In this document: positions 1 to 42,167 of the stretch, piece by piece
Layout of the letters: the number at the start of each line of letters is the position of its first letter
How positions within the stretch are numbered: the first letter of the stretch is position 1
NCBI GenBank assembly: GCA_011048995.1
Contig: DSCS01000006.1
Coordinates: forward strand, 1-42,167
Source of the DNA: Bacillota bacterium
GTDB taxonomy: Bacteria > Macinerneyibacteriota > Macinerneyibacteria > Macinerneyibacteriales > DSCS01
Length of the DNA stretch: 42,167 nucleotides
Direction: 5' to 3'
The notes under the pieces: model-generated
Told to the model about the DNA's origin: nothing
Seen by the model: the letters and a program-made list of their open reading frames with translations, nothing else
Databases searched by the model: none
Position numbers and translations under genes: made by a program

Positions 1-1049
1 CAACTGTCAAAGTCCTTTTAGTCAATGGGACATTTTTCCCTTTCATCAGCTTTCTCTCTATTTTCGCCAAGGCCTTTATTATCTGGTTCGGCGGGGTTCA
101 GATTTTGAAGCTGCAACTCACAACCGGCCAGTTGGCTGCGTTTCTCATTTTTATTGAAATGTTTTTCAAACCTCTCCGGGAATTAAGCCAGAGTTATAAT
201 ATTTTCCAGGCTGCTATGGCCGCTTCCGAGAAGATCACCTCGATTATGGATGAGCCTGAGTCTGTGGTCTATAGCATTGAGGGGGGGCATCAGGGGCCTT
301 TGGAGGGGACTATCGAGTTTCAAAATGTCTGGTTTGCCTATGATGAGCAGAACTGGGTCTTGAAGGATGTCTCCTTTAAAATCGATGTGGGAGAAACCGT
401 TGCGATCGTCGGGCAGACAGGCTCCGGAAAAACGACGATCATTAATCTCATCGGGCGATTTTATGATATACAGAAGGGGCGGATTCTTATTGACGGCATC
501 GATATCAGAGAGTGGGATATCAGTGCCCTGAGACGGAAAATGGGACTTGTCCTCCAGGATGTCTTTCTCTTTTCAGGAAACGTTCGCGAGAACATCTCTC
601 TCTACAATGATCAGATTTCCATGGATGAAATACAAAAGATCGTACAATTTGTCAATGCCGATAAATTCATTGATAAACTGCCCGAAAAGTATGAGACCTT
701 GATTATGGAACGGGGAAAGGCCTTGTCTGTGGGGCAACGTCAGCTTCTCTCTTTCGCCAGGACATTGACTTATCAGCCCGCTGTCCTGATCCTTGATGAG
801 GCCACGGCAAATATCGATTCGGAAACAGAAAAGTATATACAGGATGCCACGTTGAAGATGACTGAAGGAAGAACATCTATTATTATCGCCCATCGCCTGG
901 CGACCATTAAGCATGCTGACCGTATCATGGTCATTCACCGCGGAAAGCTGCGGGAGTCCGGTACTCATGATGAGCTGATCAATCAAAAAGGGATTTATTA
1001 TGATCTTTATCAGCTTCAGTACAAGGATCAGGAGGCGGCCTCTTCGTAA
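1..1049 (+). CDS. ABC transporter, fused permease/ATP-binding protein (5' end missing)
   Basis: The gene enters from the left edge. Its frame is open from base 3, so the TTG at 105 is not the real start. The first 60 or so codons encode the last hydrophobic helices of an ABC exporter membrane domain. The rest is a complete ATPase domain: Walker A GQTGSGKTT (about 409-435), an Ile-Leu-Gln-type Q-loop (VLQDVFLFS), the signature LSVGQRQ (about 724-745), Walker B VLILDEA with the catalytic Glu, and switch His in IIAHRLAT. This layout is that of half-size exporters of the MsbA/LmrA/MdlB kind, which work as dimers in the inner membrane and export lipids, drugs or peptides. The substrate cannot be told from sequence. 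A second half-transporter gene may lie just upstream, outside the window. The call as an ABC exporter is firm. Confidence 0.95.
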   Translation, partial: TVKVLLVNGTFFPFISFLSIFAKAFIIWFGGVQILKLQLTTGQLAAFLIFIEMFFKPLRELSQSYNIFQAAMAASEKITSIMDEPESVVYSIEGGHQGPLEGTIEFQNVWFAYDEQNWVLKDVSFKIDVGETVAIVGQTGSGKTTIINLIGRFYDIQKGRILIDGIDIREWDISALRRKMGLVLQDVFLFSGNVRENISLYNDQISMDEIQKIVQFVNADKFIDKLPEKYETLIMERGKALSVGQRQLLSFARTLTYQPAVLILDEATANIDSETEKYIQDATLKMTEGRTSIIIAHRLATIKHADRIMVIHRGKLRESGTHDELINQKGIYYDLYQLQYKDQEAASS

Positions 1050-1109
1050 TGAGGCTTGTCTGTTTACTCATTATTTATTGAATCGGCCTTTTTTACGTCG
1101 TATTAGGTA

Positions 1110-1137
1110 TTGAATATTTTCATATTTTTGTTATCAT
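1110..1137 (+). promoter_or_regulatory. Sigma-70-type promoter, predicted leaderless start
   Basis: TTGAAT (1110-1115), a 16-bp spacer and TATCAT (1132-1137) lie just before the ATG at 1144. Only 6 nt separate the -10 box from the start codon, so transcription would begin at about the A of ATG. No Shine-Dalgarno sequence is present. The same geometry recurs at 7864 and 9350. Confidence 0.55.
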
Positions 1138-1143
1138 TTAAAT

Positions 1144-3378
1144 ATGAAGGAAACTCTGAACGGAAATCCGGCGTTACCTATGCTGATCGAAACCACTCAC
1201 TTTTCTGTACAATATTCTTTCTTAAAAGAAATAGAGGCCGATGAAAACAAGACCCTTTTCCTTTCTCCCGGGAAACATCCCCGTCCACTGCAGTCCATCA
1301 AGCGGCTGATCATCAGTCTGCTTTATGAAGAAAACATTTCTTTGAACCAATGGGGGACTATTTTTGAAGAGGGTGGCGATACCCACGGGTTTATTGCCTT
1401 TTGCAGGGATGAACTCGGGATCGGAATGCCGGAAAGCAGCTCCTATTACACGGACAAACCCGGATTGCTGGGAGAAAAAGAGTGGCATTTGCTGGCGGAC
1501 CATCTGAGACCCGCTTTTGAGAAAAAAAAATATCTTGTGATTTTCAATTGGGGAGCCTTGGATCATCTGACTCAATACTTTATTGAGACCTTCTACAAGG
1601 ATATTCCGCTGTTGGTTATTATCTTTTCCGATCAATCCCTTGCTTTTGAACATCAGTCCTATTTACCTGATTTGAAGACAAAAGAGAAAAAACCTCCTGA
1701 AACGTCTCTGTTTGATATCTGGGGGCCGGCTGTCCCAAAAAAGATTGCTTCAACGGTACCCGCCGGAAATGAAGGGTATTCCTTTGGAGAATACACTCTC
1801 TTTTTCAGCGGTGGCAGTCTGAATGACGCGAAAGCGGGTTCTTCCATCTTGTCCGCTGTCAAAAATGAAAAGCAAGGGTATTATGACTGGCATGATCTCT
1901 ATTCTCTTCAAAAAGGACAGTTTGATTCAGCGACCCGGCATCAATATTTGAAAAAGATGAAGAAGAAACTGGATTCGAGTTTGAATCTTGATGCTTCAAT
2001 ATTTATACATCTGGAGCTTGCCGCTCTTGCTTCTGATGAATCGGAACGCCTGCTTCTTTATACCAGGGGACTTCTCCCCCTGTATGATGCTATACAGAGT
2101 TGGGAGAAGGGAGAAGAAGCTGTGCACTCTTTCAGTCCGGATCTGCTCTCTCCTCGTGAAAGAACCTATCTTCTCTATTATAAATACTACTTTGAAGTCA
2201 AACTTCAGGGTGGAGAGGACAACGGCCCAAAAATAAAAGAACTTTTCGATCTTTGCCAAAAAGAGAAATGGGCTCCGGAGTATTATGACATTCTCAGTCT
2301 TTTGTGCTACATCGCTTATATGAATTCAGATTATGATACTGTTCAAAAAAAAGCCCAATTGCTTTTGGACAGCTCTTTTGAACCCCGGAATCCGGCCCGG
2401 GATGTGGAGGCCCTGAACCTTTTGGGGGCGGTCGAACAGAATACGGGGGATCCGAAGTCGGCATTGCGTTTTTATAAAAAAGCCTATGATATCGCTGAAA
2501 AAAATAGGTTAGTCTATCGGAAAATTATGATGAACTCCAATATCGGGCTCTATTATACAGAGATGTCTCAGCCGGATAAAGCGCTTCAATACCTCAAAGG
2601 AGCTCTGTATGGCGCCCTCAGGTCAAATATTAAGATGGTATTGGGAAATGCTTACGGCAATATCGGCCTTGTCTACAAAATCAATGAAGAGCATCAAAGC
2701 GCATTGGATTATTTTACTAAAGCCCTGAATATCTTTAAACGTATTCAATACAAAAGGGGAATGTATATTGCTTACGAAAGCCTGGCTTCGACATACTATC
2801 TTTTGGGAGATGGGAAAAGCGCTCTTCTTTATTATGCGGCTCTGGAAAAGATGCTGAAGGAATGGGGAGAAAAAAGACTATTGGCTTCTGCTTGGGCTAA
2901 TTTCGGCCGAGTCTGGCTGCACTTAAGGTATAATGGGGAAAAAGCGGCACAATATCTTACTCAATCCATTGAGACAGCTATGGAGATCGGTGTATGGGAT
3001 TGGGCTGATGAGATTCCCTATCTTATGGATGCATGGCTTTTAGAGAATAATAAAGTTAAGGCAAAAGAAGCCTTTCAACTTGTGCGGCCGCATTGGGATG
3101 ATGGAGTGATATCAGATGAATTGCGCGACAGCATTAAGCTCAGGCTTCTTGGCATTAAAGCGCTGGAACAAGGATCTCATGCAAAAGAGGAATTGCTCAA
3201 GGAGACAGAACAACTTTCAGAAAATGATTCTCTTTTCTGGGACTATCAGTTTATGTTACAAATGCTTTTTGATGCCTCAACTCTTCCCCTGAAAACCCTT
3301 CAGGCACATTTCGATCAGAACCCTTCACCGGAATCCCGATATCGGTCTTATCTTTTAAAGAAGAAAAAAGAAACATAA
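1144..3378 (+). CDS. TPR-repeat protein with an N-terminal ATPase-like region
   Basis: A 744-residue soluble protein with no signal peptide. Residues about 415-610 hold at least five tetratricopeptide repeats, recognisable by the pattern A/G-x3-N-x-G-x2-Y ... A-L-x-Y/F-x-K-A (for example NIGLVYKIN followed by ALDYFTKALNIF). Such repeats bind partner proteins. The first 180 residues alternate predicted strands and helices (YLVIFNWGALDHL, LLVIIFSDQ) and recall the Walker B region of STAND/AAA-type signalling ATPases, but no P-loop is visible, so this part is probably degenerate. The start ATG lacks a ribosome-binding site and sits at the predicted transcription start. The gene converges with the kinase/cyclase gene, leaving only 4 bp between stop codons. 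That protein also has ATPase-like and TPR regions, so the two may be related or act together; this is inference. Confidence 0.75.
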   Translation: MKETLNGNPALPMLIETTHFSVQYSFLKEIEADENKTLFLSPGKHPRPLQSIKRLIISLLYEENISLNQWGTIFEEGGDTHGFIAFCRDELGIGMPESSSYYTDKPGLLGEKEWHLLADHLRPAFEKKKYLVIFNWGALDHLTQYFIETFYKDIPLLVIIFSDQSLAFEHQSYLPDLKTKEKKPPETSLFDIWGPAVPKKIASTVPAGNEGYSFGEYTLFFSGGSLNDAKAGSSILSAVKNEKQGYYDWHDLYSLQKGQFDSATRHQYLKKMKKKLDSSLNLDASIFIHLELAALASDESERLLLYTRGLLPLYDAIQSWEKGEEAVHSFSPDLLSPRERTYLLYYKYYFEVKLQGGEDNGPKIKELFDLCQKEKWAPEYYDILSLLCYIAYMNSDYDTVQKKAQLLLDSSFEPRNPARDVEALNLLGAVEQNTGDPKSALRFYKKAYDIAEKNRLVYRKIMMNSNIGLYYTEMSQPDKALQYLKGALYGALRSNIKMVLGNAYGNIGLVYKINEEHQSALDYFTKALNIFKRIQYKRGMYIAYESLASTYYLLGDGKSALLYYAALEKMLKEWGEKRLLASAWANFGRVWLHLRYNGEKAAQYLTQSIETAMEIGVWDWADEIPYLMDAWLLENNKVKAKEAFQLVRPHWDDGVISDELRDSIKLRLLGIKALEQGSHAKEELLKETEQLSENDSLFWDYQFMLQMLFDASTLPLKTLQAHFDQNPSPESRYRSYLLKKKKET

Positions 3379-3382
3379 CCGT

Positions 3383-6300
3383 TTAACTGCGTAAAGAAGC
3401 GTGGGTCGTAACAATCGTGTTTTTTCCCATCTCTTTGGCCTGCAGCAGACAATGATCTGCTTTTTGTATCAGTTCCTCAATGAGACGGGAATCTGTGGGA
3501 TAATGAGAGAGTCCGATACTGATCGTGATTTTTCTGATCAACCCCATGAGCTGAGCATGTTCGACCTGTTCTCTTATACGGTTGGCGATCAGGCGCCCGT
3601 TCGAAAGGGTCGTGTTGGGGAGAGCGACAATAAATTCATCTCCGCCGTATCGTCCGGCCAGGTCATAACTCCGGATTGTCTTCGAGATAAGTCCTGCAAT
3701 TTCACGCAAAATGGCATCGCCTCTTTGATGGCCGAAGGTATCGTTGATCCCTTTATAGTTATCAATATCGATCATAAGAAGCGAGAGGGGAAGGGGCTGC
3801 CGTTCTCCTTCACTGAAAATCAGTCCTTTCATTTTTTGCAAAAAGACATCTTTGAAATAAAGCTCTGTCAAAGGATCCCGCATGTATTTATCTTCAGAAA
3901 GGCGGTTTTGCCAATATTCGTTTAAAAAGAGTAAAAGCGTATTCAGAGTATCCCGGTTATATTTCACATTGACGTCATGGGAGCGGTCGAAATAAAGAAA
4001 AGCTTCTAAATAATTCATTTGATTGAAATCTGTTTTTTTTGCGCGTTTCGTTTTTTCTTTGGCACGGCTCCAGATCTTTTTATTGATAAGAGGAAGCATG
4101 AGAATATTTTTGATTTCAGGATGTTTGACAGTTTTTATAAAGGAGGAATCTTTGAGGTGTGAAATATATTTGTCATAAAGAGACGGTACTCCGGGGGGGA
4201 AGACTCCGGGCCGGTTGATAAAAAAAGACTCTTCTTTCAGCTGGCCGAAATGGTTTCTCACAAATAATCCGCGGTCAAAGTGGAAAAAACGGGCAAAAAG
4301 AGAAAGAAAAGATTTGAAAAAATCACTTTGGCTGAGGTTTTTTCCGGACAATTCTTTGATATCCTCAATCAATAAACTAAAGTCTTTGACGTGGAGAGCC
4401 GGGCGATTCCGGTTTTTAAATAATCGGTCGTATTCCTCAGGAAAATCCTTTTGGATGTTCTGACAAATCGGGTTGTTTTCCCTGAAAGAGGGCGGGATCA
4501 TTTTCAAGGTCTCTTTAATACGGGAAAGCTCGCATAAGTAAGTGGAGTCTCCCAAACTTTTCAGAGCTTTTGCCAGGTGCAGCCTGACTGCGGCATTAAT
4601 GAAGGGAAAAGATGAATTGTCATAAAAAAAACGGATATAACGCACAATTTTATCCGGTCTCTTATGAAAAAGGGTGTTATTCTCCAATTGATGCCAGACT
4701 CTGAGATCACTGACAGTTTTTATGCTGCCCTGTTTTGATTGATGTTCAATAAAGAAGCGGGTGGCCGATTTGATCTCGCTGTAAGGTAATATCCATGCGG
4801 CGGTCCCATAGAGGAAATCTTTAATGGTAGTGAAAGATGCGGCTCCGGCTGTTGAAAGGATTTGCGGGAGGTCGTTCAAAAAACCTTGGTGAATATCCCC
4901 GAGAAGAAGCTGCGATTTTTTGATAAAGATCTGCCGCATAGCTGTCGCATCAGATGCTTGAAATCCTTCTATTTTTTCCTTTTGTATCATAGTGTTCAGA
5001 GACTTAAGATCATCCATTTTTTTCAACGCAAGAAGACTATCTGCTAATGATATGTAGAGACTATAGCGGTATTGGATGACAAAGGCATCCTCCGTATTCA
5101 GCTGATTGATGAAATGCTCGTATTTATGATACAGAGCGTAGGCCTCTTCCGGAGGGACTGTATTGACCAGATTCAAAATGATTAAAATCTTATTCCTTGT
5201 ATTTTCTGTGAATTCTGCGAATTTTAGACCCTGATAGTAATAAACAGCTCTTTGCTGGGTATCGGGTTCATTCACGGCCAGATTATTATAAGCAATCATC
5301 AGATAGTAGAAATCTTGAAGAGTTTCCGCTTCCTGAAGGGCCAATTGAAAAGAATGACGGCTCTGTGCAGAATCTCCTTTAAGATGATAATAGTATCCGT
5401 AATAGCTATGGGCCATATAGCGGAAGCGCGGATTATCAAGCTGTTCAGTTCTATGGAGATAGACCTCAATAATCCTTTTGTAAGCCGTCAGGTTTCCCCT
5501 GTGTTCGTAATAAAACGCATAATAGGTGATCAATTTCATCCCGATATTGTCCGGGTCATCGGGCTGCTCTTTCTGAATTATTTGTGAAAGAGAGCGGCAT
5601 AAGCGGATCATTGTGTCAATGTCCTGAATGGAGTAGAAGTATTGGATCTCCGCAAGATATGCTTTAATCGCAAACTGGAAATCCACTTCGGGGATAAGCT
5701 TTTTCATCTCTTCAATGACGGGTTTCATTTCCCCGGCCCGGCTCAGGGTTAAAAGATTTTCCACGACCTCATGCAGGAGAGTCATGCGGATGTCGGGGTT
5801 CAAATGCGTTGTTTTAGCCATTTTTTTCAAGTTGGTCAGACGAATTTCCTCTTTGAGGTCATCGGCAAAGGAGATGTAAGCTAAATGGATGATTTGAGCT
5901 GTACGGGGGGGATAAGTGTCCGATGTCTTTTTGATTTCTGAATAAAGTTTTTTAATATACCAAGACAAATTGTTTTTTAACAAGGCAGAGGAAGCCTCTT
6001 TATGAACAAAAAAACAGCGGAAGAGATAGTTCATGGCCTTTTCAACATCGCCTGACCGTCCGTAATTGATAATCAAAGCGATTTTTTCCTGAGGGGAAAG
6101 CTCCGTTTCGTGTTTTTCATACAAAGCCGCTGCTTTCACGGCCAAGTGTTTTTGCTGTCCCTCAGACAATTTTTTGATCTCATTACGGATACGGGTGAAA
6201 AGGTTTTGATCGGCCAAATGGACTGTTTTTTCAGCCCCGGGAATGAAGACTCCTTCAATAATGAGATTTTGGAACAGACGTTGAAATTTTTTTCCGGCTA

Positions 6301-7795
6301 ATTCGGAAAAATAGGAAATGCGCATCGGGTTGTCCAAATAGACGGCCTGATAAAGAAGTTCTTTCAAAGCGGGATCAGACAACAGGGAATCATAAAACAA
6401 AGATCTGTTTTTTTCGGGGTCAAAAGTGGCAATAAGACGGATCAGCTCTTCATAAGGGGCTGAGAGGTCCATGTACATCAAAAAGCGCATTGCCGGGATG
6501 ATATCGATCTGCTTTATGGAACATAAATGAGAAAATTCAAGCCCTGTTAGTTCACTCATAAGATAGCGGTTGAGCGTCGAACAATAGGCCTCTTTGAATT
6601 CAGGAGTTGCAGGATGTGTGAAATCTTCGATAACTATCCAATTTTTTCCCGCGGATTCTTTGTAGAATTCTCGATTGATATTGTCATTAATGAAAAAAAC
6701 CAAATTCTTTCCTGCATGATTCTTGAGGATCTCAGAAAGGACTTCTTTACTGAAAGAATCGGCTGTGCGGATATTACGGATGATGACTGCTGTTTTTCCA
6801 GAAGCGTTGAGTCCTTCCAGAAGTCTCTCGACGATAAAACGAGCATACTTATTATGGATGTTTGAAAAAGAGTCATAGGTTATTTTTTTTAAGCTGTCTT
6901 GCAGGTTTTGATCTGCCGTGAAAATGGTTTTCAATACAGGGTCATGGAGCAGGGCAAAATAGAATTCCCGCGCAAAAGAGTGGGGGTCTCCATTCACAAA
7001 GATTTCTTTGACGTGAAGGCCGTTAATGCCCAGCCGTGGCTTAACGGATTGCATGGCCAGAGGGAAGTACTCTTCGCTGAAATTCACCATGTTATAAAGA
7101 GTAAAAGGGAAGTTCTCTTTATTGAAGGCTCTGAGATGCTCATAAAGATTATCTAAAGAGGGCTCGATCAAAGCCGGCGAAAATCCCAGCCGGCGTATGC
7201 TTTTGAGAAGTGTCAGCCCGATCTCCTCTTTGCTGATATGAGCCCGGAAATCATCCACAGAAAAGTGAAATGTTTCCTGCATCATAGCCTTAAACTCCCG
7301 GATCTCATCCTCAATATGGCCATGAGGGAAAAAGTCGATAAAGATGATCTCCTTGTCAAAAGAGATGATAATATTACCAGGAGAGAGGTCTCCGTGCCAA
7401 AAACCGTTGTAATGCAGCCATTGGACAGCGATTGTGATCTGTTCTAATATATTTTTCTTTTCATTTTTGTCCGTAAAAAGATAATTGTTTAACGTCAACC
7501 CATCGACAAATTCCATAGTGTAATAGAAGTAATCACCGTTAAAGGGGGTGTCATCCAAAAGAAAGACACGTGAAAAATCATAATATTTGGCTGTACATGT
7601 CAATGTGACCGAACGCGCATAGAGAAATTCCTGAAAAAAAGAATCCTTATTTTTGCCGTGTTTATCAGAATCAAAGAGTTTCAAGGCTTTGATCGGGGCG
7701 GCTTTGTCGTATAAGTCACGGACCTGATAAATGATACCGTACTCACCTGTTCCGATTTCTTTGATGATTTCGTATCGACCGTTGATTGATTTCAT
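3383..7795 (-). CDS. Multidomain signalling protein: Ser/Thr-kinase-like, degenerate ATPase, TPR, GAF, GGDEF diguanylate cyclase
   Basis: A 1470-residue cytoplasmic protein. Residues 8-220 are kinase-like: glycine loop IGTGEYG (14-20), ATP-binding Lys39 in ALK, catalytic loop HGDLSPGN (134-141; His-Gly-Asp replaces the usual His-Arg-Asp) and Asp154 in DFF in place of DFG. The key Lys, Asp, Asn and Asp are kept, so activity is possible. Residues about 260-560 resemble the STAND/AAA ATPase region of large bacterial kinases but lack a clear P-loop. A helical TPR-like region follows to about 1120, then a GAF-like domain (about 1140-1300). The C-terminus is a diguanylate cyclase with intact GGDEF (1384-1388) and, exactly five residues before it, an RSYD (1375-1378) matching the RxxD product-inhibition site. 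It should make c-di-GMP from GTP. The kinase-to-cyclase architecture parallels known kinase/ATPase/GAF/histidine-kinase proteins with the output domain exchanged. The individual domain calls are firm at both ends and tentative in the middle. Confidence 0.9.
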   Translation of the reverse strand: MKSINGRYEIIKEIGTGEYGIIYQVRDLYDKAAPIKALKLFDSDKHGKNKDSFFQEFLYARSVTLTCTAKYYDFSRVFLLDDTPFNGDYFYYTMEFVDGLTLNNYLFTDKNEKKNILEQITIAVQWLHYNGFWHGDLSPGNIIISFDKEIIFIDFFPHGHIEDEIREFKAMMQETFHFSVDDFRAHISKEEIGLTLLKSIRRLGFSPALIEPSLDNLYEHLRAFNKENFPFTLYNMVNFSEEYFPLAMQSVKPRLGINGLHVKEIFVNGDPHSFAREFYFALLHDPVLKTIFTADQNLQDSLKKITYDSFSNIHNKYARFIVERLLEGLNASGKTAVIIRNIRTADSFSKEVLSEILKNHAGKNLVFFINDNINREFYKESAGKNWIVIEDFTHPATPEFKEAYCSTLNRYLMSELTGLEFSHLCSIKQIDIIPAMRFLMYMDLSAPYEELIRLIATFDPEKNRSLFYDSLLSDPALKELLYQAVYLDNPMRISYFSELAGKKFQRLFQNLIIEGVFIPGAEKTVHLADQNLFTRIRNEIKKLSEGQQKHLAVKAAALYEKHETELSPQEKIALIINYGRSGDVEKAMNYLFRCFFVHKEASSALLKNNLSWYIKKLYSEIKKTSDTYPPRTAQIIHLAYISFADDLKEEIRLTNLKKMAKTTHLNPDIRMTLLHEVVENLLTLSRAGEMKPVIEEMKKLIPEVDFQFAIKAYLAEIQYFYSIQDIDTMIRLCRSLSQIIQKEQPDDPDNIGMKLITYYAFYYEHRGNLTAYKRIIEVYLHRTEQLDNPRFRYMAHSYYGYYYHLKGDSAQSRHSFQLALQEAETLQDFYYLMIAYNNLAVNEPDTQQRAVYYYQGLKFAEFTENTRNKILIILNLVNTVPPEEAYALYHKYEHFINQLNTEDAFVIQYRYSLYISLADSLLALKKMDDLKSLNTMIQKEKIEGFQASDATAMRQIFIKKSQLLLGDIHQGFLNDLPQILSTAGAASFTTIKDFLYGTAAWILPYSEIKSATRFFIEHQSKQGSIKTVSDLRVWHQLENNTLFHKRPDKIVRYIRFFYDNSSFPFINAAVRLHLAKALKSLGDSTYLCELSRIKETLKMIPPSFRENNPICQNIQKDFPEEYDRLFKNRNRPALHVKDFSLLIEDIKELSGKNLSQSDFFKSFLSLFARFFHFDRGLFVRNHFGQLKEESFFINRPGVFPPGVPSLYDKYISHLKDSSFIKTVKHPEIKNILMLPLINKKIWSRAKEKTKRAKKTDFNQMNYLEAFLYFDRSHDVNVKYNRDTLNTLLLFLNEYWQNRLSEDKYMRDPLTELYFKDVFLQKMKGLIFSEGERQPLPLSLLMIDIDNYKGINDTFGHQRGDAILREIAGLISKTIRSYDLAGRYGGDEFIVALPNTTLSNGRLIANRIREQVEHAQLMGLIRKITISIGLSHYPTDSRLIEELIQKADHCLLQAKEMGKNTIVTTHASLRS

Positions 7796-7804
7796 CCTGC
7801 TTTT

Positions 7805-7832
7805 ATTCTATCTCTTTCCGGGTCAATATCAA
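7805..7832 (-). promoter_or_regulatory. Promoter of the kinase/cyclase gene
   Basis: Read on the minus strand: TTGATA (7827-7832), 16-bp spacer, TAGAAT (7805-7810), then 9 nt to the ATG at 7795. The predicted leader is at most 2-3 nt, so this mRNA is close to leaderless. No strong Shine-Dalgarno sequence is seen. Confidence 0.5.
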
Positions 7833-7863
7833 GGAGTAAAAATTTCGCTATCCTAAATTATTG

Positions 7864-7891
7864 TTGACCTTTCTCTCCGGTCCTCTATAAT
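7864..7891 (+). promoter_or_regulatory. Promoter of the MATE gene, predicted leaderless start
   Basis: TTGACC (7864-7869), 16-bp spacer, perfect TATAAT (7886-7891), then 6 nt to the GTG start at 7898. The expected transcription start coincides with the G of GTG. There is no ribosome-binding site. Confidence 0.7.
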
Positions 7892-7897
7892 TCGGGT

Positions 7898-9334
7898 GTG
7901 GAACGATTACAAAAACGACATGAAACCGATTTGACAAAAGGCCCTATTCTTAAGACTTTGATCGCCCTTTCTCTTCCTATAATGCTTTCAAATTTTATGC
8001 AGACGCTTTATAATCTGACAGATATGTTTTGGCTGGGTAAGCTGGGGGAGGCGGCCCGAAACTCAGTGGCGGTGGTGGGAATGGCGTTCCCCCTGGTCTT
8101 TTTCTTCTCTTCATTCGGAATCGGTTTCGCCGTCGCCGGAACAGCTCTTATCGCCCGGTTTAAGGGTGCCGACCAAGAGTATCGCATCAGAAGGGTTGTC
8201 GCCCATCTTGTATGGATCGTGGCCCTGTTTTCCCTGGTCTTTGTCCTTTTAGGGACCTTTTTTTTGAATGACATCCTTAAAATCCTTTCCACACCCCCGG
8301 AGATCATGGATTTAGCTAAACAATATATCAGTGTCATCCTTCTGGGTGTTCCCTTTATGTATCTTGTCGTATTTTTCCAAAGCATTGCCCACGGATTAGG
8401 CGACACTGTCAACCCGATGAAAGTACAGATAATCTCTGTCGTCTTGAATGTGGTCATTGATCCTCTTTTTATTTTCGGCTGGAGTTTTATCCCGGGGGGA
8501 GGCGTTTTGGGAGCGGCTTATGCGACTTTTCTTGCCCGATTCGTCGGCGCGCTTTTAGCATTGCTTTATATGTTCCGGGTGCATGGCCGCCATATCCCAG
8601 GGCGCAGCGAGATGAAGCCTCAAAAAGAAATGACAGGCTGGATTCTCCGCATCAGTATTCCGGCTTCGTTAGCCCAATCTATGACCAGTTTCGGATTTTT
8701 ATTTCTTCAGGGTTTCGTGAATTCTTTTGGAACGGCTGTCATTACCATTCACTCCATAGGAAACCGGATGACCGGGTTTTTTATGATGCCGGCCATGGGG
8801 ATCAGCAATGCTTTAACGGCCGTCGTGGGGCAGAATTTAGGTGCCGGGAACCTGAAAAGAGCCATAAAAAGTTTTCACCGTGCGACAGCTCTGGTCATGG
8901 TTATCATGGGGACAGGAGCGCTGATCATCTTCTTTTTCGGCTCAGCCCTCACACGTTTTTTCATCAATGATCCGACGGTTGTTGATATCGGTGTCAGGAT
9001 GTTCAAAATCACCTCCGTTGCTTCTTTCATCTTCGGTGCTGTTTTCATGTTTATCGGGCTTTTCAACGGCGCCGGAAAAACAGGCGCCGTATTTCTCTTT
9101 AATGTGGGCCGATTATGGCTTTTCCGAATTCCGTTTGTCTATTTGCTTTCCGGCCGTATCAATGCTCCTGAAACAGGATTGATGGCTGTTGTCCTGGATC
9201 AAATCGCCCGGCCCTTGGCCAAGCACCCCTATGATGCTCTTTGGTGGTCTATGGTTATCAGCAATTTCCTGGCGGCTTTATGGGCCTTCATCATCTATAA
9301 ACGCGGGCATTGGAAAAAAATGCGAATTTCATAA
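7898..9334 (+). CDS. MATE family multidrug/toxin efflux protein
   Basis: A 478-residue polytopic membrane protein with about twelve hydrophobic helices and the hallmarks of the DinF/NorM-like MATE branch: an N-terminal PIMLSNFMQTLYNLTDMFWLG-like segment (residues about 28-48), VNPMKVQII in the loop after helix 4, and MGISNALTAVVGQNLGAG near residue 300. MATE proteins expel cationic drugs and metabolites in exchange for Na+ or H+. The start is GTG at 7898, chosen because the protein begins with the usual charged segment before helix 1 and because the promoter ends 6 nt upstream. The gene appears to be transcribed alone and is divergent from the kinase/cyclase gene. The substrate is unknown. 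Confidence 0.92.
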   Translation: MERLQKRHETDLTKGPILKTLIALSLPIMLSNFMQTLYNLTDMFWLGKLGEAARNSVAVVGMAFPLVFFFSSFGIGFAVAGTALIARFKGADQEYRIRRVVAHLVWIVALFSLVFVLLGTFFLNDILKILSTPPEIMDLAKQYISVILLGVPFMYLVVFFQSIAHGLGDTVNPMKVQIISVVLNVVIDPLFIFGWSFIPGGGVLGAAYATFLARFVGALLALLYMFRVHGRHIPGRSEMKPQKEMTGWILRISIPASLAQSMTSFGFLFLQGFVNSFGTAVITIHSIGNRMTGFFMMPAMGISNALTAVVGQNLGAGNLKRAIKSFHRATALVMVIMGTGALIIFFFGSALTRFFINDPTVVDIGVRMFKITSVASFIFGAVFMFIGLFNGAGKTGAVFLFNVGRLWLFRIPFVYLLSGRINAPETGLMAVVLDQIARPLAKHPYDALWWSMVISNFLAALWAFIIYKRGHWKKMRIS

Positions 9335-9349
9335 AACCGATTCTTCTCC

Positions 9350-9377
9350 TTGTCAAAAGAGACACCTTTGTTATAAT
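9350..9377 (+). promoter_or_regulatory. Promoter of the DUF2225-HIT-aldolase operon, predicted leaderless start
   Basis: TTGTCA (9350-9355), 16-bp spacer, perfect TATAAT (9372-9377), 6 nt, then ATG at 9384. The geometry is identical to that of the MATE promoter. The first gene has no Shine-Dalgarno sequence, whereas the aldolase and outer-membrane genes downstream in the operon have strong ones. Confidence 0.7.
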
Positions 9378-9383
9378 GGACTT

Positions 9384-10022
9384 ATGAAATTATTCTCTCT
9401 TCAGGTGAAATGCCCTTTTTGCGGTAAAGAGTTCAGAGGGCAAGTCTTGAGCGAATATCATGTCCAACGGTATGATCTGGATTTTAAACCCGTTTTTGAA
9501 AACGGAGAATCTCTTTTAAAATATTTTATCTGGTTCTGTCCCGCTTGTCATTATGCCGGTTATGACAACCGGTTTTCGTATGAAAAAAATCATGTCGAAC
9601 TTGATCCCGGAACCATGGAAAAAATCGCTCAGCTTGAAAAAAAACATCCGGCTACTCTTCCCTATAAATTTTACAGGGCCGGAGAGATCGGCGCCCTTAT
9701 GGGGGAGTCCGGGGTTTCTCTCATGGATTATTATCTTAAGGCCTATTGGTCAGCCAAAGAAATGAAAAAAAAAGGATGGATCCGGAAAAGCTCCAAACGC
9801 CTTTTGGAATTAGCGGAATTGCTCTATCAGGAGGCTCATGAGTCCGAAGAGCTTTTTATCGCTCTCTATCTCTCCGGATTGATCTCCTATGAAAAAGGGG
9901 ATACGGATGAGGCGGCCTTTCATTTTTCCCGTATGATGCGGATGAAGATGATTCCCACTCAATATGAAAAACAATTGAAATTTGCCCTGGATTTTTTGAA
10001 AGGCCATAAGAATGAAGGGTGA
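9384..10022 (+). CDS. DUF2225 family zinc-binding protein
   Basis: A 212-residue soluble protein. The N-terminal part has two CxxC pairs (KCPFCGKEF at residues about 10-18 and FCPACHYAG at about 53-61), arranged as in DUF2225, a family of unknown function. The C-terminal half is helical, with a TPR-like stretch (LYLSGLISYEKGDTDEAAFHFSRM). An in-frame ATG exists at 9189, but it lies within the MATE gene. The start at 9384 gives the family-typical beginning and sits 6 nt after a perfect -10 box. It is the first gene of the operon with the HIT protein, aldolase and an outer-membrane protein. The role is unknown; the zinc sites are inferred from the cysteine spacing. Confidence 0.85.
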   Translation: MKLFSLQVKCPFCGKEFRGQVLSEYHVQRYDLDFKPVFENGESLLKYFIWFCPACHYAGYDNRFSYEKNHVELDPGTMEKIAQLEKKHPATLPYKFYRAGEIGALMGESGVSLMDYYLKAYWSAKEMKKKGWIRKSSKRLLELAELLYQEAHESEELFIALYLSGLISYEKGDTDEAAFHFSRMMRMKMIPTQYEKQLKFALDFLKGHKNEG

Positions 10023-10032
10023 GTGAGGGAGT

Positions 10033-10533
10033 ATGGGATGTTATAAAAAGCATCTTTATCCTCCGGACAAAGCCGATTATATCAACCGGCGCCGGGAAAA
10101 AGGACTTTCAGAGGAGTGTATTCTTTGCGCTGTCAGAGACAGAAAGCCCGAAGTGGCCCAGCTTGATGTCTACCGGGCGGAAGGGTTTATCGTATCGGTG
10201 AATCTCTACCCCTATAATCCGGGGCATCTGATGATTTTTCCCGAGCGGCATATTACAGACTTCAGAGAACTGACGGATGAAGAAGAGACGGCCTTTTGCC
10301 GTATCAGAAACAAAAGCCTGGATCTGCTGGAGAAGCTCTATCATTGTCAGGGCTTTAACGTCGGATTTAATATCGGGCCTGCCAGCGGTGCCAGTATCGA
10401 GCATCTTCATATGCATATTGTCCCAAGAAATAACGGAGAATTAGGTTTTATGGATATTATCGGCGGGGCGAAGATCTATATTGAGGATCCTGCCGAAACC
10501 GTGAGAAGGCTTAAAAAAGCCTTTCAAAGTTAA
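10033..10533 (+). CDS. HIT-family nucleotide hydrolase/phosphorylase
   Basis: A 166-residue member of the histidine triad superfamily. The catalytic triad HLHMHIVPR lies near residues 128-136, preceded by the family NxGxxSGASIxH element (NIGPASGASIEH). The N-terminal half carries the usual NLYPYNPGHLMIFP segment. Two cysteines (ECILC) near residue 30 recall the zinc-binding N-terminus of some HIT proteins. The family hydrolyses or phosphorolyses nucleotide phosphoramidates and dinucleoside polyphosphates such as Ap4A. The ATG at 10033 follows GAGGGAG very closely; the preceding gene ends 10 bp upstream, so the genes are co-transcribed. The exact substrate cannot be assigned. Confidence 0.9.
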   Translation: MGCYKKHLYPPDKADYINRRREKGLSEECILCAVRDRKPEVAQLDVYRAEGFIVSVNLYPYNPGHLMIFPERHITDFRELTDEEETAFCRIRNKSLDLLEKLYHCQGFNVGFNIGPASGASIEHLHMHIVPRNNGELGFMDIIGGAKIYIEDPAETVRRLKKAFQS

Positions 10534-10545
10534 AGGAGGTCGGCT

Positions 10546-11475
10546 ATGGCATTAGTGACGAGTCAGGAGATGTTTCAAAAAGCCTATGAGGGCGGATACG
10601 CTGTCGGGGCTTTCAATGTCAATAACATGGAAATCATTCAGGGGATCTGTGAAGCGGCCTCGGAAATGCGTTCTCCGTTGATCTTACAAGTCTCGAAGGG
10701 GGCAAGAAAGTATGCCCGGCATGAGTATCTTGTTCATTTAGTCCGGGCGGCTTTAGATATCAATGAGGACCTGCCTATCGTCCTGCATCTGGATCACGGG
10801 GATTCATTTGAATTATGTCAAAGCTGCATTGACGGCGGATTTACCTCTGTCATGATCGACGGGTCACATCTTCCTTTTGAAGAAAATATTGCTCTGACAA
10901 AACAGGTCGTTGACTATGCCCATCCCCGTGGTGTTGTGGTGGAGGCTGAGTTAGGGCGCCTGGCCGGAGTGGAAGAACATGTCCGTGTATCGGATAAGGA
11001 TTCTTCATATACGGATCCGGATCAGGCTGTGGAATTTGTGGAGAGGACAGCGGTTGATTCTTTGGCTATTGCTATCGGAACATCACACGGGGCTTATAAA
11101 TTTAAAGGAGAGCCCTCCCTCGATTTTGATCGGCTTGATGTGATAACGAAAAGACTTCCGGGTTTCCCACTGGTACTCCACGGGGCCTCTACGGTGATCC
11201 CCGAGTTTGTTGAATTATGCAATCAATATGGCGGTGCCTTGCCGGGGGCGCGGGGTGTTCCTGAAGAGATGATCTCCAAAGCCGTTCGATATGGAGTCTG
11301 CAAGGTGAATATTGACACGGATCTGCGCCTGGCCATGACCGGAGTCATCCGGAAAGAATTAAAAGAAAACCCTGAGAACTTTGACCCCAGAAATTATTTA
11401 GGCCCGGCCCGGGATGCGATCAAAGAGATGGTGAAGAGAAAAATTGCCATTTTGGGGAGCGGACAGAAAATCTAA
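10546..11475 (+). CDS. fba: Class II fructose-bisphosphate aldolase
   Basis: A 309-residue class II (zinc) aldolase. It shows the N-terminal GAFNVNNME element, the zinc-ligand and catalytic segment LHLDHGDS (residues about 83-90), EAELGRLAG, the zinc histidine and phosphate loop in IAIGTSHGAYKF, LHGAST, and KVNIDTDLRLA near residue 265. The enzyme interconverts fructose 1,6-bisphosphate with glyceraldehyde 3-phosphate and dihydroxyacetone phosphate in glycolysis and gluconeogenesis. Related enzymes act on tagatose bisphosphate (GatY/KbaY), but no hexitol genes are nearby, so the glycolytic role is preferred. The start has a strong AAAGGAGG ribosome-binding site. The gene follows the HIT gene by 12 bp. 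Confidence 0.93.
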   Translation: MALVTSQEMFQKAYEGGYAVGAFNVNNMEIIQGICEAASEMRSPLILQVSKGARKYARHEYLVHLVRAALDINEDLPIVLHLDHGDSFELCQSCIDGGFTSVMIDGSHLPFEENIALTKQVVDYAHPRGVVVEAELGRLAGVEEHVRVSDKDSSYTDPDQAVEFVERTAVDSLAIAIGTSHGAYKFKGEPSLDFDRLDVITKRLPGFPLVLHGASTVIPEFVELCNQYGGALPGARGVPEEMISKAVRYGVCKVNIDTDLRLAMTGVIRKELKENPENFDPRNYLGPARDAIKEMVKRKIAILGSGQKI

Positions 11476-11484
11476 GGAGGAAAA

Positions 11485-12114
11485 ATGAAAAGAATAGTTT
11501 TTGTATTGCTGACAATCTTATTTCTGAGTTCTTCTGTTTTTGCCTTCGGCCCTTCATTGGGTATGCAGGCTGAATTGCGCGGAGGCGGATATCTGACCCT
11601 TTCTCCCAAGGAAGCCAGAAATATGTTTGGAAACGGTTTCCTTATCGGCGGTTCGTTAAGAAAATCGGTTTTCCCGATGATCAAGGTGGGAATCAGTGTT
11701 GACCGGATTACTTTGAGTGAGAACAGTGCTGTTCAGTTTGCCGATCTTTCTCCTGAACTTCAGGATGAATTTGAGGCCCTGGCTGATGATTTCGATATTG
11801 AATTCGCCACGACACCTCTTTGTCTGGAAATCATGCTCGAACCCCCGGTTCTTCCTCTCTACGCTCACGCAGGATACGGGATTTACAAAAGTACTGTTAC
11901 TGTAAAAGATCAGGATAGCGGGGCGACCCTTTATGATGAATCGAAAACCCGTTGGGGGGGCTTTGTGGGAGCAGGAACGAAGTTGGGCCTTCCCCTTCTT
12001 CCCCTCTCTTTTCGTGTGGGAGTGCGGTATCATATGCTGAAAGTGGATGATTCAGCCATGGACAAGGGGATCAAAGCTCTTTCGGCTGAAGCAGGAGTCC
12101 GCTTGAATTTCTGA
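11485..12114 (+). CDS. Predicted outer-membrane beta-barrel protein
   Basis: A 209-residue exported protein. Residues 1-20 form a signal peptide (KR, then IVFVLLTILFLSSSVFAF). The mature part alternates short amphipathic strands with polar turns, has the glycine-rich pattern of small 8-strand barrels (LCLEIMLEPP, AHAGYGIYKS, WGGFVGAGTKLGLP, FRVGVRYHM) and ends in GVRLNF with a C-terminal Phe, the usual assembly signal for the BAM machinery. The function is unknown; small barrels of this kind are porin-like or structural. It has a strong AAGGAGG site 10 bp after the aldolase stop and is the last gene before a terminator, which makes it part of the DUF2225-aldolase operon. Confidence 0.75.
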   Translation: MKRIVFVLLTILFLSSSVFAFGPSLGMQAELRGGGYLTLSPKEARNMFGNGFLIGGSLRKSVFPMIKVGISVDRITLSENSAVQFADLSPELQDEFEALADDFDIEFATTPLCLEIMLEPPVLPLYAHAGYGIYKSTVTVKDQDSGATLYDESKTRWGGFVGAGTKLGLPLLPLSFRVGVRYHMLKVDDSAMDKGIKALSAEAGVRLNF

Positions 12115-12142
12115 TTTTGTCGTTTATTTTCATAAGGTGGCC

Positions 12143-12174
12143 AAAAAGAGAGGGTTTCTCCCTCTCTTTTTTTT
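12143..12174 (+). terminator. Rho-independent terminator of the aldolase operon
   Basis: The stem GAGAGGG (12148-12154)/CCCTCTC (12160-12166) with a 5-nt loop is followed by an uninterrupted run of eight T and preceded by A residues that extend the pairing. Confidence 0.9.
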
Positions 12175-12214
12175 ATTAACTGAAACAAATATCAATAAAT
12201 ATCTGTCTTATATA

Positions 12215-12273
12215 TTGACAATGTTAATATGTGTAGTCATAATGTTAATGAAAGGAGGGAATATGATTAACAT
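12215..12273 (+). promoter_or_regulatory. Promoter with a three-copy repeat operator for the DUF2089 operon
   Basis: TTGACA (12215-12220), 17-bp spacer and CATAAT (12238-12243) form a good promoter. The 8-mer ATGTTAAT occurs at 12221-12228 and again at 12242-12249, and its inverse ATTAACAT at 12266-12273. The centres are 21 and 24 bp apart, close to two helical turns. The copies cover the spacer, the -10 end and the first codons, as expected for an operator. Autoregulation by the DUF2089 protein is an inference. Confidence 0.5.
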
Positions 12274-12619
12274 ATGCCCGGTTTGCGGAGAACCTTTGAC
12301 AGTTACAGAACTTCATTGCGACGGTTGCGGGACCTCATTGTCGGGGCGTTTTATGCCCGACAGGGGATGCGCCCTTTCTCCCGAGATCATGGAATTTATT
12401 AAAGTCTTTATTTATGCTGAAGGGAACATTAAACAGGTCGAACGCCTGATGAATTGTTCCTATCCTAAAGTCAAAAATCTCTTGAAAAAAGCCAAGGAAG
12501 AATTGGATGTCAGCTCAAAAAACGAATCAATGTCGTCAGAGCAAAAAAATAAAATCCTGGAGCAGCTGAACAAAGGGGAGATCACCTTTGATGAAGCCAT
12601 GGAAAGGCTGCAAGAATAG
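12263..12619 (+). CDS. DUF2089 family protein (zinc ribbon plus helix-turn-helix-like domain)
   Basis: A 118-residue protein. The N-terminal zinc ribbon has two CxxC pairs (CPVCGEPL and CDGCGTSL, residues about 5-22). The middle (residues about 36-75; EFIKVFIYAEGNIKQVER, then SYPKVKNLLKKAKEEL) looks like the DNA-binding helices of DUF2089, which resemble a sigma-factor or helix-turn-helix fold. The last 28 residues form a separate short module (ILEQLNKGEITFDEAMERL) found again in two downstream genes. A longer frame starts at 12137, but ATG 12263 follows AAAGGAGGG and lies downstream of the promoter, so it is preferred. It is probably the regulator of its own four-gene operon. Confidence 0.85.
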   Translation: MINICPVCGEPLTVTELHCDGCGTSLSGRFMPDRGCALSPEIMEFIKVFIYAEGNIKQVERLMNCSYPKVKNLLKKAKEELDVSSKNESMSSEQKNKILEQLNKGEITFDEAMERLQE

Positions 12620-12627
12620 GAGGTATT

Positions 12628-13527
12628 ATGGAATTTGAAGTCAAAGGGGATAAGCTGAAAATCGACATATCCCTTTTCAGGGGGGATATCTCTTTTGAGC
12701 CAAGCAAAGGGAAAAAACTGTGCGTGGAGTTCCCTGATCTCCGAAAAGGAGCCCTTGAAGCCTTTATTGATGTTTCCTACAAAGAAGAAGAAGGATTGAA
12801 GGTCATTGAGAAAAAAAACGGATTACCTCTCAGCCGACAAAGGGAAAGTAATATGGTACTTTCTCTGCCCGATCTCCCCCTGGAAGGCCGTGTGATTTTG
12901 GAGAAGGGTGATTGTGTCATTCACGATTCTCTGGAATGGAACGGGAAGATCGAAGTCCGTCTGGGAAATCTCACAGTTAAAAAGATGTTTACAGGAGAGC
13001 TCACGGCCAAAGTCATCAAAGGCGATCTTTTTATTGAAGAGATAACGGGACGATTGAAGGCTGTCACCGTCAACGGGGATATTCTGGTCAAGGGCGGGAG
13101 AATAACCGCATTAAACTGCAGGACAGTCGCCGGAGATATCTCTGTGACCGGGGATTTTGTTTCCCAAGAGCCCATGAAAGCCGTCTCTGTTTCAGGAGAT
13201 GTTCTCCTCCATGCTCGGCACTATGAAGGCGGTCAGGAGATTCAAGCGGTCTCGGTGGGTGGAGATGCCAAAATAGAAGGAGATGTTCCCCAAGAGAAGA
13301 AAAAAGAAGTTAAAACAGGGCCGAAATTCGCAGGAAAAAAAATCTTTTCCCTATTAAAAATGTTCGAAAGATTTCCTTTTCATGGAAGAAATGAAGGGGC
13401 GCAAGTCGAAGTGGAGAAAAAGGATGATGAGGAGGAGATGAATGTAGGGACTGTATTGAAAATGCTGGAAGAGGGGCGGATTACGGCAGAGCAGGCTGAG
13501 AAACTGATAAAAGCTCTAAAGGAGTGA
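12628..13527 (+). CDS. DUF4097-like adhesin-fold protein with C-terminal SHOCT-like module
   Basis: A 299-residue protein without a signal peptide. Residues about 95-225 form a run of short repeats with the pattern V-x-G-D-I/V-x-V/L (VNGDILVKG, VAGDISVTG, VSGDVLLHA, VGGDAKIEG), typical of the right-handed beta-helix of DUF4097/YvlB-type proteins. A basic linker (about 228-255) precedes a C-terminal helical hairpin, GTVLKMLEEGRITAEQAEKLI, like the module at the end of the DUF2089 protein. YvlB/LiaX-like relatives belong to cell-envelope stress operons in Bacillota; a similar role here is inferred. The AGGAGG site lies 9 bp after the preceding stop. Confidence 0.75.
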   Translation: MEFEVKGDKLKIDISLFRGDISFEPSKGKKLCVEFPDLRKGALEAFIDVSYKEEEGLKVIEKKNGLPLSRQRESNMVLSLPDLPLEGRVILEKGDCVIHDSLEWNGKIEVRLGNLTVKKMFTGELTAKVIKGDLFIEEITGRLKAVTVNGDILVKGGRITALNCRTVAGDISVTGDFVSQEPMKAVSVSGDVLLHARHYEGGQEIQAVSVGGDAKIEGDVPQEKKKEVKTGPKFAGKKIFSLLKMFERFPFHGRNEGAQVEVEKKDDEEEMNVGTVLKMLEEGRITAEQAEKLIKALKE

Positions 13528-13529
13528 TT

Positions 13530-13955
13530 ATGGCTGGGTTGATATTTTTTATATTGTATATTCCGTTTTATTTTACAAAAGGGATTATTCTCAAAAGGAA
13601 TGGCCTTCAGGCCGTTATGACAATCACCGTTTTGATTCTGGGTTATCTATTGTGGACGGTCGCCCTTTCTTTTTCAGGCTGGGTTGAAATGGGGTTTAAA
13701 CTCTTTCTCATCCTGGAGTTATTATTATACGCACTTCGCCTTTTTGGGATAACGGCTCCGCTGCCGGTTTTCTTCTCGAGATTTTCTTTTGAGCAGGATG
13801 AAGTCCGTATTCAGTATACTTTGTTCAAGCCCTTATTCCTTTTAATAGCGGATGTGGTGTTGCTGATTAAAAGACTTCCGGTGATCCATCTTGATGATGT
13901 GGTTGAGATCGATGTGAAGGTCAACGATAAACAAATGGTTTTAATTAAACTTTAA
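13530..13955 (+). CDS. Small membrane protein of unknown function
   Basis: A 141-residue protein that I do not recognise. It has three hydrophobic segments in the first 75 residues (about 2-18, 27-46 and 56-75) and a further hydrophobic stretch near 100-112. The C-terminal 30 residues are polar with alternating strands (HLDDVVEIDVKVNDKQMVLIKL), resembling a small cytoplasmic PH-like or beta domain. GTG 13524 is in frame, but AAAGGAG (13518-13524) is spaced correctly for ATG 13530, so the shorter form is preferred. It is embedded in the DUF2089/DUF4097 operon and is probably the membrane component of that system. Confidence 0.65.
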   Translation: MAGLIFFILYIPFYFTKGIILKRNGLQAVMTITVLILGYLLWTVALSFSGWVEMGFKLFLILELLLYALRLFGITAPLPVFFSRFSFEQDEVRIQYTLFKPLFLLIADVVLLIKRLPVIHLDDVVEIDVKVNDKQMVLIKL

Positions 13956-13966
13956 GGAGGGATAAC

Positions 13967-14359
13967 ATGGATGAAAAGAAAAAAATCCTGGAAATGCTCA
14001 AAAAGGGGAAAATCACAGTGGAAGAAGCAGAAAGGCTGCTCAATGCTTTGGGCTTGGATTCTGAAAAATCTGTGAAGAAAGTGACTCCTGCGCCGGGAAA
14101 AGGAGTAAGAGGAAAATTGCGTATTGAAATCGATTCCAACGATGGTGATAAAGTACGCATTGCCGTCCCGCTCAGGATGGCCGCCATGATCAAGGGGATG
14201 ATCCCCAACCAGGCAAAAGAGCAGATGTCTGCGGAGGGTGTTGATATTAACACTATTTTGGAAGGCCTGAATGAGGGACTGGACTTTGTCGATGAGGATA
14301 TTGTGAATATACAGAGCAGCGACGGAGATACCGTTCGCATTTTCGTTGAGAAACAATAA
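13967..14359 (+). CDS. Small protein with N-terminal SHOCT-like module
   Basis: A 130-residue acidic soluble protein. Residues 3-28 (KKILEMLKKGKITVEEAERLL) repeat the helical hairpin module found at the C-termini of the two other soluble proteins of this operon. Residues about 48-65 (LRIEIDSNDGDKVRIAVP) and 112-130 (IVNIQSSDGDTVRIFVE) are two copies of a beta-hairpin motif, DGDxVRI, flanking a helical centre. This resembles the small partner proteins of YvlB-type operons. The function is unknown. It has a strong AAGGAGGG site 11 bp after the membrane protein gene and is the last gene of the operon. Confidence 0.7.
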   Translation: MDEKKKILEMLKKGKITVEEAERLLNALGLDSEKSVKKVTPAPGKGVRGKLRIEIDSNDGDKVRIAVPLRMAAMIKGMIPNQAKEQMSAEGVDINTILEGLNEGLDFVDEDIVNIQSSDGDTVRIFVEKQ

Positions 14360-14391
14360 ACGGCTCAACACAGAAATAAGAGAAATCGTGT

Positions 14392-14423
14392 GGATCAGGC
14401 AGGCGGTGTTTTCTGCCTGATCC
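14392..14423 (+). other. Strong stem-loop between the DUF2089 operon and leuS
   Basis: An 11-bp perfect stem, GGATCAGGCAG (14392-14402)/CTGCCTGATCC (14413-14423), with a 10-nt loop. No T-run follows, so it is not a standard intrinsic terminator; it could be a factor-dependent terminator or a 3' end stabiliser for the upstream operon. The leuS promoter begins 15 bp later. Confidence 0.6.
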
Positions 14424-14437
14424 CGTTCAAATAGACG

Positions 14438-14465
14438 TTGAATTTTCCCATTTCCCCCTTATAAT
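14438..14465 (+). promoter_or_regulatory. leuS promoter
   Basis: TTGAAT (14438-14443), 16-bp spacer, perfect TATAAT (14460-14465). The predicted transcript starts near 14472 and has a short leader with a GGAGGG ribosome-binding site. Confidence 0.75.
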
Positions 14466-14494
14466 ACAGAAAAAAAGAAGCGGAGGGATTGTCT

Positions 14495-16978
14495 ATGGGT
14501 GTTTTTCCCTTTAAAGAGATCGAGAAAAAATGGCAGAATAAGTGGGAAGAAAAAGGGCTTTATAAAGTCGATATCAAAAAGACGGAAAAAAAGCTTTACA
14601 ACCTTGTCATGTTCAGTTATCCGTCGGGAGCGACACTGCATATCGGTCATTGGTACAATTACGGACCTAACGACTCCTGGGCCAGGATGAAGCGGATGCA
14701 GGGCTACAATGTTTTTGAACCCATGGGCTTTGATGCTTTCGGCCTCCCGGCTGAGAATTATGCCGTGAAAACAGGAAAACATCCCCAGGATTCCACCTTG
14801 ATCAACATAAAGACGATGGAAACCCAGCTTAAACGGATCGGCGCCATGTATGACTGGGACTATGAAGTGGTCACATGTGATCCCGATTACTATAAATGGA
14901 CTCAGTGGATTTTTTTGCAGCTTTACCGTCAGGGACTGGCCTATCGCAAAAATGCTCCGGTGAACTGGTGCCCCTCCTGTCAGACTGTTTTGGCCAATGA
15001 ACAGGTACTGGATGGTACCTGTGAGCGTTGCGGTGCCGGAATCATAAGAAAAAACCTTACCCAATGGTTCTTTAAAATAACCGCTTATGCAGACCGGCTA
15101 CTGGAAAATATTGACGGGCTGGATTGGCCTGAGCGGACAAAACATGCACAAAAGAACTGGATCGGGCGCTCCCATGGAGCGGAGATCCGTTTTGAGATTA
15201 AAAACCACAACGAATCTTTTACTGTTTTTACCACCCGCCCGGATACGTTGTTCGGGGTGACTTATCTGGTTATGGCTCCTGAACACCCGCTTCTTGATGA
15301 AATTGTTCCCGAAAACCGCCGCCATGAGGTGAAGGCTTATCAGGAGTGGGCTGTAAACCAGTCTGAGATCGACCGCCTTTCCGTAACAAAAGAAAAGACC
15401 GGTGTTTTTACAGGGGCTTATGCCGTAAATCCCGTGAACGGCGAGACAATTCCCATTTGGGTTTCTGATTATGTTTTGGTGACCTACGGGACAGGGCTTG
15501 TCATGGCTGTCCCGGCTCATGATCAAAGAGATTATGAGTTTGCGACTCAGTTTGCCCTTCCTGTTCGACAGGTGATCACTCCCCTGCAAGGAGAAGAGAG
15601 GCCCCTTACTGAGGCTTATACCGAGCCGGGGCGGATGATCAATTCAGGAGAATTCGACGGCATGGAGAGTGAAGAATTTAAGGAAAGGATCATTGAGTTG
15701 GCCGAAGAGAAGGGGTTTGGGCAAAAAAAGACAAATTACCGCTTACGGGATTGGCTGATTTCCCGTCAGCGCTATTGGGGGGCTCCTATCCCGATTATTC
15801 ATTGTCCGGTATGCGGGGAAGTTCCCGTTCCGGAAGAGAAGTTGCCCGTCAAGTTGCCTTATGATGTCGTTTTTGAGCCTACCGGTGAATCGCCGCTGGT
15901 GAAACATCCGACATTCCGTTTGACATCTTGTCCGGTATGCGGTGCCGAGGCTGAGCGTGAAGTGGACACCATGGATACATTTGTGGATTCCTCATGGTAC
16001 TTTTTGCGTTATCCCGATCCTCAAAACAAAGAACAACCTTTTGATAAGGATCTGATCAATCAATGGCTGCCTGTGGACAAATATGTAGGAGGGCCTGAAC
16101 ATGCCGTTATGCATCTCCTTTATGCCCGCTTTATGACCATGGCGTTGAAAGACATGGGATATCTTGATTTTGAGGAACCCTTTAAGAGTCTCCGCCATCA
16201 GGGGATTGTCCTAGGCCGGGACGGCAATAAAATGTCAAAATCAAAAGGGAATACAGTTATTCCCGATGATTATATTACAGAATACGGAACCGATGTCTTC
16301 CGTATGTACCTGATGTTTGCCTATGATTATGCTGTGGGAGGCCCCTGGGATGATTCGACGATCAAAGCCATAGACCGTTTTATTGACAGGGTCTGGCGCC
16401 TGGCGACAGAAGAAGAGTGGTGCGGGCTTCTGTTTGAAAAAAAGGAATTGATATCCTCTCCTTTCGGGGAAGCAGAGAAATCTTTGGAGCGTAAACTGCA
16501 TCTGACGATCAAAGGAGTGACCGAAGATACCGAAGATTTTCATTTTAATACGGCGATTGCTAAAATTATGGAGCTTAATAATGAGATTTACAAATATGTC
16601 CGGGAAAAGAAGCGGGACACTCAAAACGAACTGTTTTTAAAAGAGGTTATTCAATCGATGATCCTTTTGCTTGCCCCCTTTGCTCCACATGTAGCCGAAG
16701 AGCTTTGGGAGCGGTCCGGGAAAAAAGATTCGGCTTTTAATGAACCCTGGCCCCGATATGATGAAGATAAGATGGCTTCTGAAACAGTGACCATGGCCGT
16801 ACAGATCAACGGAAAAGTCCGGGGAGAAATCCGGGTGTCTGCAGAAGCGGGAAAAGAAGAGATCGAAAAGGCGGCTTTAACGGCAGAAAATGTGACGCGA
16901 TACATCTCCGGAAAAACGATTGTGAAAAAGATCATCGTTCCCGGGCGTTTGGTCAACATCGTGGTGAAAGACAAATGA
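14495..16978 (+). CDS. leuS: Leucyl-tRNA synthetase
   Basis: An 827-residue class I aminoacyl-tRNA synthetase, the usual bacterial length. It charges tRNA-Leu with leucine in the cytoplasm. Visible motifs: HIGHWYNYGPNDSW at residue about 50 (HIGH signature), the Zn-binding insertion with CPSC and CERC (about 155-180), the editing domain with TTRPDTLFG (about 245) and the downstream DQRDYEFA editing segment, CPVCG pairs around 435 and 475, and KMSKSKGN (about 583) as the KMSKS loop. The C-terminal anticodon-binding and leucine-specific domains are complete. TTG at 14489 is in frame, but ATG 14495 has better spacing from GGAGGG (14482-14487). The stop overlaps the start of thiT. No T-box or leader peptide is visible in the short 5' leader. 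Confidence 0.97.
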   Translation: MGVFPFKEIEKKWQNKWEEKGLYKVDIKKTEKKLYNLVMFSYPSGATLHIGHWYNYGPNDSWARMKRMQGYNVFEPMGFDAFGLPAENYAVKTGKHPQDSTLINIKTMETQLKRIGAMYDWDYEVVTCDPDYYKWTQWIFLQLYRQGLAYRKNAPVNWCPSCQTVLANEQVLDGTCERCGAGIIRKNLTQWFFKITAYADRLLENIDGLDWPERTKHAQKNWIGRSHGAEIRFEIKNHNESFTVFTTRPDTLFGVTYLVMAPEHPLLDEIVPENRRHEVKAYQEWAVNQSEIDRLSVTKEKTGVFTGAYAVNPVNGETIPIWVSDYVLVTYGTGLVMAVPAHDQRDYEFATQFALPVRQVITPLQGEERPLTEAYTEPGRMINSGEFDGMESEEFKERIIELAEEKGFGQKKTNYRLRDWLISRQRYWGAPIPIIHCPVCGEVPVPEEKLPVKLPYDVVFEPTGESPLVKHPTFRLTSCPVCGAEAEREVDTMDTFVDSSWYFLRYPDPQNKEQPFDKDLINQWLPVDKYVGGPEHAVMHLLYARFMTMALKDMGYLDFEEPFKSLRHQGIVLGRDGNKMSKSKGNTVIPDDYITEYGTDVFRMYLMFAYDYAVGGPWDDSTIKAIDRFIDRVWRLATEEEWCGLLFEKKELISSPFGEAEKSLERKLHLTIKGVTEDTEDFHFNTAIAKIMELNNEIYKYVREKKRDTQNELFLKEVIQSMILLLAPFAPHVAEELWERSGKKDSAFNEPWPRYDEDKMASETVTMAVQINGKVRGEIRVSAEAGKEEIEKAALTAENVTRYISGKTIVKKIIVPGRLVNIVVKDK

Positions 16979-17493
16979 AACAAAAAGTCCTGATCTTAAC
17001 GGAAGGGGCCGTGGCCATAGCTTTGGCGGTGGTCTTTTCCTACATCAAGATCTGGCATATGCCCCAGGGGGGATCCGTGACTTTGGAAAATGTCCCCCTT
17101 TTGGTTTTTGCTTTCAGAAGAGGCGGGCGTCCGGGGATCATGGCCGGAATACTCGCCGGTGCCCTTCAGCTGCTTTTAGGAGGCTATGTGGTCCATCCGC
17201 TGCAGGCTCTTTTCGATTATCCTCTGGCCTTTGGAAGCTTGGGCTTAGCCGGATTTTTCCGTGTCAAGAGTCTTGTCCCCGGGACCATCGTTTCGGGAGT
17301 GGTCAGGCTCCTCTGTCATGTTTTATCCGGAGTCATCTTTTTTTCTTCTTATGCCCCGGAAGGGACACCCGCATGGCTCTATTCTCTTCTTTACAACGGG
17401 ACGTTTTTGTTGCCCAGTTTTATTCTGGCTTTTGTCATCCTTATGACCCTGAAAAAACAATTGATCTTTAAAGGAGATATCATACAGCCATGA
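16975..17493 (+). CDS. thiT: ThiT, thiamine-specific S component of an ECF transporter
   Basis: A 172-residue, six-helix membrane protein matching the ThiT family: an N-terminal LTEGAVAIALAVVFSYIK, the GGSVTLENVPLLVFAFRRG loop with helix 2, and the DYPLAFGSLGLAGFF segment in helix 4 that lines the thiamine pocket in ThiT structures. S components bind the vitamin and need a shared energising module (EcfA, EcfA', EcfT), which is not in this window. The ATG overlaps the leuS stop as ATGA, so translation is coupled. The next gene is a YjbQ/thiamine-phosphate-synthase-like protein, which supports a thiamine role. No TPP riboswitch is seen upstream; expression probably follows leuS. Confidence 0.88.
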   Translation: MKQKVLILTEGAVAIALAVVFSYIKIWHMPQGGSVTLENVPLLVFAFRRGGRPGIMAGILAGALQLLLGGYVVHPLQALFDYPLAFGSLGLAGFFRVKSLVPGTIVSGVVRLLCHVLSGVIFFSSYAPEGTPAWLYSLLYNGTFLLPSFILAFVILMTLKKQLIFKGDIIQP

Positions 17494-17882
17494 TCTCCTT
17501 TTCTGTGAATACCGGTGAGCGGAACCGGATGATCGATATCACAGAAATGATTGACTCAAGGCTGGGTTCTTTAGAAAACACGTCGGGCTTTGTTTTTATA
17601 TTTGTTCCCCATACAACCTGTGCATTGACTGTTAATGAGAATTATGATCCCGATGTATCCGCGGATATTATTGAATTTCTTCAAAAAAAGATTCCTGAAA
17701 AGGGTGGATACAGACATAGAGAAGGGAATTCGGATGCTCATATCAAGGCTGCATTGATCGGAACCACATTGCTTCTGCCCTATGATGAAAACAAACTCTC
17801 CCTGGGGCGGTGGCAGGGTGTGTTTCTTTGTGAATTCGACGGGCCTCGGAAAAGAACGATTTATTTAGGGCAAATTTCTTAA
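17490..17882 (+). CDS. yjbQ: YjbQ/UPF0047 family protein (possible secondary thiamine-phosphate synthase)
   Basis: A 130-residue protein of the YjbQ family. It keeps the HTTCALTVNEN segment (residues about 36-46), the histidines of YRHREGNSDAHIKAAL (about 72-87; NSDAHIK is the family signature) and GRWQGVFLCEFDGPRKR near the end. The His residues form a metal/anion site in solved family members, and Escherichia coli YjbQ has weak thiamine-phosphate synthase activity. The overlap with thiT (ATGA) makes a thiamine-related function more likely here than usual, but it remains inference. Confidence 0.85.
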   Translation: MISFSVNTGERNRMIDITEMIDSRLGSLENTSGFVFIFVPHTTCALTVNENYDPDVSADIIEFLQKKIPEKGGYRHREGNSDAHIKAALIGTTLLLPYDENKLSLGRWQGVFLCEFDGPRKRTIYLGQIS

Positions 17883-17897
17883 TCAACGGAGGTTTTT

Positions 17898-19997
17898 GTG
17901 AAACACTATTCGCTTTTTGTCGCTTTGACCCTGTTTTCTCTTTTTACGGCCGGCTGCCGTTCCACCGAAAATCTGTTGCCTTCTCCTCCACGGGCGGTAC
18001 GGGAGGCCCATATCACAGAAGTCCATGGTTATACGCTGACGGATCATTATTACTGGATGCGTCAAAAAGGGGATCCTCGTGTCAAGGCCTACATTGAAGA
18101 TGAAAATCGCTACACCGAACGCGTTATGGCCGGGACGAAATCTCTTCAAAAAAAATTATACAAAGAGATGGCTGCCCGTATCACAGAGAACGACAGGAGT
18201 GTTCCTGAAAGAGAAGGCCGGTATGATTATTATTCAAAAAATGAAAAAGGCAAAGAGTACCCGATCTATTGCCGGAAAAAGGCAGAAGAAGGAGCCCGGG
18301 AAGAAATCCTGATTGACGTCAATGAATTGGCCCGCGGCCTGGATTATTTCAGTATCGGCCTGATGAGTGTCAGCCCCGATGAAATGAAATTGGCCTACAC
18401 GTATGACATCAACGGCGCCGAGGAGTATCGGCTGGCCGTTAAAGATCTCCGAAACGGTGCTATCATAGAAGAAAGGGATATTTCTGTACCGGACTTTCAG
18501 TGGATGAAGGACAGTAAAACCTACCTTTACACAGTCAATGATGAAACCTGGCGTCCCTCGCAGCTTTACCGTCATTCTATAGGAGAGGATGAAGATGAGC
18601 TCTTGTATGAGGAAAACGACGGACGCTTCTGGATGTGGATTTCTGAATCGTCTGACAAATCAATCCTTTTTATGGGTTTGGGAAGTAAGACGTCTACCGA
18701 GATTCATTTTCTCTCTGCCGACGATTTACAGGGGCATTTGACCTGTTTTTCTCCGCGGAAACAAGACGTGGAGTACTATTTGAATGCTCATGACGGTTAT
18801 TTTTATATTTTTACCAATGAGCAGGCTCCCAACTTTAAATTGGAACGCACCGCTATGAAAGAGTTCGGCCGAAGCGATTCCAGAGAAGCTGTTATCCCAC
18901 ACAGTGACGCTACATTGACGGATTACTATCTCTTTAGAAACTATTTAGCTTATTTTATCCGAGAAGAGGGGGTGAGCGCACTTGTGATCCGAAGTCTGGG
19001 TGATCAAGGGGAATACCGGGCTGTTTTCCCTGATCTATATAATTCTTTTTATCCCGGAAGAAATAAAAATTACGACTCGGATTTACTGCGGGTATCGGTT
19101 TCTTCAATGATCACCCCCACTGTCGTATATGATCTTGATATGAAAAGCGGGGACCTTATTGCGCGCAAAGAACAAAAAGTGAAGGGATATGACCGCAATG
19201 AGTACGTCACGGAGCGTGTATTGGTGTCTGCCCGTGACGGGTCCGAGATCCCTGTCATCTGGGTTGCGAAAAAAGGCTTTTCAGGACCCCGCCCATTGTA
19301 TCTTTATGCTTACGGGGCTTATGGTGATTATAATGACCCCTATTTTTCTTCCACCCGGCTCAGCCTTTTAGACAGGGGGTTTATTTTTGCCATGGCGCAG
19401 GTCCGGGGAGGAGGAGAAAAGGGGATCGATTGGTATAAAGAGGGCAAATTGCTTCATAAAAAAAATACGTTTTATGATGTCATCGATTGTGCAGAGTTTC
19501 TGATTCATTCTGAATACACGACTTCTGAAAAACTGATCCTCTCCGGCGGGAGTGCAGGGGGGCTTCTTGTCGGGGCAACGGTGAATATGCGTCCTGATCT
19601 GTTTTTCGCCGCTGTCGCCTCGGTCCCCTTTGTCGACGTCGTTAATACGATGCTGGATTCGACTCTGCCACTGACTGTAGCGGAGTATGAAGAGTGGGGG
19701 GATCCTATGAACCGCGAATATTTCGACTATATCCGCTCTTATTCTCCATACGAAAATATCCATAATGTTTCTTACCCTCATATGCTGATCATCGGCGGGC
19801 TGAATGACCCCCGTGTTCAATATTGGGAGCCTTTAAAATGGACAGCCCGGCTTCGTGAAGAAACCGGCGGTGATTCGGTCATTCTTTTGCGCATGAATAC
19901 CGATTCGGGCCATATGGGGACTTCCGGACGTTATGCCTGGCTGAAGGAGTCGGCTTTTGAATATGCGTTTATTCTAAGCCGTCTCGGAATGTATTAA
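17898..19997 (+). CDS. S9 family peptidase (oligopeptidase B/prolyl oligopeptidase type), lipoprotein
   Basis: A 699-residue serine peptidase with a lipoprotein signal peptide ending in the lipobox FTAGC (lipidated Cys at about residue 20). An N-terminal beta-propeller (about 50-420) is followed by the alpha/beta-hydrolase domain: AYGAYGDYNDP, nucleophile Ser552 in GGSAGG, Asp637 in GGLNDPRVQYWEP and His672 in SGHMG. The family cleaves short peptides after basic residues or proline. The propeller limits it to oligopeptides. Most oligopeptidase B enzymes are cytoplasmic, so membrane anchoring is notable and suggests a role in extracytoplasmic peptide use. The start is GTG with GGAGG 5 nt upstream. 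Its stop shares a TTAA with the convergent cyclophilin gene. Confidence 0.92.
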   Translation: MKHYSLFVALTLFSLFTAGCRSTENLLPSPPRAVREAHITEVHGYTLTDHYYWMRQKGDPRVKAYIEDENRYTERVMAGTKSLQKKLYKEMAARITENDRSVPEREGRYDYYSKNEKGKEYPIYCRKKAEEGAREEILIDVNELARGLDYFSIGLMSVSPDEMKLAYTYDINGAEEYRLAVKDLRNGAIIEERDISVPDFQWMKDSKTYLYTVNDETWRPSQLYRHSIGEDEDELLYEENDGRFWMWISESSDKSILFMGLGSKTSTEIHFLSADDLQGHLTCFSPRKQDVEYYLNAHDGYFYIFTNEQAPNFKLERTAMKEFGRSDSREAVIPHSDATLTDYYLFRNYLAYFIREEGVSALVIRSLGDQGEYRAVFPDLYNSFYPGRNKNYDSDLLRVSVSSMITPTVVYDLDMKSGDLIARKEQKVKGYDRNEYVTERVLVSARDGSEIPVIWVAKKGFSGPRPLYLYAYGAYGDYNDPYFSSTRLSLLDRGFIFAMAQVRGGGEKGIDWYKEGKLLHKKNTFYDVIDCAEFLIHSEYTTSEKLILSGGSAGGLLVGATVNMRPDLFFAAVASVPFVDVVNTMLDSTLPLTVAEYEEWGDPMNREYFDYIRSYSPYENIHNVSYPHMLIIGGLNDPRVQYWEPLKWTARLREETGGDSVILLRMNTDSGHMGTSGRYAWLKESAFEYAFILSRLGMY

Positions 19998-21829
19998 AGG
20001 CGCTCTTTTGATGCCAGGATCCGGGCCTCAATGATGGTGTCTCCCGGCTCGATTCTGTATACGGTATCCATTCCCTTAATGATCTTGGCAAAGAGTGTGT
20101 AACGGCCGTCCAGGTGAGGGCGGGGAGCAAGGGTAATGAAAAATTGAGAGCTTCCTGTATCTTTTCCTCTGTCGGCTATGCCGACCATCCCGGGCTCACG
20201 GTAAGAGAGAGGGGAGTATTCGGCCTTGATGAGGGGGAAACTGCCGCCCCATCCGTCCCCATGGGGGTCTCCGGCTTGTATAACATGATTCAAAGCCACA
20301 CGGTGAAAAGAGATCCCTGAGTAGAATCCGCCTTTGACCAGGCGGATAATGTTTTCAACAGTATGGGGGGCTTCATCTCCGAAGCATTCCATTATGATAT
20401 CTCCTTTTGCTGTCCTGAAGAGGATAACCCAGTTTCTGTTCCTGTATTTGGGAAAAGAAGGCGGGGTATCCTGCTTCATCAGGGAGAGAAGTTCCGGGTC
20501 TTTTTCCAGGGCAAGCAGTTTGTCCGTCAGCTCTTTTTCTCCTTCTTGGCGAATAAGATCAAAAAGAAAATAACGGAGATCCCTGACGGGTTCTTCAGGG
20601 TACCGGTTCAGAAGGGTCTTCTGGAAAAGAGCCGGTTCGTCCTGCAGAAGAAGATAGCCGGTAAGGCGCACGGTAAAGTCGGGGTCCTCAAGCGCAGCTT
20701 GGGCAAATTCTTTTTTGCGGCCGGGGTGGAGACGGCTTAAGGCGTCATAGGTGTTTCTTCGGGTGATATGATCATTTTGCCCCAAAAGCCTCTGCTCCCA
20801 TTCCGGGGTCAGAAGAAAGAAATAGTTATCCGGGTTCCGGGAAAAGGCGCGGAGAAAAAGAGCGTCATCTTTAAATGTATTGATCAGATCAAGCCCGGCT
20901 TTGTTTCGGAAAAGCATGCCGTAAAAGGACGTTTCTCTCAGATAAGAAGGGTAAGAGGGTGAAGCATATTCTTTTAAGAGAGAAAGGCGGTTTTCATTTT
21001 CAAGGAGGGGGAGAAGCTCCAACGAAGAGAGGGAGCGCTGATATAAAAAATCCCGTAAAGCAGGATAGCGGGCGCATTGGGTCAGATAGCGGAATTTCAG
21101 CAGTGCGGGAAAACGGTCAAAATCGTGCAACAGCGCTTTCAGACTATTTTCGTCATGAAGAAGAGACATGTAATAATAATCCCGCAGGATATCTTCAAGC
21201 GTGATCAGACCCGGCAGGTCTTTTTCACGAGACGGCGGGATTCCCCATTGGGAGAGGGCATAAGCATAAGCCCGGGATAGTTCCGGCCCCAATAGGGACA
21301 AAAGGGCGGAGCGGGCCTCTTCTTTGTCTTCAGCAGAAAAGTCCAGCGAATGGGCCATATTCCCCAGGGCTGTAAAAAGAACATCATCGGTCCTTTCATC
21401 TGTTCCGAGAAGTTCAAAAAGAAGAGAGATGTCTTTCGGGCCGGCCATAAAAAAAAAGGTCTCATAGAAGAGGCTGATATTTTCAGGCGGTTCTTCGGAA
21501 AGCAGTTGAAAAAGCTTTGGCTTCAGGGCGGGAAAGTAACGCAGGCCGAAAAGGGCTTCGTTTTTGATATAAGGGTCTTTTTCTTCCAAAAAGGCCGCCC
21601 AATAGCGGGAGGCCCCGTGTGCATGGCCGATCCTGTAAAAGGCCCTGAAAGCCGCTTTACGGATAAAAGGGATAGGGTGATCCAAAAAAGCGCTGAGTCG
21701 GGGTGTTATACGGCGCTGCAATTCGAGTTTTTTAATAATACGATACTCATTCGCACTGTCTTTAAAAAGGAAGGCTAAGGCTAAAAAAAGAATAAGAGCA
21801 GAAAATAAAAGAGTTCGGCGCCGGATCAC
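19994..21829 (-). CDS. Membrane-anchored peptidyl-prolyl isomerase (cyclophilin) with helical-repeat N-terminus
   Basis: A 611-residue protein. Residues about 4-22 form a signal anchor. Residues about 40-440 are leucine-rich helices with HEAT-like elements (HPIPFIRKAAFRAFYRIG, DPYIKNEALFGLRYFP, DPDFTVRLTGYLLL). The last 150 residues are a cyclophilin domain: EAPHTVENIIRLVKGGFY, the catalytic Arg in SFHRV, the conserved Gln in VIQAGDP, GSSQFFITLAP and LDGRYTLFAKI. The Phe at cyclophilin A position 60 appears as His. It should catalyse proline isomerisation in folding proteins outside the cytoplasm; the repeats probably dock clients. GTG start, overlapping the preceding gene as GTGA. The cyclophilin call is firm; the repeat type is tentative. 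Confidence 0.88.
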   Translation of the reverse strand: MIRRRTLLFSALILFLALAFLFKDSANEYRIIKKLELQRRITPRLSAFLDHPIPFIRKAAFRAFYRIGHAHGASRYWAAFLEEKDPYIKNEALFGLRYFPALKPKLFQLLSEEPPENISLFYETFFFMAGPKDISLLFELLGTDERTDDVLFTALGNMAHSLDFSAEDKEEARSALLSLLGPELSRAYAYALSQWGIPPSREKDLPGLITLEDILRDYYYMSLLHDENSLKALLHDFDRFPALLKFRYLTQCARYPALRDFLYQRSLSSLELLPLLENENRLSLLKEYASPSYPSYLRETSFYGMLFRNKAGLDLINTFKDDALFLRAFSRNPDNYFFLLTPEWEQRLLGQNDHITRRNTYDALSRLHPGRKKEFAQAALEDPDFTVRLTGYLLLQDEPALFQKTLLNRYPEEPVRDLRYFLFDLIRQEGEKELTDKLLALEKDPELLSLMKQDTPPSFPKYRNRNWVILFRTAKGDIIMECFGDEAPHTVENIIRLVKGGFYSGISFHRVALNHVIQAGDPHGDGWGGSFPLIKAEYSPLSYREPGMVGIADRGKDTGSSQFFITLAPRPHLDGRYTLFAKIIKGMDTVYRIEPGDTIIEARILASKERL

Positions 21830-22359
21830 TTCTTAAGTTTCTTTTTATAACTGTTGTAGACTTTGGCTAATAAATTCAGGGATTGCTCCATGGAGAGGTT
21901 TTTTCTGGATATCTTGATCTTCCCGTCAATAATGTCGATATGAAGCTGTTTTGCATTATCCGGAACCGTTTTGACGGGTTGAGGAGGAGTCTGCCCTTTT
22001 TTCTGTTCAGCGGTCATCTGCGGGGAATCCTGGTGTCTGTCGGTCGGCGGGCTGATTTGAGAAGGATCGGCCGGGCCGATATCAAAGGGAGCCATAGACG
22101 ATTCATCCCAATCCGGGCTTTGAGCCTGCGCAGCGGGACGAGCCGGTTGAGAAGAAGGTGCAGGAGCTGATTGCTGAAGAGGTTTTTCTTCTGTTTTGTC
22201 GAGGAAATCATTCAGAGGGCCGGAGGAAGTGTCAGCTGATGATTGACCGGCAGCGTTGTCAGGTCCTTTCCCGATCTTGCCGATCTTCAGCCTATCTTCC
22301 CACTGCTGCATCTTCAACTGATTCCGTCTTTTGATTTCTTCGACTATTTTCGGATCCAT
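21826..22359 (-). CDS. Low-complexity protein of unknown function
   Basis: A 177-residue protein. Residues 1-30 form a charged helix (VEEIKRRNQLKMQQWEDRLK). Residues about 35-130 are rich in Pro, Gln, Ser and Ala and should be disordered. The last 40 residues form a short strand-and-helix unit (LHIDIIDGKIKISRKNLSMEQSL...). There is no signal peptide, membrane helix or known motif. It has a strong AAGGAGG site and overlaps the cyclophilin gene by 4 bp, so the two are co-translated. It may act as a linker or scaffold partner of the cyclophilin; this is speculation. Confidence 0.75.
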   Translation of the reverse strand: MDPKIVEEIKRRNQLKMQQWEDRLKIGKIGKGPDNAAGQSSADTSSGPLNDFLDKTEEKPLQQSAPAPSSQPARPAAQAQSPDWDESSMAPFDIGPADPSQISPPTDRHQDSPQMTAEQKKGQTPPQPVKTVPDNAKQLHIDIIDGKIKISRKNLSMEQSLNLLAKVYNSYKKKLKK

Positions 22360-22385
22360 TCACGTCCTCCTTAAAACTCCGGAAC

Positions 22386-22438
22386 AAGGACTTATCAAGT
22401 CCTTAAATGTAGTATAGCATAAAAAAAAGAGTTTTCCA
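22386..22438 (-). promoter_or_regulatory. Promoter and 5'-end hairpin of the cyclophilin operon
   Basis: On the minus strand: TGGAAA (22433-22438), 16-bp spacer, TATACT (22411-22416). The predicted start (about 22404) coincides with an inverted repeat, AAGGACTT (22397-22404 and 22386-22393, 3-nt loop). The mRNA would begin with an 8-bp hairpin, or the repeat could be an operator. Confidence 0.5.
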
Positions 22439-22528
22439 GTAAAACCCAAAGATACGGGCAAAAAATGTACGGGAAAAGAAGGGAAAGTGAGAATTATGTT
22501 GAAAAAAAACTTAGATTGTGGTAAAATT

Positions 22529-22549
22529 CCGCCAAAGCGGGTTTGGCGG
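22529..22549 (-). terminator. Terminator-like hairpin after tRNA-Leu
   Basis: A perfect 8-bp stem, CCGCCAAA/TTTGGCGG (22529-22536 and 22542-22549), with a 5-nt loop, begins 3 nt after the tRNA 3' end and is followed on the minus strand by AATTTT. The position and stem fit an intrinsic terminator with a short U-tract. Confidence 0.65.
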
Positions 22550-22552
22550 TGA

Positions 22553-22637
22553 TGCCGAGGACGAGACTTGAACTCGTACAGGATAAGCTCCCACATGGCC
22601 CTCAACCATGCGCGTCTACCAATTCCGCCACCCCGGC
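22553..22637 (-). tRNA. tRNA-Leu(GAG)
   Basis: An 85-nt gene read on the minus strand. The acceptor stem GCCGGGG pairs with CCTCGGC (one G-T pair), followed by discriminator A. The anticodon stem CATGG/CCATG encloses TTGAGGG, with anticodon GAG. A long variable arm, as expected for leucine, and a T-arm with loop TTCAAGT in stem ACGAG/CTCGT are present. The 3' CCA is not encoded and must be added after transcription. Confidence 0.97.
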
Positions 22638-22647
22638 TTGAAGAAAG

Positions 22648-22675
22648 TTTTAACATAGTTTAAATATTATGTCAA
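22648..22675 (-). promoter_or_regulatory. Promoter of tRNA-Leu
   Basis: On the minus strand: perfect TTGACA (22670-22675), 16-bp spacer, TTAAAA (22648-22653) as a weak -10. The predicted start lies a few nt before the mature tRNA 5' end. Confidence 0.45.
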
Positions 22676-22702
22676 CAAAAAAAGAGATCGAAAGGAGGAG
22701 CG

Positions 22703-23629
22703 TTGGTCAATCTAAGACGCTTATCAAAGTTTGAGGGAGAGCTGGACGGCCTGATCGAGGACTATTGCAGCCTTTTCTATGCGAAGTATAAATATTCTAT
22801 TCGTTATCAGATCAATAACATCTTTACGGATCTTAACGATTCCCGCAAAGAAGGGTTTGTGTTGTTGGATGACGGTGATCCTGTGGGCATCATCATCTAT
22901 CATGTGGACCACAGTATCGGTGTCATCCATTTTTTTCATCTGATGCAGCGGTATGCACAGATCACGGCCTTCAGAACCATTTTTCAACATACATTACGCA
23001 AGATCAAACAAAATTTGCCGAAAATCGTCTTTTTAACGGAGATCTTTAATTTCGGCCCTAAACAGCGCCGGACCCTCATGGCCCAATTTGATTTTGAAGA
23101 AAAGCACAGGGACCTTTATCTTCTGGACATCCACAAATACAGACAAAACCGTGAGCCTCAGGAGGGCTTGGTCTTTCGGGGTGTTGAATATGAAAATCTG
23201 GAAAAACTCTCCGAAATCACCTATTTTTCTTTTGCCGGGAGCATGGAACTGGAAGTCTATCCCGTAGGCTTTGAAAAAGATGATTTTGTCCAGCAGCTCC
23301 AAAATACCATCAATGGCCTTTACGGACGCTTTCTGCCCGACTATTCCATGGAGATCTATCATGAAGACGAACTGGTGGGGATGCTTTTTTCCGTCAACGG
23401 AGGGGAGGGCGTTGAACTTCATCAATTTCTGTTGGCGCCGCGAAGCTGGGGCAAAGGCTACGGACATGCCATGTTGGACAAGTTCATTCAATTGATCGAT
23501 GAGAGACAGGAATACTATAAAGTAACGACCATGGTCTCTCATGATAATCTAAAGGTCAGAAGGTTGCTGGAGAATATGGGATTTAAGAAAATTGTGGAGA
23601 TCCCTGTTTTTACGCGGATTTTGAAATAG
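22703..23629 (+). CDS. GNAT family N-acetyltransferase
   Basis: A 308-residue protein with two GNAT-like halves. The C-terminal domain (about 150-308) shows the acetyl-CoA-binding motif RSWGKGYG (Q/R-x2-G-x-G/A pattern, about 250-257), preceded by a strand, VELHQFLLAPR, and followed by the motif B-like VSHDNLKVRRLLENMGF. The N-terminal half (about 10-145) has a degenerate GNAT-like layout (EGFVLLDDGDPVGIIIYHV). It should acetylate an amine on a small molecule or protein; the substrate is unknown. The start is TTG at 22703, supported by AAAGGAGG just upstream and the absence of a better ATG. It stands alone between tRNA-Leu and the sigma-factor operon. Confidence 0.85.
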   Translation: MVNLRRLSKFEGELDGLIEDYCSLFYAKYKYSIRYQINNIFTDLNDSRKEGFVLLDDGDPVGIIIYHVDHSIGVIHFFHLMQRYAQITAFRTIFQHTLRKIKQNLPKIVFLTEIFNFGPKQRRTLMAQFDFEEKHRDLYLLDIHKYRQNREPQEGLVFRGVEYENLEKLSEITYFSFAGSMELEVYPVGFEKDDFVQQLQNTINGLYGRFLPDYSMEIYHEDELVGMLFSVNGGEGVELHQFLLAPRSWGKGYGHAMLDKFIQLIDERQEYYKVTTMVSHDNLKVRRLLENMGFKKIVEIPVFTRILK

Positions 23630-23732
23630 TCCTTAAGTGTATCTCATCGGGCAGATCGGATCAGCATTCTTTATTGATCTTTCTTTACAGAATTCGGGAA
23701 CCGGGAGACAGGAAAGGTTGTTGTAAGGTTAA

Positions 23733-24272
23733 ATGGACACAGCTGTACTCATGGAAAAGATGAAAAAGGGGGATATGTCGGCTTTGGGTGAATTGGCCGA
23801 GGTGTATCAGCAACCCCTCTACTATTATATTGTACGGATGGTCCGTGATCGGGATACTGCTGAAGACCTGACCCAGGAAGTATTTCTAAAGGTCTGGAGA
23901 TATCGTAAAAATTATAGTGAAAGCGGCAAACTGAATGCCTGGATTTATCGTATTGCCCATAATCTGGTCCGCAATTATGTTAAAAAAAGAAACAGAAATA
24001 CAGAGCTTCCTGAACATCTGGCCCATTTCGACGAAGTGCAGGAAGATATCGAATATGAAGAAAAACTTTCGGCTGTGCGGGAGGCTTTGGAAACGCTTCC
24101 CGAACTTTTTAAAGAGGCAGTTGTTTACAGAGATGTAGAGGGAAGATCCTATCAGGATATCGCTGCTCTTCTGGATATTTCGGAAGGGACAGTGAAATCC
24201 CGGATCAGCCGCGGACGCGAAATGATACGGGAAACAATAAAAAAGGAGTGGGGAGAATTGTATGACATGTAA
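23733..24272 (+). CDS. ECF-type RNA polymerase sigma factor (SigW/RpoE-like)
   Basis: A 179-residue sigma-70 family factor. Region 2 (about 20-95) includes YYYIVRMVRDRDTAEDLTQEVFLKVWR, with the conserved DxAEDLxQEVFLxVW core, and WIYRIAHNLVRNYVKKR for -10 recognition. Region 4 (about 115-170) has LPELFKEAVVYRDVEGRSYQDIAALL and the recognition helix SEGTVKSRISRGRE. There is no region 1 or 3, typical of the extracytoplasmic-function class. Its 3' end overlaps the anti-sigma gene by 11 bp, and degP is in the same operon, so envelope stress is its likely input. A weak GGAACC at 23697-23702 resembles the -35 box of RpoE-type promoters and might allow autoregulation. Confidence 0.95.
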   Translation: MDTAVLMEKMKKGDMSALGELAEVYQQPLYYYIVRMVRDRDTAEDLTQEVFLKVWRYRKNYSESGKLNAWIYRIAHNLVRNYVKKRNRNTELPEHLAHFDEVQEDIEYEEKLSAVREALETLPELFKEAVVYRDVEGRSYQDIAALLDISEGTVKSRISRGREMIRETIKKEWGELYDM

Positions 24273-24693
24273 CGGCCAACCGGAAAAGGTAAGTCTTTAT
24301 CTGGACGGGATCATGGAAAACAGCGAAAAGCGCTCTTTTGAACAGCATTTAAAACAATGTTCCGTCTGCCGGTCCCTTCTGCGGGACTACCGTCATATCG
24401 GAGCCTTGCTTCAAGAGGCTCACGGTAAAGGGCCCGCTGAAATGGGCTTTAAGGTCATGAGCCGCTTGTACGCACGAAGACAGCGTACCAAGACAGCCCT
24501 CTTCGCCGCATCCATGGTTATTCTTCTGGGCGCCGGCTTTGTTTTGGGAAATAATAGCGGACGGGCTTTAGTCGCTTCAAGGGACGAGATTCTGAAAGAA
24601 GCTTTGGAACGCGGGAAAACGGATCGTATTCCGGTTTACAGCGGAGCGAATGTGGAGGATATCCGAGTCCGGTATGAAGAAGTTAATTTTTAG
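24262..24693 (+). CDS. Zinc-finger anti-sigma factor (membrane-spanning)
   Basis: A 143-residue protein. The N-terminal domain has the anti-sigma zinc site HLKQCSVC (His-x3-Cys-x2-Cys, residues about 28-35) of the zf-HC2/ZAS family. A membrane helix follows at about 80-98 (AALFAASMVILLGAGFVLG-like), and about 45 residues lie outside the membrane, ending in VEDIRVRYEEVNF. It should hold the sigma factor inactive at the membrane until stress triggers its cleavage or release. It overlaps the sigma gene by 11 bp and the next gene by 20 bp, so the genes are translated together. The C-terminal periplasmic part is short, as expected for a sensor tail. Confidence 0.88.
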   Translation: MTCNGQPEKVSLYLDGIMENSEKRSFEQHLKQCSVCRSLLRDYRHIGALLQEAHGKGPAEMGFKVMSRLYARRQRTKTALFAASMVILLGAGFVLGNNSGRALVASRDEILKEALERGKTDRIPVYSGANVEDIRVRYEEVNF

Positions 24694-25474
24694 TTTTTTC
24701 CTGATTCTTCAAATGATTGCCATAGCGGCCGCTTCTGATGCCGGTCAGCTTCATATTCTGTGTAAAGATAAAAAGATTGCTTCAGGCGTATTTCTTTCCC
24801 CCGACCTGGCCGTGACAACGGATACCATTCTCCTTTATCATAATATTCGTTTTGAGGCTGCCGGAAAAACCCTTTATAATTACCGAATTGAATTTATCGA
24901 CCCTGTGACGAAGTTAGTTTTTCTGCGTCTTAAAGGGGCTGATGCCCGGCCGGTTGTTATCCCCGATGATAATATTCTTATTGAGACCGAGCCGCTTTTT
25001 ATTTTATCCGGCGGTAAACGGGTCAATGTCGGTTTTTTTACGCGCAAGCTTAATGGTTACGGAGCTTTTTTCAGTGAAAATACATCTCTTTATGAAGGAA
25101 CAGCTCTTTACGACATCGAGGGGCATTTGGCCGGGGTTCTTATCGGCAATTTGGATCAGCATCTTTTCCTTTTTATTTATGCCGATATGTTGGCCTTTTA
25201 CCGGGACCATCTCAAAATGATCATTCAAAAGGGGCGCCCTGTCCTGAATATCGTTGTGACGGAATTATGGGAATACTCCGGTATTCAGGTCAAAGAAAGC
25301 CGCAACAGTCTCGTCAAAAAGGGTGATATCATCGTCGGGGTAGGCTCTTTTGAAATCAATAATGTCCTTGATTTCAACCGGGCTCTTTATTTAGTGAATG
25401 CAGAAAAAAAGCTGCTTTTAAAGATGATTCGTGACGGCCACTTAAAAGTAATAACAATTGACGGAGGTAAATAG
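24674..25474 (+). CDS. HtrA-like pseudoprotease with PDZ domain (catalytic triad lost)
   Basis: A 266-residue exported protein; signal peptide about residues 1-21. The middle aligns with the trypsin-like fold of the neighbouring DegP, but by hand alignment the catalytic residues are replaced: His by Thr51 (AVTTDTI against IVTNSHV), Asp by Lys80 (DPVTKLVF against DPETDVAV) and Ser by Glu141 (YEGTALYD against NSGGPLLN). Residues about 190-266 form a PDZ-like domain (IQVKESRNSLVKKGDIIVGVGSFEI). It should bind peptides but not cut them. ATG 24674 gives a clean signal peptide; the longer frame from 24650 does not. Placed between the anti-sigma factor and DegP, it may sense misfolded envelope proteins; that is inference. 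Confidence 0.78.
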   Translation: MKKLIFSFFLILQMIAIAAASDAGQLHILCKDKKIASGVFLSPDLAVTTDTILLYHNIRFEAAGKTLYNYRIEFIDPVTKLVFLRLKGADARPVVIPDDNILIETEPLFILSGGKRVNVGFFTRKLNGYGAFFSENTSLYEGTALYDIEGHLAGVLIGNLDQHLFLFIYADMLAFYRDHLKMIIQKGRPVLNIVVTELWEYSGIQVKESRNSLVKKGDIIVGVGSFEINNVLDFNRALYLVNAEKKLLLKMIRDGHLKVITIDGGK

Positions 25475-25475
25475 T

Positions 25476-26864
25476 ATGAAAAGAACAACGCGTGTACAGA
25501 TTATCATTTTCGGTGTCATTGCTATGACACTGGGCTATTTTATCGCTATTGTGGGAGATAATAACCTGGCGGCTGAGGATTATTTCCGCGAATCGGATAA
25601 GTCTCTGGAACATTCGCAGTTTAATAAAATCTTTCGTGAAGTCATGCCGGCCGTTGTCAATATCTCGACGGAGCGTGTTGTGAAATACAGGATGAACGAC
25701 CCTTTCTTTGACTTCTTCCGTGATTTTTTCGGCGAACAGCCAAACCGCCCCTACAGGGAAGATAAATCCACCAGTATCGGCTCGGGTTTTATTATCAGTA
25801 AAGAAGGATATATTGTGACAAACAGCCATGTCGTGGCCCGTGCCGACTCGATTATCGTCCGTCTCTCTGACGGGGAGAAGTACGATGCAGATCTGGTGGC
25901 TTCAGATCCTGAAACGGATGTCGCAGTTATTAAAATCAAACCGAACAAAGATTTCCCCACTGTGATCTTGGGGGATTCTGATAAAATCGATGTCGGGGAC
26001 TGGGCTATTGCTATCGGAAACCCTTTCGGGTTGGACCGCACTTTGACAGTGGGAGTCGTCAGCGCAAAGTCCCGGGAAATGGGTGCCGGAAGGTTTGATA
26101 ATTTTATTCAGACCGATGCGGCTATCAATCCGGGAAATTCAGGAGGGCCGCTGCTCAATATCAATGGTGAGGTCGTGGGGATCAATACGATGATCCTCGG
26201 AGGACAGGCCCAAAACCTGGGGTTTGCTATTCCCATAAATATGGCGAAGGATATTATTATTCAGCTCATTGAGAACAAAAGCGTCCAACGCCAGCAGCTG
26301 GGTGTCACAGTTCAGGAAATCAATGAACAGGTGAAAAAGGATTTAGATCTGGACCTGGATTATGGCCTTCTTGTGGTCAAAGTGGAAGAAAAATCCCCTG
26401 CTGTTAAAGCCGGAATCAAGGTCAATGATATTATTACGCATCTCAACGGTGAAAAAGTGGAGACTTTCAATATGTTTGCCCGGGTCATTGCTTTTGCAAA
26501 ACCGGGGGAAGAGGTAACGCTCAGACTCTTGAGAGACGGCAAAAAGAGGGATGTCAGAGCTAAGCTTGAAGCCCAGAAAATCGTCGATGCAAAAGAGACG
26601 TCCCATTTGGGGATGACTCTGGCAAATACCGATGAAGGCGTTAAAATCGTGGAGATCGAAAGGACATCCCCTGTTTATCGGGCCCTCAGCGCGGATGACA
26701 TTATTGTGGCTGTCAACAGGCAGCCTGTGAAATCAGTTAAAGATTTTGAAAAGCTTATGGACTCGTTTAAAGAACGAAACCGTATCTACTTCACCATAAT
26801 CCGTGACGGACAGACGCAGACGATTATTATTACCACCCGAAATCCCGGATTTACCTTTCCCTGA
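25476..26864 (+). CDS. degP: DegP/HtrA family periplasmic serine protease
   Basis: A 462-residue protein with an N-terminal membrane or signal segment (about 9-26), a trypsin-like domain and two C-terminal PDZ domains (about 265-355 and 375-455). The catalytic triad is intact: His118 in TNSHVV, Asp148 in ETDVAVI and Ser222 in NPGNSGGP. Such proteases degrade or refold damaged envelope proteins as oligomeric cages. ATG 25476 follows GGAGG by 8 nt; an in-frame TTG at 25458 is less likely. It is the last gene of the sigma/anti-sigma operon, as expected for a main stress effector, and ends at a strong terminator. Confidence 0.95.
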   Translation: MKRTTRVQIIIFGVIAMTLGYFIAIVGDNNLAAEDYFRESDKSLEHSQFNKIFREVMPAVVNISTERVVKYRMNDPFFDFFRDFFGEQPNRPYREDKSTSIGSGFIISKEGYIVTNSHVVARADSIIVRLSDGEKYDADLVASDPETDVAVIKIKPNKDFPTVILGDSDKIDVGDWAIAIGNPFGLDRTLTVGVVSAKSREMGAGRFDNFIQTDAAINPGNSGGPLLNINGEVVGINTMILGGQAQNLGFAIPINMAKDIIIQLIENKSVQRQQLGVTVQEINEQVKKDLDLDLDYGLLVVKVEEKSPAVKAGIKVNDIITHLNGEKVETFNMFARVIAFAKPGEEVTLRLLRDGKKRDVRAKLEAQKIVDAKETSHLGMTLANTDEGVKIVEIERTSPVYRALSADDIIVAVNRQPVKSVKDFEKLMDSFKERNRIYFTIIRDGQTQTIIITTRNPGFTFP

Positions 26865-26894
26865 GACAGACCGATCCAAGCCGGCTTTTTGATG

Positions 26895-26925
26895 AGGGAG
26901 GAGCTGAGCTCCTCCCTTTTTTTTT
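26895..26925 (+). terminator. Rho-independent terminator of the sigma-degP operon
   Basis: A perfect 10-bp stem, AGGGAGGAGC (26895-26904)/GCTCCTCCCT (26908-26917), with a TGA loop and a run of nine T. Confidence 0.95.
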
Positions 26926-26968
26926 ATTGAGATACAGAGAAAAAACAGAAAGTCGAGGGAAAAGCCTT

Positions 26969-27304
26969 TTATTTTGACAAATCGTCTAATGTCTTTTTTG
27001 CTTCCGGCACCATTTCAAAAAAGGATTGAAGCTGTTCACAGGGATAATCCCGGCATTGGGCACAGGTGGGGATCTTTTTTCCATGGGAACAGTTTCTGTA
27101 ATAGCATTCATAACAATGGGCGAAAAGCGCATCGCTGGATGAGGCGCAGCCTGTGCAGTGAATATCTTCAGGTTTAATATCCGTTTGATAAAGACGGGAC
27201 CAGGCAGCAGCAGTTTCTTTCTGCAGTTCAGGATCTTTTTTCTTAAGGGCCAAATAGGCGGGGCATTCGTGACAGAGGAGCCCGCAGGCCCCGATCATTG
27301 TCAC
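26969..27304 (-). CDS. DUF3795 family cysteine-rich protein
   Basis: A 111-residue protein with nine or more cysteines in the DUF3795 layout: CGLLCHECPAYL at the N-terminus, CTGC near residue 50, CYECYYRNC near 64-72 and CAQCRDYPCEQL near 80-91. The clusters probably bind zinc or an iron-sulfur cluster. The function is unknown. The GTG start at 27304 overlaps the stop of the SPFH gene (GTGA) and has AAAGGAG upstream; the ATG two codons further on is badly spaced. It is co-transcribed with the SPFH gene. Confidence 0.8.
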   Translation of the reverse strand: MTMIGACGLLCHECPAYLALKKKDPELQKETAAAWSRLYQTDIKPEDIHCTGCASSSDALFAHCYECYYRNCSHGKKIPTCAQCRDYPCEQLQSFFEMVPEAKKTLDDLSK

Positions 27305-28254
27305 GGCAGCTCCTTTTGAGGCGCCGGTAGGTTGACAGGCGGTGTGTTGACGATGAGGGGAAGGCCTGTTCCGTCGCTGGTGGTAGGCATAATGACAAAC
27401 GTCGTATTCGGGGATTTGGCCAATTCACGGTAAGCCTGTATCGCTTCATGCTGAAGGTATTGAGGGCTCAATGTCCTTCGGATAATATCCTGGGCTTTGG
27501 CCAGGCCTTCGGCTTCGATCTGCTTGATCTCGGCGTCTTTTTGGGCGATCATTTTTTTTGCCTCCATCGCCTCGGCTTCCTGTTGGATTCTCATTTTGTT
27601 GCGGATGGAGCCTTCGACATCTTCAGGAAGCTTGATGTTACGCAGAAGGATGTTTTCAATGATCAGTCCTTTGGAATCCAGAATCCTTTCCAGCCGCTCT
27701 TTGATTTTATTTCCCAAAAGCTCTCTTTCTTTGGAATAAAGGTCATTCAGGCGAATGGTGGAGACGACGTTCCTGATCTCTGTGCGGAAGGTCGGGCGGA
27801 CGACTTTTTCTTCCAGTTCTGCAGTATTTTTTGCTGTGCTCCGGTAAATATCGTGGATCTTTTCCGGATTAATGGTCCACCACACAGTGGCGTCAATAAA
27901 GACTTCCAAACCGTCAAAGGTGCGCACAGAAATACTGTCATCTTTGGCCCGGCTGCCTTCACCGGAATCAGCGCTCATCGTGTATTCTCTGAGACGGGTG
28001 GGGTATTTGACGACTTCTACAAGAGGCAGTTTGAAATTGATCCCGGAATAAAGCGGTTTGGCGATGACTTTGCCGAAAAAAACCTGGACACCCGCTTCTC
28101 CGGCATCGATGATGACAAAGGATTGCGAGGCAAAGACTCCCAGGGCAATAAGCAGTAGAATAAAGAGTAATCCCCGGGACAGATGCAGAAGCTTTGCAAA
28201 GGGGAAAAGAAGAATGGCTAAAACAGCCAAAATAAGCGACACGACAGCTAACAT
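27301..28254 (-). CDS. SPFH/prohibitin family membrane protein
   Basis: A 317-residue protein. Two hydrophobic segments (about 3-17 and 28-45) anchor it. An SPFH domain follows (about 50-220: VIIDAGEAGVQVFFGKV, the LREYTMSADSG segment, and TFRTEIRNVVSTIRLNDLY), then a coiled coil (about 225-265, rich in Ala, Glu and Lys) and a Pro-rich tail. Prohibitin and HflC/stomatin relatives form large rings that shape membrane microdomains and control membrane proteases such as FtsH. No hflK or nfeD gene is adjacent, so it is closer to stand-alone prohibitin homologues. The start ATG has GAGGAGGG upstream. Divergent from gcvH. Confidence 0.88.
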   Translation of the reverse strand: MLAVVSLILAVLAILLFPFAKLLHLSRGLLFILLLIALGVFASQSFVIIDAGEAGVQVFFGKVIAKPLYSGINFKLPLVEVVKYPTRLREYTMSADSGEGSRAKDDSISVRTFDGLEVFIDATVWWTINPEKIHDIYRSTAKNTAELEEKVVRPTFRTEIRNVVSTIRLNDLYSKERELLGNKIKERLERILDSKGLIIENILLRNIKLPEDVEGSIRNKMRIQQEAEAMEAKKMIAQKDAEIKQIEAEGLAKAQDIIRRTLSPQYLQHEAIQAYRELAKSPNTTFVIMPTTSDGTGLPLIVNTPPVNLPAPQKELP

Positions 28255-28278
28255 ATGCCCTCCTCTATAGTTTTTTAA

Positions 28279-28306
28279 TTGACAAAAAATAGAGCCTTCC
28301 TATAAT
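28279..28306 (+). promoter_or_regulatory. Promoter of the glycine cleavage operon
   Basis: Perfect TTGACA (28279-28284), 16-bp spacer, perfect TATAAT (28301-28306), the strongest promoter in the window. The predicted leader is about 60 nt, and an AAAGGAG site precedes the gcvH ATG. No glycine riboswitch fold is evident in so short a leader. Confidence 0.85.
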
Positions 28307-28371
28307 TCAATCATAAATAAGGGAATAAGATTTGGCAATAGAAATCTGGAAAATATGAAAGGAGTGTTGTT

Positions 28372-28749
28372 ATGATACCTGCTGAATTGAAGTATACCGA
28401 GACTCATGAATGGGCTATGGAGAAGGGGAACAACATTATCCGTGTGGGTGTGACAGATCATGCGCAGGCGGAGTTGGGGGATATCGTCTATGTGAATCTC
28501 CCGGAAATCGGTGCAGAGGCTCAAAAAGGGGAAGAGATCGTCGAGGTCGAATCGGTGAAAGCCGTGGCCCAGATCGTAGCTCCCGTTTCCGGAAAAGTCA
28601 TTGCTGTCAATGAGGCTCTGGAAGATGACCCTGCCCTTCTGAATAGCGACTGCTACGGAGAAGGCTGGATCTTCGAAGTAGAGGTCAGCGATCCTTCTGA
28701 ATTGAATGATCTTTTGGACGCCAAAAAATACGGCGAAATCGCAGAGTAG
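28372..28749 (+). CDS. gcvH: Glycine cleavage system H protein
   Basis: A 125-residue lipoyl carrier protein of normal length. The lipoylated Lys63 sits in VESVKAV, with the family motifs YTETHEWA near the N-terminus, VGVTDHAQAELGDIVYVNLP, and GEGWIFEVEVSDPSEL near the C-terminus. It shuttles the aminomethyl intermediate from P protein to T protein and then to the dehydrogenase. First gene of gcvH-gcvPA-gcvPB. The AAAGGAG site supports this ATG. Confidence 0.97.
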   Translation: MIPAELKYTETHEWAMEKGNNIIRVGVTDHAQAELGDIVYVNLPEIGAEAQKGEEIVEVESVKAVAQIVAPVSGKVIAVNEALEDDPALLNSDCYGEGWIFEVEVSDPSELNDLLDAKKYGEIAE

Positions 28750-28753
28750 AGAA

Positions 28754-28767
28754 CCGGCTTAAGCCGG
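28754..28767. repeat. Perfect palindrome between gcvH and gcvPA
   Basis: CCGGCTTAAGCCGG, a 14-bp perfect palindrome, lies in the 30-bp gap just before the gcvPA ribosome-binding site. In RNA it could form a small stem near the site and adjust the H-to-P protein ratio. Confidence 0.45.
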
Positions 28768-28779
28768 GAGGAGGAGATC

Positions 28780-30141
28780 ATGTCCTATACACCCCATACC
28801 GAGAAGGATATCAGGGAAATGCTTGATTTTCTCGGGTATGATTCTGTAGATAAGCTTTTTAAAGACATTCCCGCCAAGGCTCGTTTTAAAAAGGAACGCC
28901 TTTTAAGTGACGGAATGTCTGAGCTTGAAGTCACAGCCCTGATGAAAGAGCTGTCGGCTAAAAATAAGACAGTGGACGATTATATCTGCTTTATGGGAGG
29001 CGGCGCTTATGACCGCTTTATCCCTGCGGCGGTGGATCATATTCTGACAAGGCCTGAGTTCTATACGGCCTATACCCCTTATCAGCCTGAAGTAAGCCAG
29101 GGGACTTTGCAGCATATTTATGAATTCCAAACCATGGTTTCCCGTATCTACGGCATGGAGGTAGCTAACGCTTCCATGTATGACGGGGCATCAGCTTTGG
29201 CTGAAGCGGCTATCATGGCTCTTCACTCTTCCAAACGGAAAAAACTCCTTATTGCCTCGACGATCAATCCCTACTGGGTCCGTGTCGTGGAAAGTTACCT
29301 CTACGGATTTGACATCGAGATACAGCGTATTGGTGAAAAGAACGGCGAAACGGATTATGATGACCTGAAAAGGAAATTGGATGACAAGACAGCGGCTGTC
29401 CTGATGCAGTATCCCAATGCTTTAGGTATCGTGGAAGATTTGCAGCAGGCCCGGGGCCTTATCACCGACAGCAAAACAATGTTTGTGGTTATGGCCGACC
29501 CCGTTGCCTCTGTATTGATTAAAAAGCCCGGTGAATGCGGGGCTGATATCGTTGTGGGCGAAGGACAGCAGCTGGGGATTCCTCTTTCTTACGGCGGGCC
29601 GTATCTCGGGCTTTTTTCCTTCCGCAGTAAATATATACGTCAAGCCCCGGGCCGGATCATCGGAATGACAAAAGATACCAATCAAAACAGGGGATTTGTC
29701 ATGACCTATCAGACACGGGAACAGCATATCCGCAGGGAGAAGGCGACGTCTAATATCTGTACAAACCAAGGCCTGATGACTGTGGCAGCAGCGGTTTATC
29801 TCAGCCTTATGGGGAAAAAGGGACTCAGAGAGGTGGCTGAACAATCGCACAGAAAAGCCTATTATCTTTTCAAAGCTCTGACAGCTTTACAGGGAATCAA
29901 ACCGGCGTATCCGAATAAACCCTTTGTCAATGAATTTGCTGTAACCGTAGAAAGGGACGCCGGCGGGCTGAAGGCCTTTTTAAAGAAAAAGCATTATCTG
30001 CCCGGAATCCTTTTAGAACATCAATATCCACAAAAGAAAGATCAGCTTCTTATTGCTGTTACAGAGAAACGGACAAAACAGGAAATGGATGCCTTTGTCC
30101 GTGACACAGAAGCTTTTCTGAAAAAAGGGGGGCGATCATGA
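28780..30141 (+). CDS. gcvPA: Glycine dehydrogenase (decarboxylating) subunit 1
   Basis: A 453-residue N-terminal-half subunit of the two-part P protein found in many anaerobes and Gram-positive bacteria. It has the expected beginning (YTPHTEKDIREMLDFLG), FMGGGAYDRFIPA, YTPYQPEVSQGTLQ near residue 90, the ASMYDGASALAEA element and REQHIRREKATSNICTNQ near residue 310. With gcvPB it decarboxylates glycine using PLP and loads the residue onto GcvH. A GGAGGAG site precedes the ATG. The stop overlaps gcvPB by 4 bp. Confidence 0.96.
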   Translation: MSYTPHTEKDIREMLDFLGYDSVDKLFKDIPAKARFKKERLLSDGMSELEVTALMKELSAKNKTVDDYICFMGGGAYDRFIPAAVDHILTRPEFYTAYTPYQPEVSQGTLQHIYEFQTMVSRIYGMEVANASMYDGASALAEAAIMALHSSKRKKLLIASTINPYWVRVVESYLYGFDIEIQRIGEKNGETDYDDLKRKLDDKTAAVLMQYPNALGIVEDLQQARGLITDSKTMFVVMADPVASVLIKKPGECGADIVVGEGQQLGIPLSYGGPYLGLFSFRSKYIRQAPGRIIGMTKDTNQNRGFVMTYQTREQHIRREKATSNICTNQGLMTVAAAVYLSLMGKKGLREVAEQSHRKAYYLFKALTALQGIKPAYPNKPFVNEFAVTVERDAGGLKAFLKKKHYLPGILLEHQYPQKKDQLLIAVTEKRTKQEMDAFVRDTEAFLKKGGRS

Positions 30142-31583
30142 TGGAACGGCTGATCTTTGATTACAGTGAGCCGGGAAGACGGGCGGCAGACCTTCCCCGT
30201 TGTGAAGAAGGAATGTCAGCAGACCCGCTTCTGGCCCCTTTTATTGACGAGCGCCTGACGCCTTTGCCTGAGGTCTCTGAGCAGGAAGTCATCCGTCATT
30301 ATATTGCCTTATCGGGGTTGAATTATCATGTGGATAAGGGGATCTATCCTTTAGGCTCCTGTACAATGAAATACAATCCTAAACTCAATGAGACGGCAGC
30401 TCGGATGGAAGGATTCAGCCATGTCCATCCCTATAGTGCAGATGAAGATGTCCAGGGGCTTTTAGGACTTCTGTATGATCTGGAAAAAGAGCTGAAAGTC
30501 ATTACGGGCATGGACTCTTTTACTTTTCAGCCCGCAGCAGGAGCCCAGGGAGAATTAGCCGGGATAAAGATCTTTAAGAAATATTTTGATTGTAAAAACG
30601 AAAAGAGAACGAAGATCATTGTCCCGGATTCAGCCCATGGAACCAACCCGGCGACTTCGGCCATGGCCGGCTTTGACGTCATCACTATCCCTTCCAATAA
30701 GCAGGGAGGAGTGGATCTGGCTGCCCTGGAAGAGGCTATGAATGAAGACGTAGCCGGGCTGATGCTGACAAACCCCAACACATTAGGGCTTTTTGATAAA
30801 AATATCTTAAAGATCGCGTCAATCGTTCATAAAAAAGGGGGGCTTCTCTATTATGACGGAGCGAACCTGAATGCCTGCATGGGTATTTCCCGGCCAGGAG
30901 ATATGGGATTTGATATTGTCCATTTGAATCTTCACAAGACTTTTTCCACCCCCCATGGCGGCGGAGGCCCGGGATCGGGCCCCATCGGAGTTAAAAAACA
31001 TCTGAGGGATTATCTTCCCGTTCCCCTTGTGGAAAAGAAGGGACGCCGGTTTTTCCTCGATTATGATCTGGCTCACAGCATAGGAAAACTTCACGGGTTT
31101 TACGGTAATTTCGGGGTGGTCGTCAAAGCCTATGTCTATGTCAAAAAGCTGGGCACAAAGGGGCTGCGCCATGCTTCACGGATGGCCTGTCTCAATGCCA
31201 ATTATCTTCAGAAAAGATTAAGGAAAAAATACCGGTTGGCCTATGACCGTATATGCAAACATGAGTTTGTCCTTTCCGGAGATAAATTCAAGAAATACGG
31301 AGTGAGGACTTTGGATATTGCTAAGCGGATGTTAGATTACGGAGTGCATGCGCCTACCGTCTATTTCCCTCTTATCGTGGATGAAGCCTTGATGATCGAA
31401 CCTACCGAGACAGAAAGCAAGCAGACTCTGGACCGGTTCGTTGAGATCATGTGCACAATCGCCGATGAAGCCAGGAAGAATCCTGAACTGCTTCATGAGG
31501 CCCCACTGAACACGCCGGTCTCCCGTCTTGATGAAGCAGGAGCCGTCAAAGAGCCTGATCTGGCTTATCAGGGCGATCTTTAA
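30138..31583 (+). CDS. gcvPB: Glycine dehydrogenase (decarboxylating) subunit 2
   Basis: A 481-residue C-terminal-half P protein. PLP-binding Lys267 is in LNLHKTFSTPHGGGG, followed by GPGSGPIGV. Other markers are YPLGSCTMKYNPKLNE near residue 72, FQPAAGAQGELAG, DSAHGTNPATSAMAGF (about 165) and TNPNTLGLFD. The start ATG overlaps the gcvPA stop. The gene ends 71 bp before tRNA-Pro. The aminomethyltransferase gene gcvT is not next to it and is not in the window. Confidence 0.96.
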   Translation: MMERLIFDYSEPGRRAADLPRCEEGMSADPLLAPFIDERLTPLPEVSEQEVIRHYIALSGLNYHVDKGIYPLGSCTMKYNPKLNETAARMEGFSHVHPYSADEDVQGLLGLLYDLEKELKVITGMDSFTFQPAAGAQGELAGIKIFKKYFDCKNEKRTKIIVPDSAHGTNPATSAMAGFDVITIPSNKQGGVDLAALEEAMNEDVAGLMLTNPNTLGLFDKNILKIASIVHKKGGLLYYDGANLNACMGISRPGDMGFDIVHLNLHKTFSTPHGGGGPGSGPIGVKKHLRDYLPVPLVEKKGRRFFLDYDLAHSIGKLHGFYGNFGVVVKAYVYVKKLGTKGLRHASRMACLNANYLQKRLRKKYRLAYDRICKHEFVLSGDKFKKYGVRTLDIAKRMLDYGVHAPTVYFPLIVDEALMIEPTETESKQTLDRFVEIMCTIADEARKNPELLHEAPLNTPVSRLDEAGAVKEPDLAYQGDL

Positions 31584-31589
31584 AGCCAT

Positions 31590-31625
31590 TGAGGGGAGGA
31601 ATTCTCCTTGACATTCCTCTCCTCA
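31590..31625. repeat. Inverted repeat overlapping the tRNA-Pro promoter
   Basis: TGAGGGGAGGAAT (31590-31602) and ATTCCTCTCCTCA (31613-31625) form a 13-bp stem with one G-T pair and a 10-nt loop, 7 bp after the gcvPB stop. The second arm starts at the last base of a TTGACA box, and a T-run lies about 10 nt beyond the stem. It may end the gcv transcript and also influence the tRNA promoter. Confidence 0.6.
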
Positions 31626-31636
31626 CCCTGTATCTT
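31608..31636 (+). promoter_or_regulatory. Promoter of tRNA-Pro
   Basis: TTGACA (31608-31613), 17-bp spacer, TATCTT (31631-31636). The predicted start, about 31643, gives a 12-nt leader before the mature tRNA. Confidence 0.6.
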
Positions 31637-31654
31637 TTTTTCGTTCTCTTTAAT

Positions 31655-31728
31655 CGGGGTGTAGCGCAGCCCGGTAGCGCACATGCTTCGGGAGCATGGT
31701 GTCGGAGGTTCAAATCCTCTCACCCCGA
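31655..31728 (+). tRNA. tRNA-Pro(CGG)
   Basis: 74 nt. Acceptor stem CGGGGTG/CACCCCG with discriminator A, D-arm AGCGCAGCCCGGTAGCGC, anticodon stem CATGC/GCATG around TTCGGGA (anticodon CGG), and T-arm GGAGG/CCTCT-type stem with loop TTCAAAT. The first base of a C1-G pair and the CGG anticodon are typical of proline. CCA is not encoded. Confidence 0.96.
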
Positions 31729-31823
31729 TTCCTTATCACTTTTTTCATTTTCTTGTCTGTTCGTTTTCAGAAAGCTTTTTATATGTCGTCTTTTCCCATG
31801 AAATATTTTTCTAGAGATAAAGG

Positions 31824-31863
31824 TTGACAAAGTCGTCAGGGTCAGATAATATCAATTAGATAT
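31824..31863 (+). promoter_or_regulatory. Promoter with ArsR-type operator candidate
   Basis: TTGACA (31824-31829) and an AT-rich -10 region (GATAAT at 31845-31850, 15-bp spacer, or TAATAT at 31847-31852, 17-bp spacer). An inverted repeat, ATATC-AATTA-GATAT (31849-31863), overlaps the -10/start region, the usual place and AT-rich style of ArsR-family operators. The regulator is encoded 0.5 kb downstream in the same operon. Confidence 0.45.
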
Positions 31864-31900
31864 ATGTCAAATCAATAAACAAAGATAGGCGGTGATATAT

Positions 31901-32377
31901 ATGAAAACAAATAATTCTTTTGCGGAAACTTTTCTTCAACGCCTGGGGAAATTATCCGGAGACCGGATGCGCAGCAGTTATGATATGAAACAACGGGGTG
32001 AAGAGTGGGAATCCGTAAAAAAGCGCATAGAAGAAGGAGTGATAAGCGCTTGCTCCGAGGCTTTCCGGAAACGTTATAAGATGACTTACGGTGAAGAGAG
32101 GCCTTTAAGACATGACCGGGTCTTGAAACGGATCCCGGGCTGGGAAGCTATGGAACCGGAAACCTTTTTGGAAGTGTCGTACAGTCTCTATCTGGATTTG
32201 CTGGAGGAAGATTGGGACAGAGAAGAAGCGTTAACCGGAGCTCATAATGATATCGAGGAAAACGAAAAAGTGAGGATAAAAAAACACGCTTTAGCCCTTG
32301 TCAAAGATGTTTTTCAAAAACTCAAAAATGAATGGAATAAAGAAAAAGATGATCAAGCCCTCAGTTCAAATCCTTAA
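31901..32377 (+). CDS. Protein of unknown function co-encoded with an ArsR regulator
   Basis: A 158-residue, strongly charged, helical soluble protein that I do not recognise. It has no signal peptide, membrane helix or cysteine cluster. Conserved-looking stretches are WESVKKRIEEGVISACSEAF (about 33-52) and ETFLEVSYSLYLDLLEEDWD (about 86-105). An in-frame GTG lies at 31892, but the GGTGAT ribosome-binding element there serves ATG 31901. The end overlaps the start of the ArsR gene by 29 bp, so the two are translationally coupled; it may be an effector or partner of that regulator. Confidence 0.65.
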   Translation: MKTNNSFAETFLQRLGKLSGDRMRSSYDMKQRGEEWESVKKRIEEGVISACSEAFRKRYKMTYGEERPLRHDRVLKRIPGWEAMEPETFLEVSYSLYLDLLEEDWDREEALTGAHNDIEENEKVRIKKHALALVKDVFQKLKNEWNKEKDDQALSSNP

Positions 32378-32912
32378 AGCATTGGCGGACAGTTCCCGTC
32401 TTATGATCGTCAATGTTCTGATGCGAAAAAGCGCCTATGTCGAAGAGATCGCTGAGATGGTCAGTTTGACACCCCCTACGGTGTCTTTTCATTTGAAGAA
32501 GATGGAAGAAGCCGGTTTGACTGTATCACATAAAGAGCAATATTATACTGTGTATACACTGAATGAGGAGCTCTTTGAAAAGAAGCTGATCGATTTGATC
32601 CGAATACCTGACGTGGAACAAGCCGGACAGAATATCAGGGAGGAACAGTACAGGCAAAAGGTGATCAATGCTTTTTTTAAATACGGAAAACTCAAAGCTA
32701 TTCCCGTAGGACGAAAGAAAAGACGGGTTGTTTTGGATGAAATCGCGCAAGTCTTCCGGCCGGGAATGCTCTATCCCGAAAAAGAAGTCAACCTGATCAT
32801 TGCTGAATACCATGATGACTTCTGTACCATAAGACGTGCTTTCATCGACGAAGGGATCATGACACGTGAAAAGGGTGTCTATCAATTGGCCCAAAAAGAA
32901 AAGAATGATTAA
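32349..32912 (+). CDS. ArsR-family transcriptional regulator with C-terminal DUF2087
   Basis: A 187-residue DNA-binding protein. The N-terminal winged helix-turn-helix (about 5-75) has the ArsR core VQILKALADSSRLMIVNVL and the recognition helix SLTPPTVSFHLKKMEEAGL. No metal-binding CxC motif is present, so metals are not the obvious signal. Residues about 100-185 match DUF2087, an uncharacterised C-terminal domain often fused to ArsR or GNAT proteins (PVGRKKRRVVLDEIAQVF, YPEKEVNLIIAEYHDDFCTIRRAFIDEGI). ATG 32349 begins exactly at the family start; longer in-frame forms from 32298 are possible. It probably represses its own operon. Confidence 0.82.
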   Translation: MIKPSVQILKALADSSRLMIVNVLMRKSAYVEEIAEMVSLTPPTVSFHLKKMEEAGLTVSHKEQYYTVYTLNEELFEKKLIDLIRIPDVEQAGQNIREEQYRQKVINAFFKYGKLKAIPVGRKKRRVVLDEIAQVFRPGMLYPEKEVNLIIAEYHDDFCTIRRAFIDEGIMTREKGVYQLAQKEKND

Positions 32913-34069
32913 CGTTCAAAAAATCCGCGTGCCAGAGGGGTGTTGTCCCGGACCAAAAGACGCCCTTTGGCAATAACGGTATTCAGTTTTAAGGTTTTGC
33001 TGTCAAAAAGAAGAATATCGGCATCCCGTCCTGTTGTGATCTGTCCTTTACGCGGAAGCCCCAGGATCGCCGCAGGGTTGGCTGTGAGAGGGAGCAGGGC
33101 CTCTTCCATGGAAAGACCCAAAGAAAGGGAATAGCGGAATTCCTCTAAGAGGGAAGATGCTTTTGCGACACCTATTTCTGTCAACCGGCCTTTGGCATCA
33201 AATCGGGGAAGGCTGCCCTGGGCGTCCGATGAGTAGGTGTAATGATATCTTGTATGAGGGTCAGAGAGGGCTTTTTGGAAAAGTCTGGCCGGACGGAGAG
33301 GGTTTTCCTCCGGCTTTTCCGATGATGCCGTGAAATCGGCGTATCCGCCTGACAATACCCACTCCCGGGAAGATTCTGCTAAAGGAGCATTACGGTTCAT
33401 ATGGGTCGGAAGAAATTGAGTGGGAGGGATCTCCGAATGTTTGATCAAATCAAAAAGAGGGCGTATCCCTTCATGCCCTCCTCCCACGTGGATGTTGACG
33501 ATTCCGGCTTTGCCGGCAAGTAAGCCGCCCACACGGGCTGAGGAAGCCACCCGGATGAGTTCTTGTAGAGTGGGTTGTGATGAACGATGGTCCGAGATAG
33601 CGATCTCTCCCACGCCGATATATTTTTCAATAAGCAGAAGGTCTTCTTCAACAGAATCGAGAAGTGTCCGGGCAGGGATCTGATAAGACCCGGTATAGAG
33701 AAAGGTGGAGATACCCTCTTGTTCTAATGCATAACTTTTGGCAAGAAGTGCATGGGGGAAACGGGTAAAGCCGTCAGTTCCCAGACAGCCCACGGCTGTC
33801 GTGACACCGGCCAGGGTAAGGTCTGTCAACCGGATCTCCGGCGTGCGGGTCGTATAGCCGCCTTCGCCTCCACCGCCCAGGAAATGTGCATGGCTGTCGA
33901 TGAATCCCGGAACAGCCAGGAGCCCTTTGCCGTCAATGAAAGTAAGTCCGGGGAGAGAACGGCCATTGATGATCTCTTCTGCAGCAATTATTTCGCGCCC
34001 TCCGCAAAGAAGGTCGACATGCCCCAGGGGAGCCGGCGAAAAGCATTCGCACCCTTTGATGAGTATCAA
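32909..34069 (-). CDS. iadA: Isoaspartyl dipeptidase (beta-aspartyl peptidase)
   Basis: A 386-residue zinc amidohydrolase matching IadA. Motifs: metal ligands in GFIDSHAHFLGGGGEGG (about 55-71), TTRTPEI, the substrate segment GEIAISDHRSSQP (about 153-165), metal His in NIHVGGGHEG and TQFLPTHMNR, and the catalytic Asp in SSDAQGS (about 278-284). It cuts dipeptides with a beta-linked Asp, which arise from damaged or non-standard peptide bonds. The start is TTG with AAGGAG upstream. The stop shares a TTAA with the convergent ArsR gene. Divergent from L-serine dehydratase, with overlapping promoters. Confidence 0.93.
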   Translation of the reverse strand: MILIKGCECFSPAPLGHVDLLCGGREIIAAEEIINGRSLPGLTFIDGKGLLAVPGFIDSHAHFLGGGGEGGYTTRTPEIRLTDLTLAGVTTAVGCLGTDGFTRFPHALLAKSYALEQEGISTFLYTGSYQIPARTLLDSVEEDLLLIEKYIGVGEIAISDHRSSQPTLQELIRVASSARVGGLLAGKAGIVNIHVGGGHEGIRPLFDLIKHSEIPPTQFLPTHMNRNAPLAESSREWVLSGGYADFTASSEKPEENPLRPARLFQKALSDPHTRYHYTYSSDAQGSLPRFDAKGRLTEIGVAKASSLLEEFRYSLSLGLSMEEALLPLTANPAAILGLPRKGQITTGRDADILLFDSKTLKLNTVIAKGRLLVRDNTPLARGFFER

Positions 34070-34089
34070 AACAGTCTCCTTTCTTTTTC

Positions 34090-34118
34090 AGTGTAAATCG
34101 GATTCTCTTGACATGCAA
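34090..34118 (-). promoter_or_regulatory. Promoter of iadA
   Basis: Minus strand: TTGCAT (34113-34118), 17-bp spacer, TACACT (34090-34095). Its -35 box abuts and overlaps by one base the -35 box of the divergent serine dehydratase promoter. Confidence 0.45.
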
Positions 34119-34136
34119 GCTCCTCCTTACTATAGT
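34108..34136 (+). promoter_or_regulatory. Promoter of the L-serine dehydratase gene
   Basis: TTGACA (34108-34113), 17-bp spacer, TATAGT (34131-34136). The predicted start, about 34143, lies in the palindrome at 34138-34152. Confidence 0.65.
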
Positions 34137-34137
34137 G

Positions 34138-34152
34138 CTCTTTTGAAAAGAG
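34138..34152. repeat. Palindrome at the serine dehydratase transcription start
   Basis: CTCTTTT-G-AAAAGAG, a 15-bp dyad at the predicted +1 position. It fits an operator site better than an RNA hairpin, because the loop would be a single base. Confidence 0.4.
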
Positions 34153-34201
34153 TGGTTTTCTTTTTTGATGAGAGTAAGATGATGTAAAGAAAGGGGATCC
34201 G

Positions 34202-35704
34202 ATGGGAGTTCCTTCACTTCTCAATGTATTTAAAAAGGCGATGGGTCCCAGCTCATCACACACGCTGGGAGCCCTGAGGGCCGGTTTGGAGTTCAGAAGA
34301 ATTCTGGAAGCTCTGATTAACGACAAGCTCTCGTCAGTGGATGTCACGGTCGAACTTCTCGGAAGTTTTGCTTACACGGGAAAGGGGCATTTGACTGACG
34401 TCGCTGCCGGCTGCGGACTGCTGGGTTATAAAATGGGGCCTGAGCAAAAAACGATGCAGGATTATCTGGATGAAAAGATAAAAGAGGGACTGATCATCAA
34501 CGGAAAGAAGCTGGGTTTTCAATATCCCCGTAATGTTCTGTTTAATGTGGAAGAGCCGGTGCATGAACATCCTAATACGATCCGTTTTAAAGCTGCCGAT
34601 TCTTCGGGCTCTCTTCTTTCACTTTCGTATATCTCCTATGGGGGCGGGAATATCAGGGGCCCCTTCATCGAGCAGACGAGTCCTCCTTTCCCTGCATCCA
34701 CAGCCGGGATCTTTCAGCCTGCACAGGGAGGCGAAAAGGAGATACAGCCGGACAGCCGCTCACTGGAAAATATCAATAACATGGATGAGATCCTTGAATA
34801 TTGCCAAAAGAAAAAACTGCGTTTTCATGAATTTGCCCTTCAAAATGAACACGAACTCGGGATTCCCCGGCTGGCTCTTTACCGGGACCTTAAAGAGTTA
34901 TGGTCTATTATGGAGGGTACGATTGAAAAAGGGCTGACCGGAGAGGGAATCCTTCCGGGGCGTTTAGCGTTAAAACGCCGGGCCAGGGACATGTACAAAA
35001 ATTTGATCAAGGGGATCCGTCACTGGCGTGTGATGTCTGAAGAGATCACATTGGCTGCTATTTATGCTATCGGTGTAGGGGAAGAGAACGCATCCGGAAG
35101 CTTGGTTGTGACAGCTCCCACTTGCGGTTCAGCCGGAGTGATCCCCGCAGTCTTCAAAGTCATTCAGGAGAAATATCATAAGAAAAACAGTGATATTGTG
35201 AATGCCTTGATCACCGCGGGGCTATTCGGTGCCGTTGCCTTGAAAAATGCTTCGGTTTCAGGCGCTTATGTCGGGTGTCAGGGCGAGATCGGGGTGGCAT
35301 CTTCCATGGCGGCGGCCGGTGCAGCCTATCTTTTGGACGGGAATATCCATCAGATCGAATTTGCCGCTGAAGTGGCTTTGGAGCATCATCTGGGGTTGAC
35401 CTGCGACCCTATTGACGGCCTGGTTCAGATTCCCTGTATTGAACGAAATGCGGCCGGAGCTGTGGCCGCATTGAACGCCGTCAACATGGCTCTGCTGACA
35501 GACGGGTCTCATAATATCAGCTATGACAGTGTTCTGGAGGTGATGATCCGCACAGGGCAGGATATGAATTCGAAATATAAGGAGACGTCCCAGGGAGGGT
35601 TGGCCACAGCGTTTGTCTCCTGTCCCAATATTCCCCTCAGCCGGATAAGGCAACACGCGGCAGAGCAAAACCGCCGCGTGGTGTCTTCTTTACCTTTTCC
35701 TTAA
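34202..35704 (+). CDS. sdaA: L-serine ammonia-lyase (iron-sulfur L-serine dehydratase), single chain
   Basis: A 500-residue protein joining the beta-type domain (N-terminal GPSSSHTLGALRAG, about 15-28) and the alpha-type catalytic domain (about 190-500) in one chain, as in the enteric enzyme. Cluster cysteines lie in APTCGSAGV (about 308-316), in GAYVGCQGEIG and in CDPIDGLVQIPC (about 401-412). It converts L-serine to pyruvate and ammonia with an oxygen-sensitive 4Fe-4S cluster. The central ISYGGGNIRGP insertion is normal for the family. The neighbouring peptide and glycine genes fit amino-acid catabolism. The ATG follows AAAGGGGATCC. Confidence 0.93.
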   Translation: MGVPSLLNVFKKAMGPSSSHTLGALRAGLEFRRILEALINDKLSSVDVTVELLGSFAYTGKGHLTDVAAGCGLLGYKMGPEQKTMQDYLDEKIKEGLIINGKKLGFQYPRNVLFNVEEPVHEHPNTIRFKAADSSGSLLSLSYISYGGGNIRGPFIEQTSPPFPASTAGIFQPAQGGEKEIQPDSRSLENINNMDEILEYCQKKKLRFHEFALQNEHELGIPRLALYRDLKELWSIMEGTIEKGLTGEGILPGRLALKRRARDMYKNLIKGIRHWRVMSEEITLAAIYAIGVGEENASGSLVVTAPTCGSAGVIPAVFKVIQEKYHKKNSDIVNALITAGLFGAVALKNASVSGAYVGCQGEIGVASSMAAAGAAYLLDGNIHQIEFAAEVALEHHLGLTCDPIDGLVQIPCIERNAAGAVAALNAVNMALLTDGSHNISYDSVLEVMIRTGQDMNSKYKETSQGGLATAFVSCPNIPLSRIRQHAAEQNRRVVSSLPFP

Positions 35705-37723
35705 TTCCAATAAAGGCTCATTGAGTTTTTCCAGGCCGTCAATGGCAAAAAGTCCGTCTTTTATAATGGGGGAGGCTGTCCCGTCAGGGAAAACGGCCGT
35801 AATGTGTTCTAAGCCTTCATAGGGCAATGTGATATCTGTATGACAGTTCGTGTAGGCCTTTTGGGGATCGGTTTTCCTCAGAGCGGAGACTTCATTATCG
35901 ACGGCTGTTATCTTTTTCCCGTCGGGGTTAAAGGTCGTATGGTCCTCTTCATGGGAGAAGCAGGTGTCTCCGATGGCAAAATGCGGTCCCATCTTCTCAA
36001 TAATAAGAATAGGAAGAAGAGGCATAATGTTGTATTGGACGGCGACTTTATAAGCCAAAGTATTCGTTCCGATGGCGAATTCCCCGATAGGAAGCTCTTC
36101 TCTGTGATTGAGAAGATTCTCTTCGATATATTTCCTGTTTTCCGCTTCAGATTGGAAATTTGAACAGGAATAGTCCGAGATCCGTCCGTCTTCAAAATGA
36201 AGAAGAAGGTTTTCATACTTCAAGCCGTTTAAAAAGGTCTCCTCCAGATGAAGGACTCCTTTTGTCCCTTTAAGCTGGGGAGAAGTAAAGACCTCTCCCA
36301 CGGGGATATTGACATCAGCTGTGCAGTTGACAAAATTGGTCTCCGTTTCAGGGGCCCTCAGCGGCTGCATCATGACATTGATGTCTGTTTTATTGGCTCC
36401 CGTTCCCTTGACATGGATAAAGCGAGCCCGGTCCATAACATCTATTATTTTTTGCTGAAGTGTTTCCCATGTCTTATTGTCAAGCGAATTGATCTCTACC
36501 GTGGCATCAAAAAGAGTCTCAAAATGTTCCCCGATTTCCGGTGTAGGAAAAGCAATAATGCAGAAGCTGCTTTCGCTTCGCGGCATATACTCCTGACGGA
36601 CAGCTTGCAGACGTCCCAAAAGCTCCCTGTATAAGGGCTGCTGTTCCTTTGAAAGGCGGGCGGCTTCGTCTTTCATCTGAGGAGAAAAGGGTTTCTCTCC
36701 GAATTTTTCAATGTAAATGATACCGGAATAAAACTGTGCAAGGGAACGGTTTTCTTCATAAGTCTTGCGGGCTTCTTTTTCACGTCTATGGATCTCTTCA
36801 GAAGTCAAGGTCAGGGAAAAATCAAATTTATGATCATATTGATATTGGCGATTGACCGGTGTTGAAACCGGAGAAGGGAAGACAAGGCTTAGCCCCGCAT
36901 TTTCAAGAAGGGCCATGATCTCTTTCACCAGACGCTCCTGGCCGATATTATAGATCAGCATGACTGTCTTTTTCGAAGCAAGGTCTTTGTTGGAGGATTC
37001 AAACCCGCGGATATAACCTTGGACAATGGTTTCGGCTAAAGTGTGCAGCTTCTTTTTTTCCATCTGTGCGAAATGCCGGGAGATCCGGATCTCATATTCT
37101 CCGATAGAGGCATCATACAGATAGAGATAATCCTGAGAATGAAGGTCTTGATTGAGGATAATATCATGGTAAAAACGATAAGCGGGGTCATGTTGTCTTC
37201 GGAAATCGATACCGGAGAGCACATTGTTCATCTCTCTCTTCCATTGACAGTAAAAGGCCGGGATTTTTGTCCATGATTTTTGAGAGTCTGTCAGAAGCAG
37301 GGAAGACAAACCCTCGATTCCTTCATAAAGCCGTGCCAGTGCAAATTCCATGCCGTGAAAAGCAAATGCACGTGCCCGGCGTATATCGGAGTAAAAGGCG
37401 CTTAGCAGGGAGCCGTTATCCTTTCCCAAACGGGCGGATGCATAGGCGGGATTTGCGAAACTTTCTTCATAGTTTTCCGGAGAGATCTCCCGGTTGTAAC
37501 GTTCGTTTAACTTTTTCAAGCCGGCATAATCGTTCTTTTCCCTTTGGGCTGAAGCGTCCATGGCCTTCTGCATTGTCTGTATACAGGTTTCCAGAAAGGC
37601 CTTTTTTGCCGGAGAGCTGCCGGCCGCTTTTTTCATAAGATCGTCTAAGCGTTTTTTTATTTCATCGAAATCCAATGCTTCCTTTTGATTTTCATTATCG
37701 AAGTAGTTTTTGGGGTTAAACAT
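35690..37723 (-). CDS. M29 family aminopeptidase with long N-terminal extension
   Basis: A 677-residue protein. The C-terminal 330 or so residues fit the M29 (AmpS/aminopeptidase T) metallo-aminopeptidases: the PVGEVFTSP glutamate, GEFAIGTN, IEKMGPHFAIGDT with Glu and His ligands, DHTTF and the final NCHTDI with His and Asp. Classic members have about 410 residues. Here about 260 helical, charged residues precede the domain; similar long forms seem to occur in anaerobes, but their role is not known to me. The enzyme should remove N-terminal residues from peptides using two metal ions. A strong AAAGGAGG site precedes the ATG. Its 3' end overlaps the serine dehydratase gene by 15 bp. Confidence 0.88.
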   Translation of the reverse strand: MFNPKNYFDNENQKEALDFDEIKKRLDDLMKKAAGSSPAKKAFLETCIQTMQKAMDASAQREKNDYAGLKKLNERYNREISPENYEESFANPAYASARLGKDNGSLLSAFYSDIRRARAFAFHGMEFALARLYEGIEGLSSLLLTDSQKSWTKIPAFYCQWKREMNNVLSGIDFRRQHDPAYRFYHDIILNQDLHSQDYLYLYDASIGEYEIRISRHFAQMEKKKLHTLAETIVQGYIRGFESSNKDLASKKTVMLIYNIGQERLVKEIMALLENAGLSLVFPSPVSTPVNRQYQYDHKFDFSLTLTSEEIHRREKEARKTYEENRSLAQFYSGIIYIEKFGEKPFSPQMKDEAARLSKEQQPLYRELLGRLQAVRQEYMPRSESSFCIIAFPTPEIGEHFETLFDATVEINSLDNKTWETLQQKIIDVMDRARFIHVKGTGANKTDINVMMQPLRAPETETNFVNCTADVNIPVGEVFTSPQLKGTKGVLHLEETFLNGLKYENLLLHFEDGRISDYSCSNFQSEAENRKYIEENLLNHREELPIGEFAIGTNTLAYKVAVQYNIMPLLPILIIEKMGPHFAIGDTCFSHEEDHTTFNPDGKKITAVDNEVSALRKTDPQKAYTNCHTDITLPYEGLEHITAVFPDGTASPIIKDGLFAIDGLEKLNEPLLELRKR

Positions 37724-37801
37724 AATACCTCCTTTATATTTGGCCGGACAACAATCAGAGGATACAGGAAAAGGACAGGACTCACAATGAGAAAAGGGAC
37801 G

Positions 37802-37830
37802 TTGAAATAGTTGACAAGGTGTGGTATCCT
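37802..37830 (+). promoter_or_regulatory. Promoter of the beta-barrel protein gene
   Basis: TTGAAA (37802-37807), 17-bp spacer, TATCCT (37825-37830). A second TTGACA at 37811 is not correctly spaced from any -10 box. A leader of about 14 nt precedes the ATG at 37851. Confidence 0.45.
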
Positions 37831-37850
37831 TAAAGGGATCGGGGGTGTAT

Positions 37851-38459
37851 ATGAAACGATGGACGGTCCTTGTTTTTCTTTGTTTTTCCCTTTTTTTGTT
37901 CTTACGCGGGCAGGGCGATGAGGCTTTGCGCCAGGATGCCTCTTTTTCTCAAGAGAAAATTGATGTGAGATCCCGTTATTCACCCTGTCCTGCATTTTTC
38001 ACCTTCTCAGCATCGGACGGAATCAGGCTTTTTTATCCGTTGGGGCAGAACTTGGGGCTTTTAGGAGGGCTTTCTTTTTCCGGGCAGAACACTTTCTTTT
38101 TGAATGATATCAGAGAAGCGGGCCTTTCCCCCCGGAAGAGAAGACGTCTCGAGGTTCCCCTTCTCTTATCCTATTCGGCAGGGCAGGATATTTTTCTCAT
38201 AGCCGGCCCTGTGGCGGGATATTCTCTGCAGCATCAGGCGAGGACTTTTCATCTGTGGAACAGGAATGCATCAGCTGAGGTTTTCGATATCGGACTGCTT
38301 CTCGGAGCCCGGTACATGATCTTTCCGCATCTTTTTTCTGACATTGATTTTCGCTATGCCCTGTTCAACGGTCCCTTTGCAGATGAGAAGAAGGATTTTC
38401 ATGAGCTTCCTGAAGTGCGGGCCAGGAAGATCTCATTATCCCTGGAATATGAATTTTAG
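37851..38459 (+). CDS. Predicted small outer-membrane beta-barrel protein
   Basis: A 202-residue exported protein of no recognised family. Residues 1-20 are a signal peptide (KRWTVLVFLCFSLFLFLRG). The mature protein has alternating short strands typical of 8-strand barrels (GLLGGLSFSGQNTFF, RLEVPLLLSYSAG, IFLIAGPVAGYSL, FDIGLLLGARYMI, SDIDFRYALF) and ends in LSLEYEF with a C-terminal Phe. This resembles PorT/OMP_b-brl type proteins. The frame continues upstream to a GTG at 37821, but that lies inside the promoter, and ATG 37851 begins the signal peptide. Confidence 0.72.
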   Translation: MKRWTVLVFLCFSLFLFLRGQGDEALRQDASFSQEKIDVRSRYSPCPAFFTFSASDGIRLFYPLGQNLGLLGGLSFSGQNTFFLNDIREAGLSPRKRRRLEVPLLLSYSAGQDIFLIAGPVAGYSLQHQARTFHLWNRNASAEVFDIGLLLGARYMIFPHLFSDIDFRYALFNGPFADEKKDFHELPEVRARKISLSLEYEF

Positions 38460-38575
38460 CTTTCTTTGAAGATTATTTTGTCAACGGTACTTCTTTTAAA
38501 AAAAGGCGCGGTGTTTTTGAAGATGTCTTCCATCGGGATGCTCCCATGATAATAAATCAGGGGCCGGTAGTGCGC
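38460..38575. other. 116-bp gap between convergent genes, no complete gene
   Basis: No T-tailed terminator is seen. A 5-bp hairpin, GAAGA-TG-TCTTC (38519-38530), is present. One plus-strand frame is open from 38453 to 38668 with protein-like codons but no usable start codon (see findings). Confidence 0.5.
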
Positions 38576-40111
38576 TTATTTGTTTTTATGGACAACGACC
38601 CTGTTCCGTCCGTATTTTTTCCCCTGATAAAGGGCCTCATCAGCCTCTTTAATGCATTGATCGACTGAAGGGCTTCGGTCGTAGACAGAGACGCCGATAG
38701 TGACTGTGATAAAGATCTTGTTTCCGCAGGACGCAACAGGAGCTTCCTCAATAACCGAGCGGATCTTTTCTGCCAGTTTTGCGGCTCCGTCCTTACCGGT
38801 CCTGGGAAGAAGGATGAGAAACTCCTCACCGCCCCAACGGCTGATGATATCGATTTTTCTCAAATGTTTTGTTAAAAGGCCTGCAACAGAGACGAGGACC
38901 CTGTCACCGCAGTCATGTCCATATGTATCGTTAATGACTTTGAAATGATCGATATCGATAAGCAGAAAAGAGAAAGGTTCGTTGCTTCGTTGTGCCCTGT
39001 AATGCTCCAGTTTGATCTTTTCCATAATGTTACGCCGATTTGAAAGTCCCGTTAGCGGGTCTGTTTGAGCCAGCTGTTCCATCCGGAGATAGGCCGTCTG
39101 CAGCTCTTCATTTTGACTTTTGATGATACTGTTTGCCTTCTCCAGATCAATGTTTTTCAACCGGTAGATCTCCAGTTCCTTTTCCTTTTTGTCGATCTCA
39201 TGACGAGCTTCGATATCGGTGATTTTTTTAGAAAGGGTCTGGCTGAAGATCATATCCCGTAAATGATAAGCCTGGATAAGCCTGGAATAGGCTTCCTGAA
39301 AATGTTGCCGCTGGGCATGAAGCTCTGAAAGATTGATGAGGTATTTGAGTTCTGTCAGACGGGAGGAGGATTGCTTGGCATGTTCAAACCCATCTTGCAG
39401 AAAAGTCTCGGCTTCCTCGTAAAGGCCTTCTTTCATAAAGACTTCTCCGATATTATTCATGACGGTGATAATACCTTCGGGATAATCCAAATAATTATAG
39501 ATCTGCATGGCTTCAAAAAAATACTTCAACGCGTCTTCAAAGTTAAAGAGCTTGGAGTGGATTTCTCCCAGTTTGTTATTGACATCGCCGATCAGGATCT
39601 GATAATGCCGCTTATCGGATTCTGTTTTCCGTTCATCGGCTTTCAGAAGGGATTCCAGGGCCCTGTGAAGATCCCCGTTATTAAAATACATAGATCCCGC
39701 ATAATAAGAACATAAAGCGACGCCGTTGGAGTCACGGGCCTCTTCAAACAGTTGTCCGGCCCGGAGAAAATGGGATTCAGCGTTAGAATAATCCATGATC
39801 GCTTCATAAAGTTTGCCGATCTTGATAAGAATAGTTGCGGCTCGGGGTTGTTTTCCGCGGCTGAGAAAAATATTGAGAGCGTTTTGCCAATGATCCAGGG
39901 CATAGTTAAAGTTTTCGATTTCAAAGAAGGCATCTCCTGCGGTTTCAAAAAGTTCCGCTTGAGTCAGATCGTCCTCGCAGGGGAGCGTCAAGCCCAGGTT
40001 ACAGTACTCAATGGCTTTTTGAGGAGAGTTTTCCTTTTCGTAAAGGGCCATTTTCAGGAAATTCTGGGGCGTATTGACTTTGTTTTTACTTTTTTCTCCG
40101 TTATCAGTCAT
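38576..40111 (-). CDS. TPR-coiled-coil-GGDEF diguanylate cyclase
   Basis: A 511-residue cytoplasmic protein. Residues about 20-300 hold about seven tetratricopeptide repeats (for example AGDAFFEIENFNYALDHW, IGKLYEAIMDYSNAESHF, NNIGEVFMKEGLYEEAE). A coiled coil (about 295-345: ARHEIDKKEKELEIYRL) joins them to the GGDEF domain. The active-site motif is GGEEF (427-431), and RKID (418-421), five residues before it, fits the RxxD inhibitory site. It should make c-di-GMP, with activity set by what the TPRs bind. A GTG three codons upstream is in frame; ATG 40111 has AAGGTGAT at the right distance. The arrangement is common in spirochaetes and related bacteria. Confidence 0.93.
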   Translation of the reverse strand: MTDNGEKSKNKVNTPQNFLKMALYEKENSPQKAIEYCNLGLTLPCEDDLTQAELFETAGDAFFEIENFNYALDHWQNALNIFLSRGKQPRAATILIKIGKLYEAIMDYSNAESHFLRAGQLFEEARDSNGVALCSYYAGSMYFNNGDLHRALESLLKADERKTESDKRHYQILIGDVNNKLGEIHSKLFNFEDALKYFFEAMQIYNYLDYPEGIITVMNNIGEVFMKEGLYEEAETFLQDGFEHAKQSSSRLTELKYLINLSELHAQRQHFQEAYSRLIQAYHLRDMIFSQTLSKKITDIEARHEIDKKEKELEIYRLKNIDLEKANSIIKSQNEELQTAYLRMEQLAQTDPLTGLSNRRNIMEKIKLEHYRAQRSNEPFSFLLIDIDHFKVINDTYGHDCGDRVLVSVAGLLTKHLRKIDIISRWGGEEFLILLPRTGKDGAAKLAEKIRSVIEEAPVASCGNKIFITVTIGVSVYDRSPSVDQCIKEADEALYQGKKYGRNRVVVHKNK

Positions 40112-40200
40112 AAGAATCACCTTTTCTTCGATACTATACCCGTAAATCAGAAAAATCTATAAAAAAAAAGCCGTCAACGATGCGGAATACGAAATATGTC

Positions 40201-40228
40201 TTTTCACTGCTTCTATTTTTGCTAAAAT
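40201..40228 (+). promoter_or_regulatory. Promoter of the secreted amidase gene
   Basis: TTTTCA (40201-40206, poor -35), 16-bp spacer, TAAAAT (40223-40228). The AAAAGGAGGGG ribosome-binding site follows almost at once. Confidence 0.4.
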
Positions 40229-40245
40229 GGTGAAAAGGAGGGGAT

Positions 40246-41961
40246 ATGAAAAAAAAAGTCATTTTAATAGTCATCTCTGTTTTTTTGACGACCGGGATTC
40301 TTTGCGCCCTTGAGGAGGCTCCGGGGGATCAGTGGATCCGTCATCAGGTCGAGCTCCAATACTCTTCGAAAGTCGCTGCCCCGGGTCGGGCCCCGGCGGA
40401 TTTTTCCTTTTGTCTGGATGAGATCAGGGCTTTCGAAAAGGAGAAAGGTTCTCTTTTTGAATTTCTTTTAAAAGGACAGGAGGCCGTCTCGATTTTGTCC
40501 CTTTATGAAAAGGGATATATCCATCCTGAAGTGATAATGGAGCATCTTTCGAACATGAATTTCAGAATAATTTCTGCCGGATTACCCAGAGAGACGTTGT
40601 CTGTGCGGGATGTCGTCCTTTATTATTTGTGGCAGATGAAACGCTCACAGGACAAGGGAATGAATATCATACTTACTGTCAATGCCGAGGTCCTTAAAGA
40701 AGCAGAATATTGGGATAATTTGCGCAAAGAGATGGATATGTATCCTCTTTACGGCCTTCCTGTGGCGCTTAAAGCAAATATCGGAACCGCTGACGGACAA
40801 CCGACTTCGGCCGGGGCCAAAGCTCTGGAGCATTGTTTCGCTGTACAGGACGCGACCCTTGTCCGCAAAATAAAGGAGGCCGGAGGATTAATCATTGCTA
40901 AGACGAATCTCAGCGAGTGGGCCAATTATATGGCGGAAAACTCTGCTAACGGATTTTCGGCTTTGGGAGGGCAGACCCGGAATCCTTATGGGGCCTTTGA
41001 TGTCGGCGGTTCCAGCTCAGGATCTGCTGCAGCCGTGGCTCAAGGACTTGTTCCGCTTGCTGTCGGAACAGAGACATCCGGATCCATTGTCTATCCTTCC
41101 AGCCAGAATTCTGTTGTGGGCTTAAAACCCACAGTGGGGTTGATCAGCCGGAACAGTATTATTCCTATTGCCGAAGCCCAGGATACAGCAGGGCCCATAA
41201 CGGCCACTGTCCGTGATGCGGCTTTGCTTCTTGATGTCATGGCCGGCGAAGATCCCCTGGATCCGGCTACAGATATTTGTCGGAAGATACAGAAGGATTA
41301 TAGATTCAGCGGAGAAAAGAGGGCTTCCCTTCAAGGGCTGCGCTTCGGCTTTGTGAGTAATCCTTCCATGCGGCATTATTATTACAGACAGGAAGAAGGG
41401 GCTATTCAGCTGCGTATTATCGGGGAATTGATCAGAGCCGGCGCTGAAGTCGTTTTTATCGAAATGGATGAAACTATTTACACCCGCCTGGATGTGGGGA
41501 GCGTTTTTCAATACCAGTTTCATCAGGGTTTGAACGAATATTTGAAGAAGTGGGCCCGAGGCGAAGGACCGCTTACTCTTGATGAGATCATTGCATTTAA
41601 CAGAAAAAACCCCGCTGAAAGGATGCCTTTAGGACAAGAACTTCTTGTGGCCGCCCGGGACAATGAACACACCGAAGAAGAAATCGCGGCTCTTGTCTTA
41701 TCAAATGCCCGGGAAGCCGGCGGAATGATAGACGCCTTGCTTAAAGAACATCATGTCCACCTCCTTTTTACATTATCAAATCATCTGTCATACATTTATG
41801 CCGCTGCCGGTTATCCTGCTCTCTGCGTTCCCGCCGGGTATAAAAGAAGCGGAGAACCTGTCGGAGTGACCTTTGTCGGATCACGGGGAGATGAAATGAT
41901 TCTTTTAAAAGCGGGTTCTGGATATGAGCAGGCGGCCCGTCATCGAAAAATCCCCGAATAG
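40246..41961 (+). CDS. Secreted amidase (amidase signature family)
   Basis: A 571-residue protein with a cleavable signal peptide (KKKVILIVISVFLTTGILCA, about residues 2-21). The amidase signature domain covers about 85-560. The Ser-Ser-Lys catalytic triad is present: Lys176 in PVALKANIG, the Ser cluster in GGSSSGSAAA (256-260) and nucleophile Ser280 in TETSGSIV. Residues about 22-90 form an extra N-terminal helical region. The family hydrolyses amide bonds in small amides, peptides and amidated compounds, so the substrate is open; export to the periplasm rules out GatA. A strong AAAGGAGGGG site precedes the ATG. The next gene, 68 bp on, is also exported. Confidence 0.9.
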   Translation: MKKKVILIVISVFLTTGILCALEEAPGDQWIRHQVELQYSSKVAAPGRAPADFSFCLDEIRAFEKEKGSLFEFLLKGQEAVSILSLYEKGYIHPEVIMEHLSNMNFRIISAGLPRETLSVRDVVLYYLWQMKRSQDKGMNIILTVNAEVLKEAEYWDNLRKEMDMYPLYGLPVALKANIGTADGQPTSAGAKALEHCFAVQDATLVRKIKEAGGLIIAKTNLSEWANYMAENSANGFSALGGQTRNPYGAFDVGGSSSGSAAAVAQGLVPLAVGTETSGSIVYPSSQNSVVGLKPTVGLISRNSIIPIAEAQDTAGPITATVRDAALLLDVMAGEDPLDPATDICRKIQKDYRFSGEKRASLQGLRFGFVSNPSMRHYYYRQEEGAIQLRIIGELIRAGAEVVFIEMDETIYTRLDVGSVFQYQFHQGLNEYLKKWARGEGPLTLDEIIAFNRKNPAERMPLGQELLVAARDNEHTEEEIAALVLSNAREAGGMIDALLKEHHVHLLFTLSNHLSYIYAAAGYPALCVPAGYKRSGEPVGVTFVGSRGDEMILLKAGSGYEQAARHRKIPE

Positions 41962-42029
41962 GGAATGAATGAAAGAAAAGCTGTTCGAAGAGATCATGCG
42001 ATCAAAACGAAGAGGTAAAGGAGGAGTAT

Positions 42030-42167
42030 ATGATAAAAAGGGCCGCGGTGATCATTGTCTTTGTGACACTTTTGATCATTCTTCCGCTCAAAGGGGAAGT
42101 CGTTTTAGAAAGCCTGGATATCGGCGATTCAGCGGAAGGGTTAAGTGTCGAAGCTCTCTATATGGGG
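42030..42167 (+). CDS. Exported protein, 3' part outside the window
   Basis: Only 46 codons are seen. ATG 42030 follows a strong AAAGGAGGAG site. Residues about 4-19 form a hydrophobic signal (AAVIIVFVTLLIILPL), followed by a polar region beginning KGEVVLESLDIGDSAEGL. The function cannot be told. The 68-bp gap to the amidase gene, with no terminator, suggests co-transcription. Confidence 0.6.
   Translation, partial: MIKRAAVIIVFVTLLIILPLKGEVVLESLDIGDSAEGLSVEALYMG

Follow-up and report, generated by a model that had tools for sequence, protein, structure and literature searches.

What does a kinase-like domain do at the front of a protein that ends in a diguanylate cyclase? c-di-GMP signalling and Ser/Thr kinase signalling are usually regarded as separate systems, and a gene that joins them raises the question of whether one controls the other. 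The gene lies in a window of 42,167 nucleotides (the whole stretch of DNA analysed, contig DSCS01000006.1) from a member of the little-known phylum Mcinerneyibacteriota. A first-pass annotation had proposed a 1470-residue protein at positions 3383–7795, composed of kinase-like, degenerate ATPase, TPR, GAF and GGDEF regions. The extent, the length and, overall, the domain reading are confirmed, and every residue named there is correctly placed (Lys39, HGDLSPGN 134–141, Asp154, R1375xxD1378 and GGDEF 1384–1388). The strand, which had not been given, is minus, with an ATG start; the plus strand is filled with stops and a reading on it is ruled out. The features are collected in Table 1.

Table 1. 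Features of the kinase-like/GGDEF gene and its convergent neighbour (window positions; residues refer to the 1470-residue protein).
Feature	Residues	Positions	Strand	Basis or remark
Whole gene, kinase-like / STAND-like / TPR / GAF-like / GGDEF	1470 aa	3383..7795	(-)	7795→3383, start ATG
Kinase-like domain (N-lobe, catalytic loop, DFG region)	1-160	7316..7795	(-)	Pfam, Foldseek, profile
Glycine-rich loop GTGEYG	15-20	7736..7753	(-)	
VAIK-type lysine	Lys39	7679..7681	(-)	18/18 in family
Catalytic loop HGDLSPGN, non-RD	134-141	7373..7396	(-)	
DFF replacing DFG	154-156	7328..7336	(-)	
Remnant kinase C-lobe	161-230	7106..7315	(-)	AF2: helix from 161, activation segment absent
STAND/AAA_16-like alpha/beta region without P-loop	231-475	6371..7105	(-)	hhalign
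Helical / winged-helix-like region (putative fold)	476-541	6173..6370	(-)	AF2 secondary structure
TPR-type helical array	545-1127	4415..6163	(-)	AF2 helix pairs; Pfam TPR matches in paralogues
GAF-like domain	1133-1280	3956..4399	(-)	AF2 topology fits
Linker helix, GAF-like to GGDEF	1281-1303	3887..3955	(-)	AF2 model
GGDEF diguanylate cyclase domain	1304-1463	3407..3886	(-)	Pfam, TIGR00254, Foldseek
RxxD I-site RSYD	1375-1378	3662..3673	(-)	five residues upstream of GGDEF signature
GGDEF signature	1384-1388	3632..3646	(-)	
Convergent TPR protein	744 aa	1144..3378	(+)	4 bp from kinase/GGDEF gene; pair kept in G001

The fusion is not a product of chance or of assembly or annotation, because a different MAG from this genus (G001) encodes a colinear orthologue of 56% identity, with the gene order preserved. 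Identity within this pair is highest in the kinase (72%) and GGDEF (77.5%) parts and falls to 35–49% in the TPR stretch. The TPR part of the convergent neighbour matches the profile of the kinase/GGDEF family. The 1470-residue protein has no TM-like segment, its best 19-residue hydropathy mean being 1.13.

An HMM search had been named in the first-pass annotation as the check on a Pkinase fold at residues 1–220. Indeed, Pfam places Pkinase at residues 8–155 with an E-value of 4e-14, above the cut-off, although the match covers only positions 1–142 of the 263-position profile. The top Foldseek matches of the domain are PknB and PknA, and by profile PrkC and StkP. The Hanks-type motif set is complete (GTGEYG, K39, E56, HGD...N141 and D154), with HGD for HRD and DFF for DFG. 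Beyond this point, neither an activation segment nor a complete C-lobe (APE, subdomains VIII–XI) was found in the protein: the AF2 model starts a helix at residue 161, five residues after DFF. The same truncation is seen across the family, in which the Pkinase match ends at profile position 140–158, whereas intact relatives reach 253–258. The model of residues 1–640 has five sequences behind it (pLDDT 69, pTM 0.42). Models of modest confidence served as Foldseek input, and reliance was placed on the kinase and GGDEF matches only. As judged from alignment and model together, the N-terminus is a Hanks/PknB-type kinase domain that lacks the activation segment and retains the residues of the ATP site. 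The non-RD loop is in keeping with the absent activation loop.

A Pfam search of the protein alone gave no TPR, GAF or AAA match, and Pfam and PDB searches of the AAA and GAF regions alone gave no significant match. Comparison with intact relatives settled the identity of the AAA region and, in part, that of the GAF region. Against intact AAA_16 relatives, hhalign gave a probability of 98.4 and an E-value of 4.1e-15, with the alignment beginning downstream of Walker A. No Walker A P-loop is present in this part, and the family as a whole aligns only downstream of it. By these profile alignments, the middle region is STAND/AAA_16-like and has lost its own P-loop, which agrees with the degenerate ATPase proposed earlier. 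The GAF-like region is Pfam-negative; its comparison with the GAF domains of relatives gave an E-value of 3.1e-5 and a probability of 72.9, and the AF2 topology is compatible, so that this part of the earlier proposal is more weakly supported.

At the C-terminus, GGDEF was matched by Pfam (residues 1306–1459, E 7.2e-40) and by TIGR00254 (E 3.3e-44), and the Foldseek matches are diguanylate cyclase structures. The metal- and guanine-binding positions are present (D1343, N1351 and D1360), and the signature and the RxxD inhibitory site, described as intact in the first reading, are so and are kept across the close set. A histidine kinase output is ruled out, as no HisKA or HATPase match was obtained in the protein at E≤1. 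Two paralogues, L031 and L045, have a degenerate GGDEF motif (YMGEEF, YMGDEF), as would be expected if the protein were an inactive cyclase serving as a c-di-GMP receptor through its I-site. We regard this as highly improbable for the 1470-residue copy, in which signature, metal and guanine positions and I-site all match those of active diguanylate cyclases.

The genome encodes eight paralogues, this gene among them, each with a kinase-like front and a GGDEF back; they contribute 8 of a total of 15 GGDEF domains. Among 18 kinase-like domains of the family, most of which are only 18–38% identical to that of the 1470-residue protein, Lys39 is invariant, E56, the HxD aspartate and the catalytic-loop asparagine are each found in 17, and the DFG aspartate in 16. 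The domains range from the near-canonical L040, in which neither the glycine loop nor DFG is altered, to the apparently dead pair L031/L045, which has lost catalytic-loop or DFG residues. The glycine loop is gone from about half of the paralogues. Catalytic residues are missing from the homologues L050 (HGE, NLN) and L042 (KFN); therefore, ATP use need not be family-wide. Such losses would fit a pseudokinase, i.e., a domain that is purely structural or protein-binding and in which ATP has no role. Yet the near-invariance of Lys39 and of the HxD aspartate at such low identity is difficult to account for unless a nucleotide or metal is bound, and all of these residues are intact in the 1470-residue copy. 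A pseudokinase is thus an unlikely reading of this protein.

Across the phylum's three genomes, every Pkinase match above the Pfam cut-off falls within this one family. The full-length profile was used in a wide search that scored only two candidates per genome, so its figure of 6/386 counts the strongest matches alone. Neither PP2C_2, the sole phosphatase profile searched, nor FHA turned up in the phylum, whereas the controls were positive. The phylum gave no match to PilZ receptors either; HD-GYP proteins are present, so c-di-GMP breakdown is plausible. The PP2C_2 and FHA results bear on whether the N-terminal domain is an active Ser/Thr kinase that switches the cyclase by phosphorylating its own chain (GAF-like domain, linker or GGDEF domain) or a partner. 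This copy has all the residues that phosphotransfer requires, including H134, D136 and the glycine loop; its kinase part is conserved between orthologues almost to the level of the GGDEF part; and the nearest structures are active bacterial kinases. However, the activation segment and P+1 loop are missing, the phylum yielded neither PP2C_2 nor FHA, and homologues without the catalytic aspartate retain the remainder of the protein. An active kinase of this kind is, in our view, rather doubtful.

The direct protein-kinase-to-second-messenger link first suggested for this gene therefore exceeds the evidence, given the missing segment after DFG and the negative PP2C_2 and FHA searches, even though the ATP-site residues are conserved. 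Between phosphorylation and nucleotide binding alone, the sequence evidence leans toward nucleotide binding or action in cis. We give about an even chance to the reading that the protein is a single-chain, cytoplasmic receptor producing c-di-GMP, and that its kinase-like domain acts on the cyclase in cis as an ATP-dependent switch or sensor. In such a receptor, the Hanks-type domain would sit N-terminally on a STAND-derived scaffold without a P-loop, the TPR array may bind a partner, and the GAF-like domain may bind a ligand. Acting through the linker helix, these three would together determine how the C-terminal GGDEF domain is arranged, in a chain that presumably dimerises. The GGDEF domain would convert GTP to c-di-GMP, and the RxxD site would provide product inhibition. 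The kinase-like domain would most likely work in cis by binding ATP, possibly with hydrolysis or self-phosphorylation, rather than on outside substrates.

Should ATP set the cyclase, c-di-GMP would convey the energy state of the cell with no need for a separate sensor. Since the clearly recognisable kinase domains of this phylum occur only within cyclase proteins, the family is well suited to testing how a kinase fold can govern a second messenger. A single family permits a direct test of whether a kinase domain without an activation segment serves to phosphorylate, to hydrolyse, to sense ATP or to hold the protein together.

The combination of kinase, TPR and GGDEF is not new, its layout having been described in 2005 for an 1826-residue Clostridium thermocellum protein, gi|23020879, with a kinase, six TPRs and GGDEF, for which c-di-GMP was already inferred to be the output (Krupa and Srinivasan 2005, PMC1262709). 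By that description, the two proteins share an N-terminal STY kinase, TPRs and a C-terminal GGDEF in one large chain; the 1470-residue protein has the same order, with TPRs recognised by Pfam in its paralogues only. The parts of that account drawn on here mention neither a missing activation segment nor paralogous expansion (PMC1262709). A literature search for kinase–GGDEF fusions returned nothing closer than this case. The 'dual protein kinases' described in the same source likewise carry an STY kinase and GAF in one chain, but are set apart by their histidine kinase output (PMC1262709). Proteins of kinase/ATPase/GAF layout had been expected in the first-pass annotation to end usually in a histidine kinase. 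This expectation did not hold among 35 large ORFs with a kinase, taken from other genomes for their similarity to the kinase of the 1470-residue protein: the output is a sigma-54 activator in 14 and GGDEF in one, and any histidine-kinase family ranks below the 25 commonest families, i.e., has at most three members.

The 1961-residue protein L068 (G110; Pkinase-AAA_16-TPR-GAF-GGDEF-GAF) has the same domain order as the 1470-residue protein and matches the family profile colinearly over kinase, AAA_16, TPR, GAF and GGDEF. It differs in having a full-length kinase (profile positions 1–258 of 263) and an intact Walker A, GAAGIGKS. Its GGDEF domain falls outside the family clade in the tree; an independent origin of this fusion is not claimed, because the AU test does not reject a joint clade (p 0.25). 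L069, L071 and L076 (kinase-AAA_16-TPR-GAF) resemble the 1470-residue protein in front end and scaffold, but their kinase is intact and their output is a sigma-54 transcription activator instead of GGDEF.

The closest likeness in operation is to animal receptor guanylyl cyclases (kinase-homology domain, S-helix, cyclase), in which a kinase-homology domain, probably an allosteric nucleotide-binding domain (PMC1592074), lies upstream of a nucleotide cyclase. These are otherwise unrelated membrane receptors that make cGMP and lack a STAND/TPR/GAF-like middle. By this analogy, we tentatively propose, as a possibility and not as the expected outcome, that in this phylum the Hanks kinase fold may have been removed from phospho-signalling, built into diguanylate cyclases as their ATP-dependent regulator and then multiplied into paralogues that hold about half of the cell's GGDEF domains; it would parallel, in bacteria, the kinase-homology domain of those animal receptors.

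The 1470-residue kinase-GGDEF protein is encoded by a genuine open reading frame, as the first-pass annotation had claimed, and every residue named there was found at the position assigned to it. As it also expected, Pfam places a Pkinase match at the N-terminus, covering profile positions 1–142 of 263. The GGDEF domain is recognized by Pfam, and NCBIfam reports a diguanylate cyclase domain (E 3.3e-44). The window corresponds to contig C15 in a genome of 1.88 Mb whose completeness is 99.7%. The gene order (ABC transporter, TPR protein, kinase-GGDEF gene, MATE transporter, and the next genes) is conserved on JAFGWL010000067.1 of G001, a separate Candidatus Mcinerneyibacteriota MAG of the same genus. 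The kinase-GGDEF gene and its TPR neighbor show the lowest identities in this block; the other genes share 57–91%.

Features of the kinase-GGDEF gene, other window genes and other loci, with identity to G001
Feature	Position	Strand	Identity	Remarks
Kinase-GGDEF gene	7795–3383	−	55%	1470 aa
Pkinase	residues 8–155			Pfam, E 4e-14
N-terminal part	residues 1–160		72%	
Following part	residues 161–235		47%	
ATPase-like			62%	
TPR			35–49%	
GAF-like			53%	
GGDEF	residues 1306–1459		77.5%	Pfam, E 7.2e-40
TPR protein	1144–3378	+	45%	744 aa; convergent, 4 bp from the kinase-GGDEF gene, pairing kept in G001; fast-evolving; TPR part matched by family profile, E 2e-23
Three neighboring genes	12137–14359	+		common short terminal motif resembling ILExLxKGxITxEEAExLL
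HEAT-repeat protein	19994–21829	−		ends in cyclophilin-type isomerase domain
Second diguanylate cyclase	38576–40120	−		514 aa; TPR and GGDEF (E 9e-49), no kinase part; GGDEF branches outside the family clade
L031	4226–9283			degenerate GGDEF signature (YMGEEF)
L045	125–5179			degenerate GGDEF signature (YMGDEF)
L062 (G110:C88)	2–6688			single ORF, about 2230–2390 aa; tandem kinase-AAA/TPR units from residues 1 and 1202

Among 18 members of the family sharing this architecture, Lys39 is invariant (18/18), Glu56, the HxD aspartate and Asn141 are each kept in 17/18, and the DFG aspartate in 16/18. The exceptions are L050, with Glu56 replaced by Asp, HGE and NLN, and L042, with N141S and KFN. The glycine loop is gone in about half of the 18, and an additional pair (L031 and L045) has lost the catalytic loop. 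In Pfam-recognized members, the Pkinase match ends at profile position 140–158 of 263, whereas in intact relatives it reaches 253–258. The family profile runs from 158 to 228, but L068, an intact relative outside the family (Pkinase-AAA_16-TPR-GAF-GGDEF-GAF) with a full-length kinase and an intact Walker A motif, runs from 168 to 296; thus, roughly 58 residues are missing from the family kinase domain. In the AF2 model, a helix starts at residue 161, five residues past DFF. Foldseek matched the domain to PknB/PknA over about 160 columns, and profile searches retrieved PrkC-type kinases and StkP. In canonical kinases, the activation loop and the substrate-binding P+1 loop lie in the segment that is missing here. 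Since the HRD arginine normally contacts the activation loop, an HGD motif instead of HRD fits the missing activation segment. Taken together, these observations indicate an ATP-site core under constraint that lacks the segment bearing both loops.

Searched alone, the ATPase-like part gave no significant match. In comparison with intact kinase-AAA_16 relatives, it matched their AAA_16 region with an hhalign probability of 98.4 (E 4.1e-15), starting only downstream of the Walker A columns, which suggests that the P-loop segment is absent rather than merely altered. The TPR stretch is visible in the AF2 model, and Pfam finds TPRs in the paralogues. The GAF-like part has no Pfam match; it adopts a GAF topology in the model and moderately matches the relatives' GAF profile (E 3.1e-5).

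The source genome contains eight family genes, which account for 8 of its 15 GGDEF matches. Beyond the window, these lie on C1 (two), C34 (two), C29 and C3 (about 1470–1720 aa), and one appears divided between two contig ends, on C49 and C17 (L032 and L033), its halves matching positions 1–588 and 939–1602 of a single 1609-aa G001 protein. Longer paralogues carry an extra domain C-terminal to GGDEF, where L068 has its second GAF. Across three genomes of the phylum, including Candidatus Mcinerneyibacterium aminivorans (G002), all Pkinase matches above the Pfam cut-off lie within family members; one weak match falls below it (G002 C34, E 3e-4, 567 aa). A short form occurs in 4/4 sampled genomes of another phylum, including a WOR-3 MAG and a MAG labelled Desulfuromonas sp. 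SDB. The latter (L055, LKUE01000268.1) groups with the WOR-3 MAG at phylum level, and its label may be wrong.

The family GGDEF domains form one clade (support 100/99) apart from other sampled GGDEFs, including those of the same genome; the kinase domains fall on one side of a branch (95/74), and both trees agree in their main subgroups. This pattern fits a single ancestral fusion followed by duplication. L068 may be an independent fusion: its GGDEF branches outside the family clade in the tree, but an AU test did not reject placing it with the family (p-AU 0.25). From 386 sampled genomes, 35 large non-family kinase ORFs were read; the output was GGDEF in 1/35 and a sigma-54 activator in 14/35. 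Because these ORFs were picked for their size and their resemblance to the family kinase, they do not represent a random sample.

HD-GYP proteins occur in 3/3 genomes of the phylum. Searches of these genomes at E 0.01 for PilZ, PP2C_2 and FHA, run with positive controls, were all negative. Phosphorylation in cis by the kinase-like domain is possible; that of outside substrates seems less likely, because the activation segment is missing and the tested reader and eraser families were not found. On this evidence, the protein is best read as a soluble receptor; its kinase-derived ATP site, P-loop-less STAND scaffold, TPRs and GAF-like domain would jointly set the GGDEF output, itself presumably subject to product inhibition.

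In the partly covered literature, we found no earlier report, for such kinase-GGDEF proteins, of a missing activation segment, a P-loop-less scaffold, or the confinement of a phylum's recognizable kinases to one such family. Krupa and Srinivasan (PMC1262709) list a 1826-aa C. thermocellum protein with a kinase, six TPRs and a GGDEF domain and propose a c-di-GMP role for it. Thus, the architecture was already known, and the 1470-aa protein shares its kinase, TPR and GGDEF parts.
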